Virus record (IMG/VR): IMGVR_UViG_3300005253_000112
Location: 1-55,059 of that record
DNA: 55,059 bases
Direction: 5' to 3' (one strand)
DNA from: a virus
The notes beneath the pieces were generated by a model, which saw nothing but the letters and a program-made list of their open reading frames with translations, was not told the DNA's origin and searched no databases. Numbering within the stretch: the stretch's first letter is position 1; each line of letters opens with the position of its first letter. A program made the position numbers and the translations under genes. This document shows positions 1 through 55,059 of the stretch, piece by piece.

Positions 1-119
1 GAGTCGATTCACCTGATAAGACGCTGTCAACTATATCCGCTGGTTTCTGAATTCATTCCCGCGATTGCAGGTAGTTCTTCCTTACAAACTGCTGTTTCGG
101 GCGTTTGCCACCTGTTTTG

Positions 120-191
120 TCAACTGTAAACCGGTGCTCGCCCCCCGTCCGTTACAACTGCTTTCGCGTTGGTTTGGTTGCCGAAACTCAT
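120..191 (-). CDS. Possible 23-residue micro-ORF
   Basis: This short frame begins at an ATG overlapping the stop of the upstream ORF (ATGA) and follows a G-rich stretch that could serve as a Shine-Dalgarno site. It has no recognisable domain. The coupling geometry matches real genes nearby, but the length makes it doubtful. Positions 1-119 hold no other convincing gene. Confidence 0.3.
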   Translation of the reverse strand: MSFGNQTNAKAVVTDGGRAPVYS

Positions 192-445
192 AGTGTTACC
201 CCCCTACATCCCAACCCCATCCGTTCCAGCCTGGCCGCCAGGTCGGGCCGCTGCTCCGGCGGCTGTCGCACCGTCTCGCCAACGGTCGACATGACGGCGG
301 GCTCGAATGTCACGCCTTCCGGTAGGATGACCACCGATCCCGATAGCCCCGCATTGTCTCTAATCCAGTCCTCTTGTAGCCGCCGCCGCGACTCTTCTGA
401 CAGCCTTCGCAACGTCCTGAAAACTCCTGCTGGTATTGCTCCCAT
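188..445 (-). pseudogene. Portal-protein-like fragment (85 aa)
   Basis: The whole 85-residue product resembles a short internal stretch of HK97-family portals. The motif order LSE...R...EDW...G...V.IL.EG.T matches residues of this window's own portal (49458-51299), where LSEPAAKRMREDW is followed by VAILEEGTT. Here one reads LSEESRRRLQEDW then VVILPEGVTFEP. Clip, crown and stem regions are absent, so it cannot be a functional portal. It has a good upstream GGGAAGGT site and sits in tight coupling, so it may be translated. It could be a remnant of a second portal or an independent small protein sharing the motif. Confidence 0.5.
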
Positions 446-449
446 TACG

Positions 450-665
450 TTACCTTCCCGTCCCGTTCACGCCCTGGACAGCACCCGACAGGATGTAGGT
501 CTGCACCAACGCGAACGCCTGCTCCTCGGTGAACCCTTCCTCGATCGATCGCGTGTACATCTTACGCCACAAGGGTGGGAACATGTCGCCCATTACCGCT
601 ATTGACTGTTCTAGGTCATGCAGATCGATCGCTTGTCGTGGCTTCATCCTATCGTCGCTATTCAT
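450..665 (-). CDS. Small phage protein of unknown function (71 aa)
   Basis: The start is set by a strong GGAGGAG site nine bases upstream of ATG. The product is acidic and probably helical, with a central amphipathic segment around PPLWRKMYTRSIEEGF. Small proteins of this style are common in tailed phages, but I cannot name a function. It lies between the 58-residue gene and the portal-like fragment in one minus-strand transcription unit. Confidence 0.7.
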   Translation of the reverse strand: MNSDDRMKPRQAIDLHDLEQSIAVMGDMFPPLWRKMYTRSIEEGFTEEQAFALVQTYILSGAVQGVNGTGR

Positions 666-669
666 GTCG

Positions 670-846
670 TCACTCCTCCCGTGTCTTCAGTCGAACGCTT
701 AGGCCACGTTCGCCGCTTACTCGCACCACTGCCCCGGTCGCGTTTGGTCCAGCTAAGTACAGAGCCCGGCCTATCGCTCGGCAGGCAATGGCCAGTATCT
801 CTTTCTCAACGGCTTCGTATACGTTGCCTTCCGTTGCTGTGGTCAT
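670..846 (-). CDS. Small helical protein (58 aa)
   Basis: This frame starts MTTATEGNVYEAVEK and ends LKTREE, its stop overlapping the Shine-Dalgarno region of the next gene. The ATG overlaps the TGA of the upstream membrane protein (ATGA). The first 35 residues look like an amphipathic helix followed by a small beta unit. No family recognised; the coupling and absence of alternatives in the gap support it. Confidence 0.6.
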   Translation of the reverse strand: MTTATEGNVYEAVEKEILAIACRAIGRALYLAGPNATGAVVRVSGERGLSVRLKTREE

Positions 847-980
847 TTCTGCTTGCCGTCTATAGGCGGCATTGCGTAATAACTACCCTGCGGATTGATT
901 ACCGTCAGTACCGCGAGCACTCCAAGACAAGCTACACCAACGCACCCGACAATAACGCACACCACCGCGCATAACCACAT
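843..980 (-). CDS. Single-pass membrane micro-protein (45 aa)
   Basis: The ATG beginning MWLCAVVCV is chosen because AAGGAGAG lies just upstream; a longer frame reaching 1100 overlaps the lipoprotein gene. Residues 1-30 form one hydrophobic, cysteine-rich segment followed by a short polar tail. It could be a lysis accessory or membrane-inserted regulator, but nothing specific supports either. Confidence 0.6.
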   Translation of the reverse strand: MWLCAVVCVIVGCVGVACLGVLAVLTVINPQGSYYAMPPIDGKQK

Positions 981-991
981 GATCGCTCTCC

Positions 992-1528
992 TTACTCGTC
1001 TGTCATCTGAATTACCATCGCCGGCGGCGTCGACAGCTTCAGCGGCTTGTCGCACAGCATGTAGTCGCCTCGCCATTCGACGTACGTCCCGTCCGTGCAA
1101 AAGAAGAATATCGCGTCGCCGTTACTGCCGTAGCTGCCGTCAAGGTCAGGGGAGGCGATGACAACAGACCGCATAGACTCCACCATCCTCCCAAGCGACT
1201 TTACTTGGTCAGGCGTTGTAAGCAATGAATTGACAGACGAAACCTTGCCCTTGACGGTGTAGAAGGCCATCACCTTGCCATAGTTGACGAGATAGATGTA
1301 AGACACCTTGCTGTCCGTGTTGAACCGCGTGAGCCTTTCGATCAAATTCTTCCGCTCTTGCGACTGCTGAAGCCTCGGGGGCGGCGATGCCTTCAGGTGC
1401 AGCACTTGCTGGGCTTCCGTCGTGGCCTGCTCTTGCCGTTGCGTGGTCGTGTCGGGCGGAGACTCACCACAGCCCGCTGCCATCACCAGACACGCACAAC
1501 CAGCCACTGCAATCATCCTACTCCACAT
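992..1528 (-). CDS. Putative lipoprotein (178 aa)
   Basis: The start at MWSRMIAVAG is preceded by TAGGAGAG. A hydrophobic signal of about 18 residues ends in a lipobox-like LVMAAGC, so the mature protein would be lipid-anchored at Cys. After a Gln/Glu-rich linker the remaining 110 residues alternate beta-rich segments and end near PPAMVIQMTDE. No family is recognised. Phage-encoded lipoproteins sometimes act in superinfection exclusion, or as spanin-like subunits when next to lysis genes, but neither is demonstrated. Confidence 0.65.
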   Translation of the reverse strand: MWSRMIAVAGCACLVMAAGCGESPPDTTTQRQEQATTEAQQVLHLKASPPPRLQQSQERKNLIERLTRFNTDSKVSYIYLVNYGKVMAFYTVKGKVSSVNSLLTTPDQVKSLGRMVESMRSVVIASPDLDGSYGSNGDAIFFFCTDGTYVEWRGDYMLCDKPLKLSTPPAMVIQMTDE

Positions 1529-1538
1529 CGTCACTCTC

Positions 1539-2003
1539 CTATTGAATTGGAATACTCGCCGGCAACTCCACGTCGCCGCCCTTGAAGATTGCCCGATTCG
1601 CCATCTTAGACCGAGCATTGTACTCGGCTGCCATGTCAGCCCTCTGCTGTTGCAATCCCAATAGGACCGCGGACAGCCGCGACGACTCCATGCGGTCGTC
1701 TCGCTTCCATGATCCGCGCGGCCCGGCTTCGGCCTTGAATTGACTAACGGCAGCCTGCGACGACGTGACCTTGGCGTCGATGGCCTGCACGTCCTGCCAC
1801 CGCTGCTTGAACCACTCGTAATTATGGATCACGTTGTCCGCGTCGAACGTCTTGTCGATGATTCGCCTGGCTTGGCGGAACGGATTCAAAACGAATCCGG
1901 TAACGCCGATTACCACGCTCAGGACAACTACCAAAGCGACGACTCGCCAGATAATGGCCATCGGCCCTTTCTTCGCTACACGATTCCACGATTCCCACGA
2001 CAT
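1539..2003 (-). CDS. Membrane-anchored coiled-coil protein (154 aa)
   Basis: The chosen ATG (MSWESWNRV) follows GGGAAACA; upstream frame overlaps the kinase gene. Residues 18-42 form one transmembrane segment. Then comes an extended helical region beginning NPFRQARRIIDKTFDADN and containing YEWFKQRWQDVQAID, a layout seen in phage proteins of unknown role near lysis and host-interaction genes. The topology fits a membrane-tethered coiled coil; an inner-membrane spanin is possible, but no outer-membrane partner is assigned. Confidence 0.65.
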   Translation of the reverse strand: MSWESWNRVAKKGPMAIIWRVVALVVVLSVVIGVTGFVLNPFRQARRIIDKTFDADNVIHNYEWFKQRWQDVQAIDAKVTSSQAAVSQFKAEAGPRGSWKRDDRMESSRLSAVLLGLQQQRADMAAEYNARSKMANRAIFKGGDVELPASIPIQ

Positions 2004-2004
2004 G

Positions 2005-2835
2005 CTATTGTTTCCCTTCTGATTTCCCATCGTACCGCTTCCACCAACGCTGCACAGCCGGCTCCCACAACCGCCACTTGTCTGCCCGCCGCGGATCACC
2101 GCGGATCCGCTTCAAGCACTCTTGCGGGTCTACGGCCAGCATCACCACCTGATCCGCCCCACACATCCGCTTGTACTTCTCTCGCTCTCCTTCGGTGGCC
2201 CCGCCTGTGATGACCCACGCCCGCCCTGCACTGCTCTTGCGCAACAGGGCAATAGCAGCATCCTTCACCGCTATCATATAGTCCAGAAGTCCCGCGGGCT
2301 TCTCGTACAGGGGCAACCCGGTCAGTGCCGCGGTAATCGTATCGAGGTCGATCACAACGTCGCCGTGTTTGCGGTGCTTGTCGATCCAGGTATTCTTCCC
2401 ACTGCCAGGGGGACCGCAGACGATTGTAATTGTAGCCATCTTGCCCGCCTTTGTCGCCCCTGGATTTGCGGATCCGCTCTCTCGTATGGTCATCCGACTG
2501 TGGCACGGCTTGCACAGGGCCTCCAGATTCGATTCATCGAAAGCCCGTTCAGGCTCCTCGCTCACGGGCGCAACGTGATGTACCTCGGTCGCAAACGCTT
2601 GACGACCATCTCGCTCACATTGAGCACACAACGGATTCGACCGAAGGAACATGGGGCTCAGTCTGTCTCGCCACCGCCTTGTGTCCCGAATCGCCCGACC
2701 AACCGATTGCCCGGCTCGCTGTCGTCTATTGTTCGACGCCTCTCGTTGGGATACCTTTCGGCACCGTTCGCAGTATCGCCCTTCGGCGGCCTTCCGGCAT
2801 CGGCAGCATGGGGTCTTGATTGCCGGGGGGCTCAT
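2005..2835 (-). CDS. HNH nuclease fused to a P-loop kinase-like domain (276 aa)
   Basis: The start at MSPPAIKTPC follows GAGGTGGGG. Residues 9-25 hold a CxxC...CxxC zinc knuckle. Residues 60-115 form an HNH unit with LCAQC, EVHHVAPVSEE, NLEALCKPCHSR. After a short linker, residues about 130-276 are a P-loop domain with Walker A CGPPGSGKN, VVIDLDT and a WVITGG strand, like polynucleotide or nucleoside kinases. A nuclease joined to an end-processing kinase suggests DNA end metabolism, though a homing-type HNH is possible. Confidence 0.8.
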   Translation of the reverse strand: MSPPAIKTPCCRCRKAAEGRYCERCRKVSQREASNNRRQRAGQSVGRAIRDTRRWRDRLSPMFLRSNPLCAQCERDGRQAFATEVHHVAPVSEEPERAFDESNLEALCKPCHSRMTIRESGSANPGATKAGKMATITIVCGPPGSGKNTWIDKHRKHGDVVIDLDTITAALTGLPLYEKPAGLLDYMIAVKDAAIALLRKSSAGRAWVITGGATEGEREKYKRMCGADQVVMLAVDPQECLKRIRGDPRRADKWRLWEPAVQRWWKRYDGKSEGKQ

Positions 2836-2993
2836 GGCCCCACCTCGCTCGACCTGCATCGTTTCATCCAGCAGAACCATCGAATGATGCCCATGATCAT
2901 TAAGCCCCAAATCAGCGGCATGACAAGCAACCCAAGCACAACGGTTGGCATAACGATGATCCAGGTCACGTACCATGTAATCACGTCATTCAT
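2832..2993 (-). CDS. Small holin-like membrane protein (53 aa)
   Basis: This frame starts one base inside the stop of the LamG-fibre gene (TAATG) and ends inside the start of the HNH-kinase gene (ATGA). The sequence MNDVITWYVTWIIV continues hydrophobic to about residue 42, enough for one long or two short membrane spans, and ends with a basic tail MKRCR. Size, charge pattern and position after a tail-fibre-like gene fit a small holin, but no lysin is adjacent. Confidence 0.5.
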   Translation of the reverse strand: MNDVITWYVTWIIVMPTVVLGLLVMPLIWGLMIMGIIRWFCWMKRCRSSEVGP

Positions 2994-5182
2994 TACGATA
3001 CCGCCGTATCTGTAATGTTGTAACGAGCCGACAAATAGTCCATCACAGTCTGCATGTCGGCGATCGACAGGCCGCTGTCGTAGATTAGGATTTCTGCGAT
3101 GTCGCCGCCGAGGAATGAACCTGTCCCTCCCGAAGAAAGTTCTGCTCCGACCGTGAAGCGATCCAATCGGCTGTCCATTGCGCCGACGTCGAAGTCCGCG
3201 CCCGACGCCCCTGCCAACGCAGCCCCGCCATTCTTGCGAATGTCGAGGATCATACTGCCGGACGTGCCGTTTTTGTTGTCGATCCTGATTACCGGATTAG
3301 CGTCGTTGACCGCATTTGTAGTCGTAACCGCAGCGCTGTCGACCACGTTGTGGTCACGGATAGCAGCACCCCATTTATTTAGCGGGGCTAAGAATATCTT
3401 AATCCAGGGATCGTTGTCGACCGCCTCGGTTGCCGCCCAGAATCTCTCATTCCCCGCCGGCGCAACCCCGTCATGTTTGTAAACGACAAACGACGCAAAC
3501 GCTTGATCGTCGGTATTGAACAAATCCAGGATAGGTCCCGACGAGAGAAACAGATGGTCGGTCGTGCCGTTGAGCCGGATAATCGGGTGGCCGTTGATTA
3601 CGGCTTGCGTTAAGTCTGGCTGGTCGTCTGCGGTGGCCTGTGCGATGTCGTTGCTGTTGCTCGACTTGTCGGGCCACGTGGTGACTTTCGCACCGGTGAA
3701 CGTCGTTCGATCGGCCCGCCACCATGCCTCCATGCCCAATACAGTTTCTTCCTGGAATATCTCCGGAATGTCGTCGGACAGGCTGTCAAAGTTGCCTTGG
3801 ATTTCGGCCGCGGACAGGGCTCGCGACCAATAGGCAGCATGGCGGATGACGCCGTCGCTTTCGGTGAATGTAGGGGCACCGACAGTGCCCGTAGGCATGG
3901 TCGAGATGCCGATTCGCACCATGTCGCCGTCAAGGGTGAATGCATCAGCATCAGTATCAATCAGCACGCCGTCAACCCATAAAGCCCGTTCGGTCGATGA
4001 CGCGCATCTCCAGACCAGGTGGTGAAACTTGCCGTCATCTTGCGTATTGTCCGCACTAAACTTGGCGTCATTGGCACCCGTATTGAACACGCGCCCTTGT
4101 GCGTCGCCCTGGCTTCGCCGCTGCTCTATTTCCACACGGCTGTCGGCGTCGGGAGTTTTAATCATCATAGGCGACGTCAACACGGTAGTCCGAGAATCTG
4201 GCATCCGGGCCAACACCGACAGGGTAAACGGATACGTCACCTCCGACCCGCCGGGCAAGTCGGCCCAGAAACCATCGCTATCCGCGTCCTCGAATACCCA
4301 GGCATCCTCGACAGCGTCGTGAGCCGGGGAGCCCTCCACATTCATCGTCAGAGCCAATGACCCCAGGTCAACGGGCGTCGCCGACTGTGTAATCAAGGCA
4401 TCGATATAGAAATCGGGGTCAAGCTGGGCCACGGTCCGCACGCGCGGAAGCGAGATGCCGGACCACTCCGAAAGGTACTGCCAGACAAGGTCGATTTCCA
4501 CGATCGTCTTCGCGCCCTCGTAGGCGATGATCTGACCAACGTGGCCGCCAAAGAAATTCGAGGCCCCGTCATTCTCGGCAAACAGCGTCATATCGCCGCC
4601 GATGTTCAGCCCGGGCGTCGTAATCGAGAATTTCGGATCACCGACGAACACGCCGTTTATCCACAGGTCGCCGCGGCCGGTGGCTCCGTTGATCCGCCAC
4701 GTGATGATCTGAGCAGCCCCGTTTACGTCGGCGGTCTGCGGGCCGCGGTTATTGCCGTCTGTAAACGAGTCGGTCGCGTCGTTGTAGAGCAAGCCTAGCG
4801 GCCCTGTCGCGGCGTCGAATAGCTTGGACGTTTGGTCAACCACCTCGTCAATGACGAAGAAGAAAGTATAGCTGCCGGTGGTGCTTGACAAGCCCGAGAA
4901 TGTCATCACGTTGTCGGTGCCGTCGGGCTGTACCGAAGGCTGGCCAGTGAACGGCGCATGAGTCGCGTTGAACGCCGGCTGAAGCCCGGCAGTAGACTGA
5001 GCGGCATCGTTGCCGTTACCCGACTGGTCGGCCCATACCGAGACACCGGTCGCCGTGGTGATGCCCTTGTCTGCACGGAGCCAGAACAGGATGCCTGCGA
5101 CCGTCTGGGCGTCGAACCCTTCGCGCAAGTCTCCCGATCCGGCCCCGCCGCGGAATCGTCTTGTGCCTCTGACAAACGGCAT
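2993..5182 (-). CDS. LamG/concanavalin-like virion or fibre protein (729 aa)
   Basis: The protein looks like three jelly-roll (LamG/ConA-like) units. Residues 20-235 and 485-729 are recognisable repeats: both have W.RAD, then V.W.D.S.N.NDAAQ or NDIAQ.TA..QP, then a DGT or NGTTD strand. A middle unit spans about 255-475. Such domains on phage tail fibres bind surface carbohydrates. It follows two other virion-like genes on the same strand. The role as receptor-binding or fibre protein is inferred; the fold assignment is fairly firm. Confidence 0.75.
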   Translation of the reverse strand: MPFVRGTRRFRGGAGSGDLREGFDAQTVAGILFWLRADKGITTATGVSVWADQSGNGNDAAQSTAGLQPAFNATHAPFTGQPSVQPDGTDNVMTFSGLSSTTGSYTFFFVIDEVVDQTSKLFDAATGPLGLLYNDATDSFTDGNNRGPQTADVNGAAQIITWRINGATGRGDLWINGVFVGDPKFSITTPGLNIGGDMTLFAENDGASNFFGGHVGQIIAYEGAKTIVEIDLVWQYLSEWSGISLPRVRTVAQLDPDFYIDALITQSATPVDLGSLALTMNVEGSPAHDAVEDAWVFEDADSDGFWADLPGGSEVTYPFTLSVLARMPDSRTTVLTSPMMIKTPDADSRVEIEQRRSQGDAQGRVFNTGANDAKFSADNTQDDGKFHHLVWRCASSTERALWVDGVLIDTDADAFTLDGDMVRIGISTMPTGTVGAPTFTESDGVIRHAAYWSRALSAAEIQGNFDSLSDDIPEIFQEETVLGMEAWWRADRTTFTGAKVTTWPDKSSNSNDIAQATADDQPDLTQAVINGHPIIRLNGTTDHLFLSSGPILDLFNTDDQAFASFVVYKHDGVAPAGNERFWAATEAVDNDPWIKIFLAPLNKWGAAIRDHNVVDSAAVTTTNAVNDANPVIRIDNKNGTSGSMILDIRKNGGAALAGASGADFDVGAMDSRLDRFTVGAELSSGGTGSFLGGDIAEILIYDSGLSIADMQTVMDYLSARYNITDTAVS

Positions 5183-5190
5183 AGAGAATC

Positions 5191-5688
5191 CTAGTCCTGG
5201 AGGAATCCAATCTGAACCGTAATGTCGCCGATTGCGTCAAACAGCGGCGTGTCCCTGACAACCAACTGCCCGAAGATGCTCGTCTGGCCGTCGGCCGCGC
5301 CCTCTACGGCAAGGCCGATATTGCTACGGGTAGCGATCGCGTTGTTGGCGGCGTCGGTGTAGTCCGATGCGGCAAACTTAATCACCCCAAGGCACTTGGC
5401 CATATCGACGTCCGATGGATTGAATGGATCGTGGTCCGTTGTTGCGGTGAAGACGGCATCAAAGAGCCACAGTTCGATCGGTGAGTCGCCCGGAGCATTT
5501 CGCAGGTCGAGAATCGTAGCTGATACGATGACCGCCGTGTTCGGTCCGACCTTTCGCACCCGCAAGGCATCGGCAAAAGTCATCGACCCACCCAACGCAT
5601 CACCGGATTCGTAGACAACTGTCGTGATAACCGGTACGACCGAAACAAGGTTCGTGTGTGCCCCTACCGGAGCGGCTGAATTAGCCAT
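5191..5688 (-). CDS. Beta-rich virion-like protein (165 aa)
   Basis: I choose MANSAAPVGAHTN as the start because GAGAGGG is correctly spaced; an in-frame ATG at 5736 lacks a ribosome site. The product is beta-rich, acidic and cysteine-poor, with the phage-like strand VVYESGDALGG and a closing ITVQIGFLQD. It sits between two virion-like genes. It is probably a structural or fibre-associated protein. Confidence 0.6.
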   Translation of the reverse strand: MANSAAPVGAHTNLVSVVPVITTVVYESGDALGGSMTFADALRVRKVGPNTAVIVSATILDLRNAPGDSPIELWLFDAVFTATTDHDPFNPSDVDMAKCLGVIKFAASDYTDAANNAIATRSNIGLAVEGAADGQTSIFGQLVVRDTPLFDAIGDITVQIGFLQD

Positions 5689-5742
5689 GATAGGCCCTCT
5701 CAATGGATCGTCTAGGAATATGGGGATGATTGGCATGTCGCA

Positions 5743-6615
5743 TCAGTTGTCCACCAGGATGAGGGCGAACCCGGCATGTGCGGACACCTCTTTGTCCGCC
5801 GGCATTGCCGTTATTTTGATATCACTTTTTTCTGTAACAACCAGATAGGGAGCAAACACATGCGTGATCCCCGTACCGGCTTCGTTGATACCCTGGGCGT
5901 GCTTTAGCTGGAATTCGTACGAATTCGCCCTGTCCGCAACCCATAGCCGGAAGTTCACTGACTTGGGGTCTTTGGCGGTAACGACCAATGTGTCGGCAAA
6001 GTAGTTGGTGATAAATGCGGTCTTACCCGCCGGTACGGTGTAGATGGCCATCAACGTCTGGTTGTTGCCGGCGAGCATCGTGGCATACTGCGTACCGGCC
6101 CCGACGTTTTGAACGTGAATATCCTGATCGCCGACGACGTCCGCATTGACCCTCATCCGGAAGACACGGAGCAACGCGGTATCTAGAGCAACAGCGGTAG
6201 TCGTGTTCGCGGCATTCAGGGCCTTCGTCTGCGTCACCAACGCCCAGTTGATATCAAGGCCCTGAACTTCGATGTTCGCGCCCCGCATGGCGACCTGGTC
6301 GACTGCCTGCACGATATGCGTGATGTCGGCCGTCGTGGGAAACGGGTAGGTCCCGCCACCGTCCCAAATATCCTCTGTGGTGGCGCTGGCGATGGCCAGG
6401 TTTGCTCCGAATTTGTTGATACAAGAGTGACCCGTGACGCTGCCTCGCGACAGCTCCAGCATCTGGTCAAGCACGGGCATCGGAGCCGCTGCCGATAGGT
6501 CAACGGCCGTCCCGGCGGGACCCACAGACATCTTGCACCGTTGATGCTTCACGCCCCCAATATCATCGGAAGCGTAGACCTCGCCAGTGCCTGGTAGAGT
6601 GCTGTTGTCTGCCAT
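5743..6615 (-). CDS. Virion structural protein (290 aa)
   Basis: The N-terminus has a VYASDDIGGVKHQRCKM segment frequent in virion proteins of environmental tailed phages. The C-terminal half is beta-rich with a GQ-free, low-cysteine composition ending HAGFALILVDN. It is the first gene of a second late module that continues into the LamG fibre. Directly upstream lies a pseudoknot-terminator RNA, whose only relative precedes another virion gene at 54428. Confidence 0.65.
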   Translation of the reverse strand: MADNSTLPGTGEVYASDDIGGVKHQRCKMSVGPAGTAVDLSAAAPMPVLDQMLELSRGSVTGHSCINKFGANLAIASATTEDIWDGGGTYPFPTTADITHIVQAVDQVAMRGANIEVQGLDINWALVTQTKALNAANTTTAVALDTALLRVFRMRVNADVVGDQDIHVQNVGAGTQYATMLAGNNQTLMAIYTVPAGKTAFITNYFADTLVVTAKDPKSVNFRLWVADRANSYEFQLKHAQGINEAGTGITHVFAPYLVVTEKSDIKITAMPADKEVSAHAGFALILVDN

Positions 6616-6634
6616 TGTGGCCTCGCTGCCAAAC

Positions 6635-6667
6635 GAAAAAAGGCCGACGCGGGTTCACCGCGCGGCC
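6635..6667 (-). terminator. Rho-independent terminator, copy 1
   Basis: On the minus strand a stem of about 10 bp (GGCCGCGCGG with CCGCGTCGGCC, one bulge) is followed directly by six U residues. It ends transcription arriving from the HTH-regulator operon unless overridden. Confidence 0.8.
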
Positions 6668-6725
6668 CTCAACAGCCACGTAGGTTGAGCTACTCGCCGG
6701 GCATGAGTCGGCGTAGCTTTTGTGT
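6635..6725 (-). ncRNA. Structured leader RNA B1: pseudoknot plus intrinsic terminator
   Basis: Reading the minus strand, GUAG (6690-6693) pairs with CUAC (6680-6683). Loop CUCAAC (6684-6689) pairs with GUUGAG (6668-6673), making an H-type pseudoknot. It is followed at once by a GC-rich hairpin and a U run (6635-6667). A second copy at 54458-54550 keeps every helix with compensatory changes. It lies just upstream of a virion gene start. It could be an attenuator, a put-like antitermination RNA or a simple terminator with a regulatory hat. Confidence 0.7.
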
Positions 6726-6767
6726 TTTAGGGTGCGCGGGCGTACCGCGCCGGCCTCGGGAGTTCTC

Positions 6768-7010
6768 TTATTTGTCCGGTCTCATGTGCCGAGTTGATAA
6801 ATTCTCTACCTGCTGGGTCAACTTGTCAATGTCTTTTCGCTGATATTGTTGCTCAAGTTGGATTGTGGCCGTGTTGATCCGGCTCTGGATGTATTGGCCT
6901 CCGATGGCCCCAAGCAACACCGCCAAGCCACCGACGAAGCCTGCGATGTCTCTACGGCAGGCTGCGACCAGCGTACGGCCGCTTGAGTCTCGGATCCCGT
7001 TATGCGTCAT
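6768..7010 (-). CDS. Membrane protein with C-terminal coiled coil (80 aa)
   Basis: The ATG (MTHNGIRDS) lies inside the last codons of the HTH gene. Residues 22-40 (IAGFVGGLAVLLGAIGG) form one transmembrane helix, and residues 45-75 are a polar coiled coil with repeating Q, K and L. It resembles small phage membrane proteins encoded beside regulators. Because it is co-transcribed with two repressor-like genes, an immunity or exclusion role is a reasonable guess. Confidence 0.6.
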   Translation of the reverse strand: MTHNGIRDSSGRTLVAACRRDIAGFVGGLAVLLGAIGGQYIQSRINTATIQLEQQYQRKDIDKLTQQVENLSTRHMRPDK

Positions 7011-7347
7011 CGTCAGATCCCCGTACGGTAAATGTTTCGTCCGCGTCAACAGTTCGGAGTAGAACAGGAATCATCGGCCGTTCGAGCAGATGCTCCATGT
7101 CCGGCGGAAGCGTACCGTGCTCCCGAGCCGCGATGAAAAACGCATCCCAATCTCTGCTGCCCTCTTCGAGCGCCAGCGCATCGGCCACGCGCCGGAGCTT
7201 CTCCAGGGATCTCCAGGAGGGACGTTTTCCCGACTCTACGCCTGCGTAATTAGACGGGGGTTCGCCGATCAACTCGGCAAATTGTCGTAGCCCGTACTGG
7301 GCTCGAAGTCGGTAAGACTTCAAAAGCCGCTTGAAATCGCGAGCCAT
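7000..7347 (-). CDS. XRE-family HTH regulator (115 aa)
   Basis: The ATG giving MARDFKRLL has GGGGAG six bases upstream. Residues 8-55 are a Cro/CI-type helix-turn-helix (YGLRQFAELIG then SNYAGVESGKR), followed by an acidic, helical C-terminus. It is too short for a LexA-like self-cleaving domain. A TTGACA/TATCAT promoter with a 17-bp dyad over the -10 box lies 78 bases upstream, so it probably represses itself. It is a good candidate for the lysis-lysogeny or early/late switch. Confidence 0.85.
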   Translation of the reverse strand: MARDFKRLLKSYRLRAQYGLRQFAELIGEPPSNYAGVESGKRPSWRSLEKLRRVADALALEEGSRDWDAFFIAAREHGTLPPDMEHLLERPMIPVLLRTVDADETFTVRGSDDDA

Positions 7348-7424
7348 GTTCATCTCCCCACGGCTGGGCCCGATTGGCGTCCACGCGTCTACCGCATACA
7401 CCACACACCGCCAATCACGCTTCA

Positions 7425-7463
7425 TTATCACAAGATGATAATACTTAAGGCAAGTGCTGTCAA
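7425..7463 (-). promoter_or_regulatory. Promoter with operator dyad for the XRE gene
   Basis: Minus-strand TTGACA (7458-7463) and TATCAT (7435-7440) are 17 bases apart, a near-consensus sigma70 promoter. A perfect inverted repeat TTATCACAAGATGATAA (7425-7441) covers the -10 box. This is the expected arrangement for repression by an HTH dimer. The promoter sits in the 3' end of the upstream HTH gene. Confidence 0.75.
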
Positions 7464-7676
7464 GAGGTTGCGACCTCGTCCACGGCCGTCTGGCCGGAGT
7501 GACAGCCCGAGGTGTGGCAACAGCCGATCAAGCGAATCGGTTGACAATCCTCGCTCGGATCGAACGAATCGGTACAGTTGCGAACTCGAAATTCCAGTCA
7601 GTTGAGCCAATCGGTGGCACGTGTGGCCACTGTTTTCAATGGCTGTGCGGATAATGTTAGAAACTTTTTCGCTCAT
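7428..7676 (-). CDS. HTH DNA-binding protein (82 aa)
   Basis: The start MSEKVSNIIRT is chosen because the longer frame runs into the divergent control region. Residues 8-50 form a helix-turn-helix (HRLAQLTGISSSQLYRFVRSE), the style found in small phage and host XRE-like proteins. The C-terminus turns hydrophobic (LLTALALSIIIL), which is odd for a soluble regulator and could be membrane-associating. It is divergent from the plus-strand operon and could control both sides. Confidence 0.8.
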   Translation of the reverse strand: MSEKVSNIIRTAIENSGHTCHRLAQLTGISSSQLYRFVRSERGLSTDSLDRLLPHLGLSLRPDGRGRGRNLLTALALSIIIL

Positions 7677-7685
7677 GTTACGCCT

Positions 7686-7778
7686 AGTATAATAGTGTTC
7701 TATCCCCTTCGGTCCGTCGATTCGCAGAATAATCAGTCGTGTCCTATTGACAGTACCTCGGTTGTCGCGTAAACTGTC
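7686..7778. promoter_or_regulatory. Divergent control region
   Basis: On the plus strand TTGACA (7747-7752) and TAAACT (7770-7775) are 17 bases apart and would drive the operon starting at 7843. The dyad GACAGT (7749-7754)/ACTGTC (7773-7778) brackets that promoter. On the minus strand a TATACT (-10, 7686-7691) could serve the HTH gene at 7676. Confidence 0.6.
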
Positions 7779-7842
7779 GATAGTCAATCTTACAACGCCG
7801 CCGAGTGGCTGTCAAGCACTTTTAAACAAGGGGAAACGGACA

Positions 7843-8076
7843 ATGGCACTTATTAAGCGAACGACAGTATATCGTGTGATCGGCAGCGTGCGCGGCACCT
7901 GCGGTCATAATCACCGCATCCTGCGGCGCGCGATAGAGTGCCTGGTGTTTGACCAGGCTGGGTGTCAGGCGGTCGGTGGATATTCCGACCGTTGCATCCA
8001 GGCGAGTGACGACAACGGGCGTAAGTGGAGGGCACTCAACGTGGGCGAGCGAGACGAATACGCGTCCTGGCTCTAG
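7843..8076 (+). CDS. Small basic protein, first gene of plus-strand operon (77 aa)
   Basis: The ATG is preceded by AAGGGGAAACG. The product is a compact mixed alpha/beta protein with RGTCGHNHR and four cysteines, rich in Arg and Asp. No family is recognised. It is one of only four convincing plus-strand genes in the window, opposite the HTH regulators, where early or lysogenic-control genes often sit. Confidence 0.65.
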   Translation: MALIKRTTVYRVIGSVRGTCGHNHRILRRAIECLVFDQAGCQAVGGYSDRCIQASDDNGRKWRALNVGERDEYASWL

Positions 8077-8139
8077 CCCCACGGGCTTCGCTTTGACGGC
8101 CAATACCAAAGCAACCAACCGCAAACCGGGAGACGAACG

Positions 8140-8496
8140 ATGGCGACTGAAGCAAAAACGAAAACAGCAACGACATTTGGAGAGTTCTGGAACGAGCACG
8201 ATATCGTCGAGGTCTTTGCCGCTGGCAACGGCTGTCCCGGCGGTCAAACACTCACCGACACAACCGACGACGAGACCGTGGCGGGCGAGGACTACTGCGA
8301 CCTGTGGGAGTGTCTGGAGCAAGGTTTTATCCGCACGCCAGACGACGACGAGGCAAGTTCCTTTAGCGGCTACGCGAAACTAGAAGGTGAAGTCAGCGAA
8401 GACGGCACAGAGTGGACGTGGAACGGCGAGGGCAAGGCGTGGGATTGCCGATGCAACGATTACTGCCACATCAAAATTCGCGCGGCGACGATCTAG
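8140..8496 (+). CDS. Acidic protein of unknown function (118 aa)
   Basis: GGGAGACG precedes the ATG. The product is strongly acidic, has six cysteines, and includes a patterned stretch CRCNDYCHIKIRAATI at its end that may bind metal. It is the second gene of the plus-strand operon. Strong negative charge could fit a DNA mimic, but no such assignment can be made from sequence alone. Confidence 0.65.
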   Translation: MATEAKTKTATTFGEFWNEHDIVEVFAAGNGCPGGQTLTDTTDDETVAGEDYCDLWECLEQGFIRTPDDDEASSFSGYAKLEGEVSEDGTEWTWNGEGKAWDCRCNDYCHIKIRAATI

Positions 8497-8527
8497 ACCA
8501 CTGTACTCCAGACGAAGGGGAAGAACG

Positions 8528-9169
8528 ATGTCCAAAATCCACCTAGTTACACCCTCGCTCTGTCGTCAGTGGGGTGCGTGTTACGATGACGACAAACTGC
8601 ATAACTTACTTGGCGATGGGTTAACGCCGTTGAAGGTATTGGCCCTGGATATTCCAGTAGCGGATCGGTTATGGACCGTTCTGAGGCCGGAGCTTTTGAC
8701 AGACTGCGACCTACGCTTATTCGGCTGCTGGTGCGCCACCCTCGCACTAAAGGCGGAACAGTCTGCCGGCCATGAACCCGACGATCGTAGTTGGGCGGCC
8801 GTCAATGTGGCGGAACAGTTCGCATACGGTCGAATTGCTCAATCAGAAATGGCTGCCGCCGAGGCTGATGCCTGGTCTGCCGCCGAGGCCGCCAGGGCTG
8901 CCGCATGGGCTGCCGCATGGGCTGCCGGGGCTGCCGCCAGGGCCGCCGGCAGGGCTGCCGGCAGGGCTGCCGGGGCTGCCGCCAGGGCTGCCGCCAGGGC
9001 TGCCGGCAGGGCTGCCGGGGCTGCCGCCAGGGCTGCCGCCGAGGCCGCCGGCAGGGCTGCCGGCAGGGCTGCCGGGGCTGCCGCCAGGGCCGCCGGGGCT
9101 GCCGAGGCTGTTCACATAGATTACCTGCGCGATCTGCTTTCCAATCCTTCGGAAACTTCTAAGCAGTAA
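8528..9169 (+). CDS. Protein with Ala/Arg/Gly-repeat tail, immunity-protein-like (213 aa)
   Basis: The ATG (MSKIHLVTP) has AAGGGGAAG upstream. Residues 1-105 are a helical domain with DCDLRLFGCWCATLAL and DDRSWAAVNVAEQFAYGRI. Residues 115-195 are almost only A, R, G and W in AAARAAGRAAG units, predicted as one very long helix. This arrangement resembles putative-immunity-type proteins with Ala-rich helices; the link is by eye. The repeat DNA (8880-9110) is a GC-rich near-tandem of GCTGCCGSC-type units, so length variation by slippage is likely. Confidence 0.6.
   Translation: MSKIHLVTPSLCRQWGACYDDDKLHNLLGDGLTPLKVLALDIPVADRLWTVLRPELLTDCDLRLFGCWCATLALKAEQSAGHEPDDRSWAAVNVAEQFAYGRIAQSEMAAAEADAWSAAEAARAAAWAAAWAAGAAARAAGRAAGRAAGAAARAAARAAGRAAGAAARAAAEAAGRAAGRAAGAAARAAGAAEAVHIDYLRDLLSNPSETSKQ
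8880..9110. repeat. GC-rich in-frame tandem repeat
   Basis: Imperfect units of about 12-15 bp built from GCTGCCG, GCAGG and CCAGG repeat for 230 bp. The unit length is a multiple of three, so the Ala-rich frame is kept. All plus frames and the opposite strand stay open through it because the repeat lacks stop triplets. Confidence 0.8.
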
Positions 9170-9221
9170 ATTAACCGGCCCCTTAGCCCTGGACGAGTCC
9201 TTCCGCCGCGAAAGTGAGACC

Positions 9222-9458
9222 ATGCGAAGACAGGAATACAATAACCTGCCAATCGGCGCACGAGTGTGGGTGTCGTTCAATGGCGACCACCGGTCCGCCT
9301 TCGTAATCGCAAAGAAAGACGGCAAAATACTGGTGCGAGCAGAGTGCGGTAAGGGCAGGCGGGGCGGCACGCTGGAACGATGGGCGAAGCACCGCAGCGT
9401 GCAGTATCACACCTGGTACTACCAGCCCCCAAGCGTAAACACTAACTCCGCCCCTTAG
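9222..9458 (+). CDS. Small beta-rich protein (78 aa)
   Basis: The ATG follows GAAAGTGAGACC, a weak ribosome site. Residues 10-60 read as a small beta barrel (VWVSFNGDHRSAFVIAKK). It is the last gene of the plus-strand operon and converges on the minus-strand gene ending at 9526. The 67-base convergent gap holds no clear terminator. Confidence 0.6.
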   Translation: MRRQEYNNLPIGARVWVSFNGDHRSAFVIAKKDGKILVRAECGKGRRGGTLERWAKHRSVQYHTWYYQPPSVNTNSAP

Positions 9459-9525
9459 CCTCTGGCGCATCCCACTCCGCGATTCGACACTCGGCGCCGG
9501 TTCATGCTGTCAGTTAGCCCCGCCC

Positions 9526-9774
9526 TCAAGTACTCTTCCAAATGTACCTGTCACGGAAGAGGGAATCCGAACAGACTTCTATTACCTTCAGTTTGCGCGG
9601 CTCCGGCCGCCTGGCAATCAACCAATCGCCCTTTCGGTACGGTACGTCCAGGCCAAGGAGATCCCGAACGGTGCCGTTATCGTCAATCTGCACCGCCTCC
9701 AGTTCATTCGTGAGAATTCGATCGACAGGCTCCCACGGTAAGTGATCTAGGTTTGTACTGTCGGTGATTTCCAT
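9526..9774 (-). CDS. Small protein of unknown function (82 aa)
   Basis: I place the start at MEITDSTNLDH because the longer frame overlaps the upstream gene over its whole length. The product is acidic in front and basic behind, ending FRDRYIWKST. No domain recognised. It terminates the accessory transcription unit facing the plus-strand operon. Confidence 0.6.
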   Translation of the reverse strand: MEITDSTNLDHLPWEPVDRILTNELEAVQIDDNGTVRDLLGLDVPYRKGDWLIARRPEPRKLKVIEVCSDSLFRDRYIWKST

Positions 9775-10103
9775 CGCGCAATCGCCTTGCTCATTGCCAG
9801 CGGGCCGGTCGCGGCCTGTTCCCACGGGACGGGATAAGCACAAAAGTCCAGTGTTGCAGACCAGGTCTCCGTGCCGTCGGACGCTTTCGATCCGTAGATG
9901 GCGATTTTGCCATGCGCCGCCACCTGGCTCGCCCCTTTCATCACCGCGCTCCAGTCGGTGGAGTAGGGCTTGATACAGTCGGTGTAGTATGTCCGGGGAT
10001 GATGCCATCCGAATTTACACCCCAGCGCCTCCGCCACCAACGCATCTGTCTCCGGCCCAGCCTTCAGGTTGTCGATCGTTTCTTTGTCGAGCGTGGCTAT
10101 CAC
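9747..10103 (-). CDS. Phage ABA-sandwich-type protein (118 aa)
   Basis: A GTG start overlapping the upstream stop (GTGA) is preceded by GGAGAAG. The pattern DALVAEALGC, W.....YSTDW, then an internal strand pair and TGPLAMSKAIARWK matches the phage ABA-sandwich style (L.AE.LG...YS.D...A....AIC.A). Its role is unknown; such proteins are common in early or accessory regions. Confidence 0.65.
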   Translation of the reverse strand: MIATLDKETIDNLKAGPETDALVAEALGCKFGWHHPRTYYTDCIKPYSTDWSAVMKGASQVAAHGKIAIYGSKASDGTETWSATLDFCAYPVPWEQAATGPLAMSKAIARWKSPTVQT

Positions 10104-10279
10104 GGCTTCTCCAGTTCGGCGATGAGGGCGTCGGCCCACCGGACGGCGTTTGCGGCCAACACCTCGGGCGTCAGCTTTGCTATTAATGTGCCGATCGAAG
10201 GTCTATCCAAGTCAAGTACTGACTGCAACATCACCAGCATAACTTTCTCGGCCAGTTCGGCCCGTCTTTCCTTGTACAT
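10100..10279 (-). CDS. Small helical protein (59 aa)
   Basis: It starts MYKERRAELAEK after an AAAGGCGG stretch and a GATTGATG junction repeated at neighbouring genes (10602, 10785). It is probably two helices and has no recognised family. Confidence 0.55.
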   Translation of the reverse strand: MYKERRAELAEKVMLVMLQSVLDLDRPSIGTLIAKLTPEVLAANAVRWADALIAELEKP

Positions 10280-10329
10280 CAATCATCCGCCTTTCGGTTT
10301 TGCGATTGGGGATCGCTTAGCCAAGGTTA

Positions 10330-10602
10330 TCAATCATCACCCCGACCCAGCGGAGGCATCGGCAAGGGGTTGAGGTTCTCGCCTATCTGCTCATCGTTAT
10401 TGCCGGCGCGTGCCAGGGTTCGCGTTAGCTCGGCAAGCGCATCCACCAACTCTATTGCGTTTACTATTTTTCGCCAAGCACGGCGAAAGGCTAGCGCCCA
10501 GGGTTCAAGTTCGTTGCGAACCCGCGGACCTGCAAATATGCCCTGCATACCCGCCGCGTGCAGAGCCCGCAACTCGGCTACTGTCAGTTCTAGGTTTGGC
10601 AT
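10330..10602 (-). CDS. Helical protein of unknown function (90 aa)
   Basis: The ATG (MPNLELTVAEL) follows GGGAAGGATGATTG. The product is Ala/Arg/Leu-rich and helical, with a basic middle (AFRRAWRKIVNA) and an acidic, Pro-rich tail. Nothing identifies its role. The 50 bases to the next gene hold only its ribosome site. Confidence 0.6.
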   Translation of the reverse strand: MPNLELTVAELRALHAAGMQGIFAGPRVRNELEPWALAFRRAWRKIVNAIELVDALAELTRTLARAGNNDEQIGENLNPLPMPPLGRGDD

Positions 10603-10605
10603 CAA

Positions 10606-10785
10606 TCATCCTTCCCTTCGGGCTTTCACCCGCTCAGCGATCCGCTCGACCTTCGCACATCTCATGCAAAATGGCCCACGGCCGTCGATATAGCGATATG
10701 GATACGTGAGGACATTGATTCGTGCGCCACAACGCCGGCATTCTGTCATTGCCTCAACCCTTTCAGTATTGCGAATGCCAGCCAT
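10606..10785 (-). CDS. Small zinc-ribbon protein (59 aa)
   Basis: A CRRCGARI knuckle is paired with FCMRCAKV, giving a four-cysteine zinc ribbon, then a basic tail VKARREG. The first ATG (MAGIRNTER) is used here; an internal ATG at MTECRRC with GAGG upstream would leave only the ribbon. It is one of at least nine tiny zinc-binding proteins in this accessory region. Confidence 0.6.
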   Translation of the reverse strand: MAGIRNTERVEAMTECRRCGARINVLTYPYRYIDGRGPFCMRCAKVERIAERVKARREG

Positions 10786-10871
10786 CAATCACCATAAAAC
10801 CAAGTGGTCGCAAGCCAGAAAAGAAACGCACCGACAGCGACCATACCCCAAATAACTGCGGCAACGACCAT
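10785..10871 (-). CDS. Single-pass membrane micro-protein (28 aa)
   Basis: This 28-residue frame, MVVAAVIWGMVAVG then FLFWLATTWFY, is one hydrophobic span with a tiny polar tail. Start and stop each overlap the neighbouring genes by one to three bases, the same coupling as verified genes around it. Confidence 0.45.
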   Translation of the reverse strand: MVVAAVIWGMVAVGAFLFWLATTWFYGD

Positions 10872-12370
10872 TAGTCATCCGCCTTTCGATCCTTGATTCG
10901 GCTTACGATTTTCTCGACCAGTTCGGAGTCGCCGAGCTTCCGCTTGGCGATCGCCTGGCCAATTCCTAGCAGGCCGCCGCCACCCGCAGCAGCCGCAGCA
11001 ACCGCGGCCAGTGTGCCGAGTGTGCCCAGCCCACCGCTCTCGGCCTTGTCTTTCACGGCCCCGATGACTCGCTCCCGGACGGCACCTTTAGCTTTATCCA
11101 GCAGAGACAGCTTCTCGTCAACCTCAGCCTTATCCTCCGCAGCATCTTCTTTATCCGCCTTTCGCTCTGCCAGCCTAGTCTGCGCAGCTTCCTTCAACGC
11201 ATCCTTCAACGTCGCAACCCCCCGCTCCTCGCCGGCCAGCCGATTCGCCGCGTAGGTTCGGGCAGTCTCGACCAGCAGCGGCACGAGTACCTCTTTCGCC
11301 CGGGTCTTGATCCGATCGCCCAGGCTCGCCTCCGTCGCCTTCACCGCTTGAACGGCTCCTGCTGCCTCTCTGGCGTTCGCGTTCATTGCGGCCTCGTACT
11401 GAGCCGCTTTGCTCTCCAGGGCGTACAGGCGGCGTTCTAGGCCCCTTATATCGGACGTGTTGCTGGTCAGGCCGGGGAACGGGTTGCCGGCCGCGGGTGG
11501 ATTTTGCCGATTGTCTCGACGGTGCTGGAACCCGAATCCCTGGCCGGGGCCGGTCGGGCAGTTGCCGTCCGGGCAATTGAACGGCCGGGTTGCGGTGTCG
11601 CGTAGCAACGGCAGCACGGGTAGCCGGCCCGGCGTGTCAACAGTCTCGTATACTAGGCTGTAACCGTCGCGCAACGCGCCGACCGAAGCCCTACCGCTGA
11701 AGGCAGCCCGTAGCTCCGATACAGTCATGGCCAGCCCATGACCCCCCTCTCGCTCACTATTGCCCCCGTCAGACCGCCAAGCCAGGAGCCCCACGATCGT
11801 CGAGCCGTCCTCGCTGAATATCGCCGAACCCGAACGACCGCCCGCAGGTGGGGGGAGGAACTTCATTACTCCGCCGCCTGTGGCGAGTACCCGGCCGCGG
11901 AACAAAGTTGGCCAGGACCCACCGGAGCACCCCACCGATAGGACGGTGGCGCCCGATTCGGCGTTGGCGCCGGCGAACGGAATGGCTGGCGGCACGTATC
12001 CGCCCAACGCCGCCAGCGGCACCTGAACAACCGCGATGTCCCGGTGACGGCCAGCTTTATAGCTGCTCCACACGACTCGACCTGCAACAGGCACGCTGCG
12101 GTAGCCGCGTTGCCAGAAGGTGACCTTGACCGTGGTGCCGACGCTCCCGGCCACGTGGAAATTGGTGAGCACCGAGGCCGTGTCGCCCTGGACGGCGAAC
12201 ACGCACCCCGTCCCGATGCCGTCGCCACTACGCACCCTAACCGTAGCGCTTATGATGTCGGCGTTGGCCACCTGGCACAGCATCACACCCAGTGCTACGC
12301 CGAGTCCTGCCATGAACCACAGGGATCTGTTTACGAGCGTTTCCACTCTACGTACGCTTTTCCAATTCAT
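10871..12370 (-). CDS. Secreted or membrane trypsin-like serine protease (499 aa)
   Basis: The ATG (MNWKSVRRVE) has AGGAG upstream. Residues 14-38 are a signal or anchor segment ending VANA. Residues 40-240 are a chymotrypsin-fold domain with the full triad: His72 in TNFHVAG, Asp111 in RDIAVVQV, Ser180 in GRSGSAIF. Then come a Pro/Asn-rich linker, a coiled coil near 335-360, an acidic/basic helical stretch, and a Gly/Ala-rich hydrophobic segment near 455-485. It may act in the envelope, in lysis, or modify the host surface; the function is inferred. Confidence 0.85.
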   Translation of the reverse strand: MNWKSVRRVETLVNRSLWFMAGLGVALGVMLCQVANADIISATVRVRSGDGIGTGCVFAVQGDTASVLTNFHVAGSVGTTVKVTFWQRGYRSVPVAGRVVWSSYKAGRHRDIAVVQVPLAALGGYVPPAIPFAGANAESGATVLSVGCSGGSWPTLFRGRVLATGGGVMKFLPPPAGGRSGSAIFSEDGSTIVGLLAWRSDGGNSEREGGHGLAMTVSELRAAFSGRASVGALRDGYSLVYETVDTPGRLPVLPLLRDTATRPFNCPDGNCPTGPGQGFGFQHRRDNRQNPPAAGNPFPGLTSNTSDIRGLERRLYALESKAAQYEAAMNANAREAAGAVQAVKATEASLGDRIKTRAKEVLVPLLVETARTYAANRLAGEERGVATLKDALKEAAQTRLAERKADKEDAAEDKAEVDEKLSLLDKAKGAVRERVIGAVKDKAESGGLGTLGTLAAVAAAAAGGGGLLGIGQAIAKRKLGDSELVEKIVSRIKDRKADD

Positions 12371-12680
12371 CGCTTTTCTCCTGTAAACTGTGGATAGTGT
12401 AACGGTCAACGATTGTGGCCTTCGGCACAAACAGCAAATTGCCTACCATGCCCGTCGATTCGTTGATTGACGAGGCGATGCACAACACATCGCTCGATTC
12501 CCACACGGCGTAGCCAATGGTCGTAGCCAGAAGCGACGCTGCGTCCTGGGGAAGTTCCTCCCGTGCTGTCCACTTGCTGGAAAACATACTATGCCACCAG
12601 CGAATTACGACTTGCTGGCCCCTCGCTGGTTCTCCCGCCGTTGGCCGTCCGGCCGCATTGCTGATGCCTGGCTCACTCAT
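12348..12680 (-). CDS. Small protein of unknown function (110 aa)
   Basis: AAAGGAG precedes the ATG. The core reads VVIRWWHSMFSSKW then TIGYAVWESSDVLCIASS, a beta-rich pattern seen in small phage proteins that end with a conserved IPK-like strand (here FVPKATIVDRYTIH). It shares 23 bases with the start of the protease gene. Function unknown. Confidence 0.65.
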   Translation of the reverse strand: MSEPGISNAAGRPTAGEPARGQQVVIRWWHSMFSSKWTAREELPQDAASLLATTIGYAVWESSDVLCIASSINESTGMVGNLLFVPKATIVDRYTIHSLQEKSDELEKRT

Positions 12681-12736
12681 CGCTTCTCTCCTTTGGTTTC
12701 AGGTCTTCCGCTTGACAGTCGGCGATTTGGTGTCAG

Positions 12737-12985
12737 TCATGTCGGTTTCTTGTCCGGCATGTGTTCGCAACACGTTCGCCGATACCCGTCAGGCGTCGGC
12801 GTGCCGCACTCGTCTTCGCTCCAGCAGCCGGGCTCATCGCAGGCCGTGAGAAAACAGTCCACTCGTATACAGTAGGGGCAACCATGGATCAATTCATCAG
12901 CGAACGGGCTCTGGGCCTCTAGTCGTTCGCTGGACAACCCTCGCCAGCCACAGTCCTTACACACGGTCTTGTAGGGTTTCGTCAT
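12737..12985 (-). CDS. Cysteine-rich zinc-ribbon protein (82 aa)
   Basis: The start MTKPYKTVCKDCGW is chosen because it is preceded by AGAAAGAAG and begins the conserved part. There are three cysteine pairs: CKDCGW, GCPYC and CCEH, plus CDEPGCW. It could bind nucleic acid or another protein; phages encode many such proteins with no known job. A 13-codon frame at 12699-12740 between this gene and the next is too short to call. Confidence 0.65.
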   Translation of the reverse strand: MTKPYKTVCKDCGWRGLSSERLEAQSPFADELIHGCPYCIRVDCFLTACDEPGCWSEDECGTPTPDGYRRTCCEHMPDKKPT

Positions 12986-13299
12986 TGCTTCTTTCTGCGC
13001 CCAACGAACCTCGCCACCCGCTTCAGCGTCCGGGCAACGATCACCCGTACCGGTCGCAAGGGCCGCCACTTGATTTTTGCGCGTTGGGTCGGTTGGGTCA
13101 AGGACTCCTGGGGCCGGACCACGGACTGCTCGGCCTTTTTGCTGGCGTCGGCAGAGTGGTCGCACTGGGCGTTGACAACCTCCTGGGGCACTGCCCGGAT
13201 GGCCCAGCGTGCCGTCACGTCCGCGACGTGGTTGGCCACGTCAGCGTTGGCGGTTGCCGGCCACATTATTGTGGCCACGATAATTGCTGCGTACTTCAT
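12982..13299 (-). CDS. Secreted basic protein (105 aa)
   Basis: The start MKYAAIIVATI is preceded by AAAGGAGAA. A signal peptide with an AxA-like site (ATANA) ends near residue 19. The mature protein is basic, with the C-terminus RTLKRVARFVGRRKKQ predicted as a cationic amphipathic helix. That tail resembles membrane-active peptides, and a lysis or envelope role is possible but unproven. Confidence 0.6.
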   Translation of the reverse strand: MKYAAIIVATIMWPATANADVANHVADVTARWAIRAVPQEVVNAQCDHSADASKKAEQSVVRPQESLTQPTQRAKIKWRPLRPVRVIVARTLKRVARFVGRRKKQ

Positions 13300-13301
13300 C
13301 T

Positions 13302-13613
13302 TCAGTTCTCCTTTGTTGGTTGGCTGTCCGCAGTTTGTCGGAAGACATCCGTGATGAGTGCCGGATGAATCCACTGCGCGTCATACGGCTCGCAATCGGG
13401 GTCCGTCTTTAGCAGTCGCACCTCGACCGACTCCTCGCCGACGTCGGTCACATCCGCCGCCAGTCGCACCCAGGGCTGCCCGTGGCCGATTAAACCGCCC
13501 GCTATTATCACCCGATCACCGATTGTCGGCCGCGGCTCGTGGCGGGGCAAGGCCAGTAGCCTCTGAAATTCACTGCCGTTTCCTTCGCAGTTACTTCTGA
13601 CGTTCGTGGACAT
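13302..13613 (-). CDS. Small soluble protein (103 aa)
   Basis: GAGGAG lies nine bases before ATG. Residues 30-90 form a beta-barrel-like stretch (GDRVIIAGGLIG, VRLAADVTDVG, VEVRLLK), similar in look to SH3-type small domains. No family assigned. Confidence 0.6.
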   Translation of the reverse strand: MSTNVRSNCEGNGSEFQRLLALPRHEPRPTIGDRVIIAGGLIGHGQPWVRLAADVTDVGEESVEVRLLKTDPDCEPYDAQWIHPALITDVFRQTADSQPTKEN

Positions 13614-13639
13614 GATTTTTCTCCTCGGTTGTCGGTTTA

Positions 13640-13657
13640 GCGGGGCACTGCCCCGCG
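13640..13657. repeat. Short perfect hairpin
   Basis: GCGGGGCACTGCCCCGC is a 17-base perfect dyad in the 80-base gap between two genes. It lacks a U run in either direction, so it is a stem-loop rather than a terminator. Two micro-frames (11 and 23 codons) cross this gap and are not called. Confidence 0.5.
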
Positions 13658-13693
13658 GTCATATAAGGTCAGTACCAGGTGGTTTCGGCGGCA

Positions 13694-13864
13694 TTAAGCA
13701 TCACCCCCCTTCGTGGTTTTGTTGTCCTTGACTTCCTTGACAGCGTGGATTCTCCGAAAGGCATAACCGACTGCCGCCGTCACGAACAGGATGGCCCAAA
13801 CGAAAGACGCGAAGCTCCACACGGCTGCTCCCGTCCACCAGAGTAAATCGTCAATGGAGCCCAC
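13694..13864 (-). CDS. Single-pass membrane protein with GTG start (56 aa)
   Basis: A GTG just past the upstream stop is preceded by GAGGACGG. Residues 8-34 (LLWWTGAAVW...ILFVTAAVG) form one membrane span, with an R/K-rich cytosolic side (FRRIHAVKEVKD). The frame is open without alternatives in a 170-base gap. Confidence 0.5.
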   Translation of the reverse strand: MGSIDDLLWWTGAAVWSFASFVWAILFVTAAVGYAFRRIHAVKEVKDNKTTKGGDA

Positions 13865-13865
13865 G

Positions 13866-14075
13866 CTACACCGTCCTCGCTGTTTGCTTTTCCTTGGCTT
13901 GTTCCGCGGCTTCCGCTGTTTTTTCTAGTTTGTCGACAATAGCCTCAAGGCGGACAATCTCCTCGTATTGCTCCAGGATAACCTTTGCTGCCTCTTCCCG
14001 GACCAGTCGTTCTCGTTCAGGTCTGCCCGTGGCGTTTCGCGTGAGGCAGTCGGCAAAGTGTAGGCCGTTATTCAT
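13866..14075 (-). CDS. Coiled-coil protein, paralogue of the next gene (69 aa)
   Basis: Residues 20-65 form a heptad-like coiled coil with IVRLEAIVDKLEKT. The nearby gene at 14068-14406 has the same IVDKLEKT motif within a near-identical DNA stretch (TTTTTTCTAGTTTGTCGACAATAG on the plus strand at both sites, shown here in part). This marks a local duplication. Function unknown. Confidence 0.6.
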   Translation of the reverse strand: MNNGLHFADCLTRNATGRPERERLVREEAAKVILEQYEEIVRLEAIVDKLEKTAEAAEQAKEKQTARTV

Positions 14076-14406
14076 CGTTAATCACCCCTTCGCTGTTTGC
14101 TTGGGCTGCTTGCTCCGCGGCTGCGAGAGTAGAGTAGCACTCAAACACGCGATACGGCTCTCCCTTGATTCCGTAATATGCCCAGTAAACACCATCCTCC
14201 ACGCCCCACCCAACCCACCGTTTCGATATGGTGCCATCTTCCTCGGGCCGCCAGACCGTGTCGCCTGGTACAACGTGTACGCCGTCTTTTGTTTTTTCTA
14301 GTTTGTCGACAATAGCCTGGAGGCGGTCACGCTCTTCGCGGAGATCCAGCTGACGCGCCTGTAGTTCTCGATATTCACGCTGCCAGTAATTGTTGCCGTA
14401 GCCCAT
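14068..14406 (-). CDS. Coiled coil plus beta domain (112 aa)
   Basis: The ATG (MGYGNNYWQ) follows AGAGGGGATT. Residues 8-45 are a coiled coil (REYRELQARQLDLREERDR) ending in the AIVDKLEKT motif shared with the preceding gene. Residues 50-95 are a beta-rich unit with GDTVWRPEEDGTISKR and a W/Y-rich strand. It reads like a small DUF-type phage protein of unknown role. Confidence 0.6.
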   Translation of the reverse strand: MGYGNNYWQREYRELQARQLDLREERDRLQAIVDKLEKTKDGVHVVPGDTVWRPEEDGTISKRWVGWGVEDGVYWAYYGIKGEPYRVFECYSTLAAAEQAAQANSEGVINDE

Positions 14407-14408
14407 GT

Positions 14409-14981
14409 CTAATCCCCTCTCGCTACCACCATCGCGGTGTTCTTGAATTCTGCGGCGTCGTCCATCCAAGCGTGATCACGCTTCAGTACCCGCGGTTCGT
14501 GTATCGTCGTGTTCCGTGGCTTCTCTGCGACCAGTTCGTGCCCCCGCGGCAAGTTCTGCCGTTGCCGGAACCACCAGACCTCGCGAACGTTACTGGGTAT
14601 CTTGATCTCTGACCACGGCCACATTGCTCGCCACCAACCGAGGCGGTGCCAGTGCCGATAGACGGGGTCCGACAGGACCATCGCCCGGACTTCGATGCCA
14701 CGCTTGCCTAGCTCTTTTGCCAGCAGCGTCGCGGAGTAGCCGCCAAAACTGTAGCCAACAATCTTGACCGACACGTGGTTGTCGGCAGGTCGCATTCTCC
14801 AAATTAACTCGGCCAACTCTGACCAACGGTCGTTCCATGCACGCAACTCCACTCGCGTGTCCGGGACGGAGTGTTCAGAATGCAACCAACTCCACAGCCC
14901 CACGACTCCGTTCGGCGTGCCCTCGGATTGAAGGAAGCCGCAGATACAGATTATCCAGTTCTTTATCGGTTGGTGGCTCAT
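14409..14981 (-). CDS. Alpha/beta-hydrolase (190 aa)
   Basis: A nucleophile elbow GYSFGG (Ser at about residue 78) follows a hydrophobic strand VSVKIV. A likely acid Asp is in LSDPVYR and the His is in RDHAWMDD, giving a full Ser-Asp-His set in the usual order. Size and tryptophan-rich loops suggest a small esterase, lipase or thioesterase. In phages such enzymes act on host lipids, mycolates or polysaccharides, or in lysis; the substrate cannot be read. Confidence 0.75.
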   Translation of the reverse strand: MSHQPIKNWIICICGFLQSEGTPNGVVGLWSWLHSEHSVPDTRVELRAWNDRWSELAELIWRMRPADNHVSVKIVGYSFGGYSATLLAKELGKRGIEVRAMVLSDPVYRHWHRLGWWRAMWPWSEIKIPSNVREVWWFRQRQNLPRGHELVAEKPRNTTIHEPRVLKRDHAWMDDAAEFKNTAMVVARGD

Positions 14982-15217
14982 GGTATCTCATCCCCACGCG
15001 TCTGGTATCGCTCCTCACTCCAGCCGCTTTCCTCTTCCGAGCATTTCAGCAGTTTGATTTTGCCGGGGCAAGCACGACACTCTAACACCATTTGTCCCGG
15101 CAGTCCATGCCGAAACGCCGGGCGTTTGTAAGCCGCTTCGCATCGCGGGCATCTGTAATACTCGGTACAGCCTGTGACGCAGAACAGTATCGCGACGATC
15201 AGTAATAGCCGCTTCAT
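14978..15217 (-). CDS. Lipoprotein with a zinc ribbon (79 aa)
   Basis: The signal MKRLLLIVAILFCVTGC ends in a lipobox-type TGC, so Cys17 should be lipidated. The rest has CPRCEAAY and CRACPGKI, a four-cysteine ribbon. A zinc ribbon on a membrane lipoprotein is unusual. The start is set by overlap with the GGAGGTGATGCC junction. Confidence 0.6.
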   Translation of the reverse strand: MKRLLLIVAILFCVTGCTEYYRCPRCEAAYKRPAFRHGLPGQMVLECRACPGKIKLLKCSEEESGWSEERYQTRGDEIP

Positions 15218-15483
15218 GGCATCACCTCCACGGGCTTGTACTCGGAATCCAGTTGGTCTATTTCCTTTTGAATATCCGTCATGTCGAAATCCATCGGAAG
15301 AATAGTTCCGGGTACGTCGCCTACTGTCGGCAGGTACCGGAACTCGTCTCCAGGACGACAAGGAACGCCGGGGTAGCTCGATTTGATAAACTCGGCGCGC
15401 ACCCGCGTCCTGTCTGATATTCGCACCCACGCAAGAACACGATCGCCCTCATCGTGGATCACTTCGGCGCAAAACTCAATCAT
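15214..15483 (-). CDS. Small protein ending in the repeated junction motif (89 aa)
   Basis: It starts at MIEFCAEVIHDEG immediately after the GGTGGGGGTGATGCC junction and ends in PVEVMP, the variant coding for the next gene's ribosome site. The middle is beta-rich (RVLAWVRISDRTRVRAEF). Function unknown. Confidence 0.6.
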   Translation of the reverse strand: MIEFCAEVIHDEGDRVLAWVRISDRTRVRAEFIKSSYPGVPCRPGDEFRYLPTVGDVPGTILPMDFDMTDIQKEIDQLDSEYKPVEVMP

Positions 15484-15638
15484 GGCATCACCCCCACCGG
15501 TTCCATAACCGGATGTTCCGTCCCCTCCTGGCATCGATCGCAGTACGTCAACTCGATTCGCACGCCGTTACGACGAATCCACGCCTCCCACTTTGCTGCC
15601 TTGCTGTTGCACTCACTGCATTTCCTGGCTTCATTCAT
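15480..15638 (-). CDS. Zinc-ribbon micro-protein (52 aa)
   Basis: MNEARKCSECNSKAA pairs with TYCDRCQEG, a four-cysteine ribbon. It ends in EPVGVMP, whose codons (GTG GGG GTG ATG CCA TGA) contain the ribosome site and start of the following gene. The same ending occurs in the 403-residue beta-helix gene two genes upstream. Confidence 0.6.
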   Translation of the reverse strand: MNEARKCSECNSKAAKWEAWIRRNGVRIELTYCDRCQEGTEHPVMEPVGVMP

Positions 15639-15879
15639 GGCATCACCCCCACCGGTCCCTCGCGTGTGCTTTGCAATAGGTCTCGACCCGTATTGGCTGC
15701 ACACCAACAACCACTGTTATACTGCCGTTTTGCGGCACCTCGCCACACGCGACGCATTTAGGGAGCGGGCCCGGCTTCCTTGGTGGATAGCGATAACCAA
15801 CTCCTGGCACCCACTTCTTCCCGCGATTGTGTCCGGGCAGACCCGCTTGTACGCTCATGGCATCACCCCCACCGGTTCC
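15481..15879 (-). repeat. Repeated gene-junction cassette (three near-identical copies)
   Basis: On the minus strand the block ACCGGTGGGGGTGATGCCAT occurs at 15481-15500, about 15637-15656 and about 15857-15876; a diverged form GTGGAGGTGATGCCAT lies at about 15215. In three of the four junctions it codes the C-terminus P-V-(G/E)-V-M-P of the upstream gene, while placing a G-rich ribosome site and the ATG of the downstream gene. Confidence 0.7.
15643..15858 (-). CDS. Zinc-binding small protein (71 aa)
   Basis: The start MSVQAGLPGHNRG is set by the repeated GGTGGGGGTGATGCC junction. A CVACGE knuckle and a YCKAH motif make a CxxC...CxxH site. The pattern matches homing-HNH fragments and other small phage zinc proteins, but no catalytic residues are evident. 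Confidence 0.55.
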   Translation of the reverse strand: MSVQAGLPGHNRGKKWVPGVGYRYPPRKPGPLPKCVACGEVPQNGSITVVVGVQPIRVETYCKAHARDRWG

Positions 15880-17066
15880 CACACCGTCCCGCGGTGGCCA
15901 GACCCCCATCCGCCCTCAACACACCGCCAGACCACTCCATCGCTGACGAGGATCGCCCCGGGGAACGCCGTGTATCCACCGGGAGATTCCCGCGGGTCGC
16001 TCGGGCTCTCGGTGTCGCCGTACACGGCCGGCAATGCGTAGCCCGGGGCATGGTCGACGCGATTGGGCGGGTTGCCCACGAACGTCGAGCCCTCGTCAAT
16101 GTCCAGATACATCGCAATCAGCCCGGTCGACGACACCCGGCTGTGGTCTCGAATCTTCAGCGTGCTCTTGCCCCGCTCGCCGCCGGCCTCCAGGTAGTTG
16201 CCGGTCATCGTCACTGTAGAGCGCTCGATCAGCACGCACGCATTACGGCTCACGTGGACCGTGCTGTTGGCGATGGTCCCGCCGTTCCACCAGTCTCGCC
16301 AGTGATAGCCTGTCAGGTCGTGAACGGAGTTGCAGGTGTCGATCTTCAGACAGCAGTGCGTGGGATGCGCCGTGTCATCGTCGCCGTTCCCGTCGGCGAG
16401 TACTCCAATCCGGTTGCGCTGAAACTGGGAATCTCGAATTGTGCCCGATACCATTCGGGCCCCCGCCATTGGAGACAGACGTACGCCGACGTTGAAGTTC
16501 CGGAACGAGCAGTCCTCAACGAGGAATGAATCGGCTTGGCAGGCTGCGATGGCGTGAGCATTGGTCGTGTACCTCTTGTAATTCTCGCTCTGGTAGAACG
16601 CGATGCCCGAAACGCGCCACTGTCGGCCGGCTCGGTGCCCATCGGAGTCAGGCCCGCCGATCGTCAGCATAGCCTTCATCGTGTCGTTGGCCGGGCGGAA
16701 TACGGTGGGGCCGTGACCTGGCCGGCTGTGGTAGCGACCGTAATAGTGGCTGCCGTTGCCGCGTAGGTCGAACGACACGGACCATTGATTGCGGCCGACG
16801 ATGATTCCCGGGCCGCCGATCCACACAGTGCCGCCCATCACTGTCACGTGCTCGCCGGCGGATAGCAGCCGCGACAGAACTTCGGCGTTGTGGTCGGCCG
16901 CGGTGCGATCGTTGTAGATGATTTCGTTCTCGCCCCAAGTAGGCGAGTCGGCAGTCAAGGCCACCACGTCAGAGACGCACCCCACCAGAGCCGCGCCGCC
17001 GACGACTCCGCAAATAACCATCACGCCGATCAACATACAGTCGATTGGATCAATTCGCTTTTTCAT
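15855..17066 (-). CDS. Lipid-anchored or secreted right-handed beta-helix protein (403 aa)
   Basis: The N-terminus (MKKRIDPIDC, then a 20-residue hydrophobic stretch ending GAALVGC) looks like a lipobox signal. Residues 60-330 repeat short strands such as DSFLVEDCSFRNFNVGVRLS and TIANSTVHVS, the pattern of pectate-lyase-type beta-helices. No acid triad of depolymerases can be assigned by eye. Because of the signal it is probably exported or anchored, not a tail spike, so it may remodel the host surface. Confidence 0.65.
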   Translation of the reverse strand: MKKRIDPIDCMLIGVMVICGVVGGAALVGCVSDVVALTADSPTWGENEIIYNDRTAADHNAEVLSRLLSAGEHVTVMGGTVWIGGPGIIVGRNQWSVSFDLRGNGSHYYGRYHSRPGHGPTVFRPANDTMKAMLTIGGPDSDGHRAGRQWRVSGIAFYQSENYKRYTTNAHAIAACQADSFLVEDCSFRNFNVGVRLSPMAGARMVSGTIRDSQFQRNRIGVLADGNGDDDTAHPTHCCLKIDTCNSVHDLTGYHWRDWWNGGTIANSTVHVSRNACVLIERSTVTMTGNYLEAGGERGKSTLKIRDHSRVSSTGLIAMYLDIDEGSTFVGNPPNRVDHAPGYALPAVYGDTESPSDPRESPGGYTAFPGAILVSDGVVWRCVEGGWGSGHRGTVWEPVGVMP

Positions 17067-17078
17067 ATCGTCACTCCG

Positions 17079-17174
17079 TCAACAAACATTGCCACAATGC
17101 GGGCAAATAGCGAGCGTGCCCCAACAACGGAACCCGCAACCGCATTTCGAGCAGTAAAAAAACAGGTCGGTCAT
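17079..17174 (-). CDS. Zinc-ribbon micro-protein (31 aa)
   Basis: MTDLFFYCSKCGCGF followed by ICPHCGNVC makes a minimal four-cysteine ribbon. The ATG follows GGAGTGACGCT. The start MTDL, the CGC.F block and the ICPHC block recur in the gene at 17240-17428, so the two are tandem paralogues. Confidence 0.55.
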   Translation of the reverse strand: MTDLFFYCSKCGCGFRCWGTLAICPHCGNVC

Positions 17175-17178
17175 AGCG

Positions 17179-17298
17179 TCACTCCGTCATCCCGTAAAAT
17201 TCACGCACCAACTGCCGGGCCTCCACCTCTGCGTCAATGTCATCCCAGGGCGGCTCGAGGTATTCTTCCCATTCGTCCTCTTCGTGTTGCTTCGGCAT
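17179..17298 (-). CDS. Acidic micro-protein (39 aa)
   Basis: MPKQHEEDEWEEYLEPP continues acidic to VREFYGMTE. It overlaps the 3' part of the preceding zinc-ribbon gene and is spaced by the same GGAGYGACG junction sequence. With 13 acidic residues it could mimic DNA, but this is speculation. Confidence 0.5.
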   Translation of the reverse strand: MPKQHEEDEWEEYLEPPWDDIDAEVEARQLVREFYGMTE

Positions 17299-17428
17299 TA
17301 CGTCGCTCCGTCGCCCCGTCGCCCATGCAATGCGGACAGATAACCAGTGAGTCGGGCATCGCCTCGAACTCGCACCCGCACGAGCATTGGTAGCGGCGGC
17401 TGTACAGGAACCAGATTAAGTCGGTCAT
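17240..17428 (-). CDS. Zinc-ribbon protein (62 aa)
   Basis: MTDLIWFLYSRR starts the protein. CSCGCEF and ICPHCMG are the knuckles; a basic tail (RRNAEATRRGRMGR) follows and may be an overlap artefact of the next frame. The ATG follows GAGTGACGATATG. Paralogue of 17079-17174. Confidence 0.55.
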   Translation of the reverse strand: MTDLIWFLYSRRYQCSCGCEFEAMPDSLVICPHCMGDGATERRNAEATRRGRMGRIPRAALG

Positions 17429-17613
17429 ATCGTCACTCAGTTATACGCTTCATCGTCGTCACTCCACTCGCTGGTTATCTCAAAATCCCGGTAACCGGCT
17501 TGCGCCGGCTGGAGGTTCTGCTTTGCCTTCCCTTTAAGGTCGGACTCCTCCGTCGTAGCCCGTTGCGCTGCAGCGCGTCAGACTTCGCAGTTGTTGACGA
17601 CACCGGAGCAAGC

Positions 17614-17711
17614 TATGGGGCAGGACTCGAACCTGCATCTGACCCGTGTCACCGGGCCCGTGTTACCGCGCTCTCAGTGATTCCACTTTCGAGCAATTAC
17701 ACCACCGCATA
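17614..17711 (-). tRNA. tRNA-like element with D-loop insertion (possible degenerate tRNA)
   Basis: Minus strand: a perfect T arm GCAGG-TTCGAGT-CCTGC (17620-17636). Upstream of it are a 4-nt variable region and a 5-bp anticodon stem (GGCCC/GGGTC with one G-U) around the 8-nt loop GGTGACAC, anticodon-like GAC (valine) after U. The D stem GTGT/ACAC encloses AATTG and GGTA, the two halves of a normal D loop, split by 26 nt that can form its own hairpin (AGTGgaatCACT). The acceptor stem is weak (TATGCGG against CCCATA). It may be a pseudogene, a tRNA with a processed insert, or a tRNA mimic. Confidence 0.5.
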
Positions 17712-17779
17712 TCAAAATGCCGCCGCGACGGCCTCGCAAGGGGGCAGCACTGCGAGACCGCCCGGCAGCGTGACACCTA

Positions 17780-17809
17780 AATAAACCACAACTCCGCAAG
17801 CCTTGTCAA
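17780..17809 (-). promoter_or_regulatory. Candidate promoter for the tRNA-like element
   Basis: Minus-strand TTGACA (17804-17809) and TTTATT (17780-17785) are 18 bases apart. The -35 box overlaps the stop codon of the HigA gene. It would drive the tRNA-like element and the zinc-ribbon genes below it. Positions 17454-17613 hold no convincing gene; a stop-free frame of about 47 codons lacks a start. Confidence 0.4.
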
Positions 17810-18198
17810 GGACATTCGTTGAGATACGATCCAGACGGACCATCATCTTCGTCCTTCTCTGGCTTGCCAAGCATCACCGCCGCAGGGATGCCAAGCCCTT
17901 CGCACACGCGCTGTCGCATTGACAAACTCAAACGCCGTTTGCCAGCCAGCACTTCTGATACTTTGCTGCGACTGCCGATGTATGGCACCAGGTTAACCGG
18001 TTTTAGCCCCGCCTGTTCCATCCGAAACTTGATGGCCTCGATAGGATCGAGCGGTATGCCGTCATGCCAGTGGTCGCGTTCGTAGACGTTGATTAAATCC
18101 AGCAGCACATCGAGTTCGTCGCGCTTTTCCATCAACGTCGCGACGCGGCCTACGGCCTCGCGGTAGTCGGCTTGTGTCCGGATTGGTCGGATGTTCAT
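17806..18198 (-). CDS. higA: HigA-type antitoxin / XRE regulator (130 aa)
   Basis: The protein matches HigA antitoxins over its length. The N-terminus reads IRPIRTQADYREAVGRVATLM, a Phe-free helix typical of the family. The middle carries ELDVLLDLINVYERDHW and DPIEAIKFRMEQAGL. The HTH is VPYIGSRSKVSEVLAGKRRLS. No HigB toxin is adjacent (the neighbour at 18198-18674 is unrelated), so it is an orphan that may neutralise a host toxin or act as a phage regulator. GGGAG precedes the start. Confidence 0.8.
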   Translation of the reverse strand: MNIRPIRTQADYREAVGRVATLMEKRDELDVLLDLINVYERDHWHDGIPLDPIEAIKFRMEQAGLKPVNLVPYIGSRSKVSEVLAGKRRLSLSMRQRVCEGLGIPAAVMLGKPEKDEDDGPSGSYLNECP

Positions 18199-18674
18199 CA
18201 CCCATCTCCCGTGTTGTCGTCCTTCGTCGCCCCGGCACGTAGTTGCGATTGCATTGCTTCGTGTGCTTTCTCGTCGTACAATGTCACCCACACAATGCCA
18301 GGTGGGTTCATTTGCTGCGACCGAGCGATTGAAGTACACCGTTTGCGTTCGATCTCCACCGCGTCGCGTATCTGCTCGGCGATGGCATCTTCGAGTACGC
18401 TCTTCCTGTCAAGCAACATGTACCGGCCCATTGAAGTGCCAACGAGGTGCTTCCCAATCACGTGTTCGGCCATCTTCTGGGCGGAGTCGGATTGTTTGGG
18501 CGACTCGTGTTTCGCCTCGTGTTTCCCCAGGGCAGCGAGGACAGTCTGAAGTACAAACGCCGCGGTGCCATGCCCACGCCACGTAGCCGCCAGCAGGTAT
18601 TCGACGGCCGCCTCTCCGTCTACGAGCAGATCGTCCAGCCTGGCGTCGTCCAACGTTAACGTAAGATCACTCAT
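18198..18674 (-). CDS. Protein of unknown function with QSDSAQKM motif (158 aa)
   Basis: The second ATG (MSDLTLTLDD) has AAGGAG six bases upstream. Its residues 60-70 contain KQSDSAQKM, and the same stretch (with nearly identical DNA, TTCTGGGCGGAGTCGG on the plus strand) lies in the methylase gene at 20044. This suggests a recombined linker. The C-terminus is a mixed fold with WVTLYDEKAHEAMQ. Its leader is RNA element A1. Confidence 0.65.
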   Translation of the reverse strand: MSDLTLTLDDARLDDLLVDGEAAVEYLLAATWRGHGTAAFVLQTVLAALGKHEAKHESPKQSDSAQKMAEHVIGKHLVGTSMGRYMLLDRKSVLEDAIAEQIRDAVEIERKRCTSIARSQQMNPPGIVWVTLYDEKAHEAMQSQLRAGATKDDNTGDG

Positions 18675-18779
18675 GTGCATTCTCCTTAAAATCGGCAGCC
18701 GCCGGCCACCCGAAGGCGTACGGGAAGGAGTAATCGACCGGCCCTACCGGACAATCCCGGAACCGGCGGCTGCCTGGGG
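18675..18779 (-). ncRNA. Structured leader RNA A1 (three-way junction)
   Basis: Minus strand: a 12-bp stem P1 (18763-18774 with 18694-18705) closes three elements. These are a short CGGG/CCCG helix carrying a longer hairpin with CCGG core, and a CGCC-UUCG-GGUG tetraloop hairpin. It begins at the upstream stop codon and ends seven bases before AAGGAG. A second copy lies at 20595-20699 with P1 retained and the inner hairpin changed in sequence but still pairing. Confidence 0.7.
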
Positions 18780-19145
18780 TTAATCTGGTTTATCCAACTC
18801 GCTGCGCTGAAACACCGCATCGGCAACGACGTCATGCCGAAACCAAAACCGCACCGTATACCACGTGCCATCGACGGAGTGATGGCAGTCGATCGTCTCG
18901 CCGTCGAGCGCGTCTTTGTCTTGTTCCCATCGTTTATTGGTTTTTTCGTAGTGTCCACCAAACAGCGGATCGTCAGTAGCGACCCACCGTTCATCGTATG
19001 CCTCGTGCCACAGCGTGCCGTCTTCGCGGAGTTCGTAGTTGTCAAGGTTCTGCGTCGGCGTGTCTTTGCTCTGCCACTCGGTGCTATCCTGCACCTCCGG
19101 CCACGGCAACGTGTATTTGATTTCGAGTGTGTCGAACATGCCCAT
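18780..19145 (-). CDS. Conserved small phage protein, MGMFD-type (121 aa)
   Basis: It starts MGMFDTLEIKYTLPW after GCGAGGTAACA. Proteins beginning MGMFD(T)xEIKYPLP are common in tailed phages and bacteria, with function unknown; they carry alternating charged strands like WQSKDTPTQNLDNYELREDG. The stop codon abuts RNA element A1. Confidence 0.75.
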   Translation of the reverse strand: MGMFDTLEIKYTLPWPEVQDSTEWQSKDTPTQNLDNYELREDGTLWHEAYDERWVATDDPLFGGHYEKTNKRWEQDKDALDGETIDCHHSVDGTWYTVRFWFRHDVVADAVFQRSELDKPD

Positions 19146-19168
19146 TGTTACCTCGCTGCCTAGGGTTT

Positions 19169-20287
19169 CTAGTTGGCCCACATGCATACGGTCTTGATTT
19201 CCTTTGTCTTCGCGCTCGACGCCTTGTTGTCGATCTGAATGTCCACGCGGTGCCATGTGTTCATTCCGGCAGTCTCGTAATACAACGACGACGGATAACC
19301 ACTCAGCAGGAATTTGCCTTTCCTTTGCCACTCAAGTAATGGACCAAGTGTTTCAACAGCATCATCGAAACGGCTGGCGTCGACCGCGACGCTGCGCCCA
19401 AGTAGTGCGAGCAATCGCACATGATCGCTGTACGTCATCTCGTACTCGCCACTGCTCCGCGTCTCAGCCAAGTACGGTGGGTCGCAGTAGAACAGCGTGT
19501 TCGGCCCATCCTGCTGGCGGATGACCTTCAACGCATCGTCGTTGAGAATTACCACCCGCTTCAGCCGCTCGTGTATTTCCGGCAGCCCTTCGATCGCAGT
19601 CAACCACGACGATACTTGTTCGTTCATCCCGCGACGAGTACGGTTACGAGACAGCGTGGCGAAGTCTTTGCCAAGGCCCTGGCGTGACTGGCGGTTATTT
19701 ATGAAAAACGCGGCCCCTCGTTCCGCCAACGATTTGCCGGTTGTAACAGCAGCCATGGTCGTATTGGCCTGTCGCCACTCTATCTGCGACAACGGCGTTG
19801 CGTCGATGAGTCGGCAAAATGCCTCGAATGATGTCGGCGACTGCAATGCTTTCCAGAACGCGGTGAGCCGCCCATCGATATCGTTCACCACCTCCGACAC
19901 GCCCTCAAAGTCTTTCTGCAACAGCACCGAACCCATGCCGAAGTGCGTCTCGACGTAATGAACATGCGGCGGCATCAACTCGATGATCCGTTTGGCGAGA
20001 TGAAATTTGCCGCCGTGCCACTTCCCGGGTTGCGTAAGTTTCGTCATCTTCTGGGCGGAGTCGGATTGTTCGTTAGCCGACAAACGTTCTCGCCGTGTTT
20101 CTGCGGCGTTGCAATCTGTACACAACACGGTGTCTCCGCCCAGCCTCCACCCGACGTCCCGAGCGGCCCATTCGCACCGCGACAGACTATCTCCGTCAAC
20201 CTCTAGTAATCCTTTACCAAGATGATTGCGACAATACTCCGCGTCACACACTAGCCGGAGCCTGTATCCCGTTCTCTCAATTCCCAT
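19169..20287 (-). CDS. D12-class DNA adenine methylase with N-terminal zinc module (372 aa)
   Basis: Residues 82-372 are a Dam/D12-type N6-adenine methyltransferase: PGKWHGGKFHLAKRIIELMP is the SAM-binding motif, FYCDPPYLAET the catalytic DPPY. The first 80 residues carry CDAEYC and CTDC zinc-ribbon pairs, a style found as a separate small phage protein. The two are joined by QSDSAQKM, shared with 18198-18674. Fusion or an internal start at MTKLTQP is possible. It likely protects phage DNA from restriction or marks its own genome. Confidence 0.85.
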   Translation of the reverse strand: MGIERTGYRLRLVCDAEYCRNHLGKGLLEVDGDSLSRCEWAARDVGWRLGGDTVLCTDCNAAETRRERLSANEQSDSAQKMTKLTQPGKWHGGKFHLAKRIIELMPPHVHYVETHFGMGSVLLQKDFEGVSEVVNDIDGRLTAFWKALQSPTSFEAFCRLIDATPLSQIEWRQANTTMAAVTTGKSLAERGAAFFINNRQSRQGLGKDFATLSRNRTRRGMNEQVSSWLTAIEGLPEIHERLKRVVILNDDALKVIRQQDGPNTLFYCDPPYLAETRSSGEYEMTYSDHVRLLALLGRSVAVDASRFDDAVETLGPLLEWQRKGKFLLSGYPSSLYYETAGMNTWHRVDIQIDNKASSAKTKEIKTVCMWAN

Positions 20288-20594
20288 CGGTTGTCTCGCT
20301 TTCTATTCGTTCAATCAGGTAGGTCGAATTTATGCCCGAGGTAAGTATGATCATTAGCACCTTGTCGCCGTAGCGTACCGGCTCGGCGGGCGGCTCGGCG
20401 GGCGGCTCGGCGGGCGGCTCGGCGGATTCGTGCTTCTCCATTGCGTCGGCCAAGAGCCTCACTGCCTCGCGGCGAACCGACTCGAAATATAAGGGGGCAA
20501 CACTGAGATTGAGGTCGGTGGGACTAGCCGCAGCAACCGCAGCCCGCAACCTCGCGGCGCTCCAATCATCGGGGCACTCTATTTCCAGCTTCAT
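20277..20594 (-). CDS. Small protein with Pro-Ala-Glu-Pro repeat (105 aa)
   Basis: The ATG MKLEIECPDDW follows GAGGAGAATGAAC. A helical front (ARLRAAVAAA) is followed by four PPAE repeats encoded by a 12-bp tandem (CGGCTCGGCGGG on the plus strand at 20378-20425), then a beta-rich tail. The repeat is a flexible linker. Its leader is RNA element A2. Confidence 0.6.
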   Translation of the reverse strand: MKLEIECPDDWSAARLRAAVAAASPTDLNLSVAPLYFESVRREAVRLLADAMEKHESAEPPAEPPAEPPAEPVRYGDKVLMIILTSGINSTYLIERIESETTDGN

Positions 20595-20699
20595 GTTCAT
20601 TCTCCTCTAAAATCAGCAGCCGCCGGCCACCCGAAGGCGTACGGGAAGGCATTTATACCGGTATCACCCGGCATCCCGGGACCGGCGGCTGCCTGGGGT
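20595..20699 (-). ncRNA. Structured leader RNA A2 (three-way junction)
   Basis: Second copy of the element at 18675-18779. P1 is 20682-20693 with 20615-20626 and keeps one G-U pair. The inner hairpin AUGCCGG/CCGGUAU replaces AUUGUCCGG/CCGGUCGAU of copy 1, so different bases maintain pairing. It fills the gap from one stop codon to the next gene's GAGGAG site. Function unknown. Confidence 0.7.
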
Positions 20700-20951
20700 T
20701 TATAATTCATCCCGCGACGTCGCCGCCTTCGCCCGCAGCTTTCCCAGCCGCTTGCGCTCCTCGACGGCCATGTCGATCGTCTGTTTCAGGTCGTCGATCT
20801 CGGCGAGCAACAGGCCGATGAAATCAATGACGTCGCCTTTATGGTTCAGTTTTGCATACGCTAGCTGCGCAGTATTTTCGTAGTCACCGCACGCCCATGC
20901 CTTGCCGGGCCTGAATCCCTTCGCTGCCTCAATCATTTCGTCGGTTGTCAT
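20700..20951 (-). CDS. Small helical protein (83 aa)
   Basis: GAGGTGACACG precedes the ATG. The sequence is helix-rich with DDLKQTIDMAVEERKRLGKLRAKAA, likely a coiled coil at the C-terminus. No family. Its stop codon abuts RNA element A2. Confidence 0.6.
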   Translation of the reverse strand: MTTDEMIEAAKGFRPGKAWACGDYENTAQLAYAKLNHKGDVIDFIGLLLAEIDDLKQTIDMAVEERKRLGKLRAKAATSRDEL

Positions 20952-21208
20952 CGTGTCACCTCGCCAACTATCGTAACCTTCACCTTCACGGGTCGCACTT
21001 CGGCGCTGTAAGACGTCAATTTACGCATTGCCTCGCGAGCCAGCTTGCGCGTACGAAACGTGCGTACGGTCTGATCGTCCCGCGCCCCCCCCGGCCAGCA
21101 GAACCGGCCGACCAATAACCAGTCGGCCGTGCCGCCGGGCTCACCAAAATTCACGGCCAGTGCCCAGCGAGTCTCGGTAGCGTACACAGTTGCGCCGCGG
21201 GTTGTCAT
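20948..21208 (-). CDS. Small basic protein (86 aa)
   Basis: The ATG follows GGAGCAGCC; a duplicated ATGATCGGAGCAGCC block just upstream gives two candidate starts. The product is basic and beta/alpha mixed, with RFCWPGG, RTFRTRKLAREAMRKL and VKVKVTIVGEVTR. Function unknown. Confidence 0.6.
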   Translation of the reverse strand: MTTRGATVYATETRWALAVNFGEPGGTADWLLVGRFCWPGGARDDQTVRTFRTRKLAREAMRKLTSYSAEVRPVKVKVTIVGEVTR

Positions 21209-21219
21209 GGCTGCTCCGA

Positions 21220-21489
21220 TCATGGCTGCTCCGATTCGGTCAGTGCCCTGGCGTATTTGACAACGACACCCACTTGCATGGCAATGGCGTGTTTTTCTTT
21301 GTCCGTGGCTTTGTCAGCCACAAGCATGCCCGCAACAATACCGCCGCCCCAAGCCGGGCTGCTTTCTGGGCTCATCACCTCGTTCAGGCGGACAGCGGTG
21401 GAGGATACCCCTACGTCTGCCAGCATCGCGCCTAGCGTTTCTTTCGCCGCTTGCCAACAGGCTCGGTGGTCGTCTGCTGTTCTGCTCAT
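21220..21489 (-). CDS. Small protein of unknown function (89 aa)
   Basis: GGAGGACCGAAGCG lies upstream of ATG. The product has a hydrophobic middle (WGGGIVAGMLVADKATD) that could be a short membrane or helical segment. It overlaps the RusA-type gene by four bases, in the replication cluster. Confidence 0.6.
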   Translation of the reverse strand: MSRTADDHRACWQAAKETLGAMLADVGVSSTAVRLNEVMSPESSPAWGGGIVAGMLVADKATDKEKHAIAMQVGVVVKYARALTESEQP

Positions 21490-21980
21490 CGCTTCGGTCC
21501 TCCGTTTCCCGTCTCGCCGGCCCGGCTATCGTCTAGTGTTTCGATTACGACAATCGCCCGTTCCGGCCCCCTCGTGGTCCAAATCTTCTGGGTGTCTTGC
21601 CAGATAACGATTTGCGCGTCGTTCCTATACAGCACGCCCTCCATCGCATCACCCAAGCATCGCTGCAACTTGTCGACGTCAGGCGTCTTCGTGTAGTGAA
21701 TCGGCGCGCTAAGTTTCAGCTTGTCGGCATTGCGACCTGTGCCAAAATGACACTTGGGGCGAAGGAAGTAGAACGACGCCGTCACGCGCAGCGCACCGGT
21801 CAGCACGTCACCAGAGTACGCTTCACGAGCCGCGTCAATCACGCGCGACATCCATGCTTTTGATTTTGGGTTGTCGTCCTGGACCGCGATACCCGGACGC
21901 CCGCCCTTGCGAGTGATCGGGCGGCCCCGTTTGCTGCCGCGTTGCTGGGGCGTACCGATTGCGGTGAATTCAATTTTCAC
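21486..21980 (-). CDS. rusA: RusA-like Holliday junction resolvase (164 aa)
   Basis: A GTG start follows GGAGGTGAAC. The RusA signature is clear: KTPDVDKLQRCLGDAMEGVLYRNDAQIVIWQDTQKIW, with the two acidic residues and lysine of the active site. RusA cuts four-way junctions in recombination or replication. Phage copies commonly lie near helicase and recombinase genes, as here. Confidence 0.85.
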   Translation of the reverse strand: MKIEFTAIGTPQQRGSKRGRPITRKGGRPGIAVQDDNPKSKAWMSRVIDAAREAYSGDVLTGALRVTASFYFLRPKCHFGTGRNADKLKLSAPIHYTKTPDVDKLQRCLGDAMEGVLYRNDAQIVIWQDTQKIWTTRGPERAIVVIETLDDSRAGETGNGGPKR

Positions 21981-22293
21981 GTTCACCTCCGGGTTCGGTT
22001 ACATGTGACAATCGAAAATCTAGCAGGTCCAGCAGATCCCGGCCCTTTGCGATACTTAAGCACGGGAGCGGCAGAGCATCCACGTGCTTTGCAACCAGCC
22101 CCTCGGTTGACTCGATAATGCGCATCATCCGATTTACCCATTGTATTATCTTGCGCCAGTATATTCTCGCCGCTTGAGGTTCGCCGGCGTACATCAACAA
22201 GTTCGTCACGAGGACGTTCATTTCGTCAGCCGCTCGGCATAGCGTCTTGCGCTCGGCCTGGCTTTGCTCTTGCTGTTTTGTAAATGCGACCAT
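21970..22293 (-). CDS. Helical protein of unknown function (107 aa)
   Basis: The start MVAFTKQQEQS follows GGGGTGAGTG. Basic, helical, with DEMNVLVTNLLMYAG and WRKIIQWVNRMMRII, possibly a dimerising bundle. It lies between RusA and DnaB-like genes. Confidence 0.6.
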   Translation of the reverse strand: MVAFTKQQEQSQAERKTLCRAADEMNVLVTNLLMYAGEPQAARIYWRKIIQWVNRMMRIIESTEGLVAKHVDALPLPCLSIAKGRDLLDLLDFRLSHVTEPGGEREN

Positions 22294-22535
22294 CACTCAC
22301 CCCGTGTATTCGGCTGTCGGCTGTCGGCTGTCGGTTGTCGTTCTTCGTGTATTGCCCGACTGACACCCTTCAGCACTTCGAGCATTCTCTCGCCGATCAG
22401 CGGTACCGCAGACACAGGAATCGTCACCGTCGGCACTTCGCCTGTCGTGTCGACCGTGACCGTGTGATATGGGCACGGCAAGGGTTGCCCGCAAACGATG
22501 CCCGGTGCGTACGGGTCTGGTCTCTGGCAGTTCAT
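22293..22535 (-). CDS. Short Pro-rich cysteine-containing protein (80 aa)
   Basis: The second of two adjacent ATGs has GGAGG at proper distance. Front: MNCQRPDPYAPGIVCGQPLPCPYH, a cluster of cysteines and prolines. Back: ERQPTADSRQPN, encoded by a heptamer repeat (CCGACAG tandem). A related block CCGACAGCCGAATAC lies in the leader of this gene at 22552-22565. Confidence 0.55.
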   Translation of the reverse strand: MNCQRPDPYAPGIVCGQPLPCPYHTVTVDTTGEVPTVTIPVSAVPLIGERMLEVLKGVSRAIHEERQPTADSRQPNTRGE

Positions 22536-22564
22536 CATTCACCTCCTGGGTATTCGGCTGTCGG

Positions 22565-23959
22565 TTACCAGTCGTCCGCATTGGACGAGGTGCCGTCTCC
22601 GCACTCTCCAAAATCGTACTCCTGCTGTGTTGATAATGCAGCGGTACCAAACGTCGTGGCACTCGCGTTCCACGTCAGTTTGAAGTTGCCTGTCGGTCCG
22701 TTGCGATTCTTCTGCACGAGTAGCTCTGCTTGTCCGTGTAGCATCTCGTCCCTTGGCTCGTAGACTTCAGCCCGGTGAATGAACGCCACGACGTCGGCAT
22801 CCTGTTCAATTGCTCCGGACTCGCGGAGGGAGCTTAGCGTCGGTCGGTGATCCTTGTTTTGCTCGCTCTGCCGATTCAACTGGGCGAGACACAAGACCGG
22901 TACGTCAAGTTCCCGGGACAGCGTCTTCAGGTCGCCAGACATTTGCCCTACAGCGGTGTGGCGGGCGGCCCGTCTATCGTCCACCGCAAGCATTTGCAAG
23001 TAGTCCACGACGACCAACGCCAGAGACTTCTGCCGCTTAACCCGTCGTGCAGCCAGCCGGATGTCGCAAACTTTCAATCCCGGCCGATCATCAATGTGCA
23101 ACTCTGCTTGCCTCAGCGAGTCACCTGCAACGTCCAGCGCGGACAGGTCCGTCGCCGTGAGCGTGCCTCCGCGGATGGTTCGGCTGGATACCTTGGCCTT
23201 TGCACAAACCGCGCGAGTCATCAACTCGGTGCTCGACATCTCGCACGACCAATAAAGAACCACCTCGCCGTCCACTGCATTGTGCAATGCGATCTGTAGA
23301 GCGAGTGCAGTCTTCCCCATGCCGGGCCGGGCGGCCAACACCACAAGCTCGCTGTTGTGAAGCCCGCCGAGCCGCCGGTCATAGTCGTGCAGGCCGGTCG
23401 GCAGTCCGGATGATACGTTGTTCGCGTATCGCTCGTGAGCTTTCTTCAATGCGTCGTCGACCGCTGTCTCGGCCGTCACTAGGTCGGCTGCACGCCGCCC
23501 GGCCGCGATGTTGTCTATCTGCCGGGCGACTCGGCCGCAGAGTTCGTCGGGATCGATTTGCAAGTCGTAGGCATCCTGGAGTGTTTCGGTGGCGGCGTTG
23601 ATTATGCCTCGCCGTTTGCTCGCCGTTTGAATAATTTCGGCATAGTACGTTGCGCTGCTGGCGTGTGGCACAGAGTTGCCGACCTCCCACATATAGGCAG
23701 TGCCGCCCGCACGCTCCCAATCGCCGGTGGCCTTTAGTGCTGTGGCAAGCAAGGTAACATCAATCGGCTTGCCCGCCGCGTGCAGTTCCAGCAGCCGTTC
23801 GTAGATGACCTTGTTGGCGTCGTTGTAAAAATCTTCCGGGCCGATCACTTCAATCACTTCGTCGAACATCGCCCGCAATAAGATGATGCTTCCGATCACG
23901 CCCTTCTCGGCGGCGAGGTCGTGCGGCGGGCTGCGGCCTAGGATTTCGGAGTCAGTCAT
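22565..23959 (-). CDS. dnaB: Replicative DNA helicase, DnaB-like (464 aa)
   Basis: The ATG MTDSEILGRS overlaps the upstream stop. Residues 12-120 are the N-terminal helical domain typical of DnaB (DLAAEKGVIGSIIL). The RecA-type core has Walker A ARPGMGKTALALQ near 210, Walker B ALVVVDYLQML near 320, and AQLNRQSEQ, LRESGAIEQDADVV motifs. It unwinds DNA at the phage fork, loaded by the ATPase encoded two genes upstream. Confidence 0.92.
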   Translation of the reverse strand: MTDSEILGRSPPHDLAAEKGVIGSIILLRAMFDEVIEVIGPEDFYNDANKVIYERLLELHAAGKPIDVTLLATALKATGDWERAGGTAYMWEVGNSVPHASSATYYAEIIQTASKRRGIINAATETLQDAYDLQIDPDELCGRVARQIDNIAAGRRAADLVTAETAVDDALKKAHERYANNVSSGLPTGLHDYDRRLGGLHNSELVVLAARPGMGKTALALQIALHNAVDGEVVLYWSCEMSSTELMTRAVCAKAKVSSRTIRGGTLTATDLSALDVAGDSLRQAELHIDDRPGLKVCDIRLAARRVKRQKSLALVVVDYLQMLAVDDRRAARHTAVGQMSGDLKTLSRELDVPVLCLAQLNRQSEQNKDHRPTLSSLRESGAIEQDADVVAFIHRAEVYEPRDEMLHGQAELLVQKNRNGPTGNFKLTWNASATTFGTAALSTQQEYDFGECGDGTSSNADDW

Positions 23960-24188
23960 AACCAACTTCTTCCATTACTTCAGCTACGCTGATTGCGTCA
24001 TACGTATCCAAGTGAACCACCCGCCCGTCAGGCAAAAGTTTGCTCCACAACCAGTAAGAGCCAGGTAGCTCGCTCGTGTATTCCCATCCGCACGCCGAGA
24101 GAAACGCACTTCTCGCCTTATCCAGCGCACACTGTTTCGACTTCATTTTTTCCCATGCTGCTTGTGCGGGAGATAGTAGATCACTCAT
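23952..24188 (-). CDS. Small helical protein (78 aa)
   Basis: Starts at ATGA overlap with the helicase-loader stop. The product is tryptophan-rich (ACGWEYTSELPGSYWLWSK) with a helical front and acidic C-terminus. It lies between loader and helicase genes, so an accessory replication role is possible but unsupported. Confidence 0.6.
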   Translation of the reverse strand: MSDLLSPAQAAWEKMKSKQCALDKARSAFLSACGWEYTSELPGSYWLWSKLLPDGRVVHLDTYDAISVAEVMEEVGYD

Positions 24189-24802
24189 GTCGCCGTCCTC
24201 TGGTCTTTCCCTTTCAGTTCAAACTGAGTCCCCGCCAGCAGGCGCGACGCAATTCTGTCGTCGAATACGTTCGCCACGTCGCTGGGCGGCACGTTCCCGA
24301 TGTAGACCCCGACGCTGTGGTTGTTCGCCTCGCGGCATTCGAGAAACCGGTGCAACGCCGTTAGCGGCAAGTCGGTGGCCGACCCCGTGCGTAAACCGAT
24401 TTCGTCGAGTACGACGAACGGCTGTGACTCGACCAGGTCGAACACGTCGGAAGCCCGCCGCTGCATTATCGCGCCGCAGACCTCGTCCAGTGTCCACACC
24501 TGGCTGATTGTCAGGTCTGCCAGGCAGAGGGCCGCCCGTGTCTTCCCGGCACCGACCGGGCCATGAATGTACAGCGGCCAGTCAGCCTGCCCGGTGACCA
24601 TCTCGCGGAAGGTAGCCCTGAGGTGTTCGTCAATCAGGTCGATGTACCTCTCCACCTTTGGCGTCCGCACTCGTCTTGCCGCGCACCGCAGCGAGAGACG
24701 CCGCCGACGGGACGTGTGACTTGTTCTCGTACTTGCGCTCTCTTGGGCGAGTCGGATCGCTTCGTCCCACCTGACGCCCGGGTCCGTTTCCTGGTCTTCC
24801 AT
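24185..24802 (-). CDS. DnaC-like helicase-loader ATPase (205 aa)
   Basis: GACAGGAGGAAACG lies upstream of ATG. AAA+ features: Walker A HGPVGAGKTRAALCL near residue 85, Walker B PFVVLDEIGLR near 130, sensor I YIGNVPP and an arginine-finger style DDRIASRLL near 185. The basic N-terminus (SRRRRLSLRCAARR) could bind DNA or DnaB. Known DnaC/DnaI proteins load the DnaB ring; position next to the helicase supports that. Confidence 0.85.
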   Translation of the reverse strand: MEDQETDPGVRWDEAIRLAQESASTRTSHTSRRRRLSLRCAARRVRTPKVERYIDLIDEHLRATFREMVTGQADWPLYIHGPVGAGKTRAALCLADLTISQVWTLDEVCGAIMQRRASDVFDLVESQPFVVLDEIGLRTGSATDLPLTALHRFLECREANNHSVGVYIGNVPPSDVANVFDDRIASRLLAGTQFELKGKDQRTAT

Positions 24803-25814
24803 CGTTTCCTCCTGTCGGTGGGCACACGCCCTTGTAGCCGTTTCCGATTGAACTATCCACAGCCGCCACGAACCCCGCCGGGCCGACAGCCTTGTGTGTC
24901 TTCAGCAAACGCTCGACTTCGCCCGGCGTCTTGTACCCCTCTCGCCGCCGGCGCTTGTGCGCGAGCCAGTCGTCGACAGCGGTCCGAACCTCCGGTGTAT
25001 CCATATCGGGGGGGAACTTGACGTCGTCGACGGTGACTGGCTTTCGACGTTTTGGTTTTGAACCCTTCGATGTTGTCGAATCGTTCGCGCCTGAATCCCC
25101 ACCGGCGTCTTGCGCCGGGATCTTAGTATCCCTTCTATTCCCTTCTATTCCCTTCCCTTCAGGCGGGAGCGTTCCGGAATCCTCCGGAATGTTCTGGAGC
25201 ATTCTTGTGATGCCATCGCTGGTGGCCTTGGATTTGTTGCACGATTCACAAGCCAAAACGAGGTTATCCTCTGCTGTGGTGCCACCTTTTGACTCGGCAA
25301 CGAAGTGATCGATGCTCAGAGAGAAGGCCACCCAAAAGCCGGGTTTCCCCGTTTGGGTTGTCGGCCACCAAATGGAACCCTTGGTGCCGCAGTAGTAACA
25401 CTCGCATTCGGCGCTTCCACCAGGCTCGCATCCATATTTAACTGCGAGAGCCCTCCGGAGCGTTACCGGAATGTTCCGTTTTGTTCCAGAGAGTTCTGGA
25501 ATGATACGGCTTGGCTGCGGATGTGAAACCTTCTGGTGTTTATCGAACCCCTTGATCTGCAAGTAGTTACGACTACCGACACCCTCATGCAGGGTAAGTA
25601 ATTCTGCCGCAACCAAAAGGTCGATTAGCACAGCAGCATCCACCATATCGTGGGGCAAGACCTGAAGTTTCAATTGTATCGGGTCGTAAGGCAAATAGCC
25701 GGCGTCGTCAGCGAAATTCCAAAGGCCGATGAACAACAACCTCGCCTCAAAAGGTAGCCGAACGATCGTTCCGTCGGTCCAAAACTCAGGCTTAATGGTC
25801 CGAATCCGCGCCAT
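24630..25814 (-). CDS. Replication-initiator-like protein with HNH insertion (394 aa)
   Basis: It begins MARIRTIKPEFWTDG, the start typical of DnaD/initiator-like phage proteins (ARLLFIGLWNFADDAGYLPY), followed by LQIKGFDKHQKVSHP. At residues about 150-215 an HNH endonuclease is inserted (CECYYCGTKG, LSIDHFVAESKGG, LVLACESCNKSK). The C-terminal half is a basic linker and DnaD-like helix (DDWLAHKRRRREGYKTPGE). It overlaps the loader gene by 173 bases in another frame. GAGGGTGCG precedes the start. Confidence 0.75.
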   Translation of the reverse strand: MARIRTIKPEFWTDGTIVRLPFEARLLFIGLWNFADDAGYLPYDPIQLKLQVLPHDMVDAAVLIDLLVAAELLTLHEGVGSRNYLQIKGFDKHQKVSHPQPSRIIPELSGTKRNIPVTLRRALAVKYGCEPGGSAECECYYCGTKGSIWWPTTQTGKPGFWVAFSLSIDHFVAESKGGTTAEDNLVLACESCNKSKATSDGITRMLQNIPEDSGTLPPEGKGIEGNRRDTKIPAQDAGGDSGANDSTTSKGSKPKRRKPVTVDDVKFPPDMDTPEVRTAVDDWLAHKRRRREGYKTPGEVERLLKTHKAVGPAGFVAAVDSSIGNGYKGVCPPTGGNDGRPGNGPGRQVGRSDPTRPRERKYENKSHVPSAASLAAVRGKTSADAKGGEVHRPD

Positions 25815-25859
25815 CAGCGCACCCTCCGTGTTAGGTATCACGTCGCCGGGCAGAAGAAA

Positions 25860-25925
25860 ACGGCTCCGCCCGGTGCAACCAACCGACAGGCGTGAGCGTG
25901 CCAAGAAGTCCGGACGGAGCCATAT
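25860..25925 (-). terminator. Long GC stem with 36-nt loop, attenuator-like
   Basis: Minus strand: GGCTCCGTCCGG (25910-25921) pairs with CCGGGCGGAGCC (25862-25873), 12 bp with one G-U. It is followed by GTTTTCTTCT, a weak U tract. It lies in the leader of the initiator-like gene and could terminate or attenuate read-through from the GYF_2 gene. The rest of 25815-25981 holds nothing else I can name. Confidence 0.5.
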
Positions 25926-25981
25926 TATTGATCGACGGGGTCCGTCGGTTCGTTGCGGCGTCGAGTTTAGCAGGTTGTCGG

Positions 25982-26650
25982 TCATTCGTCAAGCCCCGCT
26001 TCCTCGGTCACGTCAACCCGCCGGCGGATGAGTTCGTGCAGGTAGTCTCGCTGCTTGTACGAATTCTCGGCGACGTCTACGGCCAGGTGGATGACGTGGT
26101 AGGTCGCTTCAAATGCGATCGCGCAGACGACCCAGAAGAATATTATGACGCCCGCGGCAAAGGGGGTGAATCGCATGCTCTCATCCACGGCGACCGCACC
26201 CGCCAGATCAAAAACCGACAGCATGGCATAAACCAGACTCGCCGCCATGAGAAAACGAAACGCACCAGCAACCTGCCGTGCGCTCCGGTAGTAATCCTTT
26301 GGCATTGACCGCCAGAACATAGTGGGAGTGGGACGCGGCCGAATCGTCGCGCTGCTTTGATTCGCGGCGTCCGGCGACTTCGGCCGGCCAATCGGCACCG
26401 TCGGACCTTCCGGCGGCGGCGGCGGCGGGCGCTTGACGATGGACGGCGGCTGTAGCGGCACCTCCTGCGGTAGCACCCCGTCAAACAGCCGGCCGATCTT
26501 CTCGGCTGGCAGCCACTCCTGTTCGTCGCCGTCCCGCCGAACCATCGTTTCCGGCCGGATCGCGCCGATCGTCGCTAGTTCCTTCAGCCGCCTCGAATCA
26601 ACCGGCCCCCGTTGTTTTCCGCCGTCTCGATAGTACCAATTCCGCATCAT
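25982..26650 (-). CDS. GYF_2 (DUF4339) domain membrane protein (222 aa)
   Basis: The ATG pair follows GGGGAGGGTGTG. Residues 2-60 are a GYF_2 domain: NWYYRDGGKQRGPVDSRRLKELATIGAIRPETMVRRDG then WLPAEKIGRLFDG. After a Pro-rich linker (PPPPPPEGP) two membrane spans follow (about 130-185) and a C-terminal acidic tail. GYF_2 proteins are typical of Planctomycetes and Verrucomicrobia, so this gene is a host-range hint. The molecular role is unknown. Confidence 0.8.
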   Translation of the reverse strand: MMRNWYYRDGGKQRGPVDSRRLKELATIGAIRPETMVRRDGDEQEWLPAEKIGRLFDGVLPQEVPLQPPSIVKRPPPPPPEGPTVPIGRPKSPDAANQSSATIRPRPTPTMFWRSMPKDYYRSARQVAGAFRFLMAASLVYAMLSVFDLAGAVAVDESMRFTPFAAGVIIFFWVVCAIAFEATYHVIHLAVDVAENSYKQRDYLHELIRRRVDVTEEAGLDE

Positions 26651-26651
26651 A

Positions 26652-26753
26652 TTACACACCCTCCCCGTCTTTTCCCATCTCTCGCGCCCGCCGCCAAGGC
26701 AGCCCCGAGGCGTCGAGCCACGGTTGGATTATCGGTTTTCGGTTGGCTATCAT
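26652..26753 (-). CDS. Possible 33-residue ORF between array 1 and the GYF_2 gene
   Basis: MIANRKPIIQPWLDASG continues to KDGEGV with its stop overlapping the GYF_2 start region. It contains no domain. It is the only open frame in the 130 bases between the GTCNN array and the next gene; leader peptide is possible. Confidence 0.3.
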   Translation of the reverse strand: MIANRKPIIQPWLDASGLPWRRAREMGKDGEGV

Positions 26754-26789
26754 TCGTTGGCCTCTGTTGAGCCTGGCGTTCGATTCAAA

Positions 26790-26859
26790 ATCTTGTCTTG
26801 TCTTGTCGGGTCGCGTCATGTCCTGTCATGTCGAGTCCCGTCGAGTCCGGTCTAGTCGC
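26790..26859 (-). repeat. GTCNN array 1 (14 pentamer units)
   Basis: Plus strand reads ATCTT then GTCTT, GTCTT, GTCGG, GTCGC, GTCAT, GTCCT and so on: 14 units of 5 bp, GTC fixed after the first, dinucleotides variable. It lies immediately 3' of the stop of the gene at 26864 (minus orientation) and ends in AAGATTTT. On RNA the phase is GAC NN GAC NN. Confidence 0.9.
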
Positions 26860-26863
26860 GTGT

Positions 26864-27457
26864 TCATTCGCTCTTTGGCTTCATCAAGTCAATGACCTTT
26901 GTCGCGTCCGGTTCATGCATGTTTGGCAAGTTGGCTCTCTCTAACCGCTTCCGGAACGGCCCGCCGCCAAACAGATACAGAAGGCCGGCCTGTGCTGTGT
27001 TCAGGTTATGGTCTCGCCGCTGGTCGTCTGTGAGCCGGCTCGTGTCAGTATGGGTCGCTACGCGGATGGCTCGCTTGGCCAGCTTGCGTGACCGCTTGAT
27101 CTTGCCGCTTACATCCACAACCTTCTCATGGTCGTGTAGACACTTCCACGCCTGCAAGCCTTTGTCCCAGCGCCAAATGACACCGTGCTCACGTTCGACG
27201 TGTATGATTGCCGAGTTGACGTTACCGTAGCCGTTGGTCTGTGACTCACACGACCGGCCGATAATGTCTGCCATCTGCGCTCTGGTAAACGTATCGCCCG
27301 CGTGCCCTGTTTTGAATCGTTCAATCGCCTTGGCTGTGTGCGGACCCATGATGCCCGGGAATTGCGGCGGTTGGCGTTTAGAACCATCGCCGAGACGATC
27401 ATCCGCTTGCGACAAAGCATCGCGCCGCAGTTCTTCATATGTCGATGGTTTGCTCAT
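26864..27457 (-). CDS. Protein of unknown function, flanked by arrays (197 aa)
   Basis: The start MSKPSTYEEL follows AAGAGGC and an ACCCTAACCCTAA stretch. It is basic, with FTRAQMADIIGRSCESQ and a DDQRRDHNLNTAQAGLL segment that could be a winged-helix-like fold; the C-terminus (FRKRLERANLPNM) is basic. Both sides are GTCNN arrays. It is therefore a candidate array-binding protein, but no family is recognised. Confidence 0.65.
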   Translation of the reverse strand: MSKPSTYEELRRDALSQADDRLGDGSKRQPPQFPGIMGPHTAKAIERFKTGHAGDTFTRAQMADIIGRSCESQTNGYGNVNSAIIHVEREHGVIWRWDKGLQAWKCLHDHEKVVDVSGKIKRSRKLAKRAIRVATHTDTSRLTDDQRRDHNLNTAQAGLLYLFGGGPFRKRLERANLPNMHEPDATKVIDLMKPKSE

Positions 27458-27487
27458 TCGTCAAGCCTCTTAGGGTTAGGGTAAAAA

Positions 27488-27652
27488 ATCTTGTCTTGTC
27501 TTGTCGGGTCGGGTCGTGTCAAGTCGGGTCGTGTCTTGTCATGTCCCGTCAAGTCGCGTTGAATGAATAAGTGCGTCTTGTCTTGTCTTGTCGGGTCCAG
27601 TCTAGTCGAGTCCCGTCCTGTCGAGTCAGGTCATGTCCAGTCGCGTCGGGTC
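27488..27652 (-). repeat. GTCNN array 2 (14 units, 17-bp spacer, 15 units)
   Basis: Sub-array 27488-27557 (14 units, ATCTT then GTCNN), spacer GTTGAATGAATAAGTGC (27558-27574), and sub-array 27575-27649 (15 units), plus one more GTC at 27650-27652 that overlaps the stop codon of the gene at 27651-28241. It occupies nearly the whole intergenic gap. Confidence 0.9.
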
Positions 27653-28241
27653 AGACTACCTCCACTTCCTCAGCAGCAAACTCTTCAATCGCACACCGCC
27701 CGTTAATCCCACCGTTCTGCACGCGCATCGAACCGAACCCGATGAACTTCCCAAAGGCGTCCAAGTGTCGCTCCATCACGTCGCCCGTGATCTTGTTATC
27801 GAACACATGAACGACGGCATCTGCTCGCCACTCGGTGATGGTGGGGAATATCTTGATGACCCGCTTGCTGCCTCCTCGCTTGCCGTCCGACGGCACAAAC
27901 AACTCGCGGCCCTCGACGTCATCCAGGGTAATACGCGACCCGTCGGCCTTGTACAGCAACAGCTTGTCGACAACCAGGATGCCCGCGATGAATCGCTTCG
28001 TGAAGGTCTTGCGGGACTCGCCGGGTATCTTCAGTGATAGCCATTGCGACGCGCTCTCCAATCCGTTCTTTAGTGCAAACGGCTGGAGGAAACACTGTCC
28101 ATCGGTAGCTACAGCTACCTTCTTACGCCACGTTCGCCGCTCGTGTTGGTCGTGCGTTTCGTCATCCTTCTTTCGTTCGGACACATACATCCCAAACATC
28201 AAATCGGAAATGCCAACCACAGTAAACTTACATAGCAACAT
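27651..28241 (-). CDS. Protein of unknown function, flanked by arrays (196 aa)
   Basis: The start MLLCKFTVVGISD has AAGGGAGT upstream; a longer in-frame reading goes into array 3 and is rejected. Basic residues concentrate in the first half (SERKKDDETHDQHERRTWRKK). The tail FIGFGSMRVQNGGINGR is Gly-rich, reminiscent of the Gly-rich loop of RAMP/Cas7-like RNA-binding folds, but that is a weak visual likeness. Being enclosed by GTCNN arrays makes it another candidate partner. Confidence 0.6.
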   Translation of the reverse strand: MLLCKFTVVGISDLMFGMYVSERKKDDETHDQHERRTWRKKVAVATDGQCFLQPFALKNGLESASQWLSLKIPGESRKTFTKRFIAGILVVDKLLLYKADGSRITLDDVEGRELFVPSDGKRGGSKRVIKIFPTITEWRADAVVHVFDNKITGDVMERHLDAFGKFIGFGSMRVQNGGINGRCAIEEFAAEEVEVV

Positions 28242-28265
28242 CGTTCGTACTCCCTTGTTAAAGTA

Positions 28266-28482
28266 ATCAGGTCTTGTCTTGTCCAGTCCAGTCACGTCCA
28301 GTCAGGTCAAGTCAGGTCGTGTCATGTCAAGTCATGTCGCGTTGAATGAATAAGTGCGTCGTGTCTTGTCGTGTCGCGTCGGGTCATGTCAGGTCGGGTC
28401 GTGTCAAGTCCAGTCACGTCCAGTCACGTCATGTCGAGTCCTGTCAAGTCCAGTCACGTCCAGTCGAGTCGTGTCAAGTCAT
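28266..28482 (-). repeat. GTCNN array 3 (15 units, 17-bp spacer, 25 units)
   Basis: Sub-array 28266-28340 (15 units), the spacer GTTGAATGAATAAGTGC (28341-28357), identical to that in array 2, then sub-array 28358-28482 (25 units). The dinucleotides after GTC here include TT, CA, AC, AG, AA, GT, AT, GC. The array fills the gap between the gene at 28483 and the next gene's ribosome site. Confidence 0.9.
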
Positions 28483-29406
28483 TTACGCTTCACCTCTCGG
28501 AAACTCCCGAACCCGCAACTTCGTCGGCCATGCATCCGGGTATGGTTCGCCGTGCGGTACTTTCAGTAGCTTGCCGCCGATGTTAATTTGCTTGACGTAG
28601 ACCGGCGTCCCCGCGTGTCGGCACTGGTGCACAACAAGATCGACATCGCCTATGTTACCGACCCTTGCACCCTTGCCGGACTCGTGGCCGACGATGGTCC
28701 AGCCGATCGACTCGCCTTCGCAGATCGAGCATGCGTCAACGCCTGGATCGTGGTTCCCCTCGCAGTTGTCACACAACCACGGCGTCAGATCGATCCAGTC
28801 CAGTGCCGGCTCGAACGATACGAAATGCACGCGGGCCGGGCATTTGAGCAAGTGCGGTATTCGCTCGTCGGCGGTCTGCTGGTTCTCGACCGAGACGCCG
28901 AGACGGACGTTGGGTGCGACGCTGCGTGTTATCGTGGCCTCAGCCAGGACTTGCTCGCCACGGCCGGCGCGAAATTCTTGCCCTACCCACGGCTTGGTGT
29001 GAAGGAAGTCTCGCATCCGTTCCGCCCGTTTAGTCAGAATATGGAATCTGTGCAGCGGGCTCATAATCATCACGCAAAACACTTTGGCAATAAACTCATC
29101 CGGTACGTCATCGTGAAACAGATCACCCATCAAACAAACCGCAACAGACCGCGGCTTTTTCCACGACAGCGGTTCGGCCAGTCGTTCCGGGAACAGTTGA
29201 ATCTTGCTGAATGGCTCGTCGTATTGCTTCGGCCGGGGACCCTTCGTCCACGTCGCGTTGCGCCGCTTCGTGTGCAGGTCTGCCGCCCAGCAGTTCTGAC
29301 AGCCGGGGGATACCGGCGTACAGCCGGTCATCGGATTCCAGGATTCGCCTTTGTATCCCGGCTGGTTGAGCCATTCGATTCCGTGGCCCGTCTTACGCTT
29401 TGCCAT
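28483..29406 (-). CDS. Gp37/Gp68 family (DUF5131) protein (307 aa)
   Basis: It has the DUF5131 signature: IEWLNQPGYKGESWNPMTGCTPVSPGCQNCWAADL at the front with three conserved cysteines, LMGDLFHDDVP, ILTKRAERM, PNVRLGVSVENQ and FVSFEPALDWI. A second cysteine set (CDNCEGNH, DACSIC) is extra zinc. Members look radical-SAM-like, and phage copies (Gp37/Gp68) have no proven substrate. Confidence 0.9.
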   Translation of the reverse strand: MAKRKTGHGIEWLNQPGYKGESWNPMTGCTPVSPGCQNCWAADLHTKRRNATWTKGPRPKQYDEPFSKIQLFPERLAEPLSWKKPRSVAVCLMGDLFHDDVPDEFIAKVFCVMIMSPLHRFHILTKRAERMRDFLHTKPWVGQEFRAGRGEQVLAEATITRSVAPNVRLGVSVENQQTADERIPHLLKCPARVHFVSFEPALDWIDLTPWLCDNCEGNHDPGVDACSICEGESIGWTIVGHESGKGARVGNIGDVDLVVHQCRHAGTPVYVKQINIGGKLLKVPHGEPYPDAWPTKLRVREFPRGEA

Positions 29407-29434
29407 CGGTTCGCCCTCCGTTGGTGTTCGTGCG

Positions 29435-30916
29435 TCATTCCCCCGCGAATACCTCCGCCGTCACCGTTTCGCCGTCTGTCGCTTTTGCCGTGAGGATGCT
29501 CACGTCGGCCTCACGTGCGGCGGTTGCAATAGCACGCTGATTCTTTGGGTCAAGGCCTTCCCAGAACTCTTGCACCAACGGTATCAGCCCGCCTTCCCCT
29601 ACAGCCTCGATAGCCAGGTCGACCGCGATGCGAGACCGCTCGCCCTGCGATAGGTCGGCGTAGAATGTGCTCGGTCCGCGGTCGGTGGTGACGACCAGCC
29701 GCTCAGCCTCGACGCGCAATGGGCAACCCGTGACCGCCAGCGCATTGGACAACACGGCGTCAGTCGCTTTGGCGGCAGCCCGGAGACGTTCAGCCCCAGC
29801 CAGGCGGACCTTAATGGTCGTTACCGCCTCTTGTGCGGCCACCTGCGACATCTTGGCTCGTCGGACGTTGGTGCCGGTTTCGATGGCCTGGGTGGCCTCC
29901 AGGCAACGCTGGCGGGCAGCGTCAACCTCTTCGTCGGGGACCGGTTCGATATTGAGGCCGGCGGCAACTTGATGCCGCCACAAGTCCATTGTGTTCTCAT
30001 GCGACACAGCGCTGTCCAACCAATCTGCTGCGCGGGCATGGTCGCTTTGTTCGGCTGCCAATCCCTCCCGGGCTGTGGTCAGCTTGGCCTCTAATTCCTC
30101 AACGACTGCTTCCTTGCGGGTTGCATCGATCGCCGTTTCGTTGAGCCGCTCTTTCGCGGTATCTACGTCCTGGCCGGCGTAGTTGCCTTCCGCCTCTTGG
30201 ATGTCACGGCTCGCCTCCTCCGCTCTGGCGATCACCTCCCCCGCATGTTCTTGCCGACTCTTTGTTTCCTGGTGGAACCGTACCGCTTCATTCAGAGCGG
30301 CCTGCAACTTGTCAGCATCGTCTTCTGCCGTGAGGTCGACGCCCTCGACTGCTTGCCGACGGGCCTCCGCCATGCCGGACATGCGCTTCACCTGATCCTC
30401 ATCGTCGCGGGCCGCCTTGTCGATGTCGACCTTGATTCGCCGGGCCATCTCTACGATGTCGCCCGCCTCGGTAGCGCGACGAGTGACCACCGAGTCGAAT
30501 CCTTCTTGCCCGCCCAGCAATGCGTGAAACAGCGACGGGTCGGGTGTTACGCCCAGCATCTCCAGCAGTGCCTTGATTCGTTTGGCGTCAGCCGCGCCGG
30601 CATCCTTCAACCCCGGGTCTACCAACATGGCCAGCGACCGCCGGCTGTCGAGCACCCGAACATCCAGTTCGCCGGTTCGCCGCGTACTGCGGCCGACGTG
30701 TAGAGTCACGCCGAGCCCGTCGACATGCCCCGACGCCGCACCGTCACGGACAGACAGTTTCCCGCGGCCCGTGGCGATGGCCTCAGCGACGTCTATCGCC
30801 TTGGTCTTGCCCGAGCCGTTGGGGCCGCACAGCACGTTGACGCCGGGGACGATGTCCATTGTCAGGTCTTCAATCGGTCCGATGTCTTCGATTTTGATAG
30901 TATTGGATTTGGTCAT
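29435..30916 (-). CDS. SbcC/Rad50-like ATPase (493 aa)
   Basis: Walker A in NVLCGPNGSGKTKAID near residues 27-42, then a Leu- and Glu-rich coiled coil (about 165-390), and the signature LSQGERSRIAVDLAIEA followed by a Walker B-like strand (PLVQEFWEGL) near 410-455. The coiled coil is short for SbcC and lacks a clear CxxC hook, so it is a compact phage version. It probably pairs with the exonuclease two genes upstream. Confidence 0.8.
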   Translation of the reverse strand: MTKSNTIKIEDIGPIEDLTMDIVPGVNVLCGPNGSGKTKAIDVAEAIATGRGKLSVRDGAASGHVDGLGVTLHVGRSTRRTGELDVRVLDSRRSLAMLVDPGLKDAGAADAKRIKALLEMLGVTPDPSLFHALLGGQEGFDSVVTRRATEAGDIVEMARRIKVDIDKAARDDEDQVKRMSGMAEARRQAVEGVDLTAEDDADKLQAALNEAVRFHQETKSRQEHAGEVIARAEEASRDIQEAEGNYAGQDVDTAKERLNETAIDATRKEAVVEELEAKLTTAREGLAAEQSDHARAADWLDSAVSHENTMDLWRHQVAAGLNIEPVPDEEVDAARQRCLEATQAIETGTNVRRAKMSQVAAQEAVTTIKVRLAGAERLRAAAKATDAVLSNALAVTGCPLRVEAERLVVTTDRGPSTFYADLSQGERSRIAVDLAIEAVGEGGLIPLVQEFWEGLDPKNQRAIATAAREADVSILTAKATDGETVTAEVFAGE

Positions 30917-30922
30917 GCCTCA

Positions 30923-30958
30923 CCGTTCTTTCTGGCGGTATCCGCCTGGGGTTAAAGG
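30923..30958 (-). other. Short hairpin leader resembling RNA element A start
   Basis: Right after a stop codon the minus strand reads AACCCCAGGCGG-AUA-CCGCC, then a ribosome site region and ATG. The AACCCCAGGC opening is the same as in elements A1 and A2, but a 5-bp hairpin replaces the 105-nt structure. It looks like a stripped version. Confidence 0.5.
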
Positions 30959-32041
30959 TTATTGTGCGTTTGACCCTTCGCCGCGGCCGGCCCTGATAGT
31001 CTTGTTCGCCCGGTCGCACATTTCGTGAATCACCTTGAGGTCCTCAGCGGAAGGGCCGGGCTTCGCCCCCACGAACCTCTCGCGAACCGCCTGGATTTCC
31101 AGGAGCGTACCGGCCTCCGCGAGTGCGACGGTGCAGTCCGTGACCAGGTCCGGCCCTGGCTCCGCAATCGCTTCTGCCTCTTCAGGCTCTTCAGGCTCTT
31201 CAGGCTCTTCTGCCTCTTCAGGCTCTGGCGGCTTGTCGGCGGCGCCTACCGAATCGTTGAGCGGAGAGATGCGGGCTTTCTTGCGAGGATCAGGAACAGG
31301 GCCGAAAGCCTCAGCCACCGTTTGCTCGCCCTGCTTGATGCCGGTGGCGACGGCCCGCATGAATATGACGTCGTTCGTGTCGATGTCAGGGACGCCCTCT
31401 TTGCCAATCAAATGCAACACCTGCGCCTCGGTCGCGCCCTGGTCAGCGAACCACTTAAGCAGATTCTCCCGTATAGTAACCATTGTCGCGCCGTCGCCTA
31501 CCGCTATTTTCTTGGCACTCTCGCACACCTCATCCACATAGGCTCTAGGGACAACTCGGAAGATCGCATTTCGCAAGCCTCTCGCGCTCGCATTGTTCTT
31601 CGCCAAGACGATCATGTCTTCGTTGTAGCGCTTGCCTTTCTTGTCTGTGATTCTAAGCGCGTACTCCATCGTGATCGCTACGTTTGTTTCCAGGTCATGG
31701 CACATGCCAATACTCGTAACGGTCAAATCGTCTTCTCCGATGTTGCGACACGCGCACCGAAGATTTCCCCACGTCGAGGCGACGACTTCCGCCAAGCGGA
31801 TCGACGGCCCGATAATGCGTTTGCCCCCCCGTGGCACGGAATAGAACATGCTCCCGGCGATGGCCTTCGTCATGCACGCCAGTGCTGTCGCTCGCTTTTG
31901 AAACAGATCGACCGATCGCGGGAACCGGTGCGCCGTCGCAATCTGTATATCAACTTCAGATCGGTTCAGGGCTTCGAGCGCTTCGGTCCCGGTGGTTACT
32001 AGTTCGCCTTGCACGGCCTCGTTTGTATCTGCGTTACTCAT
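30959..32041 (-). CDS. Putative single-strand annealing / recombination mediator protein (360 aa)
   Basis: The start MSNADTNEAVQG follows GGAGTGATAGG. Residues 25-170 carry the pattern AHRFPRSVDLFQKRATALACM, YSVPRGGKRIIGPSIRLAEVVASTWGN, MCHDLETNVA and NNASARGLRNAIFRVVP, well known in phage proteins encoded next to RecE-type nucleases. The C-terminus has a PEPEE repeat (encoded by CTTCAGGCT repeats at 31175-31215) and a helical tail. I infer an annealing-protein role from this context. Confidence 0.7.
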   Translation of the reverse strand: MSNADTNEAVQGELVTTGTEALEALNRSEVDIQIATAHRFPRSVDLFQKRATALACMTKAIAGSMFYSVPRGGKRIIGPSIRLAEVVASTWGNLRCACRNIGEDDLTVTSIGMCHDLETNVAITMEYALRITDKKGKRYNEDMIVLAKNNASARGLRNAIFRVVPRAYVDEVCESAKKIAVGDGATMVTIRENLLKWFADQGATEAQVLHLIGKEGVPDIDTNDVIFMRAVATGIKQGEQTVAEAFGPVPDPRKKARISPLNDSVGAADKPPEPEEAEEPEEPEEPEEAEAIAEPGPDLVTDCTVALAEAGTLLEIQAVRERFVGAKPGPSAEDLKVIHEMCDRANKTIRAGRGEGSNAQ

Positions 32042-32045
32042 CCTA

Positions 32046-32906
32046 TCACTCCACTTCGTATTGTTTGCGACTCGCCTCCGCCCACGTAGACGGAGATAGC
32101 TCTGTGTTCTTGCCGTACGTAGCAGTCCCCCACCTACCGGACGCCTTGCATTCCGCCAACGTCCGCAGGTCGCGGTGGACCTTCTCTTCACCGATGGCGA
32201 GGTGCTCGGCACTCAGGGTAAATAGCTCGCAGTTGTACGGCGCTCTGTTGCGCGACGCTATGCACCGGAACGGTCGCTCGTCTCCGAACATCGCCTTGAC
32301 GCCCATGCGGTAGAACGCCGCCTGATAGTCGTAGCCTTGGGGGGCGTACGAGGGGTATTCAATTGACCGGTTGAACGCTCTGGCATCCACGTCCGCCGCC
32401 GTCTTAAAGTCGAGGATGCACGTATGGAGGAGCAGGTCGATCTTGCACCGCAGTAGCAGGCCGGTCGCCCGGTCGGTCCAGCGGATGGCATATTCAACCT
32501 CCTCGCATGCGTTGAATAGCGTCATCGCGTCGTCGTGGCCGCGTATAGAAGCCATGATCCGTTCAAACGGCTCGAACTCAGCCGGCTTCAACAGCAGTTT
32601 GCCAGCGTTGTCGTTGCGGAAGTGAACCCACGCCTTGCCCATCCGTGCGCCGTTTGCACTGAGTGAATCGCGCGGAATCTCAATCACGTTCCGCCCCATC
32701 CCGTCGGGGCACAGTACAATATCGTGTGCGTCGTGGCCGAACTTCAGCGAAGGCGTAATCTTCTTGCGAGGCTCGGTCTTGGCGACGTGCCGCTGATAAA
32801 ACAGCAGCGGATTGTCCATGTCCTGGAGCATCGACCGCGAGACGCCCGGACAAGCATGGTATTCGTCGTTCGTACACTCCCAATGTTCGGGGGTTGCCGG
32901 CTGCAT
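32046..32906 (-). CDS. PD-(D/E)XK exonuclease, RecE/DUF3799-like (286 aa)
   Basis: The start MQPATPEHWEC overlaps the upstream stop. Features: YHACPGVSRSMLQDM near the front (RecE-like helix-turn), LKFGHDAHDIVL, LLLRCKIDLLLH then ILDFKTAADVDARAF, the DxK-type active site, and QGYDYQAAFYRMGV. It should degrade duplex ends to give 3' single strands for the neighbouring annealing protein. Confidence 0.85.
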   Translation of the reverse strand: MQPATPEHWECTNDEYHACPGVSRSMLQDMDNPLLFYQRHVAKTEPRKKITPSLKFGHDAHDIVLCPDGMGRNVIEIPRDSLSANGARMGKAWVHFRNDNAGKLLLKPAEFEPFERIMASIRGHDDAMTLFNACEEVEYAIRWTDRATGLLLRCKIDLLLHTCILDFKTAADVDARAFNRSIEYPSYAPQGYDYQAAFYRMGVKAMFGDERPFRCIASRNRAPYNCELFTLSAEHLAIGEEKVHRDLRTLAECKASGRWGTATYGKNTELSPSTWAEASRKQYEVE

Positions 32907-33184
32907 CACGGTATCACCTTGTCCATTCTGGCTATCAAGCCTTTCGTCGCCGCGAGGCTGTTGTTGTAGTAGAATGCGTCGTGGTCCCCGAGCGGTCGCG
33001 CGGCAGTCTCCAACAGGGCCGCGAGGCATTGCAGCACAACCCGGCACTCGGTCAACCAATGCCGAGCCCTATCTCTAGCGAGTACCGCGTTGTCGTACGA
33101 CTCCTGCACCATCGCCAATTCGCGGCGCAGCCGGTCACACGCTTCGATCACGTCGTCGATAAATGCGCCGTCGAGTTCTGCCAT
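32906..33184 (-). CDS. Small helical protein (92 aa)
   Basis: GAGGTAAAATC precedes the ATG. It is a long helix (CDRLRRELAMVQESYDN...) and a second C-terminal helix. It lies directly upstream of the exonuclease. Role unknown. Confidence 0.6.
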   Translation of the reverse strand: MAELDGAFIDDVIEACDRLRRELAMVQESYDNAVLARDRARHWLTECRVVLQCLAALLETAARPLGDHDAFYYNNSLAATKGLIARMDKVIP

Positions 33185-33193
33185 GATTTTACC

Positions 33194-33760
33194 TCATTCA
33201 GTTGTTACCGACGCGGGCTCTTCATCTTCCGGCTCGGCGGCGTCATCGTCCGCACCACCGCAATACTCCGGATGTTCTTTCCAGAACGTCACGAGCGCTT
33301 CCTCGATTTCCTCCGCCTTAGTTGGGCCGATGCGTACTATATCCGCCAAGCGGAAGTTGTCGAGATATCCCTGCAACTCCCCAAGTGTCTTCAGGCCGGC
33401 ATCTTCGAGTATGGGGGCGAGCTTACCGACGACCTCCGAGACGGGGGTTTCTCGCCAGCCTTCTTTGTCATCCATCCCCGGCAAGGTCTTCTGTGGGTCG
33501 GGCTGCTCGGGGCCGTCGCGGACACACGTGAGTAGCGCCGTCCGCTTTTCTTCCCAGCGAGACTTAGCGGCTTTGTATGCCTCGTTCTTTTCCTTCATCG
33601 CGCTTTCGAGCGAGCTTGCCTCGCGTTCCATTTCCTGGAGATGGTCGAGATGATCCAGCTTCGCCTGCGTGGCAGCGTCGAGTTCCGGGGCTGCTTGTGT
33701 TTCGTCCTCGGGGACGTCGCCCTCTACCGCCTCGTCGCCGTTCGTGTTTTCCTCTGTCAT
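33194..33760 (-). CDS. Acidic coiled-coil protein with helix-hairpin-helix-like end (188 aa)
   Basis: The start MTEENTNGDEAV follows GGAGAACGAATC. Residues 1-30 are acidic, 35-75 a coiled coil (LDHLQEMEREASSLESAMKEK), 110-160 read as HhH (APILEDAGLKTLGELQGYL, ADIVRIGPTKAEEIEEAL). Such pairs bind DNA without sequence specificity, so a role with the recombination genes is plausible. Positions 33761-33894 hold nothing but the direct-repeat copy. Confidence 0.7.
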   Translation of the reverse strand: MTEENTNGDEAVEGDVPEDETQAAPELDAATQAKLDHLDHLQEMEREASSLESAMKEKNEAYKAAKSRWEEKRTALLTCVRDGPEQPDPQKTLPGMDDKEGWRETPVSEVVGKLAPILEDAGLKTLGELQGYLDNFRLADIVRIGPTKAEEIEEALVTFWKEHPEYCGGADDDAAEPEDEEPASVTTE

Positions 33761-33870
33761 GATTCGTTCTCCGTGAAAGGTTTTCAAAACCGACGCCCAG
33801 CAGTTCCCTCCGCCGGGCGCCACAGTCCATCCGCCGATAGCGGCTCTCGTCCGTGTCCCTGCCGCTCGCC

Positions 33871-33893
33871 GTCGCGTCGTGCTGGGCGGTCCT
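33871..33893. repeat. 23-bp direct repeat, copy 1
   Basis: GTCGCGTCGTGCTGGGCGGT continues CCT. It lies at the 3' side of the PP-loop gene (minus orientation). Copy 2 at 34768-34790 lies just 5' of it and differs at one position (A for G). Confidence 0.85.
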
Positions 33894-33894
33894 G

Positions 33895-34764
33895 TTAGGT
33901 CATGCAAGCGGGACATAATCCCGGAATCCATAGCTGCGGGTCGGCATCGTCCGCAACCCCAAAATCAACCTCGCTCAACGACACTCGCTTGGAGTGTAAG
34001 AACACCTCGCCTCGCATTCCACCGCATTTCCGTATGGCCGTATCGAACTCGATGGCCTCCTGAAACGACTCTGGCTCCTCGTCTCGCAGCCATCGCCATT
34101 CCGCCTTGGACCGGTAAGGGCAACCGATGCACGCGGACCGAGGCGGTTGTGGATAGCCGTTTTCTCTCATCCACTCTAGGCATCCGGCCCGCGTCTTTTC
34201 GAGTTCAATGAGCGGGAACCAGTTGCGCCGCCACCGCTCACCAGAGGACCGCATTCGGTTTGCTTCATCGGCCGATATACCAATCCACTGTTCGATGTGG
34301 TTGACCGGAATTCGGGCATACCTGGGAAATCCCGCAAACTTCCGAACCCACTTGCGCATCGGGTCTAGCTTGTATTCCCGCGTGCATTGTCGGCGGATCA
34401 TGCCCTTCTCACCATTGGGTCCAAGGACGAAATAGGGCATTGCCCCCCATCGCGTCTGCCCGTCGGCCGTTTCGCCTCGCTGCAATTGTCGTTCTTCCAT
34501 CGGTCCAGAATACGCGACCTGGTATCGCAAGGCATCTTCCCGAACATTGCCCGCACAAACCCGATGCACTGGGACCCCGTATTTCGCCGCCTCGGCAGTT
34601 AGCCAATCCAAATGACGGTACACCGCCTTCGGCTCCCACCCCGTATCGGCGAACACAGCGGCGTCAAGCGGGGGCAGCACTCCTTGGCACGACATCAACA
34701 ACACCGCCGTTGACTGAACGCCTGCGCCTAGACTCAATATTCGTAAGTGTGGTTTAGTTTCCAT
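33895..34764 (-). CDS. PP-loop / PAPS-reductase-like ATP pyrophosphatase (289 aa)
   Basis: The PP-loop LSLGAGVQSTAVLLM near residues 10-25 is followed by DAAVFADTGWEP, RRQCTREYKLDPMRKWVRK, IGISADEANRMR and ACIGCPYR, then PGLCPACM: typical PAPS-reductase-family (adenylyl transferase) phage proteins with a Cys pair. Members act in sulfur chemistry, in DNA modification such as phosphorothioation (DndC) or unknown work. The gene is bracketed by direct repeats and has no clear ribosome site, so it may have been recently gained. Confidence 0.75.
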   Translation of the reverse strand: METKPHLRILSLGAGVQSTAVLLMSCQGVLPPLDAAVFADTGWEPKAVYRHLDWLTAEAAKYGVPVHRVCAGNVREDALRYQVAYSGPMEERQLQRGETADGQTRWGAMPYFVLGPNGEKGMIRRQCTREYKLDPMRKWVRKFAGFPRYARIPVNHIEQWIGISADEANRMRSSGERWRRNWFPLIELEKTRAGCLEWMRENGYPQPPRSACIGCPYRSKAEWRWLRDEEPESFQEAIEFDTAIRKCGGMRGEVFLHSKRVSLSEVDFGVADDADPQLWIPGLCPACMT

Positions 34765-34767
34765 ATC

Positions 34768-34790
34768 GTCGCGTCATGCTGGGCGGTCCT
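34768..34790. repeat. 23-bp direct repeat, copy 2
   Basis: GTCGCGTCATGCTGGGCGGT continues CCT, matching the copy at 33871-33893 in 22 of 23 positions. It overlaps the stop of the upstream small gene and precedes the PP-loop start by three bases. Confidence 0.85.
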
Positions 34791-34923
34791 AGCTGTCTTC
34801 GTCGCCTTCGGTTTCGTCTGGCCAGCCCTCGACAATCATCCGAACTCGTGACCGGAATCGTTCGATCTTTTCGATCCGATCTACCACCATCTCATCGACG
34901 ACTTGATCCAGCGTCTTCGCCAT
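34789..34923 (-). CDS. Small helical protein (44 aa)
   Basis: Starts MAKTLDQVVDEMVVDRI after GAAGGGATTGATA. Helical with an acidic end EGDEDS. Overlaps the upstream zinc-ribbon gene by 32 bases. Function unknown. Confidence 0.55.
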   Translation of the reverse strand: MAKTLDQVVDEMVVDRIEKIERFRSRVRMIVEGWPDETEGDEDS

Positions 34924-35251
34924 TATCAATCCCTTCAACGTGCTCCCCGCTCCCCCGGGGCGTCGCCGTTGTGGCTGCACCGTCACCCGGGGGAGTTGCC
35001 GCCGCTGTAACCGCCGGTACGTCATCCGGCGCGGCGGTGCGAATTAACCGCGTGTCCTGGCTCCCGCACGTTTCGCACAGGACGTATGGGGTTATTGCGT
35101 CCAGGTGGTACGCAACGTTTCCGCAGTCTCGGCACTTTCGGTGGCTCATGTTTGCCACGGCAGCCAGGAGACGCATTGCCAGCTCTCCCATCCAAAAGGC
35201 GGACAACGTGCCTGCCTCAAACTCGCGGAGCAATCGATCTAATGTTGCCAT
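34892..35251 (-). CDS. Zinc-ribbon protein with Pro/Ala-rich tail (119 aa)
   Basis: AAAGGGTAATACG precedes the start. A helical front (LLREFEAGTLSAFWMGELA) is followed by CRDCGNVAY and CETCGSQD, a four-cysteine ribbon, then an Ala/Thr/Pro-rich tail. Common small phage layout; role unknown. Confidence 0.6.
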   Translation of the reverse strand: MATLDRLLREFEAGTLSAFWMGELAMRLLAAVANMSHRKCRDCGNVAYHLDAITPYVLCETCGSQDTRLIRTAAPDDVPAVTAAATPPGDGAATTATPRGSGEHVEGIDNGEDAGSSRR

Positions 35252-35255
35252 CGTA

Positions 35256-35354
35256 TTACCCTTTCTGTTGTTTGGCCACGTGCTGGAGGCGATCCGTCCG
35301 TCCTGGGGAGCCGTCGCGAGCTAGCCACTGCTCCACCCCACAAAACACACTCAT
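35256..35354 (-). CDS. Possible 32-residue protein
   Basis: MSVFCGVEQWLARDGSPGRT continues to VAKQQKG, starting within the stop of the upstream HTH gene (ATGAGTG overlap) and ending before the next gene's ribosome site. It fills the only gap here and has GGAAAGC upstream. Confidence 0.45.
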   Translation of the reverse strand: MSVFCGVEQWLARDGSPGRTDRLQHVAKQQKG

Positions 35355-35596
35355 GCTTTCCACGGCTTCCGCTTGCTCGGTCCAAGCGTAACGGTCGGCG
35401 GCTTGATCTTGCACGTCATGTCCCACGCCGCCGCCATACGCTCCAGCACGGCATCGCTCGGGTCGCGCTTGCCTTGGCGGATATCACACAAGTTGGACTC
35501 GCCTACCGTCGCTGCCCACGCCGCATCGCGTAGCGTCGCATACGTCTTGATCGCTTCGCAAATCAGTTCCAGGTCGGTGTCTGTTAGTTTGGGCAT
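35351..35596 (-). CDS. Small HTH-like protein (81 aa)
   Basis: Reading AAGGAAAGACC before ATG. The middle (TLRDAAWAATVGESNLCDIRQGKRDPSD) has HTH spacing like short XRE domains. The end is basic (LGPSKRKPWKA). It lies early in the minus-strand early operon and could regulate it; family is not certain. Confidence 0.6.
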   Translation of the reverse strand: MPKLTDTDLELICEAIKTYATLRDAAWAATVGESNLCDIRQGKRDPSDAVLERMAAAWDMTCKIKPPTVTLGPSKRKPWKA

Positions 35597-35607
35597 AGGG
35601 TCTTTCC

Positions 35608-35856
35608 TTAGTTCGGATCTGCCGGTCGCTCATGTATGTCAGCGATCCGCCCGAGCGTGTTTGCTATTTCGTTCAACCCTCCGGCAGCCGTTGTCTGCGG
35701 CGTCGGGCCGTCAATCGCTTGAGCGATAGTCGCACACCCCACTAGTAGTGCCGTCGCCAGTGCCACCGCATCGGCTGACGTATCCCTTGGTAGGTTTTGC
35801 AGCGTTTGGCTGATAATCGAAGAATACCAGTCATTGTCAAACAGCGTAACTTTCAT
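35608..35856 (-). CDS. Small protein with hydrophobic middle (82 aa)
   Basis: Starts MKVTLFDNDWYSS after AAGGGTGTATG. The stretch ALATALLVGCATIAQAI could be a helix or membrane span; the rest is polar. Function unknown. Confidence 0.55.
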   Translation of the reverse strand: MKVTLFDNDWYSSIISQTLQNLPRDTSADAVALATALLVGCATIAQAIDGPTPQTTAAGGLNEIANTLGRIADIHERPADPN

Positions 35857-35865
35857 CATACACCC

Positions 35866-36054
35866 TTAGTTCTGATGCGGTTCGTACCGCTGGATTCTGT
35901 CGCCGCCCATCACGGGTACGGCCTCGTACCACGTCCCCGGGTCTTTGGCGGCTGATAACCGTACCATCCACTCAGCTTCGGCTTCGATGCAATGTACCGT
36001 CTTGAGCGGCTTGCTGTTTTGCAGGATCGTCCAGCGTCGGCCTAGTAGTTTCAT
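35866..36054 (-). CDS. Small basic protein (62 aa)
   Basis: GGAGACCAAACC precedes the start MKLLGRRWTIL. Compact alpha/beta protein with EAEWMVRLSAAKD. No family. The 68 bases above it hold only a short GC hairpin. Confidence 0.55.
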   Translation of the reverse strand: MKLLGRRWTILQNSKPLKTVHCIEAEAEWMVRLSAAKDPGTWYEAVPVMGGDRIQRYEPHQN

Positions 36055-36122
36055 GGTTTGGTCTCCGCGTGGTTGCATCGGCCATCAAGGCGAAGCCCGC
36101 GGGGCTCTGGGCTTGGTGGTCG

Positions 36123-36356
36123 TTAAACAGGCCGGCAGTCGCGGACAGCCAAGCACGCCGGTACATTGTCGCCCAAGATTAGTTCAATGTATCGGCAATC
36201 GTCGTTGGTGATTGAGCATTTGCCGTTGAGCTCATCCCTAAGATGGTCCTTCACGCGGTTTAGGCCCCTGATCTTCTCGTCCAAGACGGCAGCCACTATC
36301 AGTGCCTCGCCTATTGTAATCTTACGGTCTTCTCGGCGTTTCGTTTCAGTCGTCAT
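36123..36356 (-). CDS. Small helical protein, first gene of the early operon (77 aa)
   Basis: GGGAGACGAAACG precedes ATG. The sequence MTTETKRREDRKITIG then EALIVAAVLDEKIRG is helical with a basic front and cysteine-containing end (DDCRYIELILGDNVPACLAVRDC). It is the first minus-strand gene downstream of the candidate early promoter, so it may be a regulator. Confidence 0.55.
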   Translation of the reverse strand: MTTETKRREDRKITIGEALIVAAVLDEKIRGLNRVKDHLRDELNGKCSITNDDCRYIELILGDNVPACLAVRDCRPV

Positions 36357-36404
36357 CGTTTCGTCTCCCGCTCAGGGCCGCGGTTGGTTGCTTCCGATGC
36401 CCAC

Positions 36405-36432
36405 ATTATACACAATCCTGATTACTTCGCAA
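36405..36432 (-). promoter_or_regulatory. Candidate early promoter
   Basis: Minus strand TTGCGA (36427-36432), 16-base spacer, and a perfect TATAAT (36405-36410), 49 bases before the gene starting at 36356. It would drive the early operon to the left. Confidence 0.65.
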
Positions 36433-36616
36433 GAGAACTATACCGTCACAGCGAAACTATTTTACGGGCCTAAGGTGCTATGGCGTATAGACTTACGGCG
36501 CCTCGGGCCAGAAGGGCCGGAAAGTATTCTGCGGATTTATCACGGCGGAAGCCGGGTTGCCGGGATTCTCGGTGGTTGTTAGAATCGGGCAACGAAAGGA
36601 TCGATGATGCGCCGAG

Positions 36617-36778
36617 ATGGCGTCCATGCCGATCGGTGCGCAGCACAAGGCCGACACGGAGCCGCGGCAACGGTATGGACCGCCGCCGCAGCCGATACAC
36701 CTGGGGCCGATCAAACGGAAGCGTCGCAACCAGCAACGGAATTACGAAGGCGACATGGTGTTCGACGCAAGCAGATAG
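36617..36778 (+). CDS. Possible small basic plus-strand protein (53 aa)
   Basis: MASMPIGAQHKAD followed by PRQRYGPPPQPIHLG and IKRKRRNQQRNYEG. GC at third codon positions is about 75-80%, as in neighbouring genes, whereas the competing frame from 36604 shows about 50%. The ribosome site is weak. Positions 36357-36616 otherwise hold only the promoter and ambiguous frames (36397-36582, 61 codons). Confidence 0.35.
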   Translation: MASMPIGAQHKADTEPRQRYGPPPQPIHLGPIKRKRRNQQRNYEGDMVFDASR

Positions 36779-37432
36779 CTATACCAGCGTAGACGGCGGC
36801 GGGTAGCTGTCGCGTTCCATCACCGTGAAGTGGCTCATTTGATCCGTAATAAGATATGCGTCGTTGCCTGTAAAATTCGCGACGCGCAAGTCAAGGGAAT
36901 GACCTGGATCGAGCAACAAAAGATAAGGGCCGCCCCCGCATGTATTGCCGCGATTATTGCCGGCAACCGTAGTCGTCGATATTCGTCCTTCACACCCCGG
37001 CACTGGATCTTGCACGACCGCAAATGTATCGTCGACTTCCCGCAGTCGCACTCGCATGGTTGTAGTTCCATCTGGGACCGGTGTCGTGTTTCGTTCGAGC
37101 GTTACCGACCATGATACTTCAACGAGCATCGTCCGCCCGTCAGTTGTCGGATCGCCATCTCCATGTGTAACATTGATAATTTTGGCAAACGGTGAAACTG
37201 TGGGCAGTGCTAGATCGCTGCCAATTATCGTTGCGATCGCGAGCCGTATTGAAGCAGCCCCCCCAGTCCCGACATTCTGCTGCGGCGTGTTATACGCCGT
37301 AATCGCCGATCGAATCGGAATAGGCGTACGATGAATCCCCGGCTGCGCAAACTCGTGAAACCGATCGTTCTCATGCTGGCGCACCGAAGCGTCGATACGC
37401 TTGCGGGCGGCGTCGCTGTAGACTCTGCTCAT
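36779..37432 (-). CDS. Virion-associated protein (217 aa)
   Basis: The product is beta-rich with NVTHGDGDPTTDGRTMLVEVSW and a C-terminal FTVMERDSYPPPST. It is the last gene of the virion block, downstream of two tail-like genes, so it may be a tail tip or fibre protein. No family is recognised. Confidence 0.6.
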   Translation of the reverse strand: MSRVYSDAARKRIDASVRQHENDRFHEFAQPGIHRTPIPIRSAITAYNTPQQNVGTGGAASIRLAIATIIGSDLALPTVSPFAKIINVTHGDGDPTTDGRTMLVEVSWSVTLERNTTPVPDGTTTMRVRLREVDDTFAVVQDPVPGCEGRISTTTVAGNNRGNTCGGGPYLLLLDPGHSLDLRVANFTGNDAYLITDQMSHFTVMERDSYPPPSTLV

Positions 37433-37443
37433 CGTGGGTTTGC

Positions 37444-37914
37444 CTAGGATGGTTGTTCGCGGAGCCAGAGCATCACGAGTAAGTCGGTGCCGTCCGCGTT
37501 CGACGTGGGGATCGTTACCACGACCTGGAACGAATCAGCTTCCAAGTAAGAGGTAACAGCCAGCGTGGCAGCCAATGGCGTTCTATCCACCCCGGTGTCA
37601 AACAGGATCGGACTCGACAATATGCTTGTATAGGCACCGCCGGCATTGCCTTTCAGAATTTCAATACTTACATCGTGAGTCCCCGTCGGAGCGACAGCCA
37701 AGACAGCTTGCGCGGCTTCGATCGTACCGGCCTTCTTGGCAATCCATATTACTTCGCCGGCATCGGCAGCCACAACTCCGTTCTGACGGTAGAAGGCCAC
37801 ATGCTGCTGGATCACAATGTCGGGCGTCCCACGATCCGCCTGGGCCGTCGAGTTGGCGGCGGACGGAAAGTCGGTAATCGAAATAGTCGGAGTAAGGTTA
37901 TGTGTAGCTGCCAT
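37444..37914 (-). CDS. Beta-rich tail-associated protein (156 aa)
   Basis: Starts MAATHNLTPTISITDFPS. The fold appears jelly-roll-like, with KKAGTIEAAQAVLAVAPTGTHDVSIEILK and TDLLVMLWLREQPS. It lies between the minor tail gene and the last virion gene. Probable virion component. Confidence 0.6.
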   Translation of the reverse strand: MAATHNLTPTISITDFPSAANSTAQADRGTPDIVIQQHVAFYRQNGVVAADAGEVIWIAKKAGTIEAAQAVLAVAPTGTHDVSIEILKGNAGGAYTSILSSPILFDTGVDRTPLAATLAVTSYLEADSFQVVVTIPTSNADGTDLLVMLWLREQPS

Positions 37915-37918
37915 TTTT

Positions 37919-38986
37919 TTACCTCATAGTGCTAGAGTCGAACACGAGCGGTTCCGCGCCGTCGCCCCATCTCATGCTCTTGTATCGCGTGAAGTGTAGA
38001 TACTCCAGTTCGTGTGTAACATCGTTCTTGTCGAATGCAACGACCGCGCCGGCCGGAGTCCTCACCAATGGCCACGGGTCTGTCGCGGGCGCATTTTCTT
38101 GCATGATCCTCCGTACCTTCCCGTCCAGCGGCCTCTCGTGGGTTCCCGCGTGCAATATCCGCAATTGCCAGAATACTATTGCATCCTTCCCGTCCGCACC
38201 CTGGACCGGTATTCCGGCTTCGTCTCTTATGACCTTGCCCTCAATGATCTCAACGTCATACGTGACAACGCGATAATTGATGCGGTCGCCGTGCCTCGGA
38301 TTGCCATCTGTACCGTTGGGGTGTTTGTAGATGAACGACGCCGGGCGCGACGTTATGGACGCGATCTTCGCCTGCCCTGGAATCTCGAACCACAAGAACG
38401 AATCGGTGTTGACGCTATTCTCGAACTGCCGCATGACCTGTGGGTCGTATTCGGGAAATAGTGCCGGTATGCCCAGGGCCCCATCTACAAACGCCTGGTT
38501 CCGCGTAATCTTGAACGATTGTCTATTTGCGTCGCGTGTCAGCCGCGGGTTGAACGGTTCGCCGATATCGGTGGTTAGGGCCCTGCCGGCCAAGTCCTCC
38601 TCCATTGGCTCCTGGTATTTGATAGTCCCGATGTCCAACGTAGCCAAGTCCATCAACCGGTTGTCCGGGTTGCCGTACGTATCCTCCTCTTGCTGGATCG
38701 ATACCTCCGAAGAATAGGTCACGGTGACAAACCACTTGACACCGCCGCCAGCCAACTTCTGTTCTTTGGCATCGCGAGATATAACGACAGCAGTCTCGTC
38801 AGCATGGTCGTCACCACGCTGGGGCAAGCCTAGCGTTTCTGACTCGGCGGAAAGCAACACAATGTTCGAGTCGTCTGCTGTGTCGTCGGTAAGCACCTGG
38901 TACACCCGGGTATACGTGACTACCCCTTTCTTGCCTTCCTTGCCGCCCCTGCTGTCGGGCGATAGTGCTACTTCTGTTACTGTCAT
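37919..38986 (-). CDS. Minor tail / baseplate protein (355 aa)
   Basis: This follows the tape measure gene, the usual place of distal tail or baseplate hub proteins. Sequence is beta-rich, with YTRVYQVLTDD, FLWFEIPGQAKIASI and DGKVRRIMQENAP. I cannot match it to a named distal tail protein; position and size support a minor tail role. Confidence 0.65.
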   Translation of the reverse strand: MTVTEVALSPDSRGGKEGKKGVVTYTRVYQVLTDDTADDSNIVLLSAESETLGLPQRGDDHADETAVVISRDAKEQKLAGGGVKWFVTVTYSSEVSIQQEEDTYGNPDNRLMDLATLDIGTIKYQEPMEEDLAGRALTTDIGEPFNPRLTRDANRQSFKITRNQAFVDGALGIPALFPEYDPQVMRQFENSVNTDSFLWFEIPGQAKIASITSRPASFIYKHPNGTDGNPRHGDRINYRVVTYDVEIIEGKVIRDEAGIPVQGADGKDAIVFWQLRILHAGTHERPLDGKVRRIMQENAPATDPWPLVRTPAGAVVAFDKNDVTHELEYLHFTRYKSMRWGDGAEPLVFDSSTMR

Positions 38987-40816
38987 TTATGCGGCCTCCA
39001 CGTCTACTAGCTCGGGGGGCTCCAGAGACTCCAACAACTTCTTGGCAGCCTCTAGCGTGGCGTTCAGCTTCTTTAACTCGGCGGTCTGCTTCTTCTGTTC
39101 GCCCTCGGCCCCAAAACCCATAGCCCGCTGGATCGCGTCGAACGCCGCGTTGCTGCCGGCTTCAAGTGCTGGGTTGCGGAGAAAGCCCTGGGCAGTTGGG
39201 TCTTCCGGCAGTAGTGCTCGTAGTTTTTCACGGATGGCTTCGATGGCACGCTCCCGAACGTCGGGCATGAAGTCAAATCGTCCGGCCGCCTGTAGTTTGC
39301 TTATAACTGCGAACTCTCCTGCGATGTTTTCGATCGGTGTACGAGTAGCGTGAAACAGCGCCTTCGCAGACGCATCCAGGGCTGCCGACTTCTTTCTGGA
39401 TTCTGCGAGAAGGGCCAATCGCTTTGCAGTCATCTCGTTGATCCGTCGCATTTCGTTAGCCAGATCGAACATTGCATGACGCGCCTTCCGACCTTCCGGG
39501 CCGATTCTCTTTATGATCGCCAGAGAACTTTCAAGGGCACCAGACGCACCTTCACCGAACCCAATAAAACCAGCACGACTCGCCTTAGCTATGTCCAGAT
39601 TCTCAATACGTTCCCGTTCTGCATTACGAGCATCGAGCGCCGCGTTTCGCGCTTTAATGATCGCGTCGACCAAGAGAGCCAGCTTCTCAATTTCAGCCGG
39701 GCGCTCGGCTGGCGTTAAACGTTTGCCGTCCACTAAGGGACGTTCTCCCCTGAGTAGCTGCTCCCGCAACTTATTAGTAATCTGCAACGCTTTGTTGAAA
39801 CTCTTAATCAAGACGTCCTGTTTTCTTAATTCCTTTGTAACCGCTAGTTCAACTATCTTGTCTGCCCGTCGATCGGGATCCACAGGGCGGGGCTTTCTGG
39901 GCGGTGCTGCTATAAACTCGTCGGCAAACGCTTTGCCAATGACCCTAGACAAGTTGGCAATTATTGGTATCGCCGCGAGCCCGGTGCCGATTGCGGCCCC
40001 TCTTTTGCCACCCAGTCCCTGTCCTACCGCTGCTCCCGTCAATAGCGTAAGCAACGCCTTGCCGCCTTTGGTGGTAAAGATATCAGCCAATGCTTTCAAC
40101 GGCTCTGCCAGTTCAGTCGTAATCGATTGCCCGACGCCCGCCAGTGATAGCTTGAACTTATCTATCGCATCATTTGCGTCTTCGATCGCCCGAGCATCCG
40201 TTCGAGATATCGCAATGCCCAATCTCTCCGCCTCTTTCTGCATTGCAGCCAGCCCCTCTTTGCCGAGCTTCAGGGTGTTGACTAACGCAACGCCCTCAGA
40301 GTCGAACAGCTTGAACGACAACCGCACTCGATCCGATTGATTCTTGACGGCCTTCATCGCTTCAGCGATTTCTGCAAATGCCGCAGTCGGGGCCAGTTGA
40401 GAAAGCCGCTGGGCATCCAACCCCAACTCAGCAAGAGCCGCCTTCGCTTCGCCGGTCCCTTGTGCAGCTTCAGCCAGCCGACGGACCATCCGCTGCAACG
40501 CCATATTGGCCGTGTTGGTCTCGACACCTGTCAGCTTCGCCGCAAGGTGGAATCCGGCCAGGGCCTCAGTTGTCTCGCCGAGTTTGTCAGCAGTCTTTGC
40601 GAGAGCGTCGACAGCCGTCAGTTGTTGCTTAACCAACACTGCCAGGCCAGCCCCGGCGGCCAGTCCCAAACCTTGTGCGAACAGCGTGAGGGCCTTTGAC
40701 GCCGCTGTTACTTTGGTCTTGAGCGTAGAGACGGTCTTGCCAGACCGCTTCATGCCCTGTTCAAATTTCTTGGTGTCGGCAACCAGCCGCACAGCAAGTG
40801 ATCGGATTACAGCCAT
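38987..40816 (-). CDS. Tail tape measure protein (609 aa)
   Basis: Starts MAVIRSLAVRLVADTKKFEQGMKRSG, the typical opening of tape measure proteins. Helical throughout, with two Gly/Ala membrane-like stretches (FAQGLGLAAGAGLAVL; LTLLTGAAVGQGLGG) and a charged C-terminus. At 609 residues it is short, so the tail is probably about 80-100 nm by the usual 0.15 nm per residue rule. It precedes minor tail genes. Confidence 0.88.
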   Translation of the reverse strand: MAVIRSLAVRLVADTKKFEQGMKRSGKTVSTLKTKVTAASKALTLFAQGLGLAAGAGLAVLVKQQLTAVDALAKTADKLGETTEALAGFHLAAKLTGVETNTANMALQRMVRRLAEAAQGTGEAKAALAELGLDAQRLSQLAPTAAFAEIAEAMKAVKNQSDRVRLSFKLFDSEGVALVNTLKLGKEGLAAMQKEAERLGIAISRTDARAIEDANDAIDKFKLSLAGVGQSITTELAEPLKALADIFTTKGGKALLTLLTGAAVGQGLGGKRGAAIGTGLAAIPIIANLSRVIGKAFADEFIAAPPRKPRPVDPDRRADKIVELAVTKELRKQDVLIKSFNKALQITNKLREQLLRGERPLVDGKRLTPAERPAEIEKLALLVDAIIKARNAALDARNAERERIENLDIAKASRAGFIGFGEGASGALESSLAIIKRIGPEGRKARHAMFDLANEMRRINEMTAKRLALLAESRKKSAALDASAKALFHATRTPIENIAGEFAVISKLQAAGRFDFMPDVRERAIEAIREKLRALLPEDPTAQGFLRNPALEAGSNAAFDAIQRAMGFGAEGEQKKQTAELKKLNATLEAAKKLLESLEPPELVDVEAA

Positions 40817-40818
40817 CG

Positions 40819-41483
40819 TTACCTGTGTCTCTTTGCCATTGACTGAAACATCGCCTGCACGGCCTGCCCCTTCGCTACAACTTCATCTTGGCTAGGCATT
40901 GTCTTTATCCCGAACGGCCGCGGGTCAACCTTGCCTTTGCTCATGCCGGAGTGAGCGGCAATCATCGCCGCGTTGTAATCCTGTCGTTCACCGCCGATCG
41001 GTTCGATCGAGTGAAAAATCATCCACTCACGAAACTCCCTGGCCGACAACCGTTGTTTCAACTCGCCGACCGTCGAGCCCAGGTGTCCCGCTAACTGGAA
41101 CCAGAATCGGGCGGTGTGGTCTTCTCGGAGTTTTTTGCCGTCTTCTTGTCGAACTCGATATCCATGCCGTTGTGGTCATACGCGGCTTTGAACACCCGCG
41201 TGATGAACGCGCAGTCCATTGCGGCGAATGATGCGATCTGCCGCTTGTCTTCGGCAAACTGCTGCACGCCGGCTTCGTCGCATAGCGTCAACCAGGCGAA
41301 GCTACCGCGAGTATTCGGATCCTTGTCGTCGGTGCCTACGTACTCGCCTTCCCACACTTCGCGCTCGCTGGCTGTGATTCGGCACACGAACACGTGGCCG
41401 TCTCGCTCAGGGATCGGGACCTTCAGCGGGCATCGGTCAAACGTGGCTCCCAGGATATCAGTCGTTGTCAAATGTTGGCTCAT
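40819..41483 (-). CDS. Tail assembly chaperone GT fusion by -1 frameshift (about 221 aa)
   Basis: The gene at 41091-41483 gives G alone. Slippage at A AAA AAC (41130-41136) moves ribosomes to the frame LREDHTARFWFQLAGHLG, STVGELKQRLSAREFREWM, ending at 40819. The junction sequence matches the T part of other siphophage GT proteins (FxxLAxHxGxTVxELxxRxxxxEFxxW). GT chaperones fold the tape measure and bring tail-tube protein. Confidence 0.85.
41091..41483 (-). CDS. Tail assembly chaperone G (130 aa)
   Basis: Starts MSQHLTTTDILGATF. The middle has VFVCRITASEREVWEGEYVG and SFAWLTLCDEAGVQQFAE, then a helical end. It ends in its own frame at DSGSS. Position before the tape measure and the -1 slip site identify it as gpG. 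Confidence 0.8.
   Translation of the reverse strand: MSQHLTTTDILGATFDRCPLKVPIPERDGHVFVCRITASEREVWEGEYVGTDDKDPNTRGSFAWLTLCDEAGVQQFAEDKRQIASFAAMDCAFITRVFKAAYDHNGMDIEFDKKTAKNSEKTTPPDSGSS
41130..41136 (-). other. Slippery heptamer for -1 frameshift (A AAA AAC)
   Basis: Zero frame GCA AAA AAC. The following -1 frame opens at CTC and continues without stop to 40819. A downstream stimulatory structure is not obvious within 60 bases. Confidence 0.85.
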
Positions 41484-41910
41484 CGTCCTCTACGTCCTCT
41501 TCAGGGGTTTCGGGTTCAGGGGTTTCTATCGGGGGTGGCGTCGGCTGTATAGGCAACGTGCCGGCCTCCAGTGCCGCGGCGAATCGTGCGGTTCGTGCGG
41601 CGACTGCCTTGGCTAGCTTGTCTTGCCCCCATTGCTGCCGCTCGGCGTCCTCAATATCTTGCCGTCGCTGCCGGTCGGCTTGCTTCTGCTGCCAGTCCGC
41701 AATAGCCTCCTCGGCCTCCTCGTCCGCCGGCTCGCAGATGCCAGCCTTCATCCACATCGTCATCCGGCCCTTCTCTCGCTGTAGCTGCATGTGTTCAGAT
41801 CGCGCACTACGCATTTTCTCGCGGCCGTCCAGGGGGTGCGTTAATATCGTTCCGATTGGCACGTATACACCCCCCGGGCCGGTTCGCGGCGCTGTGGTTC
41901 GCACTCTCAT
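41458..41910 (-). CDS. Helical protein of unknown function (150 aa)
   Basis: Starts MRVRTTAPRTGPGGVYV. The middle contains GICEPADEEAEEAIADW and a long basic/acidic helix; the C-terminus is Pro/Glu-rich (PTPPPIETPEPETPEEDVEDD). It overlaps the G gene by 26 bases. Placement between tail tube and chaperone is typical of tail genes; role unknown. Confidence 0.65.
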   Translation of the reverse strand: MRVRTTAPRTGPGGVYVPIGTILTHPLDGREKMRSARSEHMQLQREKGRMTMWMKAGICEPADEEAEEAIADWQQKQADRQRRQDIEDAERQQWGQDKLAKAVAARTARFAAALEAGTLPIQPTPPPIETPEPETPEEDVEDDEPTFDND

Positions 41911-41945
41911 GTTCTCGCTCCTGTGTTGGCAGCCGCCATAACCGG

Positions 41946-42383
41946 TTACGGCAGGTTGATGTCGGCAGTTACCTTTATTGTCACGTCCGCCGTCTGCATT
42001 GTTCCGATCGACGCAGACGGGGAAAAGCTCGTGATGAATCCGCTGAAATCCCAGTTATCAGCGCCCGTGGCTGTCCACCCTATAACGATGGCAACGGGCA
42101 ACAGTTCGCCGATATTGTCAGTAAGAATCAAGTGCGCCGCGTAGGCGTCATCCGAGTCGTACATGATCGTCAGCGACACTTCGCCGCCATCGAATGGGCC
42201 GGGGATGAACGTGCGGCCGATTACCCCCGTTCCAGCCCCGGAGCCGGTTGTCACCTTGGTGTTGTCAAGCGTGGTTGTATCGACGCTCTCGACAGTTGCC
42301 GACGGCCCCGATATGTCAATGACCTGAGCAACGGTGATGGCATCAAACGAGATGGTAACCCCATCGCCTAGTTTCTTGGACAT
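41946..42383 (-). CDS. Major tail tube protein (145 aa)
   Basis: Beta-rich with the tail-tube pattern VIDISGPSATVESVDTTTLDN, IPGPFDGGEVSLTIMY, and ADNWDFSGFITSFSPSASIGTMQTADVTIKV. Small size resembles phage major tail proteins built on a single tube domain. It lies between tail terminator and chaperone genes, as expected. Confidence 0.85.
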   Translation of the reverse strand: MSKKLGDGVTISFDAITVAQVIDISGPSATVESVDTTTLDNTKVTTGSGAGTGVIGRTFIPGPFDGGEVSLTIMYDSDDAYAAHLILTDNIGELLPVAIVIGWTATGADNWDFSGFITSFSPSASIGTMQTADVTIKVTADINLP

Positions 42384-42398
42384 GATAAATCCTCCTTA

Positions 42399-42860
42399 TC
42401 AATGCGCGGGAAGGGCTTCCTGGAAAGAAACCCTGTAGTCGTGAATTATCCGGTTGATACTTATGTCGCGGCCTTCGCCGGGAAACTCCGGCCGGTCCAG
42501 TTCGCTTTCGAGCACCACGGACTGCACCGTGCTGCTGCCCATAGTCGTGTTGAGCCGGCCGTCCAGTTCGTCTCTCACCGCTTCGGCCAACAGGTCAAGT
42601 GTGTTCGGATCGTCGCTCCACGATTCGACCTGATAGGACGCACTGGCCAGCCCTGCCTTCAAGTCCAGGTCGTGAAACCGTTGCGTCGATAGTTTGCTGA
42701 CCGTTACGTATGCTTTGCCCGGCTGCGACCGCGACTTTGTGTTCTGTTCTTGGGACGGCCGATTGTGGTATACCGCCACCTCGCCGTCCGTGTTGGTCAC
42801 GACGGCGATTATCGCCGGCCGCGCCTTCACGTAGTTCAAAAAGTCAAGTCGAATGCTCAT
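42399..42860 (-). CDS. Tail terminator, DUF3168-like (153 aa)
   Basis: The layout matches DUF3168: VYHNRPSQEQ, AYVTVSKLSTQRFHDLD, YQVESWSDDPNTLDLLAEAVRDELDG and HDYRVSFQEAL. This protein caps the tail tube and joins it to the head. It precedes the tail-tube gene. Confidence 0.8.
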   Translation of the reverse strand: MSIRLDFLNYVKARPAIIAVVTNTDGEVAVYHNRPSQEQNTKSRSQPGKAYVTVSKLSTQRFHDLDLKAGLASASYQVESWSDDPNTLDLLAEAVRDELDGRLNTTMGSSTVQSVVLESELDRPEFPGEGRDISINRIIHDYRVSFQEALPAH

Positions 42861-43318
42861 GGTGCTTTGGTTGGGAACAGTTCCCTCTTTGCGACCTCTA
42901 CGATCTTTCGTTCTGCTGCCGCCCTGGCGGTATCAAATCCAATTCGGATGAACGGCTGTGGTTCTTGCTTCACGGTTCCGAATTCTAAAAAGTGGGTCCA
43001 GAAGACACCCGCGGCCTCTTCCATCGTTTCGTCTACGGCGAAGAACACGCCGACGCCTTTTCGTGTCCTTCGGATCGCCCTCACCTTGACTGCCCTCCGC
43101 CAAAAGTCACTTAGTGCTCCAGTGCTATCTGCACTCTCGGGCGTAAACTCTTGCACCTTTACCAAGATCATCTTGGCGGCCGGCCGTATCGCCTTCCGCA
43201 TCACCGCCTTCGCTTTAGTTTTGGCAAGCTTTTCAAATTCAGCGACAAGCTCTTTGTCTCCCGACAAGTCGAAATTGAGAGTCGTGCCGCCGCCGCTTGC
43301 TCTGATTGGCCTTGCCAT
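42857..43318 (-). CDS. HK97 gp10-like head-tail protein (153 aa)
   Basis: Starts MARPIRASGGGTT. Features include LVAEFEKLAKTKAKAVMRKAIRPAAKMILVKVQEFTPE, SGALSDFWRRAVK, and a C-terminal FWTHFLEFGTVKQEPQPFIRIGFDTAR typical of gp10 neck proteins. Its start overlaps a small upstream gene. Confidence 0.8.
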   Translation of the reverse strand: MARPIRASGGGTTLNFDLSGDKELVAEFEKLAKTKAKAVMRKAIRPAAKMILVKVQEFTPESADSTGALSDFWRRAVKVRAIRRTRKGVGVFFAVDETMEEAAGVFWTHFLEFGTVKQEPQPFIRIGFDTARAAAERKIVEVAKRELFPTKAP

Positions 43319-43407
43319 GGATATCGCCCGTGATTCTCGTAGTATCGCTCTGCGTCGCCTTCCGCTTCTCGAATGCCTCTCTCAAGCGTCCGGTGTTTCG
43401 TCAGCAT
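43201..43407 (-). CDS. Small overlapping neck-region ORF (68 aa)
   Basis: Starts ATGCTGACGAAACAC, overlapping the upstream stop (TGATG). The first 38 codons (RGIREAEGDAERYYENHGRYPWQ) fill a gap that has no other gene; the last 30 overlap the gp10-like gene in another frame. Translation of the first part is likely; the true end is uncertain. Confidence 0.45.
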   Translation of the reverse strand: MLTKHRTLERGIREAEGDAERYYENHGRYPWQGQSEQAAAARLSISTCRETKSLSLNLKSLPKLKRRR

Positions 43408-43742
43408 CACGCCACCCGCTTACACAGCAGCACAATCTCCGTCGGCCGATCGGCCGGTATAATCGCTTCGATGTCCAGCGCGACGTCGCCCAGCGTCTGC
43501 GATTCCCACAGCAATTGGTGTTTCTCCGTCACGTCGGTTCGATGTCTCAACGTTACCCGGTGCGTCGCCTCGCCACGGTTCTGACCGCCCTCGATCTTCT
43601 CCTGGCCCGTGAGCGACTCGACCCGGGCTTGTACTGGTTCGATAGTCGTCCAGTCCGGTACGTCCCCGGCGGCTGCCAATCGATCGGCCTTGCCATCGTT
43701 CTGCTGTATCTTTATCCTGTGTCGTAGTTGTCCGGCTCGCAT
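43407..43742 (-). CDS. Head-tail joining / head closure protein (111 aa)
   Basis: The start MRAGQLRHRIKIQQ is the classic opening of SPP1 gp16-like head closure proteins (PF05521). It is followed by QARVESLTGQEKIEGGQNRGEATHRVTLRHR and the ending of CKRVA. The start overlaps the preceding stop. Confidence 0.88.
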   Translation of the reverse strand: MRAGQLRHRIKIQQNDGKADRLAAAGDVPDWTTIEPVQARVESLTGQEKIEGGQNRGEATHRVTLRHRTDVTEKHQLLWESQTLGDVALDIEAIIPADRPTEIVLLCKRVA

Positions 43743-44329
43743 CACACCAACTCCCGACGCGAGTATTGGTCAAGTGCCCGCATTGCAATCCCGGGGATTG
43801 TAAATACGATAGTCCCTGTGCCGTGCTCTTCCCGATGCTCCCACCAATCCGCGACGATCTGCACCAGCGCTAGCTGGATAGTCGAGGGGACATCCGTGGC
43901 TGCGTCCCCATAACCAGCAACGTACGTGACCTCGATCGATCCGATGTCGCCGCGGTTGAACGGGAACACCTGGTCGAATGCCAGCGTCACCAGCCCCTTG
44001 AACTCGTTCGTAGTCACGTCGTAGATCGACGTGCTTAGCGTTTGCCGTACGCCGTCCGTGTCGAGGTACGTGACGCTCGTAACACTCTGAAGCGGCGGAA
44101 AGCTAAGTTCGATCCGGTTGTCCGTCGGCCAGTCGCTAAGTGTCTGCACACGCGTCTGTGTAATGAGCGATATCCAGAGCTGATCCTCGACCGTTTCCCG
44201 GGCCGACTGGATCATGCGGGTGATCTGCGTAGACTCCGCAGTCGTCGGGATCGGCAGTTGGGAATGCGCAACGACGTCGGCTGCAACGACCGGCTCGTCC
44301 GATGGTGCGGATGTGACGGAGTTTCCCAC
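43742..44329 (-). CDS. Head-tail connector, gp6/gp15-like (195 aa)
   Basis: Helical front (TAESTQITRMIQSARETVEDQL) followed by DWPTDNRIELSFPPLQSVTSVTYLDTDG, a beta hairpin, then IQLALVQIVADWWEHRE. This is the usual connector layout downstream of the head genes, joining portal to closure protein. Confidence 0.8.
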   Translation of the reverse strand: MGNSVTSAPSDEPVVAADVVAHSQLPIPTTAESTQITRMIQSARETVEDQLWISLITQTRVQTLSDWPTDNRIELSFPPLQSVTSVTYLDTDGVRQTLSTSIYDVTTNEFKGLVTLAFDQVFPFNRGDIGSIEVTYVAGYGDAATDVPSTIQLALVQIVADWWEHREEHGTGTIVFTIPGIAMRALDQYSRRELV

Positions 44330-44344
44330 GGCGAGGCCCTCCGT

Positions 44345-45268
44345 TTAATCGGCGTCGACAGACGGATCGCCACCGGCGCCCGTAACAATAGCTACGGTGC
44401 CAGTCGTGTTACAGACGAACGGTTCGCAATGGACCATGGCTATTGCGACCGCGTTTGCGGCGATCGTCGCTCCACCGGCGAGGCCGCGGATGTCCGCGAT
44501 GATCCCAGTAGTGCTGGCGTGGACTTCCAGATAGGGTTCGCCCGCATTTGTGTTATGCACTAGGTTGTCGGTGAACATGAGCCCTTCTGACGCGGATGCG
44601 TTCAAGATGCACGACGTGGAATAGTTGCCCATAAACTCGCAATGCCTAACGATTAGATTGTCCGACGACGCGAAGCTGATTGCAGACGCCGCTCCTGCAT
44701 TCGCTGCGGGCTCGGCAAGGAACCGGCAGTTCTCAACAGTCACGCGGTCTGAACTCGCTTCAAGTTCCAAGGCGATAACGAAGTCCCAGCCTGTCGTGCC
44801 ACCCCAATACCAATCGCAATTCTTGAACGTGACGTCGGCTGCGCCCTCAACCTGGACGCCAGCAACGACAGCACTGATACCGGCGTTGAACCGAAGGTTT
44901 TCGATCAACACCCCGGCCGCGCCGATGTTGATCTGCGCGTCCGTGTCGGCAAACGTAAACGTTGGCCGGTTGGAGCCTTGCCCCAGGCCGCGGATAGTCA
45001 AGCCAATCTTGTCGACGTCAAAGCCGTTGGTTGCCGTAAACGACTCCGCGTGCCCAGGCATGACGATGATCACGTCCCCTTCGCTTGCCGTGGCCTTGTT
45101 GATTGCCTGGTCCACCGTGGCCATGGGGTCCAGTTGCGTCGTGCCGGAGTTGCTGGAGTCGCCGTCACCTGAATGAACAAACCAATACTTTCCGGTCGTC
45201 ATAGCCACGTCGCTGATTATGAATGAGCCGCCCGGATGCTTGAAAGACGTGAGTGATCCTCTGGACAT
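44345..45268 (-). CDS. Right-handed beta-helix protein in the head block (307 aa)
   Basis: Repeated strand units such as VLIENLRFNAGISAVVAGVQVEG, VTFKNCDWYWGGT, VTVENCRFLAEP, LIVRHCEFMGNYST and GLMFTDNLVHNT give a pectate-lyase-type beta-helix. It lies between capsid and connector genes, an unexpected location for tail-spike folds; it may decorate the capsid. No catalytic acids can be assigned. Confidence 0.65.
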   Translation of the reverse strand: MSRGSLTSFKHPGGSFIISDVAMTTGKYWFVHSGDGDSSNSGTTQLDPMATVDQAINKATASEGDVIIVMPGHAESFTATNGFDVDKIGLTIRGLGQGSNRPTFTFADTDAQINIGAAGVLIENLRFNAGISAVVAGVQVEGAADVTFKNCDWYWGGTTGWDFVIALELEASSDRVTVENCRFLAEPAANAGAASAISFASSDNLIVRHCEFMGNYSTSCILNASASEGLMFTDNLVHNTNAGEPYLEVHASTTGIIADIRGLAGGATIAANAVAIAMVHCEPFVCNTTGTVAIVTGAGGDPSVDAD

Positions 45269-45287
45269 GATCTGAGTTTCCTTTGCG

Positions 45288-45542
45288 TTAAACGGCCGCA
45301 GGTTGCGTTAATGCCGCTGTATCGGAGTCGTTCAAGCCGTCGTGCTCTATGGCAATGCTCCCGGCCGTTACCGTTGGGCTACGCCGCTTGTCACGTGTAG
45401 CGTAAAAGCCGTCCGCCAGGTCATAGCATTCGTTCGCCAACGTCTCGGGCGTAAAGCTCGCTTTCACCCTCGCCTGCCGAATGAATATCTCGCGAGCCAA
45501 CATATCGGCCTCGCTGTTACGGCTGGTCTTTTTCGTCGCCAT
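45288..45542 (-). CDS. Small protein in the head block (84 aa)
   Basis: Starts MATKKTSRNSEADM. Contains helical AREIFIRQARVKASFTPE and LANECYDLADGFYATRDKR, a pattern seen in phage head genes of unknown role. It lies just downstream of a structural gene. Confidence 0.65.
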   Translation of the reverse strand: MATKKTSRNSEADMLAREIFIRQARVKASFTPETLANECYDLADGFYATRDKRRSPTVTAGSIAIEHDGLNDSDTAALTQPAAV

Positions 45543-45557
45543 TGGGTTTGCCTTGAA

Positions 45558-46076
45558 TTAGTCGATTGCAGATGCCGGGGTCTTCTGGGAGTAACGGGCC
45601 TTGTTCAGAATGTAATACAGCCCACCGAGTTGTGCGGCTCCCATGTCGGAGCCCTTGATGTCCACGCGAATGTGTGTGAACCCGGCGGACAAATCTGACG
45701 CCTTGATTTCGACGCAGATGATGGTTTCGTTTTCCGCACTGTTTATGACGACAGTGTCATACGATGTTCCCGCCGTCGGCGTTAAGATCGTCCACTGGCC
45801 GACGGCATTCAACGCCGTGGCACCAACTTTGTGTCGAACACGAGCGCCGGTAGTCAACGCCGTGGCACCCGCCCCCGCGGCTGATGTCGCCTCGTAGAAA
45901 TAAAATACCGCGTCATCGCCGCCGGTGCCTACCGACGTCAGCAGCATGACCCAGCATGAGTCATAGTTCCGCATGTCAACGTAATCGCCAGTGTTCGTCG
46001 CAGCGGTGTCCAGGTCAACAGGCGTGATCGCCTGCACGATGTCATGGAATTCAAAGAACTCTTGGTTTGGCAGCAT
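45558..46076 (-). CDS. Probable head-associated structural protein (172 aa)
   Basis: Beta-rich protein starting MLPNQEFFEFHDIVQAITP, with DYVDMRNYDSCWVMLLTSVGTGG and THIRVDIKGSDMG. This is a decoration- or stabilisation-type composition, placed directly downstream of the capsid gene. Confidence 0.65.
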   Translation of the reverse strand: MLPNQEFFEFHDIVQAITPVDLDTAATNTGDYVDMRNYDSCWVMLLTSVGTGGDDAVFYFYEATSAAGAGATALTTGARVRHKVGATALNAVGQWTILTPTAGTSYDTVVINSAENETIICVEIKASDLSAGFTHIRVDIKGSDMGAAQLGGLYYILNKARYSQKTPASAID

Positions 46077-46123
46077 GATATAGACTCCAATTCAAAATGA
46101 ATGCTGTTGGTTTCGCTTGCCGT

Positions 46124-47518
46124 TTACGCCCGGGTCTCCACCGCGATAAAGCTGGACTGGGTGGACCCCGTGCCCTTGAACGGCGTCACCGGGCTGTTCT
46201 CCCACGTCTGGCCGTCGATTCGGAAAATGAACCGCAGGGCCATCTGGTCGGTCAAGAACTGAACATGCATCGACACATCTTGACGGATCGCACCCTTGGT
46301 GATCGTCACGTACTGCGACAAGTCAGTGAGAGTGATGTCGCCAACCGTGCCTAGACCCGCGTTGAACTCGGTGGCGACCAGCGGCCGGCCGTAGATCGTG
46401 GCAAATGGTGCGCCGGCAATACCGGTCGGTGGGCTGAAGACAAGCTGCCCGGCCGTGCCAGTGTCGCGAGCCAGAGCAGCAAGTTGCGGCCACGCATTCT
46501 GGTTATACATCCAGACCGAATTAGCCTGCGATCGAGCAGCCAGGCGAGCCCACATGTTGTCGAGGTTCTCGGAAACGATCGTCGCGGCCACCTGGCCTGC
46601 TTCTTTTGTCACCCTGACCAAGGCGTCTGATTGTAAGAATCCCTGAGGCCGGCCAGCCCCCGTGCCGTTGACGATCGCATCGCCGAGCAAGAACTCAAAT
46701 TCCTCGGCAGCCTTCTGACTGACCCACTGTTCCAGGGCCGAGCCGCCGTCGTCGATCAACTCCTGGGTCAGGTAGACCAGGACCGCAGCCTTCTTCAGCG
46801 TCAGGGTCAGCCGGCCGAGTGTTGGGGCTGACTTAGTGGCCGTGGCCCCCTCGTCAAGCCAGTAGCCGCGGATGCCGCCGGCGCGTGATCCGTCTGCGCG
46901 GCTCGACTCGTTGTTGCGCGGAAACGAAAGGGTATTACCTTGGACTGGAAACTGGTTTGTCCGGCTGATCAAGTCGTTGCCCCAAACGCGGTCAAAGATA
47001 TTTTGCGAGAACTCAGGCAGGACCATGAACCCGCCGTCGCCGCCGATACCCTCGGACATACCCTCGACGGCGAGCATGTGTTGCTGATGAAAGCCCTGCG
47101 GATCCCGGATCTGCTGCTGGAGGCAACTGCCGAAGTTGTCCCAGTTCAGATAAGGCTTGTAGTTGGGCGGGCATCGAAACGGCTTGTCGCCCTTGTCCTC
47201 CCCAAGCCATTGGCTGTACGTGTCCTTGCCGCCATGTCGGCCCGGCGCATCGGGCATCAGCTTATCCGCTTGCGTTTGCCGTTCCGGGATCGTGGCCATC
47301 TGCTTTTGCAAGGCCTGGTGTTGGGTCCGGCGAGCGTCGCCAGCCTTCGCCGCATCCAGTTCAGTGGTCAGCCGCTCGAACTCTTCGGACAACTTGCCAT
47401 ACTCAGCCGTTTGTTCCGTAGTCAACGGGCTCTCGGCTGTGTCCTGCTTGCCAATCTCTTGCATCTCGTCCCATATCGGAACACGTTGCGCGGTTAGCTC
47501 TGCGAGAGTGAGTGGCAT
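46124..47518 (-). CDS. HK97-fold major capsid protein with scaffold domain (464 aa)
   Basis: Residues 1-110 are a helical delta/scaffold domain (LTAQRVPIWDEMQEIGK, EFERLTTELDAAKAG). The capsid core has MSEGIGGDGGFMVLPEFSQ, an A-domain NTLSFPRNNESSRAD, and LTLKKAAVLVYLTQELIDD, typical of HK97-like capsids with an N-arm. The protease encoded upstream should cut the delta domain. The protein has a 250-base leader with three dyads. Confidence 0.92.
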   Translation of the reverse strand: MPLTLAELTAQRVPIWDEMQEIGKQDTAESPLTTEQTAEYGKLSEEFERLTTELDAAKAGDARRTQHQALQKQMATIPERQTQADKLMPDAPGRHGGKDTYSQWLGEDKGDKPFRCPPNYKPYLNWDNFGSCLQQQIRDPQGFHQQHMLAVEGMSEGIGGDGGFMVLPEFSQNIFDRVWGNDLISRTNQFPVQGNTLSFPRNNESSRADGSRAGGIRGYWLDEGATATKSAPTLGRLTLTLKKAAVLVYLTQELIDDGGSALEQWVSQKAAEEFEFLLGDAIVNGTGAGRPQGFLQSDALVRVTKEAGQVAATIVSENLDNMWARLAARSQANSVWMYNQNAWPQLAALARDTGTAGQLVFSPPTGIAGAPFATIYGRPLVATEFNAGLGTVGDITLTDLSQYVTITKGAIRQDVSMHVQFLTDQMALRFIFRIDGQTWENSPVTPFKGTGSTQSSFIAVETRA

Positions 47519-47769
47519 GGTCTTGCTCCTTTATTTGGAGTCGGTGACACGCCTTGCTAGAAAACGCTCCTACGGTGGGATGCCACCGACAAATCGTATG
47601 ATTGATTCGTCGAGTAGCTACTCACCGAACTCAGCGTTGAGTAGATCTACTGATCCGCGTCCGCCTCCAGTTGACTCAGCAACAGGACGACGGCCACGGC
47701 AGTTGATTTTGTAGATTGCAATTGAATCCTAGCGAGTTGTTGCCAGGGATGCAAATGCAAGGTGTGGTA
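47519..47769 (-). promoter_or_regulatory. Leader of the capsid gene with clustered dyads
   Basis: The 250 bases carry four inverted repeats: CGGTGG-GATG-CCACCG (47573-47588), GAGTAGCTACTC (47612-47623), ACTCA-GCGT-TGAGT (47629-47642) and AGTAGATCTACT (47640-47651); GTGGTATCATACCAC lies at the far edge (about 47764). No convincing sigma70 box. It may bind a regulator or fold to raise capsid translation. Confidence 0.5.
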
Positions 47770-47976
47770 TCATACCACGAAACGAGAACCGCGAGGTGCG
47801 CGGGTATGGACGCGGCCAGTGGGCACGACTTGGATATCCGCCCACTTGCAACACGGGCATCGCAAGTAACGGTGGTAGAACTGCCGGCAGCCGGACAGCC
47901 GAGACGAGCGGACGAATATCTGGCCGCCGCAGCCGTTTGGGCACGGATCGCCGCTTGCAACCGCTTTGTGATTCAT
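47770..47976 (-). CDS. Zinc-ribbon protein (68 aa)
   Basis: Starts at an ATGA overlap with the protease stop. CPNGCGGQI and CPCCKW are the knuckles; a basic front and tail surround them. It is in the head block but has no obvious structural role. Confidence 0.65.
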   Translation of the reverse strand: MNHKAVASGDPCPNGCGGQIFVRSSRLSGCRQFYHRYLRCPCCKWADIQVVPTGRVHTRAPRGSRFVV

Positions 47977-49394
47977 TCTTCCATTTCCATTCGTCGCCGC
48001 TTGTGAGCGACGTCGCGGGCTATGCGGGCCTGGCTTGCAATGACGCTTTCGCCAGGCAACGATGATCCGCCATCTATGCGGGCTGATACTGACTGTAGAT
48101 GGATGGGACCGTCGATCTGACCTTGGTCAACTATCTCCATGCCGCAACCTTTTGTGGTGGCTGCCGGTTCAAGCATTCTGTATGCCACCGCCAGGCTTTC
48201 TCTCAACTCGTCACGTTCGGCGCGTAGCTCTGCTGGCCCGACGACGATGCTGCCCAACTCGTTCACCACCTCTTCAAGCACGGTTCGCAAAACGGGAACG
48301 AACTCTGTCTCCCCGGTGTCGCCTCGCTCCATGTCGCGCACAGCCTCTCGGCATTGGTGAAGCTGGCTTCGGTCGCGTTCGATCGCAGCATCCGTTACTC
48401 CTCTGGCCTCCACGAGGTCCAGCTTCAGTTTGTCGCGCTCGGCTTGCACTTCGCAGACGTCAGACTGCAGCGTCAAGATCAGGTCGCTAAAGATGGCTGC
48501 CTCTTTGACTTTGAGTCGCGACTCTATCGCTATAGCGATAGCCGGGGCCAACAGCGACTTGCCGTGCTTGCGACCGAGCGTTCCCGTTTGTCTGTCCGGG
48601 ACCGCCTTCTCCCCGAACTGCCGGTCCAACCGCTTTCGCAAATACTCGGCACAGCGGGCCTCGATAACCGCTCGCGGCTGGTCGGCAAACAGCTTATCCA
48701 ACATCTCGCCCGCCTGCCATGCAACACCGTTCGGCAACCCCTCGACGCTCAACTCGGACCCCAGCAGCCCGTCGACAGCGTCGCCCTCCCATACGATGTC
48801 GCTGGCGTGCACTGCGGTCGGGTGCCACAGCGGGGGCAACGGTTCGCCCGTCGTCTCGTCCAGCAACAACTCGCCAGACTTTCGGTCGCGCCGCAACTCC
48901 TCATCAACCTGGAGCACCAGGCTGCTGCTGATCGCATCGGAATCCTCTTCGGTCCTGGATAACACGTAGCTGCCGATATCGCCGCTCGGCGTGTCGAACG
49001 AACTCTCCGCCAAGTGCAGGTCACCCCGAACGATAGAAATCTCGGTGCCGTCTTTATCCATCGTATCCATCCGGACCTTCTTGATCCGGCCAAGATGCTT
49101 GCCCACGCCGTCGTCAGATGCGTTCGGGTGTGCGAGTCGAGACTTCAGTCCCTTCGGTTCAGCCTTGGCGAGACGGACAATCTCGCGCAAGTCCTTCTTG
49201 CCGAACTCGCCGCGGCCTGCTGATTTGAGCGGCCCTTCCTGCGCGAGGACCATGCCGTTGATGATCTTATTATCCCGGTCAACACCGATCGGCTTGACCC
49301 GGTCCGCGGTCGACGGCTGCGCCCTCAACCACTCGGGGTTGACTGGCATTTGGCGAACGGGTTTGGTTTGTGACTCGGTTGCTGTGGTGGACAT
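47973..49394 (-). CDS. Prohead maturation protease / core protein (473 aa)
   Basis: The first 230 residues match prohead-protease-like proteins: NGMVLAQEGPLKSAGRGEF, KGLKSRLAHPNASDDGVGKHLGRI, then RGDLHLAESSFDTPSGDIGSYVLS. The C-terminal half is helical (LILTLQSDVCEVQAERDKLKLDL) and may be scaffold. The catalytic dyad or triad is not assigned. It sits between portal and capsid genes. Confidence 0.75.
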   Translation of the reverse strand: MSTTATESQTKPVRQMPVNPEWLRAQPSTADRVKPIGVDRDNKIINGMVLAQEGPLKSAGRGEFGKKDLREIVRLAKAEPKGLKSRLAHPNASDDGVGKHLGRIKKVRMDTMDKDGTEISIVRGDLHLAESSFDTPSGDIGSYVLSRTEEDSDAISSSLVLQVDEELRRDRKSGELLLDETTGEPLPPLWHPTAVHASDIVWEGDAVDGLLGSELSVEGLPNGVAWQAGEMLDKLFADQPRAVIEARCAEYLRKRLDRQFGEKAVPDRQTGTLGRKHGKSLLAPAIAIAIESRLKVKEAAIFSDLILTLQSDVCEVQAERDKLKLDLVEARGVTDAAIERDRSQLHQCREAVRDMERGDTGETEFVPVLRTVLEEVVNELGSIVVGPAELRAERDELRESLAVAYRMLEPAATTKGCGMEIVDQGQIDGPIHLQSVSARIDGGSSLPGESVIASQARIARDVAHKRRRMEMEE

Positions 49395-49457
49395 GGCTAA
49401 TCCCCTTCTGGGTTTTGGTTGTCATCGACTTGGCTTCTTTGGTGGCGGCGATTGTAT

Positions 49458-51299
49458 CTATCCTGTCATCACCTCGTGGCCCAAGTGGCTTCGTTCATTC
49501 ACCCACACCTTGGCGTCGGCTTCGCTTCGCTCGGTCGGCCACGTATCGACACACGCTGCAACGGCCGCGGGAAACTCATCTTTATTTACTGTGTCGTAGA
49601 GTCCCGACAGTTGCCGGCGCGATTCGGCTACGTGGCTTGTGACCAAGTCGTTTACCGCCGATGCAATCAGTTGGTCGGCAACGCTGGGGCGTATCGGATT
49701 CGGATCCACGTTGAAGTCATCGTCGCCAAGTATTACATTCGCCTGTAGCACCTTGCTGAGTACCGGCCGTAAAGCATCGACAGCCAGTCGCTCGTGTCTG
49801 CCGTAATACGTTTCCATCCAGGCGAGCCACTCCGTTGGCTTTCGGCTGGCCCGCTTCGCCGCATTGGCTTCGTTCGTCAACAGCCGCTTCAACACGTCGG
49901 CCACCCAGCCCTCGCATAAGTCTCGCTTCTGCTGCGCGTCGTTTGCTTCTTTCATGCACCACTCGCCGAAATTGTCTGTCAGGGTCCTGGGCGGTTTGGA
50001 CGGCGATTGCTGCTCTCGCTGCGGCGATTGGCCGCTGCCTTTACTAAAGTCTATCTCGTCAAGCCTGTCAAGCGGAACCATGTTCATTGCTACGAACCGC
50101 GTGTCGCCGTCTGGTCCAATCCCGTTCAGGTTTTCAAGCCCGCGAATCTCGTTGGCCGACAGCACGCCGATCCGCCACAGCTCAGTGTAGAACTTCGACC
50201 GGGCTGCGGAGTCGGATTGCAACAGCGTCAGCAACAAGTGCTCGGCAAAGAATCCGTCCGCCTGCTCTTGGACGGTCAGCAGTTGCCGCCACGTCTCAGT
50301 TTCCCACCGCACAAGCCACGGCATCAAGGCATCAATAAACTCCAAAGCCAATTGCTCGATATTCGAGAACGTCGCTCGCGTCAAGTCTGCCAGCTTGTGC
50401 GGCGGCAACCCATACCATCGGGCAATCTCTGAGATGTTGTGTTGTCGCGTGCCGAGAAACTGTGCATCTTCCGGCGGGATGGCGATCGCGTTATAGGTCG
50501 TGCCCTCTTCGAGGATCGCAACCCGATTGCCCTTGTCCGGGCCACCGCCATGCAGAGTCTTCCAGTCTTCGCGCATTCGCTTCGCCGCCGGCTCCGACAG
50601 CTTCTTGGGCGTGGTTAGTATCCCCGACGTCCGACCGTCATTGCCAAACAGCGTTGCGCCATATCGTTCAGTAGCCAAGCCCATGCCAATCGATTCGCGG
50701 GCCTGTCCAATGACACCCTTGCCGATCACCCCCTGCTCGCTCATCGAGCCAACGACATTGAACATGTCCTCACTCAATAGTTCCACGTCGTTGCCGCTAG
50801 GATGATCGATGCGGAATCTCAGTATCCCGTCGTTGTTCCGGATAAATGGCGTCACCCGGTTCGCGTGAACCGGCCATAGCCGCATGGTCCGGCCCCGCTC
50901 GTCTCGGATGATCTCGCTGTACGTGTTGCCGGCGTTGACGAGTTGCGGTGTTGCCATCGACCGCCACGTCATCGACGTCATGTGCGGATTGGGGGCTTTT
51001 GCCAGCACGTTAAATAATGGGTGTTCGGTAGCAAGCCGCTTTGTCTTATCCGGACCCGGGTTGCGTTGGTACAGCAATAGCGGTAGTCGCGCCGTTGTGT
51101 CTGCGATCAGCCGCGTCGCAGCCCACACCGCCGAGTAGTTCAACGCCGAGTCGTTATCAACCGTAACACCGGACCGCGTAGGACCCGAGAAGCCCGGCAA
51201 CGAACTATCGCCGGCTGTCTGAAACGAATGCAAGAAGTCTGCAAACGCCGTCAACGAGCGACGTGTGCCAAGCCGAAGATAACCGAGTATATTCATCAT
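49458..51299 (-). CDS. Portal protein, HK97 family (613 aa)
   Basis: Residues 20-410 are the portal: LNYSAVWAATRLIADTTARLPLLLYQR, PNPHMTSMTWRSMA, GILTTPKKLSEPAAKRMREDW, VAILEEGTTYN, ISEIARWYGLPPHKLADL. The last 200 residues are a helical extension (DNFGEWCMKEANDAQQKRDLCEGW) beyond the usual portal length, perhaps for head interaction or DNA binding. The start overlaps the terminase stop by four bases. Confidence 0.93.
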   Translation of the reverse strand: MMNILGYLRLGTRRSLTAFADFLHSFQTAGDSSLPGFSGPTRSGVTVDNDSALNYSAVWAATRLIADTTARLPLLLYQRNPGPDKTKRLATEHPLFNVLAKAPNPHMTSMTWRSMATPQLVNAGNTYSEIIRDERGRTMRLWPVHANRVTPFIRNNDGILRFRIDHPSGNDVELLSEDMFNVVGSMSEQGVIGKGVIGQARESIGMGLATERYGATLFGNDGRTSGILTTPKKLSEPAAKRMREDWKTLHGGGPDKGNRVAILEEGTTYNAIAIPPEDAQFLGTRQHNISEIARWYGLPPHKLADLTRATFSNIEQLALEFIDALMPWLVRWETETWRQLLTVQEQADGFFAEHLLLTLLQSDSAARSKFYTELWRIGVLSANEIRGLENLNGIGPDGDTRFVAMNMVPLDRLDEIDFSKGSGQSPQREQQSPSKPPRTLTDNFGEWCMKEANDAQQKRDLCEGWVADVLKRLLTNEANAAKRASRKPTEWLAWMETYYGRHERLAVDALRPVLSKVLQANVILGDDDFNVDPNPIRPSVADQLIASAVNDLVTSHVAESRRQLSGLYDTVNKDEFPAAVAACVDTWPTERSEADAKVWVNERSHLGHEVMTG

Positions 51300-52972
51300 A
51301 GGATTGTCAATCCTCGTTCTTCGTAAATCGAATCGTATTCGGGGGCGGCGACCAGTGTTCGACCGACGGCCATGATCGTCGCAACAATCCCGTCAATCTT
51401 TTCGATGCTGGATTTCTTGGACGGCCTCACGTTGCCCGCGGCATCCATGTCGGCCGATACGTTCGACGCCATCCACCGCAAGACCGGGTTGCCATAATGC
51501 TTTAACTTGCCCTCAACGACCAGCCGCTCAAATTCCTTGCTCGGACCCGTCATATCCCTGAAGCCTTGGCCAACCACCACGGTTTCGAAGCCGTCTTGCC
51601 CGAGCTGGTTGATTAGTTGTATCGCGTTCCACCTGTCGGCCCCTATCTCTCGGATGTTGAACCGTTTATGCAACTCGTTTATGTCGCGACGGATTACGTC
51701 GTAATCGATCGTAGCTCCATCGGTCATCGTCAAAAAACCCTGGCGCGCCCAAACGGTGTAGTCAACACGGTCACGCCGCTCTCGCTCCCGAGCCTTGTCT
51801 GCCGGGATGTAGAAGTAAGGCAATAGGCTGATTGCCCCATCCTCTTCCGGGAAGGCCAGGACAAGGGCGGCAACGTCGATCGTGCTGGCAAGGTCCAGGC
51901 CGGCGTAACATTCGCGACCCTCTAGCCGCTGTTCGATCTCTGCCGCCGGCGTCGGCTCGGCCAGTCCGTAACACGCGTCCCATTTCTCCATCGATAGCCA
52001 GCGGGTTTCTTGTTGGGTCCATTGATTCAAACTAAGCTGCCGAAAGCTGTTTTCTTTACCCGGCGTCTCGATAGCTTTCTTGCAATGTTCGGTCAAGTAT
52101 TCAAGCGACGGGCTCAAGCCCATATTCGGATTCGCCTTCGCCCACACCTTCGGATCCGTCCAGTCTGCGTCGACGTCGGCGAAGTATAGCACAGGCAGAA
52201 ACGACGGGTCCTTTGTGATCCCGTCTCGCACCTTCACCGCGTAGTCGTGTTGCTCCCAGCAAATGGAGTTGCGGTCGTAACCAGCCGTGGTGATAACCAC
52301 GGTTACCGGCTGTTCCCGAGCACCTTGCCCAGTCTGCAATGAGTCCCATAGCTCCCGATGTTTCTGCACGAACAGTTCATCGAACACGATCGCGCTCGGT
52401 GACGTACCGTAGAGCGATCCGGCCTCGGCCGGTACGGCCGTCTGCACGCTATCGCTTTCGGCATGAATGATCCGTCGCGTCGAGTCGATTATGGTGCAAC
52501 GCTGCGACAACCATTTGTTTCGCCGAACCATGCTTGCGCCCATCCGGTGAACGATGCTGGCCTGCTCGCGTGTGCTCGCCGCGCAGTAGACCTCGCCGCC
52601 TTGTTCACCGTCTGCGATCAACAGATATAACGCGATGGCGGCTGCCAATAACGACTTGCCGTTCTTACGCGGAATCTCGATGTAGGCCATGCGGTAACGC
52701 CGCGTCCCGTTCTCTCGCTTCCAGCCGAACAGGGTGCGAACAATCGCATCTTGCCACGGCTCCAACAGGAACGGTTGGCCTGCCCAGCGGCCCTTGACGT
52801 GAGTACAGAAGCTCTCGATGAACTCTACAGCGTGGTTCGCTGCGCCCTCGCTGTACCACAGTCCCGACTCGAATAGGTGCTTGCCCTTCCCTTCGCGCAC
52901 TAACTTGCCCGCGGCTGCCAGCGGGCTGTAGCCTACTAGGTCTGTCGGGATGTTGTGGGTTGGGGCTATCAT
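51296..52972 (-). CDS. terL: Terminase large subunit (558 aa)
   Basis: Walker A IEIPRKNGKSLLAAA near residue 98; Walker B IVFDELFVQ near 190; C-terminal nuclease motif GLDLASTIDVAALVLAF. It pumps DNA into proheads and cuts the concatemer. The start MIAPTHNIPTDLV overlaps an upstream ORF. Confidence 0.95.
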   Translation of the reverse strand: MIAPTHNIPTDLVGYSPLAAAGKLVREGKGKHLFESGLWYSEGAANHAVEFIESFCTHVKGRWAGQPFLLEPWQDAIVRTLFGWKRENGTRRYRMAYIEIPRKNGKSLLAAAIALYLLIADGEQGGEVYCAASTREQASIVHRMGASMVRRNKWLSQRCTIIDSTRRIIHAESDSVQTAVPAEAGSLYGTSPSAIVFDELFVQKHRELWDSLQTGQGAREQPVTVVITTAGYDRNSICWEQHDYAVKVRDGITKDPSFLPVLYFADVDADWTDPKVWAKANPNMGLSPSLEYLTEHCKKAIETPGKENSFRQLSLNQWTQQETRWLSMEKWDACYGLAEPTPAAEIEQRLEGRECYAGLDLASTIDVAALVLAFPEEDGAISLLPYFYIPADKARERERRDRVDYTVWARQGFLTMTDGATIDYDVIRRDINELHKRFNIREIGADRWNAIQLINQLGQDGFETVVVGQGFRDMTGPSKEFERLVVEGKLKHYGNPVLRWMASNVSADMDAAGNVRPSKKSSIEKIDGIVATIMAVGRTLVAAPEYDSIYEERGLTIL

Positions 52973-53346
52973 TCGTTAAGTGGGCCGCGTCTAGTTCTGT
53001 ATTGTCCACACGCTTGTCCGATAGACTCTCGCACCGGGAACCGCCACGCATCTGGGTGGCGGCAATCTCCCGTTGGGTGACCAAACTCCGGCCCCGCTGG
53101 TCGACCGACAAACTGTGGCGGCATGGCCTCGCACGTGCCCCACTTCTCCTGCCCACCGTCCCGCCTGAAGCAGCCGCTGCGCATCCCGTGCCGAGTTTGA
53201 ATCGCCACACAAAGCCGCGGGCTCCCCGTCGCGGCGTCGCCACGTATAAGGGCCGCAAGCGACGACGGACACCCCGCCCTGCATCCTGCACCGCGTATCA
53301 GAAATCCGTTTCGCATCACGCACACTCGCGGGCCGTGCGCCGCCAT
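52969..53346 (-). CDS. Uncertain ORF between TerS and TerL (125 aa)
   Basis: Two frames compete. 52969-53346 (MAAHGPRVCVMRNG) contains 9 cysteines and ends GDCRHPDAWRFPVRESIGQACG, the more protein-like tail. 52991-53362 has the better ribosome site (GGGAGGATGTAGG) and overlaps the TerS stop. A frameshift joining the second start to the first frame is possible. It could be an HNH-type zinc protein, but no HNH residues are clear. Confidence 0.4.
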   Translation of the reverse strand: MAAHGPRVCVMRNGFLIRGAGCRAGCPSSLAALIRGDAATGSPRLCVAIQTRHGMRSGCFRRDGGQEKWGTCEAMPPQFVGRPAGPEFGHPTGDCRHPDAWRFPVRESIGQACGQYRTRRGPLNE

Positions 53347-53358
53347 TGAGGTAGTTCA

Positions 53359-53862
53359 TCATCCTACATCCTCCCGATAAGGTCGCAGTTGCATTTCCTC
53401 CCGAGACTCTTTGTCATCCGGCCCAGTCGTCATCAACCGCGTCCGGGCCGTCGGGTTCAAGCCAAGCTCAGTCAGGCTATCTCGTAGCGCCTTTATATTG
53501 TGTTTGTGGGCTACGGCCATCGGCGACCTTACCCACTCGGCCCGTTCCTTCGGTGTTGCCTGGATGTCTCCGATGATCTCCTGCGACAAACTCGCCGTCA
53601 TCCACTGCGCTGTACGCTCCCATTGCACGTACGAGTAGGCCGCGACCTGTAGCGCCACGCCGTCGGCCAGTGTCATCACGCCCATGCCGTCGAGCAGCCC
53701 GCCCAGCATTTGGTAGACTTCGACAACCCGGGGCGACATACTCTTCGGCGGTTCCGGCAGCCCACGCTCCGGTTCCGGCTCGCGCACATTCAGCGGTCGC
53801 TTGCCTGGGTTGCCCGCCAGCTTCTTCTGCCGTGCCGACTGTGGTTTGCGTCCTCTGGTCAT
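53359..53862 (-). CDS. terS: Terminase small subunit, P27 family (167 aa)
   Basis: Starts MTRGRKPQSARQKKLAGNPGKRPL, typical of P27-type terminase small subunits. Then PEPERGLPEPPKSMSPRVVEVYQMLGGLL and WRSP-like PMAVAHKHNIKALRDSLTELGLNPTARTRL. It selects pac/cos DNA for TerL. Confidence 0.9.
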   Translation of the reverse strand: MTRGRKPQSARQKKLAGNPGKRPLNVREPEPERGLPEPPKSMSPRVVEVYQMLGGLLDGMGVMTLADGVALQVAAYSYVQWERTAQWMTASLSQEIIGDIQATPKERAEWVRSPMAVAHKHNIKALRDSLTELGLNPTARTRLMTTGPDDKESREEMQLRPYREDVG

Positions 53863-53870
53863 CGTCTCGC

Positions 53871-54428
53871 CTATGCACTCCGGCCAAAGAACACCAGGTC
53901 GTACGTGATGTCCCCGCCCGATGCCAACACCTGGAATATGTGGTTGGTGGTGTTCGCTACGGCGTAAGCTGGATCGTCCGGGGCGAAGATAGAATAGATT
54001 CCGCCCGGGTGGATGATTTGGATATCGGTGCTCAGCTTTCCGCCGAAGGGTCCAGTCCAGGCCGTTGAATCGCCCTGGCCGCCGATAACCATGTTGCCTG
54101 CCGACGTCGACTGATTGTGGGCAAGCACAGCCACTACCTCGGTAAAACCCGCGGCGTTGCCGAGCATGTCGAAGTTCGTTGCCGTACCGTCAAACGTCGA
54201 CCCGTCAAACAGATTGTAATCGTCGGTAGCTGCGCTGGTCAGTGCCTTGTCGCGGTTCTGCAACTCTAAATCGAGCTTGTTTGCGGTGGTCCCGCTTGTC
54301 AATGGGGTTACCGGCTCCCAGTCGAGTCCGATCGGCGCGGGGACAAGCACATTCGCATCGTCCAGGTTGTGGAACAACTCGGCGGTCATACGGAGCGCGA
54401 AGTTGAAACGTCGTAAAGCAGAAGCCAT
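53871..54428 (-). CDS. Virion-type protein, first gene of late block (185 aa)
   Basis: Starts MASALRRFNFALRMTAELFHNLDDANV; beta-rich with VVAVLAHNQSTSAGNMVIGGQ and ITYDLVFFGRSA. It is directly downstream of pseudoknot-terminator RNA copy B2. Structural role inferred from location and composition. Confidence 0.6.
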   Translation of the reverse strand: MASALRRFNFALRMTAELFHNLDDANVLVPAPIGLDWEPVTPLTSGTTANKLDLELQNRDKALTSAATDDYNLFDGSTFDGTATNFDMLGNAAGFTEVVAVLAHNQSTSAGNMVIGGQGDSTAWTGPFGGKLSTDIQIIHPGGIYSIFAPDDPAYAVANTTNHIFQVLASGGDITYDLVFFGRSA

Positions 54429-54457
54429 TTGATTTCTCCTATTCGTTATAGCGCAAT

Positions 54458-54492
54458 AAAAAAGGGCCGACGCGGTTGTCCCGCGCGGCCCT
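54458..54492 (-). terminator. Rho-independent terminator, copy 2
   Basis: AGGGCCGCGCGG pairs with CCGCGTCGGCCCT with one bulge, followed by UUUUUU on the minus strand. It ends the transcript of the small upstream genes unless antiterminated. The rest of 54551-54593 has no gene. Confidence 0.85.
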
Positions 54493-54550
54493 AAAGTGCC
54501 ACGTAGTCTTTAGCCTACTCGCCGGGGTACTACGCCGACGTCAGCGTTCT
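54458..54550 (-). ncRNA. Structured leader RNA B2: pseudoknot plus intrinsic terminator
   Basis: Minus strand: GUAG (54515-54518) with CUAC (54503-54506); CUAAAG (54508-54513) with CUUUAG (54491-54496). Terminator stem 54463-54492 followed by a U run. Compared with B1 the pseudoknot helix CUCAAC/GUUGAG becomes CUAAAG/CUUUAG, two compensatory pair changes. Confidence 0.7.
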
Positions 54551-54593
54551 AGTTGTCAGCGACGCGGGATATTCCGCGCCGACCCATGAGGGG

Positions 54594-54845
54594 TTAGGTT
54601 TCTCCTTTGAGGATCACGCGCCACGAACACGTATCATTCCTCCCGCTCCGCTTCATCGCCTCGTCGAACGTCGTGGGCGTCTCGCTGCCAAGACCGTCGT
54701 TTTCGACTTTTCCGTAAACGTGACACACAAACCAGGTTCTTGGCTTGAGCTTGTGCGGCGGCTCACTCGTCGCCACGGCCTTCGACCCGAACAGCAGGGC
54801 CAGCGGCGCGGCGATGATTCGTTTTAGTAGGCTACGCCTGTTCAT
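54594..54845 (-). CDS. Secreted protein with twin-arginine-like signal (83 aa)
   Basis: GAGGAG precedes MNRRSLLKRIIAAPLALLFG, an RR-x-L-L-like signal typical of Tat substrates, ending SKAVA. The mature part (RTWFVCHVYGKVENDG, TTFDEAMKRSGRND) is a small domain of unknown role. Tat-exported phage proteins are uncommon. Confidence 0.6.
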   Translation of the reverse strand: MNRRSLLKRIIAAPLALLFGSKAVATSEPPHKLKPRTWFVCHVYGKVENDGLGSETPTTFDEAMKRSGRNDTCSWRVILKGET

Positions 54846-55059
54846 GGTTTGATCTCCTCGGTATGATCGCAATCAAGCGACCCCAGTCGAACTCGTTGAA
54901 GTCGATCATGCCGCAACATCCTTCGACCGGTTCACCCCCGGTCTCGTCTATCTTGGCCGCCCAGTCCGTATCGGCGTCGACTGTGACTGTGACTGTGACT
55001 GTTGCCGTTCTCGTTACATCGCGATGATCCAACAGAGCCCTCGCTACGTCGTTCGGATT
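54832..55059 (-). CDS. Partial gene at the right edge (C-terminal 75 residues)
   Basis: The frame is open to base 55059 with no start; an in-frame TTG at 55032 is a poor candidate. A TVTVTVTV stretch is followed by DADTDWAAKIDETGGEPVEGCCGMIDFNEFDWG. It overlaps the Tat-type gene by 14 bases. If the molecule is circular the frame would continue across base 1 for ten codons before a stop. Confidence 0.5.
   Translation of the reverse strand, partial: NPNDVARALLDHRDVTRTATVTVTVTVDADTDWAAKIDETGGEPVEGCCGMIDFNEFDWGRLIAIIPRRSNHEQA

What the first reader, a model, noticed from the sequence alone, without database searches (positions are those of the whole stretch)
26790..28482. Strict period-5 GTCNN arrays filling three consecutive intergenic gaps
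Three gaps between four consecutive genes are built from pentamers in which GTC is kept almost every time and the next two bases vary freely. I counted five sub-arrays of 14, 14, 15, 15 and 25 units (83 full pentamers). Each array starts right at the stop of one gene and ends close to the next ribosome site. Ordinary microsatellites keep the whole unit, so fixed triplets with free dinucleotides imply selection on the triplet and spacing. This does not look like a CRISPR array, tRNA, iteron set or phased A-tract. I know of no described element with this rule.
Basis: seen in the sequence. Interest (0 to 1): 0.92.

Follow-up and report, generated by a model that had tools for sequence, protein, structure and literature searches.

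The report
Phage guide-RNA arrays of VIPR type
The strange five-letter repeats in this phage are very probably the genes for guide RNAs of VIPR, a recently described RNA-guided weapon that phages use against rival phages; here it is built on a different fixed triplet (GAC) from the one the discoverers characterised (GGC/GGT).

Summary
In detail: five arrays of GTCNN (13, 13, 16, 14 and 25 units; 81 in all) fill three gaps between four leftward genes of a 55.4-kb tailed-phage record and occur nowhere else in the window. On the gene strand they read (GACNN)n. The same kind of variable array recurs in many unrelated viral contigs, next to a ~190-aa protein and a ~170-aa protein. The ~190-aa family matches the solved SUSP1 Vipr protein (PDB 36pp, E=2.5e-11), and the window protein folds confidently (pLDDT 95) as a Cas7/Csm3-like RAMP. 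This is a VIPR system (Viral Interference Programmable Repeat; preprint 2026, PMC13142463). Its vrRNA guides carry hypervariable NN pairs between fixed triplets, and the NNs pair with DNA with a one-base skip. Here the triplet is GAC instead of the published GGY. Relatives use GGC, GAC, CGC, GTC, GTT or CTC, and GAC clusters on the Vipr tree. Variable arrays co-occur with Vipr (38/53 versus 2/61 for microsatellite arrays; p=1e-15). I could not prove natural targets; one array decodes to a DnaB-like motif, a weak lead. The paper's main text allows "a related consensus"; its supplement was unreadable here, so GAC may already be catalogued.

The parts
28356..28482 (-). vrRNA-type array 5: 25 GACNN units, possibly two merged or overlapping guides; contains an internal near-repeat (TG GT TG TT)
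   Evidence: (period-30 repeat)
28341..28357 (-). 17-nt inter-array linker GCACTTATTCATTCAAC, candidate tail/handle
28269..28340 (-). vrRNA-type array 4: 14 units, ends ...GACAAGACAAGAC, upstream of vipr
27651..28241 (-). vipr gene: RAMP (Cas7/Csm3-fold) guide-RNA-binding protein of 196 aa
   Evidence: phrog_4652; family profile hits PDB 36pp SUSP1 Vipr, E=2.5e-11; AlphaFold pLDDT 95.1; Foldseek top hits type VII Cas7 and Csm3
27573..27654 (-). vrRNA-type array 3: 16 units
27558..27574 (-). second identical copy of the 17-nt linker, between arrays 3 and 2
27491..27557 (-). vrRNA-type array 2: 13 units
26864..27457 (-). vap (vipr-accessory protein): 197 aa, helix/strand order of a winged helix (DNA-binding type)
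   Evidence: AlphaFold pLDDT 87.6; weak profile match to the SUSP1 gene beside vipr, E=1.4e-4, probability 53%; Foldseek only weak hits, several to winged-helix regulators
26793..26859 (-). vrRNA-type array 1: 13 units; its NNs decode, on the opposite strand with a one-base skip, to [FL][FL]GA[IM]L[IM][DE]P[DE]RYA

Best explanation
The arrays are the guide-RNA (vrRNA) genes of a phage-encoded VIPR system, together with vipr (27651-28241, minus strand) and a vap gene (26864-27457). Transcribed on the gene strand, each array gives an RNA of tandem GACNN units. Vipr subunits, RAMP proteins like Csm3/Cas7, coat it, one per five bases, holding the fixed GAC and presenting the NN pair. The NN pairs together recognise double-stranded DNA of a rival phage or satellite with one skipped base per unit (target NNxNNxNN...) and block its transcription. 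Shown here: the arrays, their strand, the Vipr homology and predicted fold, the association across phages, and that GAC is one of several cores used by close Vipr relatives. Inferred from the published SUSP1 and P. fulva systems: transcription, complex formation, the one-base skip rule and the anti-phage role.
For: Vipr homology: profile of the array-adjacent family hits PDB 36pp SUSP1 Vipr; hhalign to the SUSP1 gene itself, E=1.2e-12. Fold: pLDDT 95, best PDB neighbours are CRISPR RAMPs. Association: among stretches found blindly by DNA pattern, variable GTCNN arrays have a Vipr in 38/53 versus 2/61 for microsatellite ones (Fisher p=1.2e-15), Vap 22/53 versus 0/61. Strand: arrays within 5 kb of Vipr read GAC 107, GGC 58, CGC 26, GTC 19, GTT 3, CTC 3, GGT 2 on the Vipr strand, third base always a pyrimidine (copies of one phage in several contigs are counted apart); SUSP1 itself gives GGT/GGC arrays on the vipr strand by the same reading. 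Shared end: GAC arrays of the window and many GGC arrays of relatives finish with AA-AA units at the 3' end. Core follows Vipr phylogeny: GAC needs 7 changes against 20.3 in shuffles; the window lies in a 6-row all-GAC group with SH-aLRT 100. Array lengths of 13-16 units fit the published 9-16 (PMC13142463). NN entropy 3.96/4 bits.
Against: The core is GAC, not the GGY of the characterised systems. One array has 25 units, beyond 9-16. No structured 3' tail was demonstrated and no promoter or terminator stood out by consensus. Natural targets were not established: 8-unit one-skip seeds in IMG/VR extend at chance level for arrays 2-5, and an all-against-all search in held DNA did not separate the one-base skip from controls. 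Vap similarity to the SUSP1 accessory gene is weak.
Confidence: 0.92

Rival explanations
1. The arrays are DNA-level binding sites (operators or a replication control region) for the winged-helix Vap or another phage protein, with GTC contacted every half helical turn.
For: Vap is predicted to be a winged-helix protein and lies beside the arrays; replication genes (DnaB-type helicase, loader, initiator-like protein) follow on the same strand.
Against: It does not explain free NN at near-maximal entropy, the fixed strand relative to Vipr, the conserved AA-AA end, or why a RAMP protein sits between the arrays; in SUSP1 arrays of this layout were shown to be transcribed and bound by Vipr (PMC13142463).
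Confidence: 0.04
2. Tiled recognition sites for a T7-type primase, whose pentamer site is NNGTC (recalled from general knowledge).
For: The pentamer NNGTC fits the known T7 gp4 primase site.
Against: The phage carries a DnaB-type helicase with a DnaC-like loader; relatives of the same Vipr use GGC, CGC, CTC or GTT cores with the same layout, which a GTC-specific primase does not explain; the arrays track Vipr.
Confidence: 0.01
3. Neutral low-complexity DNA or an assembly artefact.
For: Perfect pentamer microsatellites such as GTCGG do occur in viral contigs.
Against: No CTGNN run with six distinct NNs in 120 control stretches versus 39/120 for GTC; array types recur in unrelated contigs from different samples with the same two genes.
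Confidence: 0.01

Closest known systems
VIPR systems (Viral Interference Programmable Repeat), characterised in phage SUSP1 and a Pseudomonas fulva prophage (PMC13142463, preprint 2026)
   Same: Phage-encoded RAMP protein of about 20 kDa plus one accessory gene; intergenic arrays of period 5 with a fixed triplet and hypervariable NN on the vipr strand; several arrays around the two genes.
   Different: Fixed triplet GAC instead of GGY; two pairs of arrays joined by an identical 17-nt linker; one 25-unit array; family about 16% identical to SUSP1 Vipr over the aligned part; no proven structured tail; targets unknown.
CRISPR Class 1 RAMPs (Csm3/Cas7, type VII Cas7)
   Same: Same fold family by Foldseek; RAMP subunits coat a guide RNA with a short regular period.
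   Different: No repeats and spacers; no adaptation or effector genes seen beside it; smaller protein; 5-nt unit instead of the 6-nt spacing of crRNA.

Membership tests
VIPR | Vipr protein: ancestral RAMP homologue (RRM core, G-loop) | tested here: met
   PDB 36pp profile hit E=2.5e-11; hhalign to SUSP1 gene E=1.2e-12; Foldseek to Csm3/Cas7; G-loop GFGSMRVQNGG
VIPR | Neighbouring accessory gene (vap) | tested here: met
   Conserved family B beside vipr in many loci; winged-helix secondary structure; only weak similarity to the SUSP1 vap
VIPR | Intergenic tandem pentamers of alternating GGY/NN 'or a related consensus', NN hypervariable | tested here: met
   GAC/NN, 81 units; NN entropy 3.96/4 bits; the same Vipr family has GGC arrays. 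Met through 'related consensus'; strict GGY is not met in the window.
VIPR | Arrays on the same strand as vipr | tested here: met
   SUSP1 positive control
VIPR | 9-16 units per vrRNA followed by an invariable 3' tail | tested here: inconclusive
   13, 13, 14 and 16 units fit, 25 does not; shared 17-nt linker and AA-AA end seen, no structure shown
VIPR | NNs recognise DNA with a one-base skip | tested here: inconclusive
   one suggestive array, the others at chance
VIPR | vrRNA is expressed and bound by Vipr | not testable with these tools
   needs small-RNA sequencing and pull-down
VIPR | Encoded mainly by phages and prophages | tested here: met
   virus record with terminase, portal, major head and tape measure genes; 175 viral stretches with relatives versus 4 in bacterial genome contigs
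CRISPR-Cas | Near-identical repeats of about 20-50 nt separated by unique spacers | tested here: not met
   period 5 with only a triplet fixed

The most novel reading that the evidence does not exclude
VIPR guide scaffolds are re-codable: the fixed triplet has changed repeatedly between GGC, GAC, CGC, GTC, GTT and CTC within one Vipr family, and a G-loop residue of Vipr takes part in setting which triplet is accepted (Arg after GxG in 30 of 31 proteins with a called non-GAC array, in 3 of 23 with GAC), so that phages carry mutually orthogonal guide systems.
Probability: 0.35. Interest if true: 0.8.

Novelty: new variant of a known kind. Interest (0 to 1): 0.66.

Why it matters
It shows that a months-old discovery, RNA guides with a noncontiguous code proposed to predate CRISPR effectors, can be recognised from raw sequence by its period-5 rule alone, and that the fixed triplet is evolvable: GAC-core arrays turned up in dozens of viral contigs in one session, beside GGC, CGC, GTC, GTT and CTC ones. 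If Vipr proteins with different cores are orthogonal they would be separate programmable channels, and the G-loop correlation makes triplet specificity directly testable.

Tried and rejected
Primase-site idea (NNGTC as T7 gp4 site): dropped when relatives with other cores appeared. Hammerhead ribozyme between arrays: no Rfam hit. Promoter/terminator scan: nothing above chance. Target search in IMG/VR with 8-unit one-skip seeds: arrays 2-5 at chance; array 4 hits L258/L261 extend 7/12 but are out of codon phase and taken as chance. All-against-all target search in held DNA: real 19 hits at 18/20 and 3 at 19/20 versus 9-21 at 18/20 in unit shuffles, inconclusive. Codon-phase composition of NN: weak and ambiguous. 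Independent-pairs test of the G-loop residue: only 2 supported pairs, no power. The window Vipr has no tblastn relative in sequenced phages.

Full report
OBSERVATION. Exact runs of GTCNN lie at 26795-26859, 27493-27557, 27575-27654, 28271-28340 and 28358-28482 (13, 13, 16, 14, 25 units), and nowhere else in the window. Lag-5 identity is 0.66-0.72 there against 0.26 overall. The record holds 56 overlapping forward matches to five units plus GTC and none for the reversed pattern. The three gaps separate four leftward genes, so on the coding strand the arrays read GACNN.

THE SAME THING ELSEWHERE. About half are microsatellites (one or two NN types in the best six-unit run, 61 stretches); 53 are variable like the window. 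The control pattern built on the reversed triplet CTG gave 120 stretches, none with six different NNs in a six-unit run, against 39 for GTC. So this is not generic low complexity.

THE NEIGHBOURS. In most of the unrelated contigs inspected the variable arrays lie in gaps between co-directional genes, with GTC on the strand opposite to the genes, beside two recurrent proteins. Family A (~190 aa; window 27651-28241) is phrog_4652, of unknown function. Family B (~170 aa; window 26864-27457) has no Pfam or PHROG match in the window copy. A profile of family A found one clear solved structure, 36pp, 'SUSP1 Vipr protein', E=2.5e-11. That led to the preprint PMC13142463, which describes VIPR: a phage-encoded ancestral RAMP, an accessory gene, and vrRNAs of 9-16 YNNGG units whose NNs recognise DNA with a one-base skip.

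TESTS OF MEMBERSHIP. AlphaFold gives window Vipr pLDDT 95.1, and the best PDB neighbours are type VII Cas7 and Csm3 subunits. The published SUSP1 gene aligns to our Vipr profile at E=1.2e-12, best in the C-terminal G-loop region. Read the same way, SUSP1 shows GGT/GGC arrays on the vipr strand. Variable arrays carry Vipr in 38/53 held stretches, microsatellite ones in 2/61 (Fisher p=1.2e-15), and Vap in 22/53 versus 0/61. The two microsatellite exceptions score low, and one of them (L007) also bears GGC arrays. Among 79 viral loci newly fetched by the Vipr profile alone, an unbiased period-5 finder returned GGC in 31, GAC in 9, CGC in 9, CTC in 3, GTT in 2, GTC in 1 and nothing in 24. The arrays of the window and many GGC arrays share a 3' end of AA-AA units. 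Family B is predicted as a winged helix (Foldseek support is weak) and has a weak profile match to the SUSP1 gene beside vipr, which fits the paper's statement that several vap genes are DNA-binding.

WHAT IS DIFFERENT. The fixed triplet is GAC. On a Vipr tree of 84 rows GAC needs 7 changes against 20.3 in shuffles; the window sits in a fully supported six-row GAC group with L026, L117, L118, L063 and L011. The core therefore changes, but along the protein's phylogeny. In the G-loop, the residue after GxG is Arg in 19/19 GGC, 5/5 CGC, 3/3 GTC, 2/2 GTT and 1/2 CTC proteins but 3/23 GAC ones. This is phylogenetically confounded (2 supported independent pairs), and SUSP1 itself has Asp there, so it is a hypothesis only.

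TARGETS. With the one-base skip rule, array 1 decodes on the opposite strand to [FL][FL]GA[IM]L[IM][DE]P[DE]RYA, a motif that resembles the N-terminus of DnaB-type helicases (from general knowledge). Its 8-unit seed finds 13 viral stretches, including two DnaB-like helicases (L222, L231) and a deaminase-like gene (L224/L227, near-identical phages, 10 units in a row); in these four the skipped base falls at the codon third position. The window's own DnaB-type helicase does not match. Gene names in those stretches are my reading of the translated sequence and were not tested against a family library. The other four arrays gave only chance-level hits. Targets therefore remain unproven.

THE PHAGE. 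PHROG matches show a tailed phage (terminase, portal, major head protein, tape measure); its terminase is at most about 48% identical to sequenced phages, so the host stays unknown.

VERDICT. A VIPR system with a GAC core: a known kind, new in its fixed triplet as far as the readable text goes. The main text does not contain 'GAC' and mentions 'a related consensus (fig.

Noticed in passing
L044:4324-4952 and L090:5307-5358 (minus strand): Vipr loci whose arrays read GTC, not GAC, on the vipr strand: a further core variant, in its own supported pair on the tree.
   Followed up: partly
Vipr G-loop, window protein residue after GxG (GFGSMRV): Arg at this place in 30 of 31 proteins with non-GAC arrays and in 3 of 23 with GAC arrays; possible determinant of the fixed triplet, confounded by phylogeny.
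   Followed up: partly
window 28356-28482: Array 5 holds 25 units with an internal near-repeat (TG GT TG TT) that recurs in part in array 4; may be two overlapping guides or a recent duplication.
   Followed up: no
L017:8054-9262: Nine arrays packed in about 1.2 kb of a 70% G+C contig with only a weak Vipr match.
   Followed up: no
L221:1899-1956 and 3292-3349 (phage wV8): Annotated 'DR_4' direct repeats overlap or adjoin GGT arrays beside the Vipr homologue; possibly parts of vrRNA genes, annotated before VIPR was described.
   Followed up: no
24 of 79 Vipr loci, e.g. L143, L144, L150: Clear Vipr (and often Vap) but no period-5 array found by my detector; shorter or more degenerate guides are likely.
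   Followed up: no
window 8888-9110: Long tandem repeat (GCCGCCAGGGCT units, 45-bp period), unrelated to the finding.
   Followed up: no
window 28483-29406 (-): DUF5131 family gene directly upstream of array 5; its role, if any, in this locus is unknown.
   Followed up: no
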